NCBI GenBank assembly: GCA_947172415.1
Contig: OX359190.1
Span: forward strand, 5,952,001 to 6,016,000
Length of the DNA: 64,000 bases
Source: Chondrosia reniformis
Lineage: Eukaryota; Porifera; Demospongiae; Chondrillida; Chondrillidae
Direction of reading: 5' to 3'
Positions within the stretch are counted from its first letter, which is position 1. Every line of letters begins with the position of its first letter. The notes beneath the pieces are model-generated. The model saw only the letters and a program-made list of their open reading frames with translations. It was not told where the DNA came from and did no database searches. A program made the translations under genes and the position numbers. Positions 1-64,000 of this stretch are shown here, one piece after another.

Positions 1-2072
1 ATATACAACTACTTCATATACAACAAACTAGTATATACATACAACTAGAACATAGCTAGTACTTACAATTAGTATATACATACAATTGGTACATACAACT
101 AGTACTAACAAATAGTACATACAACTACTACATCCAACTACTACATACAACCAGTACCTACATCTAGTAATTATAACTAGTACCAGTACATAGTACTAGT
201 ACATACAAAAACTACATACAACTAGTATATACAACTAGAAACTAGTACATACAACTAATTCATAGAACGAGTACATACACATATACCTAGAAAATATAAA
301 AAGTACATTCAACTAGTACATACAGGTAGTGCATACAACTAGTACATATAACTAGTACACAAACATATAACTAGTACATGCAGATAGTAAATACAACTAG
401 AACATACAACTAGGACGTACAACTAGTACATGCAAATAGTACATGCAACTAGTATCTAGTACATACAACTAGAACATACATCTATTTCAAAGCTAGTACA
501 TTCAACTAGTATAAACATACAACTAGTACACAGAACGTGTACATACCATTGGCACATATATACAACTAGTACTTTCAACTAGTACATATAACAAGTTCAC
601 ACACCTACTACATTTAACTAGTACATACAACTGGTATATACATACAACTAGTACATACAACTAGTACATACAAGCAGTACATAAAATTCGTAGGCACCAC
701 TAGTTCATAAAATTAGTAACTAGTAAATATAATTAGTACATGCGACTAGTACATACAACTAGTACAAACAACTAGTACATGCAACTAGTACATACAACTA
801 TGACATATAACTAGTACATACACTTACTACATATATCTGGTACATACACGTATACCTAGTTAATGTAAATAGTACATACAACTAGTACATATAACTAGTA
901 ACCACACATATAAATAGTTCATACAAATAGTAAATATAACTGGTACATACACCTAGTACGTACAACTAGTACATACAACTAGTATCTAGTACATACAACT
1001 AGAACATAGAAATAGGACATACGAATCGTACTTGCAACTAATGAATACAACTAGTACCTACAACTAGTACATATAACTGGAACTAGTACATAAAACTAGT
1101 ACATACAATTACTACTAACAACTAGTAACGAGTACATACAACTAGTACATTGAAATAGAACGCACAACATTTCCATGCAACTAGTACATGCAACTTGTAC
1201 ATACAATTAGTAGATAAAATTAGTACATAATACTAGTAAATAGTACAATCACCTAGGACAAACAACTGGTACATACAACTAGGACATACAACTGGTATAT
1301 ACAACTAGGGCATATAACTACTTTATATAACAAGTACATACAAGTAGTTTCTAGTACATATAACTATATAGTCCCTCCCTAGTACCTAGTTTAAGTAGTA
1401 CTAGAACCTACAACTAGTACATACAATTATTGCATTCAATTAGTACACAAATAGTACATACAGCTAGTAAATATAACTAGTACATACCACTAGTACATAA
1501 AACTAGTAGATATAACTGGTACATATAACTAGTACATATAAAGAGTACACACAACTAATTCATAAAACTAGTTCATACAACTAGTACATGCAACTAGTAT
1601 GTAGTACATACAAATAATATTTACCTAGTACATAGTATAACTAGTACAAGAATCAACAACTGGTACATACACATAGTACATACAACTAGTACATATAACT
1701 AGTACTTACAACTAGAAACTAGTAAATACTACTAGTTCATAGAACTAGTACATAATACTATATAGAACATACAACTTGAATATACATCTAGTATATAGCT
1801 AATATTAATAACTAGTATATAGATACAACTATTACATACAAATGGTACATAGATAGTACATCGACATAGTACATACAACTAGTACATATCAAATAGTACA
1901 TACACCTAGTTCATAGAGTTCATAATACTAGAACATACAACTTGTATATACAACTAGTACATAGCAACTACATACAACTAGTATATACATACAACTAGTA
2001 TGTTCAACTGGTACATAACTTGTACATACAACTTGTACATAACTAGTACATACAACCTGTACATAATGTAAC

Positions 2073-2163
2073 CAAAAGCTCTCTTTAGTTTAGTTCCCCT
2101 ATAGGCTCTTTTTACAGAATAGGCATATAGCAAGTAGGAAAATGGTATCCTAGATTTTTCATA
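2073..2163 (+). mobile_element. Solo 3' tail of the Naiad-type PLE
   Basis: About 91 bp matching the last ~100 bp of the element at 46,345-50,866, with a few differences. It keeps the two small hairpins of that tail (AAAG/CTTT around CTCT, and CTATA...TACAG) and ends in GATTTTTCAT like the full copy. It is embedded in satellite 1. The simplest reading is a severely 5'-truncated insertion. Confidence 0.85.
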
Positions 2164-3620
2164 GTGTGAGTACATAACACTAGCATATACAACTACTACA
2201 TAAACAACAAACTAGTATATACATACAACTAGACCATACCTAGTACTTACAATTAGTATATACATACAACTAGTACAAACAATATTAACAACTAGTATAT
2301 AGATACAACTATTACGTACAACTGGTACATAACTAGTACATAGAAATAGTACATACAACTTGTACATACCAAATAGTACACACACCTAGCACATACAATT
2401 AGTACATACAACTAGTACATTCAACTAGTCCATACAACTAGGACAAACAACTAGGACATATATCTAGTACATACATCTAGTACATTTAACTAGTAAATAC
2501 ACATATACCTAGTTATTATGAATAGTACATACAACTAGTACATACAGCTGGCGCATACAACTAGTACATATAACTAGTAAACAAACATATAACCAGTAAA
2601 TACATATATAAGTGGCACTTAAAAATAGTACATACGCATAGTACATACAATTAGTACATACAACAAGTACATACAACTATAAACTAGTACATACAACTGG
2701 TTCATATAACGAGTACATAATACTAGAACGTAAATCTTGTATATACAACTAGTGCATAGCTATTATTTATAACTTGTATAGACATACAACTAGTACCTAC
2801 AACTACTAAATATAACTAAGACTAGTACATAAAACTAGTGAATACAACTAGTACATACAATTATTACATACAACTAGTACATGCAACTAGCACATACACC
2901 TACTACATATAACTAGTAAATACACATACCTTGTAATTATAAATAGTACATACAACTAGTACATAAAAGTAGTACATAAAATTAGTATCTTCTACATACA
3001 ACTAGTACCTTCCTAGCACCTGGTATAACTAGTAAAAGAACCTACCATTTGTACATACAACTAGTACATACAACTAGAACATACAACCAGTACATAGCTA
3101 GTACATACAACTAGTATATACATACAACTAGTACATACAACTAGTATCTACAACTAGTAAATATACCTAGTACTAGTCCATACAACTAGTACATACAACT
3201 AGTACTTGCAATTAGTACATATAACTAGTCCACACATCTACCACATATAACTAATACATAAAAATATAACTAGTATGTATAAATAGTACATAAACATAGA
3301 ACATACAAGTAGTTCATACAACTATTAGTACATAGAACGAGTACATAAAACTAGGACTTATAACTAGTAAACACCTATTACATATAATTAGTACATAAAT
3401 ATATAACTAGTACATACAAATAGTGCATCCATATAGTATATATAACTAGTCCATAAAACTAGTACATGCAACTAGAAACTAATATATACAACTAGAAACC
3501 AGTACATACAACTAATATATACATAAAGCTAGTACGTTAAACTAGTTCATACAACTATTATATACTAACAACTAGTTCATACAGCTAGTATTTACAATTA
3601 GGTCGTACAAGTAGTTCACA

Positions 3621-3633
3621 CAACTATTAACTA
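3621..3633. repeat. Left target-site duplication of the first PLE
   Basis: CAACTATTAACTA recurs directly at 8,628-8,640 on the other side of the element. Uninterrupted satellite paralogues, for example near 12,720, carry the same words joined without the insert, which supports a true target duplication. Confidence 0.75.
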
Positions 3634-3702
3634 TCTTTGTAAAGGTTCATCTTTCGACTTTTAGAGCGTCTAGAGACGCAGTTTTTTCGATTCTTCTGTT
3701 CT

Positions 3703-3739
3703 GCCAAACGTTTCGACCCTGGGGGTCTTCTTCAGTGAC
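3703..3739 (-). ncRNA. Hammerhead-like motif, minus-arm copy
   Basis: Mirror image of the motif at 8,490-8,526, with CUGAAGA and GAAACGUU cores on the minus strand. See that entry for the pairing. Confidence 0.4.
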
Positions 3740-3766
3740 TGGTGTTGGTCTTCAAGGTGACTTCAT

Positions 3767-5832
3767 TTATAGGCATCTTTTCCCGCCATTTTCGATTACC
3801 TCATCAGTGATGTCATCGATTACATCATTTCCGGAGGAAGGAGAGGTGGAGGGAGTATTCATAAAAAAGGGTTTCCAACCACTTCTTAGTACAATTCCTT
3901 GATCTAAGTTCATTCTTACCTGACATTGTTGGATCTTCAGGGCTTCCTTAATTCTTCTTCTGTACCAGCTCTCTTCCCTCTCCACCACTCTGGCTTGGCT
4001 CCACTCAATTGGATGACCAGTTTTAGGGAGTGAACAGCTAAACCATTGTTCACATCCCCCATCCTGACGGCACGTTTGTGCTCCGCCATCCTGACTTTTA
4101 GTGTTCTTCCAGTTTCTCCAGTGTACACTGCAGGGCAACTAGAACAGGGAATCTGGTAAACGACACCTTTAATATCCATGGTAGGCTGGGGTTGTTTAGG
4201 CCTAGAGAGGATACTCCTCAGTGATCTCTGCTTTGTGAAAATGGTTTCGATGTTCATCTTCCGGCATGTTCTGGAGATCATTTCACTGAGGCCTTTCACA
4301 TATGGAATAAAAAGTTTACGTTTACCATCTTCCCTACTTCCCTGGTTCCGTTGTCTCTTCTTCATGTGCCTAGCAGCAACCTTACTGGGGTATCCGTTGG
4401 CCTGGAGAACCCCTTTCAGGTGCTCTTTTTCCTCTTGGAGGACACTGGATCCAGCACCACAGATCTTCTCCGCTCTGTCCCTGAGGCAAAGGGCAATGCC
4501 AGCTTTCACCCTAGGATGGTGATGAGACGAGAAGTGAAGGTATCTATCCGTGTGGGTTGGTTTTCTGTACACGGATGTACTCAAACTTCCTTTGTTCTTC
4601 TTCACTAGCACGTCAAGAAACGGGATAGAGCCATCTGTCTCCTCCTCCATGGTGAACTGAATGTTTCCGTGTCTTCCATTAAGGAAAGACAGAAAATCCT
4701 CCAGCTGACCCCTACCTTGGCTCCAGATGACAAAGGTGTCGTCTACATAACGTAGCCAGAGCCTAGGTTTGGAGCCAGCCTCCTGGAGGGCTACGTTTTC
4801 AAACTCTTCCATGAAGATGTTTGCCACCACTGGAGAGAGAGGAGAGCCCATGGCTGCCCCATCCTTCTGCTCAAAGAACTCGTTACCGTACTGGAAGTAC
4901 GTTGTCCTAAGACAGAGTTCGGTGAGCATTGTGATGGTGGGAGGGTCCAGAGTGGTCCGGTCTGATAGGGTGTTGTCTTCCCTCAGCCTCCTATCAATAA
5001 TCTGTAAGGAGAGATCTATAGGTACCTTCGTAAACAAGCTCTTCACATCAAAACTGATTAACTTATCTTCATTCTCTACTTGTAATCCCCTAATTTTCTT
5101 CACAAAGTCCTCTGAGTTCCTCACAAAGTGAGGAGTGTTCCCCCACAAGGGTGACAGGATAGTCGCCAGATATCTGGATAGGTGGTAAGTAGGGGAGTTT
5201 ATAGAGGAAACAATAGGTCTCAAGGGGCAACTGGCCTTATGGATCTTTGGGAGTCCATATAACTGGGGGGTGGAGCTCTGTTGGTTCTGAACCCTCTTCC
5301 TCAGATCATTAGGGAGTTTGCCATTCTTTTCCAGTGACCGGAGAACTTCAGTTACCTTCCGTTCTATTTTCAATGTTGGGTTCTTTTTGATTGGTTGATA
5401 GCTCGTATCATCCAAAAGTTCCCTTACTTTGCGGTCGTACTCTTCTTTGTCCAGGAGGACTGTGGCATTTCCCTTGTCTGCTGGAAGAATGATGGTATCA
5501 GAGTTCACCTTGAGCTCCTTGATGGCCGCTGTCTGACGTTTGGTCAGATTAGGGCTCGGGACCCCAGCTTTTGACAGGCATCGTTGGACTTCACTCCTGA
5601 GTTGTTCTCCCTGGTGACCAGGCAAGTAACGAGCTAAGGATTCTGTCCCCGCAATGATGTCAACCTGTGGAATGTGACGAGGAGTTGGTATAAAATTAAG
5701 GCCAAGGGTAAGAACCTGTCTCTGTTGTGGTGTCAACTCCCTCTTAGAAAGGTTGATGATCACTTTTTCTGGGTCAATGGGAGTGAACCTGTTGACCTTG
5801 ATGTTCCTGTTTAGCAGAGACTGGAACTTCAC
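3767..5832 (-). pseudogene. Penelope-like reverse transcriptase, partial inverted copy
   Basis: The minus-strand reading frame 3,937-5,832 encodes 631 residues identical, from the residues KFQSLLN onward, to the plus-strand copy, so it contains the whole reverse transcriptase core (SFDVKSLFTKVP, MGSPLSPVVAN, YVDD, PFLD) and the start of the GIY-YIG nuclease. The remainder of the GIY-YIG region (3,767 to about 4,030) reads in a different frame, exactly as in the plus copy. The N-terminal part is disrupted by the 284-bp deletion and the head-to-head junction, so the product would lack the first ~140 residues. ATG at 5,832 is simply the first Met in the open frame. Almost no divergence from its partner means both arms were laid down together or homogenised recently. 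Confidence 0.85.
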
Positions 5833-5916
5833 CCTATGCCTCTCCTTGGTTTCCTGCGATGCGTTCTTTGATGTTCCTAAGTTGGTAGCACACGGCGATT
5901 GTAGCTCGCTCTGAGC

Positions 5917-5967
5917 GAACAGAAGAATCGAAAAAACTGCGTCTCTAGACGCTCTAAAAGTCGAAAG
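5917..5967 (+). other. 5' leader of the PLE unit
   Basis: Sequence from GAACAGAAG to the ATG. It recurs at 8,528-8,578 after the element's 3' region, so it belongs to the pseudo-LTR-like overlap between consecutive units. It begins 5 nt past the position equivalent to the predicted hammerhead cleavage site, as expected if the inserted copy derives from a self-cleaved RNA. Contains the palindrome GCGTCTCTAGACGC. Confidence 0.6.
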
Positions 5968-8292
5968 ATGAACCTTTACAAAGATAAGTTCGACGCAGTT
6001 AGAAGAAATCCTTATTCCATTATTGATCGCTCAGAGCGAGCTACAATCGCCGTGTGCTACCAACTTAAGAACATCAAAGAACGCATCGCCCGTTACCGTA
6101 ACCATCTTGTTTTCTTCCTTAGATGTAGGGACAAGAAGATCGTGCCAAAAGGACTTCGAATACGGCTCCCAATCGTCATGGAAAAGGCTAAACGATTAGC
6201 GTTTCGCACGTCAATGGCTTTAGTACGTGAACGTATTGGCGCGGCTCGTAGGACATTACATCACTCCCGAATGCTGTTGGAATCCTGTGAAGCTTCCTTA
6301 ATGAAGTTGGTCAGCAGGGAATCCTTCTCTAAACTGAAGGAATGGAGTGACAACATTGCTGAAAGGACCTTCCAGGAAACCAAGGAGAGGCATAGGGTGA
6401 AATTCCAGTCTCTGCTAAACAGGAACATCAAGGTCAACAGGTTCACTCCCATTGACCCAGAAAAAGTGATCATCAACCTTTCTAAGAGGGAGTTGACACC
6501 ACAACAGAGACAGGTTCTTACCCTTGGCCTTAATTTTATACCAACTCCTCGTCACATTCCACAGGTTGACATCATTGCGGGGACAGAATCCTTAGCTCGT
6601 TACTTGCCTGGTCACCAGGGAGAACAACTCAGGAGTGAAGTCCAACGATGCCTGTCAAAAGCTGGGGTCCCGAGCCCTAATCTGACCAAACGTCAGACAG
6701 CGGCCATCAAGGAGCTCAAGGTGAACTCTGATACCATCATTCTTCCAGCAGACAAGGGAAATGCCACAGTCCTCCTGGACAAAGAAGAGTACGACCGCAA
6801 AGTAAGGGAACTTTTGGATGATACAAGCTATCAACCAATCAAAAAGAACCCAACATTGAAAATAGAACGGAAGGTAACTGAAGTTCTCCGGTCACTGGAA
6901 AAGAATGGCAAACTCCCTAATGATCTGAGGAAGAGGGTTCAGAACCAACAGAGCTCCACCCCCCAGTTATATGGACTCCCAAAGATCCATAAGGCCAGTT
7001 GCCCCTTGAGACCTATTGTTTCCTCTATAAACTCCCCTACTTACCACCTATCCAGATATCTGGCGACTATCCTGTCACCCTTGTGGGGGAACACTCCTCA
7101 CTTTGTGAGGAACTCAGAGGACTTTGTGAAGAAAATTAGGGGATTACAAGTAGAGAATGAAGATAAGTTAATCAGTTTTGATGTGAAGAGCTTGTTTACG
7201 AAGGTACCTATAGATCTCTCCTTACAGATTATTGATAGGAGGCTGAGGGAAGACAACACCCTATCAGACCGGACCACTCTGGACCCTCCCACCATCACAA
7301 TGCTCACCGAACTCTGTCTTAGGACAACGTACTTCCAGTACGGTAACGAGTTCTTTGAGCAGAAGGATGGGGCAGCCATGGGCTCTCCTCTCTCTCCAGT
7401 GGTGGCAAACATCTTCATGGAAGAGTTTGAAAACGTAGCCCTCCAGGAGGCTGGCTCCAAACCTAGGCTCTGGCTACGTTATGTAGACGACACCTTTGTC
7501 ATCTGGAGCCAAGGTAGGGGTCAGCTGGAGGATTTTCTGTCTTTCCTTAATGGAAGACACGGAAACATTCAGTTCACCATGGAGGAGGAGACAGATGGCT
7601 CTATCCCGTTTCTTGACGTGCTAGTGAAGAAGAACAAAGGAAGTTTGAGTACATCCGTGTACAGAAAACCAACCCACACGGATAGATACCTTCACTTCTC
7701 GTCTCATCACCATCCTAGGGTGAAAGCTGGCATTGCCCTTTGCCTCAGGGACAGAGCGGAGAAGATCTGTGGTGCTGGATCCAGTGTCCTCCAAGAGGAA
7801 AAAGAGCACCTGAAAGGGGTTCTCCAGGCCAACGGATACCCCAGTAAGGTTGCTGCTAGGCACATGAAGAAGAGACAACGGAACCAGGGAAGTAGGGAAG
7901 ATGGTAAACGTAAACTTTTTATTCCATATGTGAAAGGCCTCAGTGAAATGATCTCCAGAACATGCCGGAAGATGAACATCGAAACCATTTTCACAAAGCA
8001 GAGATCACTGAGGAGTATCCTCTCTAGGCCTAAACAACCCCAGCCTACCATGGATATTAAAGGTGTCGTTTACCAGATTCCCTGTTCTAGTTGCCCTGCA
8101 GTGTACACTGGAGAAACTGGAAGAACACTAAAAGTCAGGATGGCGGAGCACAAACGTGCCGTCAGGATGGGGGATGTGAACAATGGTTTAGCTGTTCACT
8201 CCCTAAAACTGGTCATCCAATTGAGTGGAGCCAAGCCAGAGTGGTGGAGAGGGAAGAGAGCTGGTACAGAAGAAGAATTAAGGAAGCCCTGA
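5968..8292 (+). CDS. Penelope-like element reverse transcriptase with C-terminal GIY-YIG nuclease
   Basis: A 774-residue frame. Reverse transcriptase motifs are clear: ILPADKGNATVLLD near residue 255, LYGLPKIHK near 333, motif A SFDVKSLFTKVP at ~403, motif B MGSPLSPVVANIF at ~471, motif C YVDD at ~505, then PFLDVLV and YRKPTHTDRYLHF. This LPKIHK/PFLD set is diagnostic of Penelope-like elements, whose RT is related to telomerase. From ~699, VVYQIPC, CSSC and YTGETG mark a GIY-YIG nuclease, which nicks target DNA. Start: the ATG at 5,968 is followed by a charged N-terminal region, and the same ATG recurs in the terminal overlap at 8,579. The last ~30 residues do not look like a GIY-YIG end; the expected continuation lies in another frame (separate entry). 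Length fits EN+ elements of the Penelope/Poseidon/Neptune type. Probably recent; activity unproven. Confidence 0.93.
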   Translation: MNLYKDKFDAVRRNPYSIIDRSERATIAVCYQLKNIKERIARYRNHLVFFLRCRDKKIVPKGLRIRLPIVMEKAKRLAFRTSMALVRERIGAARRTLHHSRMLLESCEASLMKLVSRESFSKLKEWSDNIAERTFQETKERHRVKFQSLLNRNIKVNRFTPIDPEKVIINLSKRELTPQQRQVLTLGLNFIPTPRHIPQVDIIAGTESLARYLPGHQGEQLRSEVQRCLSKAGVPSPNLTKRQTAAIKELKVNSDTIILPADKGNATVLLDKEEYDRKVRELLDDTSYQPIKKNPTLKIERKVTEVLRSLEKNGKLPNDLRKRVQNQQSSTPQLYGLPKIHKASCPLRPIVSSINSPTYHLSRYLATILSPLWGNTPHFVRNSEDFVKKIRGLQVENEDKLISFDVKSLFTKVPIDLSLQIIDRRLREDNTLSDRTTLDPPTITMLTELCLRTTYFQYGNEFFEQKDGAAMGSPLSPVVANIFMEEFENVALQEAGSKPRLWLRYVDDTFVIWSQGRGQLEDFLSFLNGRHGNIQFTMEEETDGSIPFLDVLVKKNKGSLSTSVYRKPTHTDRYLHFSSHHHPRVKAGIALCLRDRAEKICGAGSSVLQEEKEHLKGVLQANGYPSKVAARHMKKRQRNQGSREDGKRKLFIPYVKGLSEMISRTCRKMNIETIFTKQRSLRSILSRPKQPQPTMDIKGVVYQIPCSSCPAVYTGETGRTLKVRMAEHKRAVRMGDVNNGLAVHSLKLVIQLSGAKPEWWRGKRAGTEEELRKP

Positions 8293-8462
8293 AGATCCAA
8301 CAATGTCAGGTAAGAATGAACTTAGATCAAGGAATTGTACTAAGAAGTGGTTGGAAACCCTTTTTTATGAATACTCCCTCCACCTCTCCTTCCTCCGGAA
8401 ATGATGTAATCGATGACATCACTGATGAGGTAATCGAAAATGGCGGGAAAAGATGCCTATAA
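8204..8462 (+). other. C-terminal GIY-YIG continuation in a second frame
   Basis: This frame encodes TGHPIEWSQARVVE, WYRRRIKEALKI and MNLDQGIVLRSGW, which match the pattern usually seen at the end of PLE GIY-YIG domains (H-x-I-x-W, then an E, then R-x-x-EA, then N-x-D-x-G). It is offset from the 774-residue frame; the switch falls at about 8,199-8,206. The minus arm has the same offset, so it was present in the common source. It could be a fixed mutation or a translational frameshift. Confidence 0.7.
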
Positions 8463-8489
8463 ATGAAGTCACCTTGAAGACCAACACCA

Positions 8490-8526
8490 GTCACTGAAGA
8501 AGACCCCCAGGGTCGAAACGTTTGGC
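8490..8526 (+). ncRNA. Hammerhead-ribozyme-like motif in PLE terminal region
   Basis: Core CUGAAGA (8,494-8,500, allowed variant at position 7), stem II GACCC/GGGUC (8,501-8,514, one extra A), GAA (8,515-8,517), palindromic stem III ACGU (8,518-8,521), cleavage nucleotide U 8,522, and stem I GUCA (8,490-8,493) with UGGC (8,523-8,526). Hammerheads are established in PLE pseudo-LTRs. The 4-nt self-complementary stem III suggests action as a dimer; single-molecule activity looks weak. Confidence 0.5.
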
Positions 8527-8527
8527 A

Positions 8528-8627
8528 GAACAGAAGAATCGAAAAAACTGCGTCTCTAGACGCTCTAAAAGTCGAAAGATGAACCTTTACAAAGATAAGT
8601 TCGACGCAGTTAGAAGAAATCCTTATT
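8528..8627 (+). repeat. Terminal partial unit (pseudo-LTR-like overlap)
   Basis: These 100 bp repeat 5,917-6,016, including the ORF start and its first 16 codons. The element therefore ends inside a second unit, as in tandem PLE templates. Confidence 0.85.
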
Positions 8628-8640
8628 CAACTATTAACTA
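8628..8640. repeat. Right target-site duplication of the first PLE
   Basis: CAACTATTAACTA, identical to 3,621-3,633. Confidence 0.75.
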
Positions 8641-8850
8641 GTACATATATATAACCAGTACATGAAACTAGTACATACAACTAGTATATACATACAACTA
8701 GTTCATACAACTAGTATTCACAATTAGTACATTCAATTAGTCCACACAACTAGGACAAAAAACTAGGATATATATCTAGTACATACACCAACTACATATA
8801 ACTGGTAAATAAACATATACCTAGTAATTATAAATAGTACATATGCTGGT
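8641..8850 (+). repeat. Satellite 1, ACTAGT orientation
   Basis: Continuation of the 13-bp minisatellite after the PLE, in the same orientation as before it, up to the strand switch near 8,850. Confidence 0.9.
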
Positions 8851-10450
8851 TAAATGTACTAGTTTTATATATATACTAGTTGTATGTACTAGTTTCTAGT
8901 TGTATGTACTATTCATATATACTAGTTATATGTAGTAGGTGTGTGTACTTGTTATATGTACTAGTTGAAAGTACAAGTTGTTTGTCCTAATTGTATGTAC
9001 ACGTTCTGTGTACCAGTTGCATGTTGATACTGGTTGTATGTACCTAGTTGTATGTACTAGTTGTATGTACTAGTGTTTTGAACTAGTTGTAGGTTCTGGT
9101 ACAAGTTATACTAGGAACTAGGAAGGAACTCGTTCTCTATACTACTTGTTTCTTTGTTTGAACTAGTTTTATCTACTAATTGTATGTACTAGTTGTATGT
9201 ACTAGTTTTAGGTTCTAGTCCTAGGTACTAGGGAGGGGCTAGTTGTATGTACTAGATTCTAATTGTATGTACTAGCTGTATGTACTAGTCGCATGCACTA
9301 ATTATATTTACTATTTACAAATTTATGATCTAGTTGTACCTTGTATGTACTAGTTGTATATATACACTAGTTGTATGTACTAGTTTCTCGTTGTGTGCAG
9401 TATGTGTATGTATTATTCGTATATACTAGTTATATGTTTAGGTATTAGTTATATGTAGTAAGGTGTGTGTACTTGTTATATGTACTAGTTGAAGGTACTA
9501 GTTGTATGTCCTAATTGTATGTACACATTCTGTGTACTAGTTGTATGTTTATACTAGTTGTATGTACTAGCTTTATATTAGTTGTATGTACTAGTTGTAT
9601 GTACTAGTTTTTTGAAATAGTCGTAGCTTCTGGTACAAGTTATACTAGGAACTAGGAAGGAACTCGTTCTATATACTACTTGTTTGTTTGTTTGAACTAG
9701 TTTTTGTACTAATTGTATGTACTAGTTGTAGGTTCAAGTCCTAGTTATATTAGGTACTAGGGAGGGGCTAGTTGTATGTACTAGATACTAATTGTATGTA
9801 CTACTTGTATGTACTATTTATATGTACTATTTATATGTTTATGTACTAGGTATATGTACTATTTGTATGTACTAGCTGTATGTTCTGGTTGTATGTGCTA
9901 ATTGTATCTACTTGTTGTATGTACTAATACTCTATAGTTATATTAAATAATTGTTGGTGCTACTTGTTTGTTCAACTTGTATGTGGTAGTTGTAATTAGT
10001 AATAATTGTAGGTACTAGTTGCATGTACTAGTTGTATGTACTAGTTGTATGTACTAGAAATGAGCCTGTTGTATGTACAAGATGTATGCACTAGTTGTTT
10101 GTGCTAGCTGTATACTTGTTTTATGAAGTTATTGTATGTTCTAGTTGTTTGTACTAGTTGTATGTAATATTTGCATGTACTAGTTTTATGTACTAGTTAC
10201 TAGTTGAGTGAACTAGTTGCATGTACTATTTATAATTACTAGGTATATGTGTATGTACTAGTTGTATGTAGTAGGTGCATGTACTAGTTATATGTCCTAG
10301 TTGTTTGTACTAGTTCTATGTTCTAGTTGAATGTACTAGTTGTATGTACTATTTGTGTGTACTATTAGGATGTATTAGTTTTATGTAATAATTGCATGTA
10401 CTAGTTGTATGCACTAGTTTTATGAACTAGTTCTATTTATATTTACTAGT
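8851..10450 (-). repeat. Satellite 1, opposite orientation
   Basis: The unit now reads TGTATGTACTAGT on the plus strand. The switch is abrupt at about 8,845-8,862 and reverses again near 10,450. Contains the mirror of the recurring block with GAACTAGGAAGGAACTCGTT (near 9,115 and 9,645). Confidence 0.93.
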
Positions 10451-13400
10451 TGTATAAAATTGGTATCTATATACAACTAGTGCATACACCTAGTATATAC
10501 AAGTAGTACATAAAATTCGTAGTACAACTAGTTCATAAATTAGTAACTAGTAAATATAATTAGTACATGCGACTAGTACATACAACTAGGACATATAACT
10601 AGTAGATAAAACTTCTATATATAACTAGTACACACACGTATACCTAGTAAATGTAAACAGTAAATACATCTAGTACATACAACTAGTACCTACAACTAGT
10701 ACATACAACTAGTATCTACTACATACAACTAGAACATATAACTAGTATATAGCTAGTACATACAACTAGTATATATATACAACTAGTACACAGAACTTGT
10801 ACACCCAATTAGCACATGCAACTACTACATACATCTAATACATACAATTAGTACCTAAAACTAGTAAATTAAGCTAGTTCTAGTACATACAACTAGTACA
10901 TACAACTAGTCCTTTCAACTAGTACATATAACTAGTACAAACATCTACTACATATAACTATTACATAAAAATATAACTAGTTCAAATAAATAGTGCATCC
11001 ACATAGTACATACAACTAGCACATAAACGTAGTAAATACAACTAGAAACTAGTAGATACAATAAGTATATATATAAAATTAGTACATATAACTAGTACAT
11101 ACAACTGGTATATACATACAAGTAGTACATGCAACTAGTACATAAAATTAATAGGTACAACTACTTTATACAACTAGTAACTAGTACATATAACTAGTAC
11201 ATGTGACTAGTACATAGAAGTAGTACATATACCTAGTACATACATATATATATAGTACATATAAATAGTACGTACAACTAGTATATATAACTAGTACAAA
11301 CAACTAGTACATACACCCATTACATACAAATGTAACAAGTACATACAAGTAGTACATACAACTAGTACATATAACTAGTACATATAAATAGTACATACAA
11401 CTAGTACATACAACAATTACACAAAACTGGTACATACAACTAGTACATATAACTAGTACATATGACCAGTACATACACATATAATTAGTACATAACTATA
11501 GTACATACCACTAGTACAGAAAACTAGTTCACACAAACAAACAAGTAGTTCATAGAACTATTTCATTCCTAGTACTTAGTATAACTAGTACTACAACCTA
11601 AAATTAGTTCAAACATCTAGTACATACAACTAGTACATACAATTAGGCAATAGTACGTATAACTAGTACGCACAACTAGTACATACATATAGTACATAAA
11701 ACCTGTACATATAACTAGTACATGCAACAATTACCCACTACTTATACATTCAACTAGTACAAATAACAACTACATTCTACTAGTACATACAAATAGTATT
11801 GCGTACGTACAACTAGTACATACAACTAGGACAAACAACTAGGACGTATAACTAGTACATACATCTACTACATATAACTAATAAATACACATGTACCTAT
11901 TAATTATGAATAGTACATACAACTAGTACATACAGCTAGTGCACACAACTAGTACATATAACTAGTACAGAAACATATTACCCGTAAATACACATATAAC
12001 TGGCACATATAAATAGTACATACAAATAGTTCACACAATGACTACATACAACTAATACATACAACTATAAAATAGTACATATAACTAGTTCATAGAAGGA
12101 GTACATAATACTAGAACGTACAACTTGTATATACAACTAGTGCATAGCTATTATTTATAACTAGTATATACATACAACTTATACATACAACTGTTATATA
12201 ACTGGTACATACAACTAGTATATACAAATAGAACAAACAATTAGTACATACAACTATTACATACAACTTTTACATACAGCTAGTACCTACAACTACTAAA
12301 TAGAAGTTGGTCTAGTAAATAAAACTAGTCCATGCAACTTGTACCTACAACTGGTAAATATAACTAGTACTAGTCCAAACAACAAGTACATACAACTAGT
12401 ACTTTCAATTAGTACCTATAACTAATACACAATCTACCACATAAAACTAATACAGAAAAATAGAACTAGCATGTATAAATAGTACACACAAGTAGTTCAA
12501 TCAACTACTAGTACATAGAAGGTGTACAAAAAACTAGGACCTATAACTAGTACACACCTACTACATATAATTAGTATATAAATATATAACTAGTAAATAT
12601 GAATAGTGCATCCATATAGTATATATCACTAGCACATTTAACTAGTTCATACAACTGTTATATACAAACAACTAGTTCATACAACTAGTAATTACAATTA
12701 GGTCGTACAACTAGTTCACACAACTATTAACTAGTACATATAACTAGTACATTCAACTAGTACATACAACTAGGACAAACAACTAGGATATATAACTAGT
12801 ACATACACCAACTACATATAACTAGTAAATACACATATACCTTGTAATTATAAATAGTACACACAACTTGTACATACAGCTAGTGCATACAACTAGTATA
12901 TATAACTAGTTCACAAATATAACTACTACATACATATAACTGGTACTTATAAATAGTACATACACACAGTACATACAAATAGAACTACTTCATAAACCTT
13001 GTGCATACAACTAGTACATGCAATAAGTACACACAACTAGTACATCCTAACAGTACACACAAATAGTACATACAACTAGTACATACAACTAGTACAATCA
13101 CCTAGAACATACAACTAGTATAAACCAACTAGGACATATAACTAGTACATACACCTACTACATACACATATACCTAGTAATTATAAATAGTACATACATA
13201 GAGTACATAGAACGGGTACATAAAACTAGCACACAAAACTAGAAACTAGTCCATACAACTAGTATATATATAACACTAGTACATTTTACTAGTACATAAA
13301 ACTGGGATATACATACAAAGAGTACATACAACTAGTACATAAAATTAGTAGGTACAACTAGTTCACACAACTAGTAACTAGTACATACAACTAGTACATA

Positions 13401-16122
13401 AAATTAGTAGGTACAACTAGTTCACACAACTAGTAACTAGTACATATAACTAGTACATACAACTAGTGTCTAGTATATACAACTAGTAACTCCCTAGTTC
13501 CTGGTATAATTAGGAATAGAACCTACAACTACTATATACTATTAGTAAATACAACTGGAACATGCAACTAGTACATGCAACTAGTACATATAATTAGTAC
13601 ATAAATATAGTACATACAACTAGTACAGAAAACTAGTTCACACAAACAAACAAGTAGTTCGTAGAACTAGTTCATTCCTAGTACCTAGTATAACTTGTAT
13701 TAGAACCTAAAACTAGTTCAAACATCTTGTACATTCAACTAGTACATACAATTAGGCAATAGTACATACAACTAGTACATACAACTAGTACATCCTAACA
13801 GTACATACAAATAGTACATACAACTAGTGCATACAACTTGGACATATAACTAGAACAAACACCTACTATATATAACTAATACATAAAAATGTAACTAGTT
13901 CAGTAGTGCATCCACATAGTACATACAACTAGTACATGAAACTAGTAAATACAACTAGAAACTAGTACATACAACTAGTATATATATAAAATTAGTACAT
14001 TTAACTAGTACATACAACTCGTATATACATCCAACTAGTACATAAACTTAATAGGTACAACTAGTACATACAAATAGTACATTCAACTAAACTTTACAAC
14101 TATTGACTAGTACATACAACTGGTACATGCAACAAGTATCTAGTACATACAAATTAAACCTACCTAGTACATATATAACTAGTACAAGAATCCACAATTG
14201 GTACATGAACATAGAACATACAACTAGTACTTACAACTAGTACCTATAACTAGAAACTAGTAAATACTACTAGTTCATAGAACGAGTACATAATACTATA
14301 TAGAACATACAACTTGAATATACATCTAGTAAATAGCTAATATTAACAACTAGTATATATGTACAACTATTACAAACTACTGGTGTATAACTAGTGCATA
14401 CAAATTGTACATACAACTAGTACATACCAAATAGTACACACACCTAACACATACAATTAGTACATACAACTAGTACATTCAACTAGACCATACAACTAGG
14501 ACAAACAACTAGGACATATAACTAGTACATACATCTACTACATATAACTAGTAAATACACATATACCTAGTATTTATGAATAGTACATACAACTAGTACA
14601 TACAGCTAGTGCATACAATTAGTACATACCAAATAATACCCACAACTAGTACATACTATTTAGTACATACAACTAGTACATTCAACTAGTCCATACAACT
14701 ACGACAAACAGCTAGGACATATAATTAGTACATACACCTACTACATATAACTAGTAACTACACATAAATTGTAATTATAAATAGTACATACAACTAGTAC
14801 ATAAAACTAGTACATAAGATTAGTACACACAACTAGAACACACAACTAGAAAGTAGTATATACAACTAGCTCACAGAATGAGTACATAATACTAGAACAT
14901 CCAACTTGTATATTCAACTAGTACATAACCACTACACACAACTAGGAAAAAAACAACTAGGACATATAAATGGTACATACACTTTTACCTAATAATCATA
15001 ATTAGTACATACAACTAGTATACACATCTACCAGGTATAACTAAAACAGAAATATATAACTAGTACATAAACATAGTACATACAAGTAGTTCATGCAACT
15101 ACTAGTACATAGACCGAGTACATAAAACTAGGACCTATAACTAGTAAACACCTACCACATATAATTAGTACATAAGTATATAACTAGAACATATGAATAG
15201 TGCATCCATATAGTACATATAACTAGTACATAAAACTAGTGCATTTAACTAGTTCATACAACTATTATATACAAACAACCAGCCAAAATACAACTAGTAT
15301 TTACAATTTGGTCGTACAACTACACACAACTATTGACTAGTACATATAACCAGTATATGCAACTAGTACATACGACTGGAACATACAACTAGTTCATACA
15401 ACTAGTAACAAGTACATATAACTAGTACATTCAACTAGTACATACAACTAGGACAAACAACTAGGATATATGACTAGTACATCCACCAACTACATATAAC
15501 TAGTAAATACACCTATACATTGTAATTATAAATAGTACATACAACTAGTACATACAGCTAGACCATACAACTAGTCTATATAACTATTTCACAAACATAT
15601 AACTACTACATACATATAACTGGTACTTATAAATAGTACATACACATAGTACATACAAATAGTACATACAAATAGTACATACATCTGCTACATTTAACTA
15701 GTACCTACAACTAGTAAATAAAAATAGAACTACTTCATAAAACTAGTGCATACAACTAGTACAAGCAATTAGTACATACAACTAGTATATCCTAACAGTA
15801 CACACAAACAGAACATACAACTAGTACATTGAACTAGAACATACAACTAGTACAAACAACTAGGACATATAACTAATACATGCACCTAGTACACACAACT
15901 AGTAAATACACATATACCTAGTTATTATAAAAAGTACATCCAACTAGTACATAGAACGGGTACATAAAAGTAGTACATACAACTAGAAACTAGTCCATAC
16001 AACTAGTATATATATAACACTAGTACATTTTACTAGTACATAAAACTAGGATATACATACAAAGAGTACATACAACTAGTACATAAAATGAGTAGGTACA
16101 ACTAGTTCACACAACTAGTCTA

Positions 16123-16850
16123 CAAGTAAATAAAAACATTTAAAAAATGAAATGAGAAGTAGGGATGGCAGTCCCTGCAACAGTATCTATCACATCTAGA
16201 AAAAGTAACGAAACAAGAAAGGGATCATATGGTAAGGCTAACATTGCAGAAGTGGCATACTGAAACTTAACTATGAACATCACTTCTATGTTTGGGCGCA
16301 TCATGGATATACTAGAAGTAGGGATCGATGCGCCCAAACATAGACTGCCATCCCAACTTCTCATTTCATTTTTAAATGTTTTTATTTACTTGTCTTCCTT
16401 TTTTTGTAATGTTATATAATTATTAAAATTAGTTTTGTAATTTTTTTGGCGAAAACTCGAAATATAACGTCGTAGTCGAAGGCAATCAGGAGATGACCAA
16501 GAACTCCTAATTGGAAAATGGCGACAAAAGGTTCCAATTTCCTTATGCGACACAGAAAACCGTCTTTGCACAAATCGTTTGAAGACAGATAGGTAGCTAT
16601 TCCGTACTTTCTAAAACTTTTAGACGATATGCCCCTAAAATGAATTTATCTACAAGCGCGTTTATGCATTAGCGTGAAATAAAAGGAAGAATAATAATAA
16701 GAAGAAGAAGAAGAAAATGAGGAAAACCGGAAGTAGGCCTGAAACCGATTTACCAACTTGGAGCTTTTATGCGCTCTTGAAAACAGCTTCCCTCAATTGA
16801 AATCGTACAAAAAAGACCCATTATGAGTTTAAAAAAGGTCAAACATCCAA
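16123..16850 (+). mobile_element. Family D foldback element, copy 1
   Basis: Non-autonomous element. Its left part (16,123-16,394) is an imperfect hairpin ending in CAAGTAAATAAAAAC and its complement. It shares long stretches with 62,228-63,358, including GGCGAAAACTCGAAATA, AAAATGGCG and a (GAA)n run with AAAATGAGGAA. The right hairpin arm is shortened relative to copy 3. Right boundary approximate. No ORF of recognisable family. Confidence 0.7.
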
Positions 16851-18425
16851 CTAGTACATAAAATTAGTACATACAACTACCACACACAACTTGTACATAC
16901 AACTAGCACCTACAACTAGTGAATATAACTAGTATTACTACATCCAACAAGTACATACAACTAGTCCATACAACTAGTACATACAATTAGTACATAAAAC
17001 TAGTTCAAACAAACAACACAAGTAGTATAGAGAACGACTTCCTTCCTAGTTCCTAGTATAACTTGTACCAGCACCTACAACTAATTCAAAAAACTAGTAC
17101 AAACAACTAGTACATACAACTAGTACAAAGCTAGTACCTACAACTAAAATAAATATATAACTAGTATAAACATGCAACTAGTACACAGAACATGTACATA
17201 CAATTAGCAGGTACAACTAGTACTTTCAACTAGTACATGTAACAAGTACACACACCTACTACATATAACAAGTACACACACCTACCACATATAACTAATG
17301 CATAAACATATAACTAGTATATGTGAATAGTACATGCACATAATACATACAACTAGTATACATATAAAACTAGTAGATTTAACTAGTACATACAACTGGT
17401 ATATACATACAACTAGTACAGACAACTAGTACATACAAGTAGTACATAAAATTCGGTAACTAGTAAACTAGTAAATATAATTGGTACATGTGACTAGTAC
17501 ATACAACTAGTACATACAACTAGTGCATGCAACTAGTACATGCAACAAGAACATATAACTAGTACACACAAGTATACCTAGTAAATGTAAATAGTACATA
17601 CAACTAGTACATACAGCTAGGGCTACAACTGGTACATATAACTCGTGCAAAGACATATAAATAGAACATACAAATAGTAAATACAACTAGTAGGTACAAC
17701 TAGTACGTACAACTAGTACATGCAACTAGTATATACATACAATTAGTACACAGAACCTGTACATACAATTACTACATGCAACTACTACATACAACTAATA
17801 CCCCCAACTAGTACCTAAAACTAGTAAATATAGCTAGTTCTAGTACATACAACTAGTACGTATATACAACTAGTACTTTCAACTAGTACTTTCAACTAGT
17901 ACATATAACTAGTACACGCACCTACTACATATAACTAATATATTAAACAAGTATTTCGAGTTTAAAAACTCGTGGAGCGCCAGGCGCCCCTAAGTAAACT
18001 CGAACTACTTGGCATGTTCCCATAGATAGCCAGTTAACTGATTTACGATCGACTCTTGTTGGTCGTAAATCTTTCAAGGCCATATCTCGTAGAAAACGTT
18101 TTTCGCAAGCTTCACTTTACATAGTATTAGTAAGGTTGGTTTTTAAGTCCGTTTTGTTCGTTCATTGTTCTACGCTAAGGAAGAGAAAGCTAATTTTAAG
18201 CTAGAAAACGGAAGCTAGCCGAACATCCGCCATTTTTTGACAGATATATATATATAATAAAACTTTGCTAATTGAAACTCTGTCTTCTCTTCTTACGCTT
18301 TTTGTTCATATTTTTACTTGTCCATGTGTGGGAATTAGGAGTGTTTATTGCGATCATTATGAGAATAAAGCCTTGTTGAGCTTCAGGAACACAAATTTAC
18401 TAATTTACTACTTGATATTCCCTTT

Positions 18426-18469
18426 CCTGTATAACTGATGAAGACTTCTGGGTTGAAACGTCCAGAACT
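18426..18469 (+). ncRNA. Hammerhead-like core inside family A
   Basis: CUGAUGA (18,435-18,441), stem II GAC/GUU with inner C-G, GAA (18,455-18,457), palindromic stem III ACGU and C at 18,462 as cleavage nucleotide. Stem I is weak (CUG with CAG across a bulge). It is bracketed by inverted repeats 18,362-18,401 and 18,470-18,511. The core is complete, the fold is doubtful. Confidence 0.42.
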
Positions 18470-19098
18470 AGTAAATTTATGTTACTGATGTTCAACAAGG
18501 CTTTATTCTTATCCATGTGTGTATGTTTTCCATGTGTACAGTAGAATCTCATAACAAAATTGCTCATAGTGAATGTCTTAAGTATAGCGAGGCTAATTAC
18601 ACTCAAGTACACTACACAGTGAAAGTTACTGGCAATATTAAAATTACTATCAAATACTACACAATACAAGTTACAAATTTAAGAAGGCCAAGTGACTATA
18701 CAATATTAAAATTACAATCAAGTACTAGCTACACATGCAGTGCAAGTTACAAATTTAAAGAGATCCAAGTGACCCCTAGGTTAATCAGTATTTTAAACAG
18801 CACAAGACTTTAGTCACACTAGTACTGTTGCAGGTTTTGAAATCCTCAACTACTGCATAGAGAGTAGTAGTTGATACAGATCATCCAATTGCAAGGTAGA
18901 ACACATGGCCTACCAATTACCTTTTCACACCTTAGTATAGACTGAAGATGATGCATCTGCATGCCATATATCAACAAAGGCTCCAGTATTAAAGGGGTCT
19001 CAGCTAATAGCCACAGCAGATTTGATTTGCCTTGTGAGGGAGCTAAGAACACCGATGGTTGGTTGCATGCATTGGCATAATCAACAGGGTTAGAAACT

Positions 19099-19183
19099 AT
19101 TTTGTAACTTGTACACAAGGGACATAAAAGGCCAAGGCCTTTATATACGTATATGATGTCCCTTGTGTACAAGTTACAAAATG
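19099..19183. repeat. 85-bp palindrome within family A
   Basis: Arms ATTTTGTAACTTGTACACAA and GGGACAT pair with their complements around a core that itself contains two palindromes (AAAGGCCAAGGCCTTT and TATACGTATA). Same structure at 35,216-35,304, with the core in the opposite relative orientation. Probably a small hairpin element or a recombination product. Confidence 0.8.
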
Positions 19184-20160
19184 GTATTGGTATGATATGG
19201 CTACACATGGACAAGTAAAAATATGAACAAAAAGCGTAAGAAGAGAAGACAGAGCTTCAATTACCAAAGTTTTATTAAGGTCGACTAAACAAATTTCTTT
19301 TGCATCAATATACGGACAATTCTGCCTCAAACTTAACGGAAACGTACGCAAATACACTTTATCTAACTTTCGCTACAGCTCGTTTATTCCGTAGCTCCTT
19401 CTCGTAGTAGAGCGTCAACTTGTCATAGCCGTTCTCGAAAGGATGATCTTCTTTTGCAACGAGCCATGACGTTTTCCCAACGTCACATGATAATCCATTA
19501 AATATGTACCGAGCAACATACGAGATGTTGGTGACGCACTAGGGAAACATCATAATACATCACCAGATTCCGCAATCGTAAACTTGCATTCTTCATTATA
19601 TCTTGATTTTGTTGCAATTTTAATTAAGCAAAACTTCGCCAGACGTTTGTCATACACATGTACCATGATATATATCAGTTTCACAGTGATCTGATCAATT
19701 GATAATTTTTATTAATATAACACTTGGTTTCAATATAAATTTCACATAGGTTTTCTATAGTCCTATGGCATTTTATATACAGACTTTGTCCTCCGTTTTC
19801 TACCAAACCAAGACTTAAATAAAAAATCCCTTAATTAAAAATGAGTTTTATACCCTATTTATATTAATTACCTTAGTATATTGTAACTTGTACTGCATAT
19901 ATATATATATGTATACAAGACTACGAACAGGAAACCATACGTTAACATAATTTCTTAAAATAATATAGTGGAACCTGCGGTGCCCCAAAAATGTAACTAG
20001 TTCAAACAAATCGTGCATCCACATAGTCCACACAACTAGTACAAAACACTAGTAAATACAACTAGAAACTAGTACATACAATTAGTACATACATACAACT
20101 GGTATATACATTCAACTAGTACATAAAATTAATAGGTACAACTAGTTCATACAACTAGAT

Positions 20161-20934
20161 GTATATTTAAGTTGTATGTTCTATATAGTATTATGTACTC
20201 GTTCTATGAACTAGTAGTAGTTACTAGTTGTATGTACTCAATACTATTTGTATGTACTAGTCGACTGCAGTAGTTTTATTTGTACTAGTTGAATGTATGA
20301 GTAGTGTGTAATTGTTTTATGTACTAGTTATATATGGTAGGTTATGTACTATTTTTAAGGACTAACTATATGTACTAGTTGTATGTGCTATTGCCTAATT
20401 GTATGTACTAGTTGTATGTACTAGATATTTGAACAAGTTTTAGGTTCTAGTACAATTTATACTAGGTACTAGGAATGAATTAGTTCTATAAATTACTTGA
20501 TTGTTTGTGTGAACTAGTTTTCTGTACTAGTTTTTTTGTACTATATTTATGTACTAATTATATGTGTATGTACTAGTCATATTTAATAGTTATATGTACT
20601 ATTTATATGTACTAGTTGCATCTTCTAGTTGCATGTACTAGTAGTATATACTAGTTGTACGTACTATATATATGTACTATATATATGTGTAAGAACTAGG
20701 GATATGTACTACTCTTATGTACTAGCTGTATCAGCTGGTTGTATATACTAATTCTATGTAATAATTGTATGTACTAGTTGCATGTACTAGATATGAACCA
20801 TTTGTATGTATAAGATGTATGCACTAGTTCTCTGGACTAGCTATATACAAGTTTTATGAACTAGTTGTATATACTAGTTGTATATACTAGTTGTATATAC
20901 TTGTCGCATGTACTAGTTATATGTACTAGTTACT
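20161..20934 (-). repeat. Satellite 1, reversed block in the left arm
   Basis: A 774-bp block of TGTATGTACTAGT orientation between two forward tracts. It has no mirror in the right arm, so it was inverted or inserted after the duplication, or lost from the other side. Confidence 0.88.
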
Positions 20935-22804
20935 AGTACATAGCTTATATTAACAACTACTATATACATACAACTATTATGTAAAACTAGTACATACCAA
21001 ATAATACCCACAACTATTATATACAATTAGTACATACAACTAGTACATTCAACTAGTCCATACAACTACGACAAACAGCTAGGACATATAACTAGTACAT
21101 ACACCTACTACATATAACTAGTAAATAAACATCCATTGTAATTATAAATAGTACATACAACTAGTAAATACAACTAGTAAATAAAAGTAGTACATACAAA
21201 TAGTACATACAACTAGAAACTAGGATATACAACTAGCTCACAGAATGAGTACATAATACTAGAACGTACAACTCGTATGATCAACTAGTACATAACTACT
21301 ACACACAACTAGGAAAAAAAACTGGGACTTATAAACAGTACATACAACTACTACATATAACTAGTATATAGACTTTTACCTAAAAATTATAAATAGTACA
21401 TACAACTAGTATCTACTACATAGAACTAGTACCTTCTTAGCCCCTAGTATAACTAGTACAAGAACCTACCACTTGTACATACAACTAGTACATACAACTA
21501 GAACATACAACTAGTACATAGCTAGTATATACAACTAGTATATACATACAACTAGTACATACAACTAGTATTTGCAATTAGTACATATAACTAGTACACA
21601 CATCTACAACAAATAACTAATACATAAAAATATAACTAGTACATATAAATAGTACATAAACATAGTACATACAAGTAGTTCATACAACTACTAGTACATA
21701 GAACGAGTACATAAAACTAGTACCTATAACTAATACACACCTACTACATATAATTAGTACATAAATATATAACTAGTACATATGATTAGTGCATCCATAT
21801 AGTATATATAACTAGTACATAAAACTAGTACATGCAACTAGAAACTAGTACATAAACTATTATATACAAACAACAAGTTCACACAACTAGTATTTACAAC
21901 TAGTATTTACAATTAGGCCATACAACTAGTTCACACAACTATCAACTAGTACATATAACCAGTACATGTAAATTAGTGGGTACAACTAGTTTATAAAATT
22001 AGTAACTAGTAAATATAATTAGTACATGTGACTAGTACATACAACTAGTACATACAACTAGTGCATTCAACTAGTACATACAACTAGGACATATCAATAG
22101 TACATAAACCTACTACATATAACTAGAACATACACGTATACCTAGTAAATGTAAATAGTACATACAACTAGTACATACAGCTAGCGCATACAACTAGTAC
22201 ATATAACTAGTAAACACAAATAAATAGTACATACAAATAGTAAATATAACTAGTACCTACAACTAGTACGTACAACTAGTATCTAGTAGATACAACTAGA
22301 ACATACAACTAGTACATAGCTGGTACACACAACTAGCATATACATACAACTAGTACACAGAACTTGTGTATACAATTTGCACATGCTACTACTACATAGA
22401 ACTAATACATACAACTAGTACCTAAAACTAGTAAATATAGCTAGTTCTCGTTCATACAACTAGTACATACAACTAGAACTTTCAACAGTACATATAACTA
22501 GTACACACACCTACTATATAAAACTAATACATAAAAATATAACTTGTTCAAAGATATAGTGCATCCACAGAGTATATAAAACTAGTATATAAAACTAGTA
22601 AATACAACTAGAAACTAGTACACACAACTAGTATATATATAATATTAGTACATTAAACTAGTACATACATCTGGTATATACATACAACTAGTACATACAA
22701 CTAGTACATTAAACTAAGTTCATAAAACTAGTATATAGCTAGTACAAAGAATTAGTGCATACATCTTCTACATACAACTGGTTGATATCTATTACATACA
22801 ACTA

Positions 22805-23311
22805 CAGTGCAGTCCACTTAATTCGAATCCGTTTTTGACGAAATTTCACCTATTTCGAATAGAACTCCGGTTCCCTGTACAGTCCCAGTAAATCAACTTC
22901 TTTGGAAATTTTAGTTTGCTACGTAGAGAATACGGAAGTATTTCAACACAAATAAGTAAGCTCATAGTTATTAAGGAGGTAATCACACTTTTAACGGTTA
23001 AGAAATTTAGCTAAATTGTCATTAATCATTCTCAATACAGTGTTATTCTTTAGGTATGCAACGTTCACTGTACCAATCACTTATTCTGGAACGAAAACTA
23101 AAGATTATCCATCTTGTGGACAACACTCCATCTGGAAGGAAAAAAGGACATTGCTACTACTACTTGGCTGCATAATCTTCTCTTTTTCATTATATTTCAA
23201 ATCTATATTTGGTGTTTAGACATCACTTTGCTATTTTGTACATAAACATGATAATTCAAAATTCCTGTTATTTCAAATTCCCTAGAGATTCTAATTAGGT
23301 GGACTGCCCTG
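22805..23311 (+). mobile_element. Element E, pogo/Tc1-type MITE (left arm)
   Basis: 507 bp with TIRs CAGTGCAGTCCACTTAATTC and CAGGGCAGTCCACCTAATTA, flanked by TA on both sides. The CAG-TIR and TA target are characteristic of Tc1/mariner-pogo transposons. Internal short frames do not resemble transposase, so it is non-autonomous. Inverted partner at 32,222-32,721. Confidence 0.82.
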
Positions 23312-24071
23312 TAGTATATACAACTAGTACATAGAATTAGTAAATACAACCAGCTAAAACAGCTAGTACATACAAGTAGTACATATACCTAGTACATACA
23401 CATATATATAGTACATATAAATAGTACGTACAACTAGTATATATAACTAGTACAAACAACTAGTACATACACCCAGTACATACAAACGTAAAGAGTATAT
23501 ATAAGTAGTACATACAACTAGCACATATAAATAGTACACACAACTAGTACATACAACAATAACACAAAACTGGTACATACAACTAGTACATATAACTAGT
23601 ACACACAACTAGTACATACTACTAGTGTCTAGTATATACAATTAGTACCTCCCTAGTACCTAGCATAATTAGGACTAGACCCTACAACTAGTATATACTA
23701 CTAGTACATACAACTAGTACATGCAACTAGTACATATACATCTAACTACTACATAAATTTAGTATACACAACTAGTACAGAAAACTAGTTCACACAAAGA
23801 ATCAAGTAGTTCATAGAACTAATTCAATCCTATTACCTAGTATAACTTGTATTAGAACCTAATATTAGTTCAAATATCTAGTACATACAGCTGGTAAATA
23901 CAATTAGGCAATAGTACATACAACTAGTACATATAACAAGTACATACAACAATCACACACTACTTATACATTCAACTAGTACAAATAACTACTATATTCG
24001 ACTAGTACACACAAATGGCATTGAGTACATACAACTAGTAAATAAAACTAGTGTATACAATTAGTACACAC

Positions 24072-24077
24072 AAATAG
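24072..24077. other. Empty site of the LINE seen in the right arm
   Basis: The satellite around here mirrors both flanks of the LINE at 29,930-31,471 with nothing between them. It marks the pre-insertion state. Confidence 0.8.
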
Positions 24078-24199
24078 TAAATACAGCTGGTAAATATAAC
24101 TAGTACGTACTACTAGTACATATAACTGGTACATATAACTAGTACTTATAAACAGTACATAAAACTAGTTCATAAAACTAGTTCATACAACTAGTACAT

Positions 24200-24300
24200 G
24201 TATCTTCATCTAAAGCTCTCTTTAGGTTTAGTTCCCCTATAGGCTCTTTTTACAGAATAGGCATATAGCATGTAGGAAAATGGTATCTTAGATTTTTCAT
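24200..24300 (+). mobile_element. Solo 3' tail of the Naiad-type PLE (left arm)
   Basis: 101 bp nearly identical to 47,233-47,332, beginning TATCTTCATCTAAAG and ending GATTTTTCAT. Both hairpins are kept. It is flanked by ATG or CATG on each side. The right arm has the same satellite words joined without it (29,798-29,803), so this is an insertion and not a relic of a deleted larger copy. Confidence 0.9.
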
Positions 24301-27300
24301 GCAACAAGTATCTAGTACATACAACTACAACCTACTTAGTACATAGTATAACTGGTACAAGAATCAACAACTGGTTAATACACATTGTACACACAACAAG
24401 TACTTACAAGTAGGATATACAACTGGAAACTAGTAAATACTACTAGTTTTTAGAAGGAGTATATAATACTTTATAGAGAATACAACTTGAATATACATCT
24501 AGTATTTAGCTAATATTAACAATTGGTATATACATACAACTATTACGTTCAACTGGTACATAACTTGTACATACAAATAGTATATACAACCAGTACATGC
24601 AACTAGTACATACAACTAGTACATACCAAATAGTACCCACAACTAGTAAATACAATTAGTACATTCAACTAGTCCATACAACTACGACAAACAGCTAGGA
24701 CATATAACTAATACATACACCTACTACATATAACTAGTAAATACACATACCTTGTAATAATAAATAGTACATACAACTAGTACATACAACTAGAAAGAAG
24801 TATATACAACTAGCTCACAGAATGAGTACATAATACTAGAACATCCAACTTGAATATTCAACTAGTAAATAACTACTACACAAAACTAGGAAACACAACT
24901 AGGACATACAAATATTCCATACACCTACCAAATATAACTAGAACATACACTTTTACCTAATAATAATAAATAGGACATACAACTAGTACATACAACTAGT
25001 ACATAAAACTAGTATCTACAACAAGTAAATTTAACTAGTACTAGTCCATACAACTAGTACATACAACTAGTCCTTGCAACTAGTACATAGCTAGTCCATA
25101 CAACTAGTACTTGCAACTAGTACATATAACTAGTACACACATCTACAACATATAACTAATACATAAAAATATAACTTGTACATATAAATAGTACATAAAG
25201 ATACTACATACAAGTAGTTCATACAACTACTAGTACATAGAACGAGTACATAAAACTAGGACCTATAACTAATACACACCTACTACATATAATTAGTACA
25301 TAAATATTTAACTAGTACATATGATTAGTGCATCCATATAGTATAGTACATGCAACTAGAAACTAGTACACACAACTAATATATACACAAAACTAGCACA
25401 TGTAATTAGTTCATACAACTATTATATACAAACAACTAGTTCATACAACTAGTATTTACAATTAGGTTGTCCAACTAGTTCCCAGAACTATTAACTAGTA
25501 CATATAACCAGTACATGCACTAGTACATACAACTAGAACATACAACTAGTTCATATAACTAGTACATCCAACTAGTTCATACAACTAGTATTTACAATTA
25601 GTACGTACAACTTGTTCATACAACTAGTAACTAGTACATATAACTAGTACATTCAACTAGGACATACAACTAGGACAAACAACTAGGATATTTAACCAGT
25701 ACATATTCCAACTACAGTAAATAAACATATACATTGTAATTATAAATAGTACATACAACTAGAGCATACAGCATACATGAAATAGTTGTACCTATTAATT
25801 TTATGAACTAGGTGTATATTAGTTTTATGTATATACCAGATGTATGTACTAGTTAAATGTACTAATTTTTATATATATACTAGTTGTATGTACTGGTTTC
25901 TAGTTCCATTTACTAGTTTTAGGTAATAGTTGCATGTACTATTTGGATGCACTATTTATTTGAACTAGTTATATTTTTATGTATTTGTTATATGTAGTAG
26001 GTGTGGGTATTAGTTATATGTACTAGTTGAAAGTACTAGTTGTATGTACTAGTTGTATGTACTAGAACTAGCTATATTTACTAGTTTTAGGTACTCGTTG
26101 TATGTTTCAGTTGTAAAGAATAATTGCATTTGCTAATTGTATTTACAAGTTCTGTGTACTAGTTGTATGTATATACTAGTTGTATGTACTAACTATGTAC
26201 TAGTTGTATGTTCTAGTTGTATGTACTAGATACTAGTTGTATGTACTAGTTGTGTTTACTTTTTGCATGAACTATTTATATGTGTGTGAACTAGTTATGT
26301 GTACTAGTTGTATGCGCTAGCTGTATGTACTAGTTGTATGTACTATTTACATTTACTAGGTATAGGTGTATGAACTAGTTATACGTAGTAGGTGTATGTA
26401 CTAGGTATAATGTCCTAGTTGCATGTACTAGTTGCATTCACTAGTCGCATTTACTAATCATATTTACTAGTTACTAATTAATGAACTAGTTGTACCTACG
26501 AATTTAATGTACTACTTGTATGTACTAGTTGTATGTACTAATTGTATGTATATACCAGTTGTATGTACTAGTTAAATGTACTAGTTTCTAGTTGTATGTA
26601 CTATGTTTATGTACTATTCATATATACTAGTTATATATTTATATATTAGTTATATGTAGTATGTGTGTGTACTTGTTATATGTACTAGTTGAAAGTACTA
26701 GTTGTATGTGCTAAATGTATGTACTATTTGTAGGTTCTAGAACTAGTTATAGAAGGTACTAAGTAGGAATTAGTTGGTTGTAATAGTTGTTAGTACCATT
26801 TTAACGTACTAGTTGTATGTACTAGTTGTATGTACTAGTACTAGTTATATTTACTAGATGTTGGTATCGGTTGTATGTAGTAGTTGTATGTACTAATTGT
26901 TTGTACTAGTTGTATGTACTAGGTGTATGTATATACTAATTGTAAGTACTAGCTATGTACTAGTTGTATGTATATACTAGTTTGCTGTTTATGTAGTAGT
27001 TGTATATGCTAGTTTAATATACTCATACTATGTACAAGTTGTATGTATTAGTTATGTTCAAGTTGTATGTATTAATTATGAACAAGTTGTACGTACTAGT
27101 TGTATGTATATACTAGTTGTATGTAGTTGCTATGTACTAGTTGTATATACAAGTTGTATGTTCTAGTATTATGCACTCGTTTTATAAACTAGGTGTATGT
27201 ACTAGTTTCTAGTTGTGTGTACTAGTTGTATGTACTAGTTTTATGTACGTTTTGTATGTACTTGTTGTATGTACTATTTTTATATACTAGTTATATGTGT

Positions 27301-29797
27301 ATGTACTGGTTATATGTAGTACTTGTATGTAACAGTTGTATGTACAAGTTGCCTATACTACGGTATGCGCCAGCTGTATGTACTAGTTGTAGGTTCTAGT
27401 ACTAGTTATATTAGGTACTAAGTAGGCATTAGTTGTATATACTAGTTGTTAGTACTACATTAACATATTAATTGTATGTACTAGTTCTATGTACTAGTAC
27501 TAGTTATATTTACTAGTTGTAGGTACTGGTTGTATGTAGTAGTTTGATGTAGTAGTTGTATGTACTAATTGTATGTATTAGTTGTATACACTAGTTGTAT
27601 GTGTATACTAATTGTATGTTGTAGCTATGTACTAGTTGTATGTACTAGTTGAATGTACTAGCTGTATATACTAGTTGTATGTTCTCGATACTATTTGTAT
27701 GTACCAATCAAATGTAGTATTTATATGTACTAATTGTATGTATTAGTTGTATGTACTAGTGACTAATTGTTTGTACTAGTTGTATGTACTAGCTTTTTGA
27801 AATAAGTGTAGGTTCTAGTAAAAGTTATACTAGGAACTAGGAAGGAACTCGTTATATATACTACTTGTTTGTTTGTTTGAATTAGTTTTATGTACTAATT
27901 GTATGTACTAGTTGTATGTCACAGTCTCATGTACTAGTTATATGTACTACTTACTAGATGTGTGAACTAGTTGTACCTACTAATTTTATGTACTAGTTGT
28001 ATGTACTCTTTGTATGTATATACTAGTTTTATGTACTAGTTAAATGTACTAGTGTTATATAGATACTAGTTGTATGGACTAGTTTCTAGTTGTTTGGACT
28101 AGTTGTATGTAGTAGGTGTATGTACTAGTTATATGTCCTAGTTGTTTGTACTAGTTGTATGTTCTAGTTGAATGTACTAATTGTATGTACTAGTTGTATG
28201 TACTATTTGTGTGTACTGTTAGGATGTACTAGTTGTATGTACTAGTTGCATGTACTAGTTGTATGCAGTAGTTTTATGAACTTGTTCTCTTTATATTTAC
28301 TCGTTGTAGGTACTAGTTATGTGTAGCAGATGTATGTACTATTTGTATCTACAATTTGTATGTACTATGTGTATGAACTATTTATAAGTACCAGTTATAT
28401 GTATATAGTATTTATATGTTTGTGAACTAGTTATATATACTAGTTGTATGCACTAGCTGTATGCTCTAGTTGTATGTACTATTTATAATTTCAATGTATA
28501 TGTTTATTTACTAGTTATATGTAGTTGGAATATGTACTGGTTATATATCCTAGTTGTTTGTCCTAGTTGTATGTACTAGTTGAATGTACTAGTTATATGA
28601 ACTAGTTACTAGTTCTGGGAACTAGTTGGACGACCTAATTGTAAATACTAGTTGTATGAACTAGTTGTTTGTACATAATAGTTGTATGAACTAATTACAT
28701 GTGCTAGTTTTGTGTATATATTAATTGTGTGTACTAGTTTCTAGTTGCATGTACTATACTATATGGATGCACTAATCATATGTACTAGTTAAATATTTAT
28801 GTACTAATTATATGTAGTAGGTGTGTATTAGTTATAGGTCCTAGTTTTATGTACTCGTTCTATGTACTAGTAGTTGTATGAACTACTTGTATGTAGTATC
28901 TTTATGTACTATTTATATGTACAAGTTATATTTTTATGTATTAGTTATATGTTGTAGATGTGTGTACTAGTTATATGTACTAGTTGCAAGTACTAGATGT
29001 ATGGACTAGCTATGTACTAGTTGCAAGGACTAGTTGTATGTACTAGTTGTATGGACTAGTACTAGTTAAATTTACTTGTTGTAGATACTAGTTTTATGTA
29101 CTAGTTGTATGTACTAGTTGTATGTCCTATTTATTATTATTAGGTAAAAGTGTATGTTCTAGTTATATTTGGTAGGTGTATGGAATATTTGTATGTCCTA
29201 GTTGTGTTTCCTAGTTTTGTGTAGTAGTTATTTACTAGTTGAATATTCAAGTTGGATGTTCTAGTATTATGTACTCATTTTGTGAGCTAGTTGTATATAC
29301 TACTTTCTAGTTTTATGTACTAGTTGTATGTACGTTTTATAATTACAAGGTATGTGTATTTACTAGTTATATGTAGTAGGTGTATGTATTAGTTATATGT
29401 CCTAGCTGTTTGTCGTAGTTGTATGGACTAGTTGAATGTACTAATTGTATTTACTAGTTGTGGGTACTATTTGGTATGTACTAGTTGTATGTACTAGTTG
29501 CATGTACTGGTTGTATATACTATTTGTATGTACAAGTTATGTACCAGTTGAACGTAATAGTTGTATGTATATACCAATTGTTAATATTAGCTAAATACTA
29601 GATGTATATTCAAGTTGTATTCTCTATAAAGTATTATATACTCCTTCTAAAAACTAGTAGTATTTACTAGTTTCCAGTTGTATATCCTACTTGTAAGTAC
29701 TTGTTGTATGTACAATGTGTATTTACCAGTTGTTGATTCTTGTACCAGTTATACTATGTACTAAGTAGGTTGTAGTTGTAAGTACTAGATACTTGTT

Positions 29798-29803
29798 GCA
29801 TGT
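29798..29803. other. Empty site of the Naiad tail
   Basis: GCATGT here joins words that in the left arm flank the 101-bp Naiad tail at 24,200-24,300. Confidence 0.8.
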
Positions 29804-29929
29804 ACTAGTTGTATGAACTAGTTTTATGAACTAGTTTTATGTACTGTTTATAAGTACTAGTTATATGTACCAGTTATATGTACTAGTAGTATGTACTAGT
29901 TATATTTACCAGCTGTATTTACTATTTCA

Positions 29930-31471
29930 GGATATCAGGAAATCTTATTTAAACTGGGGAGGCCCATAGCCTGAGGCTACTACAAAGGCACCCAGTACAA
30001 AACCATATGTACAATAAATAAATAATAAATAAATAAATAGAATAAAATTGTCAATTCGGTTGTGTTAATATTGTTACATAATACAAATTGTCGCTCATGC
30101 ATTAGAATATAAATGTTTACATAGTTCCGTAAAATAGTTGAGGCTGAGGTTAGGTGTTGCACGAATGGCTGTAGGTAGACTGCGCCAGAGGGAAGCACCG
30201 GCAAAACTGAATGCCCTCTGTCCAAATGAAGACCTGACCAAGGGAAGATTAAGTTGGGAAGTGGAAGAGGAGCGAGTGTTATAGTGGCAAGAAACATAAG
30301 AGGAGAGCCGAGACAGATAAGGTGGAGCCTGGGAGGATAGGCTGCGAAACATACACTGAGCCATGTGAAGTTTTCTTCTCAAGGTGAGAGTCGTTACTCC
30401 AAGTTCTTGAAGAGCAGCAGTGGAAGAAGAGTCACGACGCCTATGAAGCACAATCTTGCAACCAAAGTTCAGCAGCGATTCCAAGCGGCGAGATTCATCT
30501 TGAGTACAGCCAGACCAGACGACATCACAATAGTCAAAGTGGGGAAGGATGTATGATTTAAGATAAGTGAGCAGGAGAGAGTGAGAAAGAAACCAAGAGA
30601 GCCTACGAAGAAGGTTGAGACGACAGCTTACTTTTCTACAAATCATGTCAACATGATCACTCCAAGTTAGGGTATCGTTTATAAGCACACCAAGATACTT
30701 GAACACTCGTACCTGATCAACAGTTACACCATCAACAAGAACGTCCAAGCCAGTCTCAATTTTTCTTCTACTAGAGTGAAAGAGCATACATTTTGTATTG
30801 CTTGCATTCAGTTGCAGTCCATTGCTGGCCATCCACAGGCTGGTTGCATCTAGACACTGTTGAAGTGAAGAGTTTAAAAAAGCAAGATTGCTACTCGTGA
30901 TGTAGATGGCAGTGTCATCAGCAAAGAGAACAACAGAATCAGCAGGCAGGACTGAAGGCTGGTCATTGATAAAGGCATAGAAGAGAGAAGGACCAAGCAC
31001 AGAGCCTTGGGGAACACAGTTTTGGGAAAACCAGGAGAGGAGAATGAATCACTGACACGAGTAACCTGGCAACGATCGGAAAGATAAGACTTAAACCAAG
31101 CAACTGTAGACGAGGAGAAACCAAGTTGGGAAAGTTTAGACAAAAGAAGATCATGGTTAACAGTGTCAAAAGCTTTGGAGATGTCAAGAAACACAACCCC
31201 AATGAACTGTCTTCTGTCCAGAGCCTTTTACCAGTCATCCAAGCAGTGAAGAAGAAGCGTTTGGGTAGAATGCTTGGGCCGAAATCCAGATTTATAAGGG
31301 AAGAGAAGGTCGTTTTGTATGAGGTGAGAAGAAAACTGCTCCTGGACACACCTTTCTAGAAGTTTATTGCAGACTGGAAGCAGAGAGGTGGGTCGGTAAT
31401 TCGTGGGGGAGACACGATCACGCCTTTGTGGAGTGGCTTAACCCAAGCACACTTCCAGGATTCAGGGAAGA
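29930..31471 (-). mobile_element. 5'-truncated CR1-like LINE
   Basis: Minus-strand non-LTR retrotransposon fragment of about 1.54 kb. The 3' end carries an untranslated tail with TTTATTTATTTA-type repeats. The 5' end is truncated inside the reverse transcriptase. Boundaries are set by comparison with the empty site in the left arm. Right boundary uncertain by about 4 bp because ATTT is shared. Confidence 0.9.
30095..31465 (-). pseudogene. LINE reverse transcriptase, partial
   Basis: Reading on the minus strand: FPESWK, NYRPTSLLPVCNKLLE, FRPKHSTQ, FLDISKAFDTVNHDLLLSKL (motif A region), VPQGSVLGP, FADDTAIY (catalytic FADD), FKYLGVLINDTLTW, YCDVVWSG and a C-terminal ASLWRSLP region typical of CR1/Jockey-group LINEs. 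The longest intact frame, 30,095-31,000, has 301 residues from GPSLFYAF to the stop. Upstream motifs lie in two other frames (30,874-31,194 and 30,963-31,349), so at least two frameshifts, near 31.02 and 31.23 kb, separate them. No endonuclease domain remains. Not functional. Confidence 0.88.
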
Positions 31472-32221
31472 ATTTGTGTGTACTAATTGTATGCTCTAGT
31501 TGTATTTACTAGTTGTATGTACTCAATACCATTTGTATGTACTAGTCGAATGTAGTAGTTATTTGTACTAGTTGAATGTACTATTGCCTAATTGTATGTA
31601 CCAGCTGTATGTACTAGATATTCGAACTAGTATTAGGTTCTAATACAAGTTATACTAGGTACTAGGAATGAACTAGTTCTATGAACTACTTGATTCTTTG
31701 TGTGAACTAGTTTTCTGTACTAGTTGTATATACTAAATGTATGTAGTAGTTAGATGTATATGTACTAGTAATATGTAATAGTTGTATGTACTAGTTATAT
31801 GTATAGTTGCATGTACTAGTTGTATGTACTAGTAGGATATACTAGTTGTAGGGTGTAGTCCTAATTATGCTAGGTACTAGGGAGGTACTAATTGTATATA
31901 CTAGACACTAGTTGCATGTACCAGTTGTATGTACTAGTTATATGTACTAGTTGTATGTACCAGTTTTGTGTTATTGTTGTATGTACTAGTTGTGTGTACT
32001 ATTTATATGTACTAGTTGTATGTACTACTTATATGTATTCGTTACGTTTGTGTGTAATGGGTGTATGTACTAGTTGTTTGTACTAGTTATATATACTAGT
32101 TGTATGTACTATTTATATGTACTATATATATGTGAATGTACTAGGTATATTTACTACTTGTATGTACTAGCTGTATTAGCTGGTTGTATGTACTAATTCT
32201 ATGTACTAGTTGTATGTACTA

Positions 32222-32721
32222 CAGGGCAGTCCACCTAATTAGAATCTCTAGGGAATTTGAAATAACAGGAATTTTGAATTATCAGGTTTTTATGTACAAA
32301 ATAGTCTAAACACCAAATATAGATTTGAAATATAATGAAAAAGAGAAGATTATGCAGCCAAGTAGTAGTAGTAATGTCCCTTTTTTCCTTCCAGATGGAG
32401 TGTTGTCCACGAGATGGATAATCTCTAGTTTTCGTTCCAGAATAAGTGATTGGTACAGTGAACGTTGCATACCTAGAGAATAACACTGTACTGAGAATGA
32501 TTAATGACAATTTAGCTCAAATTCTTAAATGTTAAAAGTGTGATTACCTCCTTAATAACTATGAGCTTGCTTATTTGTGTTGAAATACTTCCGTATTCTC
32601 TACGTAGCAAACAAATATTCCCAAAGAAATTGATATTCTGGGACTATACAGGGAACCGGAGTTCTATTCGAAATGGGTGAAATTTCGTCAAAAACGGATT
32701 CGAATTAAGTGGACTGCACTG
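32222..32721 (-). mobile_element. Element E, pogo/Tc1-type MITE (right arm)
   Basis: 500 bp, inverted copy of 22,805-23,311, TA-flanked, with the same satellite flanks in mirror order. A few indels and substitutions separate the two, giving a possible clock for the duplication. Confidence 0.83.
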
Positions 32722-35215
32722 TAGTTCTTTGTAATAGATACCAACCAGTTGTATGTAGAAGATGTATGCACTAGTTCTTTGTACTAGCAATATACTAGTT
32801 TTATGAACTAGTATAATGTACTAGTTGTATGTACTAGTTGTATGTATATACCAGATGTATGTACTAGTTAAATGTACTAATTTTATATATATACTAGTTG
32901 TGTGTACTAGTTTCTAGTTGTATTTACTAGTTTTATATACTAGGTTTATGTACTCTGTGGATGCACTATTTATTTGAAAAAGTTATATTTTTATGTATTA
33001 GTTTTATAGAGTAGGTGTGTGTACTAGTTATATGTACTATTGAAAGTTCTAGTTGTATGTATATACTAGTTGTATGAACGAGAATTAGCTATATTTACTA
33101 GTTTTAAGTACTAGTTGTATGTATTAGTTCTATGTAGTAGTTGCATGTGCTAATTGTATACACATGTTTTGTGTACTAGTTGTATGTATATGCTAGTTGT
33201 ATGTACCAGCTATGTACTAGTTGTATGTTCTAGTTGTATCTACTAGATACTAGTTGTACGTACTAGTTGTAGGTACTAGTTATATTTACTATTTGTATGC
33301 ACTATTTATTTGTGTTTACTAGTTATATGTACTAGTTGTATGTACTATTTACATTTACTAGGTATAGGTGTATGTACTAGTTATATGTAGTAGGTTTATG
33401 TACTATTTATATGTCCTAGTTGTATGTACTAGTTGAATGCACTAGTTGTATGTACTAGTTGTATGTACTAGTCACATGTACTAATTCTATTTACTAGTTA
33501 CTGATTTTATGAACTAGTTGTACCCACGAATTTACATGTACTGGTTATATGTACTAGTTGATAGTTGTGTGAACTAGTTGTATGACCTAATTGTAAATAC
33601 TAGTTGTAAATACTAGTTGTGTGAACTTGTTGTTTGTATATAATAGTCGTATGTACTAGTTTCTAGTTGCATGTACTAGTTTTATGTACTAGTTATATAT
33701 ACTATATGGATGCACTATTCATATGTTCTAGTTATATATTTATGTACTGATTATATGTAGTAGGTATTTACTAGTTATAGGTCCTAGTTTTAATTACTCG
33801 TTCTATGTACTAGTAATTGTATGAACTACTTGTATGTACTATGTTTATGTACTATTTATATGTACTATTTATATTTTTATGTATTAGTTATTTGTTGTAG
33901 ATGTGTGTAATAGTTATATGTACTAATTGCAAATACTAGTTGTATGTACTAGTTGTATGTATATACTAGTTGTATGTACTAGCTATGTACTGGTTGTATG
34001 TTCTAGTTGTATGTACTAGTTGTATGTACAAGTGGTAGGTTCTTGTACTAGTTATACTAGGGGCTAAGAAGGTACTAGTTCTATGTAGTAGATACTAGTT
34101 GTATGTACTAGTTGTATATAGTAGTCGCATGTACTAGTTATATGTACTAGTTACTAGTTGTATGAACTGGTTGCACCTATTAATTTTAAGTACTAGTTGT
34201 ATGTACTAGTTGAATGTATATACCAGTTGTATGTATATACCAATTGTATGTACTAGTGTCTAGTTGTATTTACTAGTTTTTTGTACTAGTTTTGTGGACT
34301 ATGTGGATGCACGATTTGTTTTTTTTGGGGCGCCGGAGGCTCCCCTGTATTATTGTCAAAAATTATGTTTACGTATGGTTTCCTGTTCGTAGTCTTGTAT
34401 ACATATATGTATATATATATATATACAGTACAATTTACAATATATTAAGGTAATCTAATATAAATAAATAAATAATATAATATAAATAATTCACATGACT
34501 CCAGGAAAGGACCTAGCAACAGAATGGGCATAGTATCATAAAGTTTAGGGTATAAAAGGATTAATTAAGGGATTTTTTATTTAAGTCTCGGTTTGGTAGA
34601 AAACGGAGGACAAAGTCTGTATATAAAATGCCATAGGACTATAGAAAACCTATGTGAAATTTATATTGAAACCAAGTGTTATATTAATAAAAATTATCAA
34701 TTGATCAGATCACTGTGAAACCGATATATATCATGGTACATGTGTATGACAAACGTCTGGCGAAGTTTTGCTTAATTAAAATTGCAACACAATCAAGATA
34801 TAATGAAGAATGCAAGTTTACGATTGCGGAATCTAGTGATGTATTATGATGTTTCCCTAGTGCGTCACCAACACCTCGTATGTTGCTCGGTACATATTTA
34901 ATGGATTATCATGTGACGTTGGGAAAATGTCATGGCTCGTTGCAAAAGAAGATCATCCTTTCGAGAACGGCTATGACAAGTTGACGCTCTACTACGAGAA
35001 GGAGCTACGGAATAAACGAGTTGTAGCGAAGGTTAGATAAAGTGTATTTGTGTAAGTTTCCGTTAAGTTTGAGGCAGAATTGTCCGTATATTGATGCAAA
35101 AGAAATTCGTTTAGTCGACCTTAATAAAACTTTGGTAATTGAAGCTCTGTCTTCTCTTCTTACCCTTTTTGTTCATATTTTTACTTGTCCATGTGTAGCC
35201 ATACCTTACCAATAC

Positions 35216-35304
35216 CATTTTGTAACTTGTACACAAGGGACATCATATACGTATATAAAGGCCTTGGCCTTTTATGTCCCTTGTGTACAAGTTACAAAAT
35301 GGTC
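35216..35304. repeat. Palindrome within inverted family A copy
   Basis: Counterpart of 19,099-19,183; perfect arms of about 29 bp (GTAACTTGTACACAAGGGAC in part). Confidence 0.8.
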
Positions 35305-35931
35305 TCTAACCCTGTTGATTATGCCAATACATGCAACCAACCATCGGTGTTCTTAGCTCCCTCACAAGGCAAATCAAATCTGTGTGGCTATTAGCTGAGA
35401 CCACTTTATAACTGGAGCCTTTGTTGATATATGGCATGCAGATGCATCATCTTCAGTCTATACTAAGGTGTGAAAAGGTAATTGGTAGGCCATGTGTTCT
35501 ACCTTGCAATTGGATGATCTGTATCAACTACTACTCTCTATGCAGTAGTTGAGGATTTCAAAACCTGCAACAGTACTAGTGTGACTAAAGTCTTGTGCTG
35601 TTTAAAATACTGATTATCCTAGGGGTCACTTGGATCTCTTTAAATTTGTAACTTGCACTGCATGTGTAGCTAGTACTTGATTGTAATTTTAATATTGTAT
35701 AGTCACTTGGCCTTCTTAAATTTGTAACTTGTACTGTGTAGTATTTGATAGTAATTTTAATATTGCCAGTAACTTTCACTGTGTAGTGTACTTGAGTGTA
35801 ATTAGCCTCACTATACTTAAGACATTCACTATGAGCAATTTTGTTATGAGATTCTACTGTACACATGGAAAACATACACACATGGATAAGAATAAAGCCT
35901 TGTTGAACATCAGTAACATAAATTTACTAGT

Positions 35932-35972
35932 TCTGGACGTTTCAACCCGGAAGTCTTCATCAGTAATACAGG
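35932..35972 (-). ncRNA. Hammerhead-like core, inverted family A copy
   Basis: Minus strand CUGAUGA (35,957-35,963) and GAAACGUC as in 18,426-18,469. Stem II here has one more G-C pair. The core is unchanged between the two copies. Confidence 0.42.
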
Positions 35973-37686
35973 AAAGGGAATATCAAGTAGTAAATTAGTA
36001 AATTCGTGTTCCTGAAACTCAACAAGGCTTTATTCTCATAATGATCGCAACAAACACTCCTAATTCCTACACATGGACAAGTAAAAATATGAACAAAAAG
36101 CGTAAGAAGAGAAGACAGAGTTTCAATTACCAAAGTTTTATTATATATATATATATCTGTCAAAAAATGGCGGACGTTCGGCTAGCTTCCGTTTTCTAGC
36201 TTAAAATTAGCTTTCTCTTCCTTAGCGTAGAACATTGAACGAACGAAATGGACTTAAAAACCACCCTCACTAATACTATGTAAAGTGAAGCTTGCGAAAA
36301 ACGTTTTCTACGAGATATGGCCTTGAAAAATTGACGACCAACAAGAGTCGATCGTAAATCAGTTAACCAGCTATTTATGGGAACATGCCAAGTAGTTCGA
36401 GTTTACTTAGGGGCGCCTGGCGCTCCACGAGTTTTTAAACTCGAAATACTTGTTTAATATATTAGTTATATGTAGTAGGTGCGTGTACTAGTTATATGTA
36501 CTAGTTGAAAGTACTAGTTGAAAGTACTAGTTGTATATACGTACTAGTTGTATGTACCAGAACTAGCTATATTTACTAGTTTTAGGTACTAGTTGGGGGT
36601 ATTAGTTGTATGTAGTAGTTGCATGTAGTAATTGTATGTACAGGTTCTGTGTACTAATTGTATGTATATACTAGTTGCATGTACTAGTTGTACGTACTAG
36701 TTGTACCTACTAGTTGTATTTACTATTTGTATGTTCTATTTATATGTCTTTGCACTAGTTATATGTCCTAGTTGTAGCCCTAGCTGTATGTACTAGTTGT
36801 ATGTACTATTTACATTTACTAGGTATACTTGTGTGTACTAGTTATATGTTCTTGTTGCATGTACTAGTTACATGCACTAGTTGTATGTACTAGTTGTATG
36901 TACTAGTCACATGTACTTATTATATTTACTAGTTACTAATTCTATGAACTAGTTTTACCTAAGAATTTTATGTACTACTTGTATGTACTAGTTGTCTGTA
37001 CTAGTTGTATGTATATACCAGTTGTATGTACTAGTTAAATCTACTAGTTCTTTTATGTATACTAGTTGTATGTATTATGTGCATGTACTATTCACATATA
37101 CTAGTTATATGTTTATGCATTAGTTATATGTGATAGGTGTGTGTACTTGTTATATGTAGTAGGTGTGTGTACTTGTTATATGTAGTAGGTGTGTGTACTT
37201 GTTATATGTACTAGTTGAAAGTACTAGTTGTACCTGCTAATTGTATGTACACGTTCTGTGTACTAGTTGCATGTTTATACTAGTTATATATTTATTTTAG
37301 TTGTAGGTACTAGCTTTGTACTAGTTGTATGAACTAGTTGTATGTACTAGTTTTTTGAATTAGTTGTAGGTTCTGTACAAGTTATACTAGGAACTAGGAA
37401 GGAAGTCGTTCTCTATACTACTTGTGTTGTTTGTTTGAACTAGTTTTATGTACTAATTGTATGTACTAGTTGTATGGACTAGTTGTATGTACTTGTTGGA
37501 TGTACTAATACTAGTTATATTCACTAGTTGTAGGTGCTAGTAGTATGTACAAGTTGTGTGTGGTAGTTGTATGTACTAATTTTATGTACTAGTTGGATGT
37601 ACTAGTTGTATGTACTAGTTGTGTGTACTAGATATGAACAAGTTGTATGTACAAGATATGGGCACAAGTTTTTTGTAGTAGCTATC

Positions 37687-37962
37687 AGAGAGTACGGTAG
37701 TACTCTCTAAGTAGGGAAGTAGGGACTATGCACATCACTTCTATGTTTGGGCGCATCGATCCCTACTTCTAGTATATCCATGATGCGCCCAAACATAGAA
37801 GTGATGTGCATAGTTAAGTTTCAGTATGCCTCTTCTGCAATGTTAGCCTTACGATATGATCACTTTCTTGTTTCGTTATTTTTTCTAGATATGATAGATA
37901 CGGTTGCAGGGACTGCCACCCCTACTTCTCATTTCATTTTTTAAATGTTTTTATTTACTTGT
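37687..37962 (-). mobile_element. Family D foldback element, copy 2
   Basis: Inverted copy of the hairpin part of 16,123-16,394, with the same flanking word CTAGTCTACAAG, so it is the duplication partner. Its other end carries AGAGAGTACGGTAGTACTCT, which matches the far terminus of copy 3 (63,335-63,357) and identifies a family end. The ~460 bp to the right of the hairpin in copy 1 are absent. Confidence 0.75.
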
Positions 37963-39270
37963 AGACTAGTTGTGTGAACTAGATGTACCTACCAGTTTTA
38001 TGTACTAGTTAAATGTGCTAGCGTTATATATATATTAGTTGTATGGACTAGTTCCTAGTTGTATGTACTAGTTTTATGTACCCGTTCTATGTACTACTTG
38101 TATGTACTTTTTATAATAACTAGGTATATGTGTATGTACTAGTTGTATGCACTAGTTTATGAAGTAGTTCTATTTTTATTTACTAGTTGTAGGTGCTAGT
38201 TATATGTAGCAGATGTATGTACTATTTGTATCTACTATTTGTATGTACTATGGGTATGTACAATTTATAAGTACCAGTTATATGTATGTAGTAGCTATAT
38301 GTTTGTGAATTAGTTATATAGACTAGTTGTTTGTCCTAGTTGTATGTACTAGTTGAATGTACTAGTTATATGTACTTGTTACTAGTTGTATGAACTAGTT
38401 GTATGTTCCAGTCGTATGTACTAGTTGCATATACTGGTTATATGTACTAGTTAATAGTTGTGTGTAGTTGTACGACCTAATTGTAAATACTAGTTGTATT
38501 TTAGCTGGTTGTTTGTATGTAATAGTTGTATGAACTAGTTAAATACACTAGTTTTATGTACTAGTTGTATGTACTATATTTATGTACTAATTATATGTGA
38601 ATGTACTAGTCATATGAAATAGTTATATGTACTAGTTATATGTACTAGTTGCATGTACTAGTTGCATGTACTAGTTGTATTTACTAATACTATATACTAG
38701 TTGTAGGTTGTATTCCTAATTATACCAGGAACTAGGGAGTTACTAGTTGTATATACTAGACACTAGTTGTATGTACTAGTTATATGTACTAGTTATATGT
38801 ACTAGTTGTATGTACCAGTTTTGTGTAATTGTTGTATGTACTACTTGTATGTACTATTTATATGTACTAGTTGTATATACTAGTTGTATGTACTACCTAT
38901 ATGTACTCGTTACATTTGTATGTACAGAGTGTATGTACTAGTTGTTTGTTCTAGTTATATAAAATAGTTGTACGTACTATTTATATGTCCCATATATGTG
39001 TGTAGGTACTAGGTAGATGTACTACTTGTATGTACTAGCTGTATTAGGTGGTTGTATGTACTAATTCTATGTACTAGTTGTATGTACTAGTTGTATGTAC
39101 TAGATATGAACCAGTTGTATGTACAAGATGCATGCACTAGTTCTTTGTACAAGCTATATAGAACTAGTTGTATGTACTAGTTGTATATACTAGTCGCATG
39201 TACTGGTTATATGTACTAGTTACTAATTGTTTGAACTAGTTGTAGCTATTAAGTTTATGTACTAGTTGGA

Positions 39271-39416
39271 TGTATATACCAGTTGTATGTACTAGTTAAA
39301 TGTACTTATTTTATATATAAACTAGTTGTATGTACTAGTTGTATGTATATACCAGTTGTATGTACTAGTTAAATGTACTTATTTTATATATAAACTAGTT
39401 GTATGTACTAGTTTCT
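39271..39416 (-). repeat. Recent 73-bp direct duplication in satellite 1
   Basis: Two adjacent 73-bp segments with essentially the same sequence, covering several minisatellite units. Confidence 0.85.
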
Positions 39417-41015
39417 AGTCGTATTTACTAGTTTCATGTACTAGTTGTATGTACTATGTGGATGCACTATTTATTTGAACTAGTTACATTTTTATGTATT
39501 AGTTATATATAGTGGGTGTTTGTTCTAGTTATATGTCCAAGTTGTATGCACTAGTTGTATGTACTATTTGCATGTACTGTTAGGATGTACTAGTTGTATG
39601 TACTAGTTGCATGTACTAGTTGCATGTACTAGTTGTATTTACTAATAGTATATACTAGTTGTAGGTTCTATTCCTAATTATACCAGGAACTAGGGAGTTA
39701 CTAGTTGTATATACTAGCCACTAGTTGTATGTACTAGTTATATGTACTAGTTACTAGTTGTGTGAACTAGTTGTACCTCTTAATTTTATGTACTAATTGT
39801 ATGTACTCTTTGTATGTATATCCTAGTTTTATGTACTAGTAAAATGTACTAGTGTTATATATATACTAGTTGTATGGACTAGTTTCTAGTTGTGTGTACT
39901 AGTTTTATGTACCCGTTCTATGTACTAGTTGTATATACTATTTATAATTACTAGGTATATTTGTATGTACTAGTTGTATGTAGTAGGTGTATGTACTAGT
40001 TATATGTCCTAGTTGGATTGTACTAGTTGTATGTTCTAGGTGATTGTACAAGTTGTACGTACTAGTTGTATGTACTATTTGTGTGTACTGTTAGGATGTA
40101 CTAGTTGTATGTACTAATTGCATGTACTAGTTGTGTGCACAAGGTTTATGAAGTAGTTCTATTTTTATTTACTAGTTGTAGGTGCTAGTTATATGTAGCA
40201 GATGTTTGTACTATTTGTATCTACTATTTGTATGTACTATGTGTATGTACTATTTATAAGTACCAGTTATATGTATGTAGTAGTTATATTTGTGAACTAG
40301 TTATATATACTAGTTGTGTGCACTAGCTGTATGTACAAGATGTGTGTACTATTTATAATTACAAGGTATATGTGTATTTACTAGTTATATGTAGTTGGTG
40401 TATGTACTAGTTATATATCCTAGTTGTTTGTCCTAGTTGTATGTACTAGTTGCATGTACTAGTTATATGTACTAGTTAATAGTTGTGTGAACTAGTTTTA
40501 CGACCTAATTGTAATTACTAGTTGTATGAACTAGTTGTTTGTATATAATAGTTGTATGAACTAATTAAATGTGCTAGTGATATATACTATATGGATGCAC
40601 TATTCATATTTACTAGTTATATATTTATATACTAATTATATGTGGTAGGTGTGTACTAGTTATATGTCCTAGTTTTTTGTACACGTTCTATTTATACGTA
40701 CTAGTTATATTTTTCTGTATTAGTTATATGTGGTAGACTGTGTATTAGTTATAGGTACTAATTGCAAGTACTAGTTGTAGGTACTAGTTGTATATACTAG
40801 ATGTATTTACTGTTTACATTTACAAGGTATACGTGTGTGTACTAGTTATATGTAAAAGTTTTATCTACTAGTTATATGTCCTAGTTGAATGTACTAGTCG
40901 CCTGTACTAATTATATTTACTAGTTACTAATTTATGAACTAGTTGTACCTACGAATTTTATGTACTACTTGTATATACTAGATGTATGTACTAGTTGTAT
41001 GTAGATACCAGTTTT

Positions 41016-42574
41016 ATACAACTAGTAAATATAAATATAACTAGTTCATAAAACTAGTGCATACAAATAGTACATGCAATTAGTACATTAAACTAATACA
41101 TCCTAATAGTACACACAAATAGTACATACAACTAGTACATACAACTAGTACATTCAACTAGAACATACAACTAGTACAAACAACTAGGACATATAACTAG
41201 TACATACACCTACTACATACAACTAGTACATACACATTTACCTTGTAATTATAAATAGTAAATGCAACTAGTTCACACAACTAGTAACTAGTATATACAA
41301 CTAGTACATACAATAACTTCATAAAACAAGTATATAGCTAGCACAAACAATTAGTGCATACATCTTGTACATACAACAGGCTCATTTCTAGTACATACAA
41401 CTAGTACATACAACCAGTACATCCAACTAGTACCTACAATTAGTAAATACAACTACCACATACAACTTGTACAAACTAGTAACACCAACAAACTATTAAA
41501 TATAACTATTTAGTATTAGTACATACAACAAGTAGATACAATTAGCACATGCAATCAGAGCATACAGCTAGTACATACAAGTAGTACATATACCTAGTAC
41601 ATAAACATATAAATAGTACATATAAATAGTTCATACAACTAGTACAATTACACAGAATGGGTACATACTACTAGTACATACAATTAGTATCTAGGACATA
41701 CAACTAGCCCCTCCCTAGTACCTAATATAACCAGGACTTGAACCTACAACTAATACATACAACTAGTATATACAATTAATACAAAAAACTAGTTCAAACA
41801 AACAAACAAGTAGTATATAGAACGAGTTCCTTCCTAGTTCCTAGTATAACTTGTACCAGAACCTACAACTCATTCAAAAAACTAGTACATACAATTAGTA
41901 TAAACATACAACAAGTACACAGAACGTGTACATACAATTAGGACATAAAACTAGTACTTTCAACTAGTACATATAACAAGTACACACACCTACTACATAT
42001 AACTAATACCTAAACATATAACTAGTATATATGAATAGTACATACACATACTGCACACAACTAGAAACTAGTACATACAACTAGTGTATATATACAATTA
42101 GTACATACAACTAGTACATACAACTAGTACATACAATTAGAATCTAGTACATACAACTAGCTCCTCCCTAGTACCTAGGACTCGAACCTAAAACTAGTAC
42201 ATACAACTAGTACATACAATTAGTAGATAAAATTAGTTCAAACAAAGAAACAAGTAGTATAGAGAACGAGTTCCTTCCTAGTTCTTAGTATAACTTGTAC
42301 CAGAACCTACAACTAGTTCAAAACACTAGTACATACAACTAGTACATACAACTAGGTACATACAACCAGTATCAACATACAACTGGTACACAGGACGTGT
42401 ATATACAATTAGGACCAACAACTAGTACTTTCAACTAGTATATATAACAAGTACACACACCTACTACATATAGCAAATACACACACCTACTACATATAAC
42501 TAGTATATATGAATAGTATATACAACTAGAAACTAGTACATACAACTAGTATATATATAAAACTTGTACATTTA
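41016..42574 (+). repeat. Satellite 1, ACTAGT orientation
   Basis: Forward block between two reversed tracts. Contains two close copies of the block ending in ACGAGTTCCTTCCTAGTTC (41.82 and 42.27 kb). Confidence 0.92.
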
Positions 42575-44350
42575 ACTAGTATATGTACAATTTATAAGTA
42601 CTAGGTATATGTTTATTTACTAGTTATATGTAGTTGGTGTATGTACTAGATGTATATCCTAGTTTTTTGTCCTAGTTGTATGGACTAATTGAATGTACTA
42701 ATTTTGAATACTAGTTGTATGAACTAGTTGTATGTATATACTAGTTGTATGTACTAGTTTCATGTACTGGTTATATATATGTACTAGTCAATAGTTGTGT
42801 GAACTACTTGTACGGCCTAATTGTAAATACTAGTTGTATGAACTAGTTGTTGTATATAATAGTTGTATGAACTAGTTAAACGTACTAGCTTTATGTATAT
42901 ATTAGTTGTATGTACTAGTTTCTAGTTGCATGTACTAGTTTTATGTACTAGTTATATATACTATATGGATGCACTATTCATATGTACTAGTTAAATATTT
43001 ATGTACTAATTATATGTAGTAGGTGTTTACTAGTTATAGGTCCAAGGTTTATGTACTCGTTCTATGTACTAGTAGTAGTATGAACTACTTGTAAGTACTA
43101 TGTTTATGTACTATTTATACATACTAGTTATATTTTTATGTATTAGTTATATGTGGTAGATGTGTGTACTAGTTATACGTACTAATTGCAAGTACTAGTT
43201 GTATGTACTAGTTGTATGGACTAGTACTAGGTATATTTACTTGTTGTAGATACTAGTTGTATGTACTAGTTGTATGTATATACTAGTTGTATGTACTAGC
43301 TATGTACTGGTTGTATGTTCTAGTTGTATGTACTAGTTGTATGTACAAATGGTAGGTTCTTTTACTAGTTATACTAGGTGCTAGGAAGGTACTAGTTGTA
43401 TGTAGAAGATACTAGTTTTATGTACTACTTTTATATACTAGTTGTATGTACTATTTATAATTACAAGGTATGTGTATTTACTAGTTATACGTAGTAGGTG
43501 TATGTGCTAGTTGCATGTATTAGTTGTATGTAATAATTGTATGTACTAGTTGTATTCACTAGTTTTATGTACTAGTCTTAGTTATATTTAGCAGTTGTAG
43601 GTACTAGTTATGTACCTGTTATATGTACTAGTTGTATGTATATACTAGTTATAAATAATAGCTATGCACTAGTTGTATATACAAGTTTAACGTTCTAGTA
43701 TTATGTACTCGTTCTATGAACCAGTTGTATGTACTAGTTTATAGTTGTATGTACTTGTTGTATGTACTAGTTTATAGTTGTATGTACTTGTTTTATGTAC
43801 TAGTTTATAGTTGTATGTACTTGTTGTATGTACTAATTGTATGTACTATGCGTATGTACTATTTTTAAGTTCCAGTTATATATGTATTTACTTTTTATAT
43901 GTTTGTTTACTAGTTGTATGTACTAGTTGTATGTACCAGCTGTATGTACTAGTTGTATGCACTATTAATAATAACTAGGTATATGTGTATTTACTAGTTA
44001 AATGTAGTAGATGTATGTACTAGATATATGTCCTAGTTGTTTGTCCTAGTTGTATGTACTAATTGTATGTGCTAGGTGTGTGTACTATTTGGTATGTACA
44101 AGTAGTATGTACTATTTCTATGTACTAGTTATGTACCAGTTGTACGTAATAGTTGTATCTATATACTAGTTGTTAACATTAGCTATGTACTAGATGTATA
44201 TTCAAGTTGTATGTTCTATATAGTATTATGTACTCATTCTATGAACTAGTAGTATTTACTAGTTTCTAGTTGTAAGTACTAGTTATATGTACTAGTTGTA
44301 TGTACTATGTGTATGTACCAGTTGTTGATTCTTGTACTTGTTATACTATG
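42575..44350 (-). repeat. Satellite 1, opposite orientation, last block
   Basis: Ends at an abrupt junction with satellite 2 near 44,350 (TTATACTATG followed by CACTCACTTTTGACTC). Confidence 0.92.
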
Positions 44351-44452
44351 CACTCACTTTTGACTCTACATTTATATGCAATATATAAGATGTATAATAT
44401 GCATATAAGATATATACAATATATATTACATATAAGATATATAATACATATA

Positions 44453-45627
44453 CATTGGAACCTCTGTTAACCGACATTCGCAATAGCGAAAACCTCCACT
44501 ACAACGGCCCGGAAGTAAAGCACCGACTGAACTTCGTATTAAAGTAGTATGTAAGAACCCTCCGTATAGCGGAAACCTCTCAGTTCCGTAATAACAAACT
44601 TATCTCCTTTGCCAAAGTGTAAATTCTATCTCTATTTAACGGAAAAAGGAATCACAATTCGAACGTAATATATCGGGAATTAACGTGTGTGTCAAAAGAA
44701 TGCGAATATGCGAGCAGTATACACAATCTTTTGACACGTATTGATTTGACACCTCAGTAACTTCGTATACACATCCCGTACAACTAAGCATTCTTTTAAC
44801 CACAATGTTTACTTATACCCGAATTTTCGACCAGATTCAAATCCAGTGATATTATTAGGTAAGCAGCTGCCATCTACGGACAGGAGGAGCATTTTGAATA
44901 AGATAGATATGAACAGAACCGACATAGTAAGGAAAGCCTCCATAAGGACAAAGAACTGTCGTCCTTAAATGTCCTTTAAAAAGCTTTGTAAATGAGCACG
45001 TACAGAACACAGGATCAAATTACAGGTTTCATATGGTGTGAAATCTATTTGAAAATTCTTGAACAGCCAGGTTTCAAAGGGTGCTCAAAAATGTGCTAAC
45101 AGATTAATTTCACTGGTTTCAAATTTTAACAGCCCCCTTTCCAAGTTTATACATACTTTCATACCTTTTGAAACCTGGCAGTTCATAGATTTTCAAATAG
45201 GTTTCATGCCATCTGAAACCTGATATTTGATCCTTTGGAATGAAGTTATCTTGAAAAGTATCTTCTTAGAGATGCTCCTCCTGTCCATAGATGGCAGCTG
45301 CTTAACTATCACTGGATTCGAAAGAATCCCTGCAGGACATCAAATACTTTTTGGAGAGCTATTCCCACTTTATTGAAGCAGCTACTACCAGCAACCTTAT
45401 TGATAGAGTTGCAATGTTGCATTCAGTTTGTGCCAGACAGACTACTATAGATGATCATACTTAAGGACTATAGTTACATGTCTGCATGTAAATGTATATA
45501 TATGAAGTCTGAGTAATTATTTCTGTGTAAAAACAAGAAATGCGCAAAACCTCCCTTTAAAGAAAACCTCCTAAATAAAGGAAAAAGAAATTGTCCCAAT
45601 GATGTTTGTTATTCGGAGGTTCCACTG
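44453..45627 (+). mobile_element. Non-autonomous pogo-type element, 1.18 kb
   Basis: TIRs CATTGGAACCTCTGTTAACC and CAGTGGAACCTCCGAATAAC with TA on both sides fit the pogo/Tigger group. It contains a long imperfect palindrome (44,840-45,315) in which GCAGCTGCCATCTACGGACA and a second block (45,013-45,079 with 45,169-45,235) pair with their complements. Near the right end, 45,330-45,464 encodes a short frame (DIKYFLESYSHFIEAA) ending in a stop, which may be a transposase C-terminal remnant. No catalytic core seen. Confidence 0.75.
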
Positions 45628-46346
45628 TAATAGATGTATGCTTTTTTCTCTTTTTTCTTTTTTCAGGACCCCACCTGGTATTGTACCATGGCATCCTTGT
45701 ACGAAGATGTTATCCGTAACATCATCAGTCACATGGCTTCCACAATGTATCTTGTAAATGAAGTCCTATTTATATACCACTCACTTCTGACTCTACATAT
45801 ATATACAATATATAAGATATATTATATGCATATAAGATATATTCAATATATATTACATATAAGATATATAAAACATATATAAGTTGTTAGCTTTTTTCTT
45901 TTTTCAGGACCCAACCTGGTATTGAACTGGGGCATCCTCGTACCTTGTATCCAGACGATGTCATCCGTAACACCATCGGTCACGTGCGTCACCCAATATA
46001 TGTTGTAAATGATGTCCTATTTATATACCACTCACTTTTGACTCTACATATATATGCAATATATAAGATATATAATATGCATATAAGATATATACAATAT
46101 ATATTACATATAAGATATATAATACATATACATTATGCCTGCTTTTTTCTTTTTTCAGGACCCAACCTGGTATTGAATCAGGACATCCTCGTACCTTGTA
46201 TCCAGACGATGTTATCCGTAACACAATCGGTCATGTGGGCTCCACAATATATGTTGTAAATGATGTCCTATTTATATACCACTCACTTTTGACTCTACAT
46301 ATATATGCAATATATAAGATATATAATATGCATATAAGATATATAC

Positions 46347-46850
46347 AAGGATTTTGAACCGTCAATTAGTGATATTTACCCCAAAGAACTTATTCGTAAA
46401 AAGACAAATACCAGCCCTAAAAAATCCCCCTTTTTAGACTTAGATATAACCATTACTAACAATCAATTTATCACTAAAGTATATGATAAGCGAGAGGACT
46501 TTAACTTTGATATAGTAAACTTCCCCCATTTAGATAGTAATATTCCTAATACCCCAGCCTATGGTGTCTTTATTTCACAACTAATTAGGTATTCTAGAAT
46601 ATGTAGTGACTTCTCCAGTTTTCAGGCTAAAAGTTTGCAGTTATGCAGTAGGCTTATTAAGCAGGGTTACAAATACTTTAAGCTAAAATCAACCTTTAAA
46701 ACCTTCCTATCCCGGCAGCCTCTAGTTAGAATCAAGTATAAGCAAAAAGTAGCTAGTATGCTTAAGGACTGTCTTGTGTTACCCCATATTGTGTTACCCC
46801 ACCTCCAAAGAAATGTTACTACTAGAAGACCTAAGGGTAGACTTACGTAA
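46347..46850 (+). pseudogene. RT C-terminal fragment in upstream pseudo-LTR
   Basis: An open frame without a start, identical in register to the last ~168 codons of the full gene: PFLDLDITI through the stop. It differs by a P for Q and an R for L near its beginning. It is truncated by the unit's 5' end and is part of the pseudo-LTR, not a separate gene. Confidence 0.9.
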
Positions 46851-47026
46851 TATGTCCTACTTGTGTCTATAGTTATGCTGAGTCTGTTTTACCTGTACAA
46901 GCAAGATTACTAATAGATTTATAATTAATTCATAAAAGTTAATTGGACCTACATTCCTTTCATAAAATTAAATTTCATCATGTGTCTTAGTTAACACCTT
47001 ATTTAACTTTTGGCGCCAAAATAGTG

Positions 47027-47034
47027 TATATAAG
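47027..47034 (+). promoter_or_regulatory. TATA-like box in upstream pseudo-LTR
   Basis: TATATAAG, 16 bp after the palindrome TGGCGCCA and about 430 bp before the ORF start, so placed to drive the complete unit. An identical box is at 50,560. Promoter activity is inferred. Confidence 0.5.
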
Positions 47035-47100
47035 GCCCCTAGATTTAGCATAGTGAGCCAAGGATTCACAGAAGATCAAGATAAAGAAAAAGACAAAGAC

Positions 47101-47156
47101 TCCCAGGATCACTGATGAAGGGTGGAATTCCCAGAAACGGCTGTCTGACCCAGTGG
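47101..47156 (+). ncRNA. Type I hammerhead ribozyme candidate (upstream pseudo-LTR)
   Basis: CUGAUGA at 47,112-47,118; stem II GGG/CCC with a UGGAAUU loop (one A on each side); GAA at 47,134-47,136; stem III AC/GU with a GGCU loop; cleavage C at 47,145. Stem I pairs UCA with UGA, then GG with CC past an A-C mismatch, then CCC with GUGG past one more mismatch. A very short stem III and open stem I match published PLE hammerheads. Cleavage would separate tandem units of the transcript. Confidence 0.65.
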
Positions 47157-47209
47157 AGAAGAAGATGAAAGAAGGGATGACCCAGTGGAGAAGAAGATGA
47201 AAGAAGGGA
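47146..47209 (+). repeat. 32-bp tandem duplication after the cleavage site
   Basis: TGACCCAGTGGAGAAGAAGA begins each of two identical 32-bp units (47,146-47,177, 47,178-47,209). Each copy offers a 3' strand for hammerhead stem I. Same in the downstream repeat. Confidence 0.9.
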
Positions 47210-47461
47210 AAAGAAGGAAGAAAAGACTACTGTATCTTCATCTAAAGCTCTCTTTAGGTTTAGTTCCCCTGTAGGCTCTTTTTACAGAATAGGCATATAG
47301 CATGTAGGAAAATGGTATCTTAGATTTTTCATGTATTTACTTAGCCTCATGTTAGTCCCTGGTGGCTGTTGAGCCATTGTTGCCTTTAAATAGCCCCGGC
47401 TACATGTAATAGGTTAAGTCTTTGTGGACTAGCTTGTCTAGTCCTTGACCCATTTCCAATC

Positions 47462-50383
47462 ATGACAAGTACAAAGTATAGAGATAGGATACCGGCTGGG
47501 AGGTCGCCCGGGTTAACAAGCTCCCCGTCATTAGGTAAAGGTAGGGTGCCTGGTGATGAAAAGTTAGCTAACTCTCCCCCATCTGTAGGTAGAGGGGTGC
47601 CTACTGGTGGGCAAGCTAGCCCCTCACTAGTTAAGAAGTGTAGCAATAAGCGGTGTAAAATATGTCCCTCTTTATTTACTGGCCCTACTTTTAAGAGTTC
47701 AGTTACTGGCAGGACCTATCAAGTCCGTAGCCCTTGTGGTCCCCTAGGATGCCAGAGTAGGAATGTTGTGTATCTTATTACTTGTAAACAATGTGATGTA
47801 CAGTATGTAGGAGAAACCTCTCAGATGCTTAGGAGTAGAATGAACAACCATAGGACTAGTACCAAAGGTTTTAAGCCACTGTATCTTTACAATCACTTTA
47901 ATTCTGATAACCATAGTTTTGATGATGCCTTGATTATGCCCATAGAACAGATACCTGAGACACCTAATTCTACTAGCCTCAGACTACTGAGAGAAGCGTT
48001 CTGGTACAAGGAACTCTGCTCGATTTACCCATATGGACTTAACGATAACATTAAAGGCGTTGGCAATATTTCAAAACTTAAAAAAGAAATCATCGTATGG
48101 AACCTTTTTAATCGCTTATCTCATAAAAGACGGCATCGGCGCTCCAATCTAAAATCGACAGGCAGTAGTAATAACGCTGCCTACGACCCTGAATGGCTCA
48201 AAGAACGACTACCACTTTACAAGAACGTTGGCTTTCTAGCCAAACTTAAACGCGATACTTTTGCATTACCAGCTCGACACCTTCATCGTTTGTTAAACTC
48301 GGTACAATGTCTCATCGATACCCCAGAAACACCTTTTACGCTTAGACTTATGCTAATGATTAAAGACGTTATTAAAGCACGCGCTTCAGCCAGCCTTCCC
48401 AAACACCCAACGAAAACGACAAGTCCAGAAGGGTTTCTTAAAATCGTGTTTCATAATAAAGGTGTAGAAAAAATAGGCCTCCCAGGTATCTTAAACCAAA
48501 AGTTAGTGTTAGAAACTGTCCCACCCTTTATACAAAACAAAGAGCCCCCATGTGTCGTATATAAGTATACCCAACCAATAGGACCTCAAATCTTTAACTT
48601 TTCACAAACCTCTAAGTCAGATGTCTTTAGAAAACCAGAACCATGTGAGTGTCACAAGTCCCCCTTCATTTACAAGCCCCTAGGCCATGTTTTAACAGGT
48701 GATCTACGTATTGTTAGTAACCCAAAACTTAGAAAACTTCTTAAGAAAGGACCAAAATTTAGAGAACCTAATAACTTTAATTGGGTAACTGCTTTAAAAA
48801 TGTGTAAGGAAGGTCTTAGAAAATATAAGATTACCTGGGCCCGTAGAGAAAATGTATCTACTTCTGTATTTAGTGAGTGGGAAAATGCTGTACTTAAGAA
48901 AATTAATGATAGGATCTCTAAGCTGTCTAAATCGTATACCAAATCCTCAGTAGCCAAGAAGACCCTTACTTGCCCTAAAATTAAGAAATTCTTAGCAGAC
49001 CTACATGATAAGTATGTTATAGCCCCTGCCGATAAGGCCTCTAACAATATAATTTTTATATGTAAGTCCTACTATAGACAAATTATTAATGAAGAACTAG
49101 GCAGTACCTCCACTTATGCTAAATGTACAGTAGAACCCCAACAGTTAATTAGGAAACACATAGATTTCTTAAAACTAGAGAACTTAGAACCTAAACCAGA
49201 CTGGTGTAACCTTCCCTCTTTTTACTGGATGCCTAAGCTACAGAAGAACCCTTACAGCTACAGATTCATAGCCGCCTCTCACAAATGTACTACCAAACCC
49301 CTTTCTAGATTTCTAAATTCGGCGCTCAGACTAATTCTCAAACATTTTAGAGAATACTGCCTAGGTATATATAGGAATACTGGTGTTAATGCCTTTTGGA
49401 TAGTAGAAAACTCACTAGAAGTCTTAGATAGTCTTAGGTCTATACCCACTAGAAAAGCCCAGCTAGCTAGTTTTGATTTTTCTACATTATATACAGCGAT
49501 CCCCCATAATCTACTGAAAGATAAGATTACTAACCTAATTCATAGTGCCTATACCTGTAGAAAGTCCCAATATATAGAAGTCTGTCAGGATAAAGCCTTT
49601 TGGTCTAACAATGTCTCCAATAAAGCAGTCACAGCTGTTCATTTAGTAGAGCTCTTTAATTACCTTATTGACAACATTTATGTATGTGTAGACGGTTCTG
49701 TATTTAAGCAATGTGTAGGTATCCCTATGGGTACTGACTGTGCCCCTGTAGTTGCTAACCTTTTTTTGTTTGCCTATGAGTATGAGTTTATGAAAGGACT
49801 ACTTAAGGATAACATCACCCTAGCAATTAAATTTTCCAATACTTATAGGTATATTGATGACCTTTTATGTATTAACAACAAGGATTTTGAACAGTCAATT
49901 AGTGATATTTACCCCAAAGAACTTATTCTTAAAAAGACAAATACCAGCCCTAAAAAATCCCCCTTTTTAGACTTAGATATAACCATTACTAACAATCAAT
50001 TTATCACTAAAGTATATGATAAGCGAGAGGACTTTAACTTTGATATAGTAAACTTCCCCCATTTAGATAGTAATATTCCTAATACCCCAGCCTATGGTGT
50101 CTTTATTTCACAACTAATTAGGTATTCTAGAATATGTAGTGACTTCTCCAGTTTTCAGGCTAAAAGTTTGCAGTTATGCAGTAGGCTTATTAAGCAGGGT
50201 TACAAATACTTTAAGCTAAAATCAACCTTTAAAACCTTCCTATCCCGGCAGCCTCTAGTTAGAATCAAGTATAAGCAAAAAGTAGCTAGTATGCTTAAGG
50301 ACTGTCTTGTGTTACCCCATATTGTGTTACCCCACCTCCAAAGAAATGTTACTACTAGAAGACCTAAGGGTAGACTTACGTAA
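47462..50383 (+). CDS. Permuted PLE protein: N-terminal GIY-YIG nuclease plus reverse transcriptase
   Basis: An intact 973-residue frame. Residues ~60-97 hold cysteines in a C-x4-C-x2-C...C-x4-C array like a zinc-binding knuckle. Next comes the GIY-YIG nuclease: VVYLITC (102-108), YVGET (115-119), R124/R126, H130, then a W-Y-K-E-L segment near 190. After a long linker with CECHKSP, the RT reads YVIAPADKASNNIIFI (~519), FYWMPKLQKNPYSYR (~588), motif A SFDFSTLYTAIP (~670), motif B GIPMGTDCAPVVANLF (~753), motif C YIDD (~797) and PFLDLDITI. This domain order, nuclease before RT, defines the permuted Naiad-like PLEs, the reverse of the canonical element at 5,968. The ATG at 47,462 is the first in the open frame, about 130 bp after the upstream repeat. 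Likely recently mobile. Confidence 0.93.
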   Translation: MTSTKYRDRIPAGRSPGLTSSPSLGKGRVPGDEKLANSPPSVGRGVPTGGQASPSLVKKCSNKRCKICPSLFTGPTFKSSVTGRTYQVRSPCGPLGCQSRNVVYLITCKQCDVQYVGETSQMLRSRMNNHRTSTKGFKPLYLYNHFNSDNHSFDDALIMPIEQIPETPNSTSLRLLREAFWYKELCSIYPYGLNDNIKGVGNISKLKKEIIVWNLFNRLSHKRRHRRSNLKSTGSSNNAAYDPEWLKERLPLYKNVGFLAKLKRDTFALPARHLHRLLNSVQCLIDTPETPFTLRLMLMIKDVIKARASASLPKHPTKTTSPEGFLKIVFHNKGVEKIGLPGILNQKLVLETVPPFIQNKEPPCVVYKYTQPIGPQIFNFSQTSKSDVFRKPEPCECHKSPFIYKPLGHVLTGDLRIVSNPKLRKLLKKGPKFREPNNFNWVTALKMCKEGLRKYKITWARRENVSTSVFSEWENAVLKKINDRISKLSKSYTKSSVAKKTLTCPKIKKFLADLHDKYVIAPADKASNNIIFICKSYYRQIINEELGSTSTYAKCTVEPQQLIRKHIDFLKLENLEPKPDWCNLPSFYWMPKLQKNPYSYRFIAASHKCTTKPLSRFLNSALRLILKHFREYCLGIYRNTGVNAFWIVENSLEVLDSLRSIPTRKAQLASFDFSTLYTAIPHNLLKDKITNLIHSAYTCRKSQYIEVCQDKAFWSNNVSNKAVTAVHLVELFNYLIDNIYVCVDGSVFKQCVGIPMGTDCAPVVANLFLFAYEYEFMKGLLKDNITLAIKFSNTYRYIDDLLCINNKDFEQSISDIYPKELILKKTNTSPKKSPFLDLDITITNNQFITKVYDKREDFNFDIVNFPHLDSNIPNTPAYGVFISQLIRYSRICSDFSSFQAKSLQLCSRLIKQGYKYFKLKSTFKTFLSRQPLVRIKYKQKVASMLKDCLVLPHIVLPHLQRNVTTRRPKGRLT

Positions 50384-50559
50384 TATGTCCTACTTGTGTC
50401 TATAGTTATGCTGAGTCTGTTTTACCTGTACAAGCAAGATTACTAATAGATTTATAATTAATTCATAAAAGTTAATTGGACCTACATTCCTTTCATAAAA
50501 TTAAATTTCATCATGTGTCTTAGTTAACACCTTATTTAACTTTTGGCGCCAAAATAGTG

Positions 50560-50567
50560 TATATAAG
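50560..50567 (+). promoter_or_regulatory. TATA-like box in downstream pseudo-LTR
   Basis: TATATAAG, copy of 47,027-47,034. Here it points out of the element into satellite 2. Confidence 0.45.
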
Positions 50568-50633
50568 GCCCCTAGATTTAGCATAGTGAGCCAAGGATTC
50601 ACAGAAGATCAAGATAAAGAAAAAGACAAAGAC

Positions 50634-50689
50634 TCCCAGGATCACTGATGAAGGGTGGAATTCCCAGAAACGGCTGTCTGACCCAGTGG
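50634..50689 (+). ncRNA. Type I hammerhead ribozyme candidate (downstream pseudo-LTR)
   Basis: Identical to 47,101-47,156. CUGAUGA at 50,645-50,651 and cleavage C at 50,678. Followed by the same 32-bp tandem duplication. Confidence 0.65.
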
Positions 50690-51874
50690 AGAAGAAGATG
50701 AAAGAAGGGATGACCCAGTGGAGAAGAAGATGAAAGAAGGGAAAAGAAGGAAGAAAAGACTACTGTATCTTCATCTAAAGCTCTCTTTAGGTTTAGTTCC
50801 CCTGTAGGCTCTTTTTACAGAATAGGCATATAGCATGTCGGAAAATGGTATCTTAGATTTTTCATGCAATATATATTACATATGAGATATATAATACATA
50901 TAATAAATGTATGCTTTTTTCTTTTTTTCTTTTTTCAGGACCCCACCTGGTATTGAACCATGGTATCCTCGAACTACGATGTTTTCCGTAACACCATCGG
51001 TCAAGTGGGTTCCACAATGTATCTTGTAAATGAAGTCCTATTTATATACCACTCACTTTTGACTCTACATATATATGCAATATATAAGATATATAATAAG
51101 CATATAAGATATATACAATATATATTACATATAAGATATATAATACATATATAAGTTGTTTTTCTTTTTTCTTTTTTCACGACCCAACCTGGTATTGAAC
51201 CAGGACATCCTCGTCCGGCGATGTTATCCATAACACCATAGGTCACGTGGGTTCCACAATGTATCTTGTAAATGAAGTCCTATTTATATACCACTCACTT
51301 TTGACTCTACAGTTATATGCAATATATAAGATATATAATATGCATATAAGATATATACAATATATATTACATATAAGATATATAATTCATATAATAGATG
51401 TATGCTTTTTTTTTCTTTTTTCAGGACCCCACCTGGTATTGAACCATGGTATCCTCGTACGATGATGTTATCCGTAACACCATCGGTCACGTGGGTTCCA
51501 CAATGTATCTTGTAAATGAAGTCCAATTTATATACCACTCACTTTTGACTCTACATATATATGCAATATATAAGATATATAATAAGCATATAAGATATAT
51601 ACAATATATATTACATATAAGATATATAATACATATGTAAGTTGTTGCCTTTTTTCTTTTTTCAGGACCCAACCTGGTTTTGAACTAGGGCATCCTCGTA
51701 CCTTGTATCCAGACGATGTCATTCGTAACACCATCGGTCACGTGGGTCACCCAATATATGTTGTAAATGAAGTCCTATTTATATACCACACACTTTTGAC
51801 TCTACATATATATGCAATATATATATAATATGCTTATAAGATATATACAATATATATTACATATAAGATATATA

Positions 51875-52216
51875 CAGTAGAACGTCGATTATCCAAACGT
51901 CAATTATACGAATCGTTGATTATCCGAACGTCATCGCAAGATGCTGACTCCGCAAAATATGGCCGCCAAGCAACGGAAGAGAACAATTAAGTGTAGACCA
52001 GAAGCTTGAGATCGGCAAGCGATTGAAGAAAGAGGTTGCTATTACTTCATTTTGGAAGGAATTGAATATTGGGAAGTCGACAAGTTGTGATATAAAGCAA
52101 AATGAAGAAAAATTCGTCACTTTTGTTGAGAAACTGCTTGCTGTTGGATTATACGTACTTTTTGATTTTACGTATAGACCAATCCCCAATTAGTTCGGAT
52201 AATGAACGTTCTACTG
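51875..52216 (+). mobile_element. Pogo/Tigger MITE with helix-turn-helix remnant
   Basis: 342 bp with TIRs CAGTAGAACGTCGATTATCC and CAGTAGAACGTTCATTATCC, TA-flanked. Part of the interior (about 51,998-52,150) encodes QKLEIGKRLKKEVAITSF, WKELNIGKSTSCDIK and EEKFVTFVEKLL, matching the N-terminal CENP-B/Psq-type DNA-binding domain of pogo transposases. It is thus an internal-deletion derivative of an autonomous pogo element. The upstream KQRKRTIK lies in another frame. Confidence 0.85.
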
Positions 52217-53933
52217 TAATACATAAATATTATGCAACCCTTTTTTTCTATTTTCAGGACCTTTCCTGGTATTGAACCAGGACATCCTCGTACCTTGTAT
52301 CCAGACGATGTTATCCGTAATACCATCGGTCAATTGGGTTCCTCAATATACGTTGCAAAGGATGTACTATTTATATACCACTCACTTTTGACTCTACATA
52401 TATATGCAATATATATATATATATAACATGCATATAAGATATATACAATATAATACATATATAAGTTGTTTTCTTTTTTTTTTTTTTCAAGACCCAACCT
52501 GGTATTGAACCAGGGCATCCTCGTACGACGATGTTATCCGTAACACCATCGGTCACGTGGGTTCCACAATGTATCTTGTAAATGAAGTCCTATTTATATA
52601 CCACTCACTTTTGACTCTACATATATATGCAATATATAAGATATATAATATGCATATAAGATATATACAATATACATTTCATATAATATATATAATACAT
52701 ATATAAGTTGTTGGCTTTTTTCTTTTTTCAGGACCCAACCTGGTATTGAACTGGGGCATCCTCGTACCTTGTATCCAGACGATGTCATACGTAACACAAT
52801 CGGTAACATGGGTTCCACAATGTATCTTGTAAATGAAGTCCTATTTATATACCACTCACTTTTGACTCTACATATATATGCAATATATATGATATATAAT
52901 ACGCATATAAGATATATACAATATATATTACATATAAGATATATAATACATATACATTATGCCTGCTTTTTTCTTTTTTCAGGACCCAACCTGGTATTGA
53001 ATCAGGACATCCTCGTACCTTGTATCCAGACGATGTTATCCGTAACACCATCGGTCACGTGGGTTCCACAATATATGTTGTAAATGATGTCCTATTTATA
53101 TACCACTTACTTTTGACTCTACATATATATGAAATACATGTATATATAATATACATATAAGATATATACAATATCTATTACATATAAGAAATATAATACA
53201 TATATATTATGTATGCTTTTTTCTTTTTCAGGACCCAACCTGGTATTGAACCAGGACATCCTCGTACCTTGTATCCAGACGATGTTATCCGTAACACCAT
53301 CGGTTACGTGGGTTCCGCAATATATGTTGTAAATGAATTCCTATTTATATACCACTCACTTTTGACTCCACATATATATGCAATATATAATATGCATATA
53401 AGATATAAACAATATATATTACATATATTATGTATGCTTTTTTTCTTTTTTCAGGAACCAACCTGGTATTGAACCAAGACATCCTCGTACCTTGTATCCA
53501 GACGAAGTTATCCGTAACACAATTGGTCACGTGGGTTCCACAATATATGTTGAAAATGAAGTCCTATTTATATACCACTCACTTTTGACTCTACATATAA
53601 AATGCAATATATAAGATATATAATATGCATATATATATGTTCTATATATCTTATATCTTATGTTTATATACTATATATCTTATATATATATTATATATCT
53701 CATATATTGCATTTATATGAAAGGTGAAAAGTGTGTGTTATATAAATAGGACTTCATATACATCATATATTGGGTGACCCACTTTACCCATGGTTTTACG
53801 GTTGATATCATCTGGATACATCGTACGAGGATGCCCTGGTTCAATACCAGGCTAGGACACCTGAAAAAAGAAAAAATGTACATCTTATATATATATGTTC
53901 TATATATCTTATATCTTATATATATATAGTATA

Positions 53934-54284
53934 CCGTAGTTCGGAAAATTGTCGTGTTCGGAAATTTTCGTGGAAACATTTTTTGTGTTAAAATATTTTC
54001 GTGGTCTGGGGGCTACCTAGAAAATTTATACACCTTACGTAATAACGTTGAGAAATAGAGGATTACAAAAGGGATCACTGTCTTGGCGGCTTTCACAAAG
54101 TGTGCCCTTTGGGTCCAGTAAACTGTCCTTGCGCTGCAGGTATCGCAGTAGAGCCATTTAGCCCCGCTCAGCTGTGTTACATTTACATATATACGTATAT
54201 TGTACAACGTGTTATTATTCGTTGTTAAATATATTTCGTGTTAAAATATTTCATGTTTCAGCAACGAAAATTTCTCGAACTACG
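53934..54284 (+). mobile_element. MITE with imperfect TIRs, 351 bp
   Basis: Left end CCGTAGTTCGGAAAATTGTC and the right end's complement CGTAGTTCGAGAAATTTTCG match imperfectly. It interrupts satellite 2 shortly after the strand switch and has no coding potential. Superfamily not recognised; target duplication unclear in TA-rich flanks. Confidence 0.6.
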
Positions 54285-54388
54285 TTTATATCTTAATTGA
54301 ATATATAATATCTAATATAATGCATATATATGTAAGGTCTAAAGTGTGTGATATGTAAATAGAACTTCATTTACAACATAAATTGGGA

Positions 54389-54472
54389 GACCCACATGAC
54401 CGATGATCTTATGGATGACATCATCTGGACACTGGGTGCGCGGATGCCCTGGTTTGATACCAGGCTGGGTCA
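54389..54472 (+). ncRNA. tRNA-like segment of satellite 2 (example 1)
   Basis: 84 nt. GACCCA pairs with TGGGTC at the ends (a C-C mismatch closes the 7-bp acceptor). The T-arm is CCTGG, loop TTTGATA, CCAGG, directly followed by 7 acceptor nucleotides and an A, then CC. Probably tRNA-derived and not a working tRNA. Confidence 0.5.
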
Positions 54473-56556
54473 CCTGAAAAAAGAAAAAATATACATCTTA
54501 TATATGTTCTATATATCTTCTATCTTATATATATGTATTATATATCTTATATGTATTTATATATCTTATATATTACATATATATGTAAGGTCAAAGTGTG
54601 TGATATATAAATAGGGCTTCATTTACATCATATATTGGGTGACCCACGTTACCCATGGTGTCACGGTTGACATCATCTAGAGACAGCGTACGTGGATGCC
54701 CTGGTTCAATACCAGGCTGGGACACCTGAAAAAAGAAAAAATGTACATCTTATATATGTTCTATATAACTTATATCTTATATATATATATAGTATATATC
54801 TTATTTGAATATATAATATCTTATATAATGCATATATAATATCTTATATAATGCATATATATGTAAGGTCAAAAGTGTGTGATATATAAATAGAACTTCA
54901 TTTACAACATATATTGGGAGACCCACGTGACCGATGATCTTACGGATGACACCATCTGGATACAGGGTGCGAGGATGCCCTGGTTCGATACCAGGCTGAA
55001 TCACCTGAAAAAAGAAAAAATATACATCTTACATATGTTTTATATCTTATATGTATATTATATATCTCATATATTGCATTTATATGAAAGGTGAAAAGTG
55101 TGTGTTATATATATAGGACTTCATTTACATCACATATTGGGTGACCCACGTTACCCATGGTGTTACGGTTGACATCATCTGGATACAGCATACGAGGATG
55201 CCTTGGTTCAATACCAGGCTGGGAAACCTGAAAAAAGAAAAAAATACATCTTATATATGTTCTATATAACTTATATCTTATATATATATATATACAATAT
55301 ATCTTATTTGAATATTATATATCTTATATAATGCATATATATGTAAGGTCAAAAGTGTGTGATATATAAATAGGACTTCATTTACAAGATATATTGGGGG
55401 ACCAACGTGACCGATTATCTTATGGACGACATCATCTGGGTACTGGGTGCGCGGATGCCTTGTTCGATACCAGGCTGGGTCACTTGAAAAAAGAAAAATA
55501 TACATATTATATATGTTCTATATATCTTATATATATATCTTATATCTAATATGTATATTATATTTCTCATATATTGTATTTATATGTATTTATATGGAAG
55601 GTGAAAAGTGTGTGTTATATAAATAGGACTTCATTTACATCATATATTGGGTGACCCACGTGACCGATGATGTTATGGTTGACATCATCTGGATACACAA
55701 TATGAGGATGCCCAGGTTCAATACCAGGCTGGGAAACCTGAAAAAAGTAAAATATACATATTATATATGTTCTATATATCTTATATATATATATATATAT
55801 TATATCTAATATGTATATTATATTTCTCATATATTGTATTTATATGTATTTATATGGAAGGTGAAAAGTGTGTGTTATATAAATAGGACTTCATTTACAT
55901 CATATATTGGGTGACCCACGTGACCGATGATGTTATGGTTGACATCATCTGGATACACAATATGAGGATGCCCAGGTTCAATACCAGGCTGGGAAAACTG
56001 AAAAAAGAAAAATATACATATTATATATGTTCTATATATCTTATATATATATATATATATATATCTAATATGTATATTATATTTCTCATATATTGTATTT
56101 ATATGGAAGGTGAAAAGTGTGTGTTATATAAATAGGACTTCATTTACATCATATATTGGGTGACCCACGTGACCGATGATGTTATGGTTGACATCATCTG
56201 GATACACAATATGAGGATGCCCAGGTTCAATACCAGGCTGGGAGACCTGAAAAAAGAAAAACATATACATCTTATATATGTTCTATATATCTTATATCTT
56301 ATATATATATAGTATGTATATTATATACCTTATATATTACATATATATGTAAGGTCAAAAGTGTGTGATATATAAATAGGACTTCATTAAATCATATATT
56401 GGGTAACCCACGTGACCGATGGTGTTACGGTTGACAACATCTGGATATAGTATACGAGGATGCCCTGGTTCAATACCAGGCTGGGATACCTGAAAAAAAT
56501 ATACATATTATATATGTTCTATATAACTTATATCTTATATATATATACTATATAAG

Positions 56557-56986
56557 TTACAATATACTAAGGTAATCTAATATAATATAATATAATATAA
56601 TATAAATAATATAATTAATTCATATGGCTCCAAGAAAGGACTTAGAAACAAAATGGGCATATAATCATAAAGATTAGGGTATAAAACTCATTTTTAATTA
56701 AGGGATTTTTTATTTAGGTCTCCGTTTCTTAGAAAACGGAGGACAAAGTTTGCATATAAAAGGCCATAGGACTATAGAAAACCTATGGGAAATTTATATG
56801 CAAACCATGTGTTATATTAATAAAAATTTTCAATTTGTCAGATAACTGGGAAATCAACATACATCATGGTACATGTGTATAAGAAACATCTGGCGAAGTT
56901 TTGCTTAATTAAATGAGCAAAATAATCAAGATATAATGAAGAATTCAAAGTTACGATTGCGCAAGCTGGTGATGTATTGTGATGTT
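56557..56986 (-). mobile_element. Family A fragment
   Basis: About 430 bp similar to 34,436-34,865, starting at TTACAATATACTAAGGTAAT and ending within GATGTATTGTGATG. It includes an expanded TAATA run and the hairpins CTCCGTTT/AAAACGGAG and CCATAGG/CCTATGG. More diverged than the duplication pair, so an independent family member. Confidence 0.85.
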
Positions 56987-57496
56987 TTTCTATTATATCT
57001 TATATGTACATTATATGTCTCATATATTACATATATATATCTAAGGTCAAAAGTGTGTGATATATAAATAGGACTTCATTTTCATCCTATATTGGGAGAC
57101 CAACGTGACCGATAGTGTTACGGTTGACAACATCTGGATACAGCATACGAGGATGCCCTGGTTCAAAACCAGCCTGGGACACCTTAAAAAAACATAAAAT
57201 TCTTAAATATGTTCTATATATCTTAAATCTTATATGAATATAGTATATTTCTTTTATGTATATTATATACCTTATATATTACATATATATGTAAGATCAA
57301 AAGTGTGTGATATATAAATAGGACTTCATTTACAGCACATATTGGGCGACACACGTGACTGATGGTGTTACGGTTGACATCATCTGGATACAGTATACGA
57401 GGATGCCTTGGTTCAATACCAGGCTGGGACACCCGAAAAAAGAAAAGATATACATCTTATATATTTTCTATATATCTTATATCTTATATATATATA

Positions 57497-58257
57497 TGTG
57501 GCAGTCGAGGTTAGAAACTCGACTTTATGTCAGGGGGTCGCATTTTAAGTTTTTTGCATTTTTGGAAAGAAGAACTATTGGACTATCTTCGCTGAAAGTT
57601 TCAAAGCAATGCCTTCATTTATGGCAGAGCTAGAGCCTCAGAAGTATCCGCGATTGGACTCCAGCCGTCTCCTTCCATATAATTTGCATATTAACAAGCT
57701 ATAAAATGGCCGCCGCCACATTCACGGACTATCGGATTTCATTCCAAAACAGCCCGATCCTGCATCGTAATTGGTAAGTTCCTTAGCAATTTACACCACA
57801 CAGTATGATAAGCAGTATTTTATTCTAGAGCAAAAGATTGACAAGTAGGAAAACAATAGCTATTATTGTTTTTAGTTAGCTAGCTAGCTAGCATTCACTA
57901 GCTACCTTATCCTTAAATAGTTTTACTGATGAACGCAAAGCGACGTGTACCAAAATGCATGCAGAAAATCATACTCCACTAGGTAGCTAATACAAGCAGC
58001 ATAAACAACATGTAGCTACATCTGACAAACCATATAGCTAATGTCACATCTTTGAGCGAGCATATCGTGGTCCAGGAACGTGATATTGTCGTCGGTCAAA
58101 GACCAAAAGATAGCCCTTTGACTGGACAACACGCTGCAAGTAGTCAAACACGACTTCTGAGAACGCAAACAGTCGAATACTAACGAAAACTTTGCACGTG
58201 CTGTTCTCAAAACTAGTATTGCGACATAACGTCGAGTTTCTAACCTCGACTGCCACA
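57497..58257 (+). mobile_element. MITE with ~35-bp TIRs, 761 bp
   Basis: Ends TGTGGCAGTCGAGGTTAGAA and its complement; about 35 bp with one mismatch. Each TIR contains the palindrome GTCGAG/CTCGAC. Flanked by TATA on both sides, so the duplication is TA or TATA. No transposase. Contains a promoter-like stretch (separate entry). Confidence 0.82.
57682..57779 (+). promoter_or_regulatory. Promoter-like and splice-donor-like stretch inside the MITE
   Basis: Octamer ATTTGCAT (57,682-57,689), TATAAAA (57,700-57,706), a YY1-like AAAATGGC, then an open stretch ending at a perfect splice donor GTAAGT (57,774-57,779). Could be a captured host promoter and first exon, or chance. The ATG at 57,705 overlaps the TATA box and is unlikely to be the start. 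Confidence 0.3.
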
Positions 58258-59014
58258 TATAGTATATATCTTATATGTATATTATATATGTTATATATTA
58301 CATATATATGTAAGGTCAAAAGTGTGTGCTATTTAAATAGAACTTCTCATTTACAACATATATTGTGAGACCCACGTGACTGATGATCTTACGGATGACA
58401 TCATCTGGATACAGGGTGCGAGGATACCCTGGTTCGATACCAGGCTGGGTATCTTATATCTTATATATATAGTATATATCTTATTTGAATATTATATATC
58501 TTATATATTGCATTTATATGGAAGGGAAAAAGTGTGTGTTATATAAATAGGACTTCATTTACATAATATATTTGGTGACCCACGTTACCCATGGTGTTAC
58601 GGTTGACATCATCTGGATACAGCCTACCAGGATCCCCTGGTTCAATACCAGGCCTGGACACCTGAAAAAAGAAAAAAATGTACATCTTAAATATGTTCTG
58701 TATAACTTATATCTTATATATATATATAGTATATATCTTATTTGAATATTTTATATCTTATATAGTGCATATATATGTAAGGTCAAAAGTGTGTGATATA
58801 TAAATAGGACTTCATTTACATCATATATTGGGTGACCCACTTGACCGATGGTGTTACGGTTCACATCATCTGGATACAGCGTACGTGGATGCCTGGTTCA
58901 ATACCAGGCTAGGACACCTGAAAAAGAAAAAGATAAACATCTTATATATGTTCTGTATATCTAATATCTTATATATATATAGTATATATATTACATGTAA
59001 ATTATATATCTTAT

Positions 59015-59665
59015 ATATTGCATATATATGTAAGGTCTAAAGTGTGTGATATATAAATAGAACTTCATTTACAACATATATTTGGAGGCCCACATGACTG
59101 ATGATCTGATGGATGACATCATCTGGATACAGCATACGAGGATGCCCTGGTTCAATACCTGGCTGGGTCACCTGAAAAGAAAAAATATACATATTATGTA
59201 TGTTCTATATATCTTATATCTTATATATATATATAGTATATATCTTATTTGAATATTATATATCGTATATATTGCATATATAGGAGGGTCAAAAGTCTGT
59301 GTTATATAAATAGGACTTCATTTACAACATGTATTGGGAGACTCACGTGACCAATGATCTTACGGATGTCTTCATCTGGATACAGGGTAGGAGGATGCCC
59401 TTGTTCGATACCAGGCTGGGTCACTTGAAGAAAGAAAACGTATACATCTTATATATGTTCTATATATCTTATATCTTATACATATATAGGATATATCTTA
59501 TATATTACATATAAATGTAAGGTCAAAGTGTGTGATATATAAATAGGACTATCATTTACATCATATATTGGGTGACCCACGTGACTGATGGTGTTACGGT
59601 GGACATCATCTGGATACAAAGTACGAGGATGCCCTGGTTCAATACCAGGCTGGGATACCTGAAAA
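59015..59665 (+). repeat. Satellite 2 segment duplicated at the window's end
   Basis: About 650 bp nearly identical to 63,361-64,000, covering two units of one type and one of the other, with one small deletion in the second copy. Confidence 0.85.
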
Positions 59666-61774
59666 AAGAAAAAATATACATCTTTTATATGTTCTATATA
59701 TCTTATATCTTATATATAGTATATATATTACATGTAAATTATATAACTGTATCCAGATGAAGACATCCGTAAGGTCAAAAGTGTGTGATATATAAATAGG
59801 ACTATCATTTACATCATATATTGAGTGACCCACGTGACCGATGGTGTTACGGTTGACATCATCTGGAGACAGTATACGAGGATGTTCTGGTTCCATACCA
59901 GGCTTTGAAACCTGAAAAAGGAAAACGTATACATCTTATATATGCTCTATATATCTTATATCTTATATATATATAGTATATATATTACATGTAAATTATA
60001 TATCTTATATATTCCATATATATATAAGGTCAAAAGTGTGTGATATATAAATAGGACTATCATTTAAATCATATATTGGGTGACCCACGTGACCGATGGT
60101 GTAACGTTTCACATCATCTGTATACAGCGTACTAGGATGCCTTGGTTCAGTACCAGGCTGGGACACCTGAAAAAAGAAAAATATACATATTATATATGTT
60201 CTAGATATCTTATATATATATATTATATCTAATATGTATATTATATATCTCATATATTGTATTTATATGGAAGGTGAAAAGTGTGTGTTATATAAATAGG
60301 ACTTCATTTACATCATATATTAGGTGACCCACGTTTACCATCGTGTTACGTTTGACATCATCTGGATACAGCCTACGAACATGCCCTGGTTCAATACCAG
60401 GCTGTAACACATGAAAAAAGAAAAAAAGTACATCTTATATATGTTCTATATAACTCATATCTTACATAAATATATATAGAATATATCTTATTTGAATATT
60501 ATATATTTCATATAATGCATATATATGTAAGGTCAAAAGTGTGTGATATGTAAATAGGACTTCATTTACAACTTATATTGGGAGACCCAAGTGACCCATG
60601 ATCTTACGGATGACATCATCTGGATACAGGGTGTGAGGATGCCTTGGTTTGATACCGGGCTGGGTCACCTGAAAAAAGAAAAAATAGACATCTTATATAT
60701 GTTCTATATATCTTATATCTTATGTATATATACTATATATCTTATATGTATATTAAATATCTCATATATTACATGTATATCTTAGGTCAAAAGTGTGTGA
60801 TATATAAATAGGACTTCATTTACATCATATATTGGGTGACCCACGTGACCGATGATGTTATGGTTGACATCATCTGGATACACAATATGAGGATGCCCAG
60901 GTTCAATACCAGGCTGGGAGACCTGAAAAAAGAAAAACATATACATCTTATATATGTTCTATATATCTTATATCTTATATATATATAGTATGTATATTAT
61001 ATACCTTATATATTACATATATATGTAAGGTCAAAAATGTGTGATATATAAATAGGACTTCATTAAATCATATATTACGGTTGACAACATCTGGATACAG
61101 TATACGAGGATGCCCTGGTTCAATACCAGGCTGGGACACCTGAAAAAAGAAAAAATGTACATCTTATATCTGTTCTGTATAACTTATATCTTATATATAT
61201 ATATAGTACATATCTTATTTGTATATCGTATATATTGCATATATATGTAAGGCCAAAAGTGTGTGATATATAAATAGAACTTCATTAACAACATATATTG
61301 GGAGACCCACGTGACAGATGATCTGATGGATGACATCATCTGGAGACAGCATACTAGGATGCCCTGGGTCAATACCAGGCTGCGTCACCTGAAAAGAAAA
61401 ATTATACATCATATGTATCTTCTATATATCTTATATCTTACATACATATATATATATATCTTATTTGAATATTATATATCTTATATATTGCATATATATG
61501 GAAGGTGAATAGTGTATGTTATATAAACAGGACTTTATTTACATCATATATTGGGTGACCCACGTTACCGATGGTGTTATGGTTGAAATCTTCTGGATAC
61601 AGCCTGCAAGGATGTCCTGGTTCAATACCAGGCTCTGACACCTGAAAATAGATAAAAATATACATCATATATATGTTCTATATATCTTATATCTTATATA
61701 TATATAGTATATATCTTATTTGAATATTATATATCGTATATATTGCATATATATGTAAGGTCAAAAGTGTGTGT

Positions 61775-61784
61775 TATATAAATA
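61775..61784 (+). promoter_or_regulatory. TATA-like box of satellite 2 (example)
   Basis: TATATAAATA begins 37 bp before the tRNA-like segment at 61,812. Nearly every unit has it at a similar distance. Function inferred only. Confidence 0.35.
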
Positions 61785-61811
61785 GGACTTCATTTACAAC
61801 ATGTATTGATA

Positions 61812-61895
61812 GACCCACGTGACCATTGATCTTACGGATGACATCATCTGGATACAGGGTACGAAGATGCCCTGGTTCGATACCAGGCTGGGTCA
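61812..61895 (+). ncRNA. tRNA-like segment of satellite 2 (example 2)
   Basis: Acceptor GACCCA/TGGGTC, T-arm CCTGG-TTCGATA-CCAGG (61,871-61,887), 7 nt, then A at 61,895. B-box-like GGTTCGATACC matches 10 of 11 consensus positions. The A-box-like TGACCGATGG of sister units is near the right place. 52 nt separate the 5' acceptor strand and T-arm against 41 in a standard tRNA; position 33 of the best anticodon loop is not U. An E-box CACGTG (61,816-61,821) overlaps the start. Confidence 0.5.
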
Positions 61896-62227
61896 CTTGA
61901 AGAAAGAAAACGTATACATCTTTATATGCTCTATATGTCTTATATCTTATATATATATAGGATATATTTTATATATTACATATAAATGTAAGGTCAAAAG
62001 TGTGTGATATATAAATAGGACTATCATTTACATCATATATTGGGTGACCCACGTGACCGATGGTGTTACGGTGGACATCATCTGGATACAAAGTACGAGG
62101 ATACCCTGGTTCAATACCAGGCTGGGATACCTGAAAAAAGAAAATATATACATCTTTTATATGTTCTATATATCTTATATCTTATTTATATATAGTATAT
62201 ATATTACATGTAAATTATATATCTTAT

Positions 62228-63358
62228 TAAATAAAAACATTCAAAAATGAAGTTAAAAGTAGGGATGGCACTATAACAGTGATTGGCACATCTAGAAAAA
62301 GTAACGAAACAAGAAAGTGATCATATGGTAAGGCTAACATTGCAGAAGTGGCATACTGAAACTTAACTATACACATCACTTCTATGTTTGGGCGCATCAT
62401 GGATATACTAGAAGTAGGGATCGATGCGCCCAAACATAGAAGTGATGTGTATAGTTAAGTTTCACTATGCCACTTCTGCAATGTTAGCCTTACCATATGA
62501 TCACTTTCTTGTTTCGTTACTTTTTCTAGATGTGCCAATCACTGTTATAGTGCCATCCCTACTTTTAACTTCATTTTTGAATGTTTTTATTTAACTTGTA
62601 TTGCTCCTTTTTTCTTGTTAATATTTGTTTTGAAAGTTTTCTTGGCGAAAACTCGAAATAAAGTAGCAGAATAGACGATATAATAGAGAGCTCTAAATTA
62701 AAAAATGGCGTCCGAAAAGATCCCAAATTTGATAAGATGTTTTCTACCGTTCTTTAACATTCAGTTTAGGATATTAAAGGGTCCATAATCGTTAAGAATA
62801 CGACTGTATATAGGCCCTGCAAAGCGACTAAGAAATTCAATCGCGGGTAACGGCAGTACCACAAATATTACTCATTCGGGTTACTTATTTTATATACAGA
62901 GAATTTGAAACCTAATTAAAAAATGGCATTCAAAGAGGCCCTAAATTGGGCACTTTCAAAAGTAACACGCTTCGGTTGGAGCGCGTTGAAATCTAGGGTA
63001 GCCTATTCCCTTGTTCGGAAACATTCATGACGATTTAGTATTTGTATGTACCTGCGTAAGTTCGCATGTTAGCGCTAGCTCATTTGAAAAAAGAAGAAGA
63101 AGAAGAAGAAGAAGAAGAAGAAAAAATGAGGAATTGCAGAATTTGGCCTATTTCGGTTTAACCACTTTGCAAAGGTTGTAGAGCATCGTAACATGTTTTG
63201 GCGTTTAGAAAAGCATGCAAAAACGACTGCAAACACACGAATGCAACCGAAAATCTGAACGTTGTTGATTTATGAGGTGTTAATTGATAATACATTGAAT
63301 AGGGCGGACATGTTTTTTTTCGGCCATCCCTACTTATAGAGTACAACCGTACTCTATG
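62228..63358 (+). mobile_element. Family D foldback element, copy 3 (most complete)
   Basis: Begins with a 366-bp near-perfect hairpin (arms 62,228-62,398 and 62,423-62,593, loop 24 bp). Then about 765 bp with AAAATGGCG, a (GAA)n run at 63,091-63,120 and the terminus GGCCATCCCTACTTATAGAG plus a GAGTAC/GTACTC hairpin. GTAGGGATGGC appears inverted at hairpin and terminus. No ORF of known type; short frames are hairpin translations. Confidence 0.78.
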
Positions 63359-63360
63359 AT

Positions 63361-64000
63361 ATATTGCATATATATGTAAGGTCTAAAGTGTGTGATATAT
63401 AAACAGAACTTCATTTACAACATATATTTGGAGGCCCACGTGACTGATGATCTGATGGATGACATCATCTGGATACAGCATACGAGGATGCCCTGGTTCA
63501 ATACCTGGCTGGGTCACCTGAAAAGAAAAAATATACATATTATGTATGTTCTATATATCTTATATCTTATATATATATATAGTATATATCTTATTTGAAT
63601 ATTATATATGTTATATATTGCATATATAGGTAGGGTCAAAAGTGTGTGTTATATAAATAGGACTTCATTTACAACATGTATTGGGAGACCCACGTGACCA
63701 ATGATCTTATGGATGTCTTCATCTGGATACAGGGTAGGAGGATGCCCTTGTTCGATACCAGGCTGGGTCACTTGAAGAAAGAAAACGTATACATCTTATA
63801 TATGTTCTATATATCTTATATCTTATATATATATAGGATAAATGTAAGGTCAAAGTGCGTGATATATAAATAGGACTATCATTTACATCATATATTGGGT
63901 GACCCACATGACTGATGGTGTTATGGTGGACATCATTTGGATACAAAGTACGAGGATGCCCTGGTTCAATACCAGGCTGGGATACCTGAAAAAAGAAAAT
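63361..64000 (+). repeat. Second copy of the duplicated satellite 2 segment
   Basis: Near-identical to 59,015-59,665. Placed directly after family D copy 3 and truncated by the window end. Confidence 0.85.

Follow-up and report, generated by a model that had tools for sequence, protein, structure and literature searches.

What is the repeat that fills the end of this 64,000-nt stretch of Chondrosia reniformis DNA (the window), and where did it come from? An initial annotation read it as about 45 tandem units over 20 kb in two orientations, each carrying a tRNA-like fold. The array itself is as described. Searches with nhmmer find 44 units and one 35-nt fragment at 45,629-63,999, the first 13 units on the minus strand and the following 31 on the plus strand. 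The period is about 250 bp, with a spacing of 210-303 bp where no insert intervenes. These are long head-to-tail arrays of many copies of one unit, that is, a satellite.

The left array (44,351-53,640, tRNA sense on the minus strand) is interrupted by inserts and holds the 13 units of family A at 45,629-53,595, as assigned by nhmmer, alignment and family consensus. By eye, 44,351 to about 44,460 appears to be unit spacer, separated by an insert. The two arrays meet at an AT-rich switch point (53,641-53,717, unstranded), placed from the sequence and the positions of the flanking units, which face away from each other. The right array (53,718-64,000, tRNA sense on the plus strand; nhmmer) contains the 31 units of family B, is also interrupted by inserts and extends past the window, with matches in the genome search as far as C2:6,017,302.

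The anatomy of the unit is best followed in one family B core at 58,776-58,958 (plus strand; nhmmer), which also served as the genome query. Its tRNA-like segment lies at 58,843-58,915 (plus), starting with GACCGA and ending with CTAGGAC in this unit, in the register given by alignment and by the best covariance-model matches. Within it, sequence and pair counts define a T-arm, CCTGG-TTCAATA-CCAGG, at 58,892-58,908 (plus), that includes the B-box-like GGTTCAATACC.

Is the resemblance to tRNA genuine? The reference was 40 of the 63 tRNA matches listed for the sponge itself (37 nuclear, 3 mitochondrial), and a covariance model was built from 27 of these. Three typed consensus forms of the unit, aligned globally to the 40 tRNAs, scored 15.5-17.5 against a null of 3.9-4.0 (sd 2.0-2.2), and for each form none of 500 shuffles equalled the score. 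The closest of the 40 is tRNA-Arg(ACG), to which the alignment runs end to end. In the local alignment control the figure was 1-2 of 300 shuffles. The 17 best window matches of the covariance model all fall within units and on the sense strand; the best reaches 22.9 bits (E 1.9e-4), and the best at 1-44,000 is 11.5 bits, these scores being compared only with the antisense strand and the rest of the window, while shuffles were tested by alignment. Inspected by eye, 33 of the 44 units have a sense match at E<=10 and none has an antisense match inside it with this model. Over 21 loci, likewise by eye and including overlapping loci, 171 of 177 covariance matches follow the orientation of the array and 6 run against it.

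The motif combination also exceeds chance. When the 185-column consensus was shuffled 100,000 times with its dinucleotides preserved, 27 shuffles had a B-box with a 5-bp T-stem and 2 had both of these plus a 6-bp acceptor match. The 185-column consensus itself has the B-box and T-stem, not the acceptor match; the typed family B core has all three and the family A core has two. Of the two outcomes that the initial annotation had set against its own reading, the second, a tRNA score no better than that of shuffles, did not occur in the alignments.

That the likeness arose by chance within an AT-rich satellite would agree with the lack of any tRNA call from Rfam or from ARAGORN at default settings (0), which also sets the unit apart from a functional tRNA gene, and with the absence of covariation described below. 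The result above 500 of 500 shuffles and the strand agreement of the covariance model speak against it, and we regard chance as highly improbable. Relaxed ARAGORN (-ps50) reported a tRNA-like structure in 3 of 3 typed forms and the default run in 0 of 3, a comparison that carries no weight without a shuffle control. No anticodon stem is recognisable in the unit. Judged from sequence, its tRNA resemblance is real but decayed, and a tRNA origin is supported. The length had suggested a class II tRNA (Leu/Ser, with its long variable arm), a reading abandoned since the best alignments are to tRNA-Arg(ACG) and further class I tRNAs.

Which part of the unit corresponds to the tRNA is a separate matter. 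In 43 window units and one C13 unit, 91.3% of T-stem cells and 76.5% of GACCCA/TGGGTC cells are paired, so that both the T-arm and the acceptor-like pairing of the initial annotation are present. Its "exact tRNA geometry" breaks down 5' of the T-arm, where GACCCA (58,834-58,839, plus; sequence and pair counts) lies 9 nt further out than such geometry allows. Likewise, the proposed A-box TGACCGATGG begins 7 nt ahead of TGGTGTTACGG (58,849-58,859, plus), the A-box position according to alignment with tRNA-Arg, which is a weak match to the A-box consensus. The seven acceptor nucleotides followed by an unpaired A hold for family B (CTGGGTC-A) and not for family A (TTGGGTC-C).

An outer GACCCA and an inner GACCGA, offset by nine bases, appear to be the same acceptor strand present twice. 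A 9-nt duplication of the gene start, giving GACCCACGT-GACCGATGG, would account for the outer register. Read in that register as an 83-nt tRNA, the unit beats 500 of 500 shuffles, yet its tRNA-Arg(ACG) score of 15.5 is below the 16.0 of the 74-nt inner form and the 17.5 of the form with the nine bases omitted. The best covariance-model matches adopt the inner register, although the register differs among matches and the fourth-best in the window begins elsewhere.

We found no sign that the fold is maintained. The fourth T-stem pair is disrupted in 80 of 358 units (window and related loci), so the fold is not in every unit. Compensatory changes across units, which had been proposed as a check, do not exceed those in shuffles, and this is the first of the two outcomes that the initial annotation had named as refuting it. 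Selection on RNA structure was rejected on the covariation tests and stem-pair counts. The idea of a tRNA-derived unit is supported as regards the origin of the sequence (0 of 500 shuffles; own-tRNA covariance model) and not supported as regards a maintained fold.

Upstream of the tRNA-like segment, the example unit has a TATA box, TATATAAATAG, at 58,797-58,807 (plus), identified from sequence, from its spacing over units and from the sponge's own tRNA genes. Here TATAAATA starts 35 nt upstream of GACCCA and 44 nt upstream of the inner tRNA start. The set of 360 distinct units counted below was drawn from the window together with loci L017-L074, which were chosen by similarity and partly overlap, so that it is not a random sample. 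In 184 of the 198 units where the distance could be measured, TATAAATA precedes xACCCAC by 35 nt. Of 48 own tRNA genes, 29 have a TATA at -38..-30, most commonly starting at -35, and 14 have TATAAA at -36..-33. The spacing thus suits the outer copy (35 nt) and not the inner one (44 nt), a choice between two candidates in AT-rich sequence. The sponge's own tRNA-Arg(ACG) gene (L143) has an upstream flank unlike the unit. The TATA block had no match in viral contigs, which is uninformative for the sponge.

Could the arrays be a working field of Pol III elements, with TATA, A-box and B-box under selection and recruiting TFIIIB/TFIIIC or making RNA? TATA[AT]A[AT] is kept in 346 of the 360 units, the B-box core in 278 and, with loose patterns, all three motifs in 163. 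In tree-based counts, changes per site are lowest in the TATA (8.0 vs 12.4), and sense T4+ runs number 11 against 19.2 +/- 3.6 in shuffles. However, TATA conservation is not significant for any window (p 0.29; 0.105 for 24 nt), and the rates of change in the A-box (12.4) and B-box (13.3) are average. Special conservation of the Pol III boxes, with the TATA on top by raw conservation, was accordingly rejected. The strict A-box consensus pattern occurs in 3 of 360 units and covariation is absent. Own tRNA genes are followed by a T-run terminator; at the corresponding place, behind its tRNA-like segment, the example unit has an A-rich run (58,921-58,931, plus; sequence and terminator counts). A terminator lies within 150 nt in 11 of 44 units, compared with within 30 nt in 48 of 48 own tRNA genes, so that the close T-run terminator of a functional tRNA gene is mostly missing. 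Taken together, a selected Pol III field is very improbable. It is likewise very improbable that some 1,900 TATA, A-box and B-box modules, mostly without terminators, load TFIIIB/TFIIIC along the large mid-chromosomal arrays and yield long, unterminated Pol III transcripts; if they did, this would be a Pol III-based path to chromatin at or around the centromere in an early-branching animal.

Genome-wide, the total is estimated at about 1,900 units, or roughly 0.4% of the genome, and an exact T-arm 16-mer occurs 993 times, against 0 for reversed controls. The places listed include at least 29 clusters on at least 11 of 14 chromosomes, at 0.28-0.59 of chromosome length (an interval set after seeing the data). 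All of them are mid-chromosomal, and chromosomes 1, 9 and 12 have no arrays among them. A constant arrangement about a centromere, with minus units to the left and plus units to the right, fits C2, C4 and C8 in part and was dropped because C3, C6 and C13 depart from it. A coding-looking stretch adjoining a C13 array has no Pfam match. Mean identity over sampled pairs is 0.875 within a locus and 0.817 between chromosomes for family B, and 0.900 and 0.890 for family A. Homogenisation within arrays is present, weakly so in family A.

We consider it probable that the unit is a tRNA-gene relic, plus the TATA element upstream of it and an AT-rich flank, amplified by tandem duplication into a satellite. 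Against this reading count the missing Rfam and ARAGORN calls, the unrecognisable anticodon stem, the varying register of the covariance matches, the TATA spacing that suits the outer copy, and the dissimilar flank of the own tRNA-Arg(ACG) gene. A tRNA-Arg(ACG)-like gene would have been copied together with these elements, as DNA and not by retroposition, and the 9-nt duplication of its start would belong to this history. Tandem duplication and homogenisation may then have spread it into mid-chromosomal arrays on most chromosomes. What is left would be an ordinary satellite with a leftover Pol III promoter, producing at most weak read-through RNA.

A different route starts from a tRNA-derived SINE that landed in an AT-rich repeat and was amplified with its flank. 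A tRNA-like head with a B-box, the A-rich run behind it and a candidate target-site duplication found by eye (ACATCATATATTG / ACATCTTATATATG) point this way; the latter two would fit a SINE and count against the tRNA-gene relic. Satellites of such origin are described in squamates in passages of PMC10702118. A SINE is possible as the source but not favoured, because no dispersed copy of the unit is among the places listed in the genome searches and the TATA lies upstream of the tRNA part, at tRNA-gene spacing, outside a normal retroposed transcript. We judge this route rather unlikely.

By analogy, the tRNA-gene relic, a tandem unit with a tRNA-derived segment (nhmmer, covariance model, alignment), is best read as resembling amphibian tRNA-derived tandem families. 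Passages of PMC10702118 describe several, so that the arrangement, rightly called unusual at first, is not unique. PolIII/TAN of the newt Cynops (Nagahashi et al. 1991, whose title speaks of retroposition of tRNA-Glu) is likewise tandem, contains a tRNA-like segment and, according to those passages, is not known to have a SINE relative. Its unit is about 360 nt, derives from another tRNA and was transcribed in vitro, whereas the sponge unit is about 250 bp, tRNA-Arg-like and known from sequence alone. Rana/polIII of water frogs (Bucci et al. 1999) shares a tandem unit of about 250 nt and a partial tRNA similarity, quoted there as 64% over 64 nt; likened by description, it accounts for as much as 10% of the genome in some frogs, against the roughly 0.4% estimated here. 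OAX / satellite I of Xenopus, also likened by description, is tandem with a tRNA-derived segment, but its unit is much longer, and OAX is described as transcribed (PMC10702118). The squamate satellites also derive from a Pol III-type element, but their SINE parents have been identified and they favour subtelomeric regions; in the sponge a parent was not found and the listed arrays are mid-chromosomal.

In those passages of PMC10702118, tandem tRNA-like families are amphibian and SINE-derived satellites reptilian, and the sponge adds a case. With a TATA at the spacing of its own tRNA genes, it suggests that such satellites can arise from an entire tRNA gene duplicated at the DNA level, and not only from a retroposed SINE. 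A search of an open-licence collection yielded no paper combining satellite DNA, sponge, Porifera and centromere. Lastly, the unit can serve as a sequence marker of mid-chromosomal regions in sponge chromosomes.

A profile search of the window (C2:5,952,001-6,016,000, in a genome of 117,379,552 bases and 15 contigs; assembly odChoReni1.1 is described as 14 chromosomes plus mitochondrion, PMC12181767) found 44 satellite units and one 35-nt fragment, in agreement with the two-orientation array of about 45 units proposed in the initial annotation. Thirteen units lie on the minus strand (45,629-53,595) and 31 on the plus strand (53,718-63,999), with a spacing of 210-303 bp in stretches free of inserts. 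The minus units form family A, with the signature TTGGGTC-CTG, and the plus units family B, with CTGGG[TA]C-ACCTG. The two sets are directed away from each other, and the point where orientation switches is AT-rich. Unit matches continue beyond the window, as far as C2:6,017,302.

Judged by sequence, sensitive tests say that the satellite unit is a putative tRNA descendant, where standard ones are negative. ARAGORN (default) reports no tRNA, and Rfam reports none at gathering score in the whole window, nor at E<=10 in 20 kb of array or in two single units. A covariance model based on 27 nuclear class I tRNAs of the sponge itself, run unfiltered on the whole window, gives 64 matches at E<=10, and the top 17 are all sense-strand satellite units (best 22.9 bits, E 1.9e-4). 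By manual count, 33 of the 44 units have a sense match and none an antisense match; the remaining 31 of the 64 fall at 1-44,000 (30 matches, best 11.5 bits) and in an insert (one). At 21 further loci, some overlapping, all but 6 of 177 matches agree with array orientation, as judged by eye. In global alignment against 40 of the sponge's own tRNAs, the best partner of the unit is tRNA-Arg(ACG), with scores for typed composites of 16.0 (inner register), 17.5 (nine bases omitted) and 15.5 (form of the initial annotation). Shuffles score 3.9-4.0 (sd 2.0-2.2), and 0 of 500 equal the score of each form. Local alignment is less strong in the same direction, with 1-2 of 300 shuffles as good. The proposed tRNA-like unit is supported by the covariance matches and global alignment, and not by ARAGORN or Rfam.

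The tRNA had initially been started at GACCCA, with its own A-box; the best covariance matches and the alignment place position 1 at GACCGA, nine bases further downstream. In this inner register the A-box position is TGGTGTTACGG and the D-stem GTGT/ACAT. The register is not universal, as the fourth-best window match starts elsewhere. TGGGTC can pair with both GACCCA and GACCGA, better with the former, and the tRNA gene's start seems to be imperfectly duplicated over 9 nt, as GACCCACGT/GACCGATGG. No anticodon stem is recognisable in the unit.

The tRNA genes of this sponge have a positioned TATA box near -35, which would be striking for an animal. Among 48 own tRNA genes (loci L009-L016 and L115-L154), TATA starts between -38 and -30 in 29, and TATAAA at -36 to -33 in 14, most frequently at -35, against an upstream background of 0.00035 per position. 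Among 360 satellite units examined, TATAAATA starts 35 nt before xACCCAC in 184 of the 198 with both motifs exact, and 44 nt before GACCGA in 179 of 194. Measured from the outer copy, the satellite TATA is therefore located as in this sponge's tRNA genes, which is supporting and not decisive, because there are two acceptor copies to choose from and the sequence is AT-rich. The upstream flank of the own tRNA-Arg(ACG) gene (L143) has no resemblance to the unit. TTTT occurs within 30 nt downstream of all 48 own tRNA genes, and within 150 nt past the T-arm in only 11 of 44 window units; sense T4+ runs number 11 in 9,677 array bases, against 19.2 +/- 3.6 in shuffles. Some units may possibly be used by RNA polymerase III.

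Covariation in the proposed stems (44 sequences, 15 pairs) shows no excess over shuffles in the leader register (0.064 vs 0.069) or the inner one (0.081 vs 0.084), and the paired-cell share in the leader register, 84.4%, is lower than the shuffled mean of 85.1%. T-stem pairs are intact in only 278-340 of 358-359 units of the 360-unit set, with mainly one-sided breaks, so the tRNA-like fold is not present in every unit as first described. On the tree of the 360 units TATA is least changed (8.0 steps per site vs 12.4), with no significance for any window (p 0.29; 24-nt block p 0.105). The A-box, at 12.4, and the B-box, at 13.3, are average in this respect. Pattern searches find TATA retained in 346 of 360 units, the B-box core in 278, all three loose motifs together in 163, and a strict A-box, by a consensus from general knowledge, in only 3. 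Fold z is -1.3 to -1.8 for single 64-74-nt forms, and -3.6 for a form with a longer outer stem, because the leader lengthens the pairing.

The T-arm 16-mer occurs 993 times in the genome (384 forward, 609 reverse), and its reversed control 0 times genome-wide. As the 44 window units give 23 matches, the genome would hold about 1,900 units, which make up roughly 0.4% of its sequence. Among the matches listed, 29 clusters, grouped by eye, lie on at least 11 of 14 chromosomes at 0.28-0.59 of chromosome length, with none of those listed on chromosomes 1, 9 and 12. Units are absent from L001-L016, the 16 loci that surround the retroelement and tRNA genes. Same-locus units are more similar than those on different chromosomes, clearly in family B (mean identity 0.875 vs 0.817) and barely in family A (0.900 vs 0.890).

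In the likeliest scenario, DNA-level copying would have placed a tRNA gene, TATA box included, in AT-rich sequence, where unequal exchange then multiplied it; terminator and anticodon stem would have been lost, with units drifting since. The main rival is a SINE parent, which the A-rich run in the unit and a candidate target-site duplication, seen by eye, both fit. Tandem families with tRNA-like segments are described in amphibians, namely PolIII/TAN (Cynops), OAX (Xenopus) and Rana/polIII, the tRNA origin of Hy/polIII (Hydromantes) being doubted, and squamates have SINE-derived satellites (PMC10702118). By description only, the sponge repeat is of the same kind as these. In the open-licence literature we found no paper joining satellite DNA, sponge, Porifera and centromere, and none on Pol III satellites or tRNA-derived satellite by the phrasings searched; of 1,388 papers matched, the 20 listed do not mention Chondrosia reniformis.

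The array also contains a retroelement (46348-50870), which we take to be Penelope-like, with a 973-aa open frame at 47,462-50,383. Residues 102-135 give a sub-threshold GIY-YIG match (E 0.00023, 21.9 bits vs cut-off 22.6), the only Pfam match of the frame. A stretch of about 1 kb is repeated at both ends (46,348 and 49,881), and 40 scored matches to a 501-base piece, with 97-100% identity, are spread over many chromosomes. Inserts with inverted-repeat ends, found by eye at 57497-58260, 51876-52220, 44461-45625 and 62226-62610, look like small DNA transposons; a hairpin at 62,365-62,456 matches an Rfam microRNA model below threshold (42.1 bits vs cut-off 100). At 1-44325, a minisatellite that is AT-rich and has a 13-bp unit (TACATACAACTAG and the complement) forms long runs with several orientation changes. 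On chromosome C13, a coding-looking stretch (L072, about 3130-3300, minus strand) adjoins the array end at the unit's CACCTG; translated, it gives 36 residues without a Pfam match. On the strand antisense to the tRNA, a pyrimidine run that ends in CAG is present in many units, with GTAAAT further on (e.g. 52475-52490, plus strand); from its motifs, the run with CAG appears like a 3' splice site.
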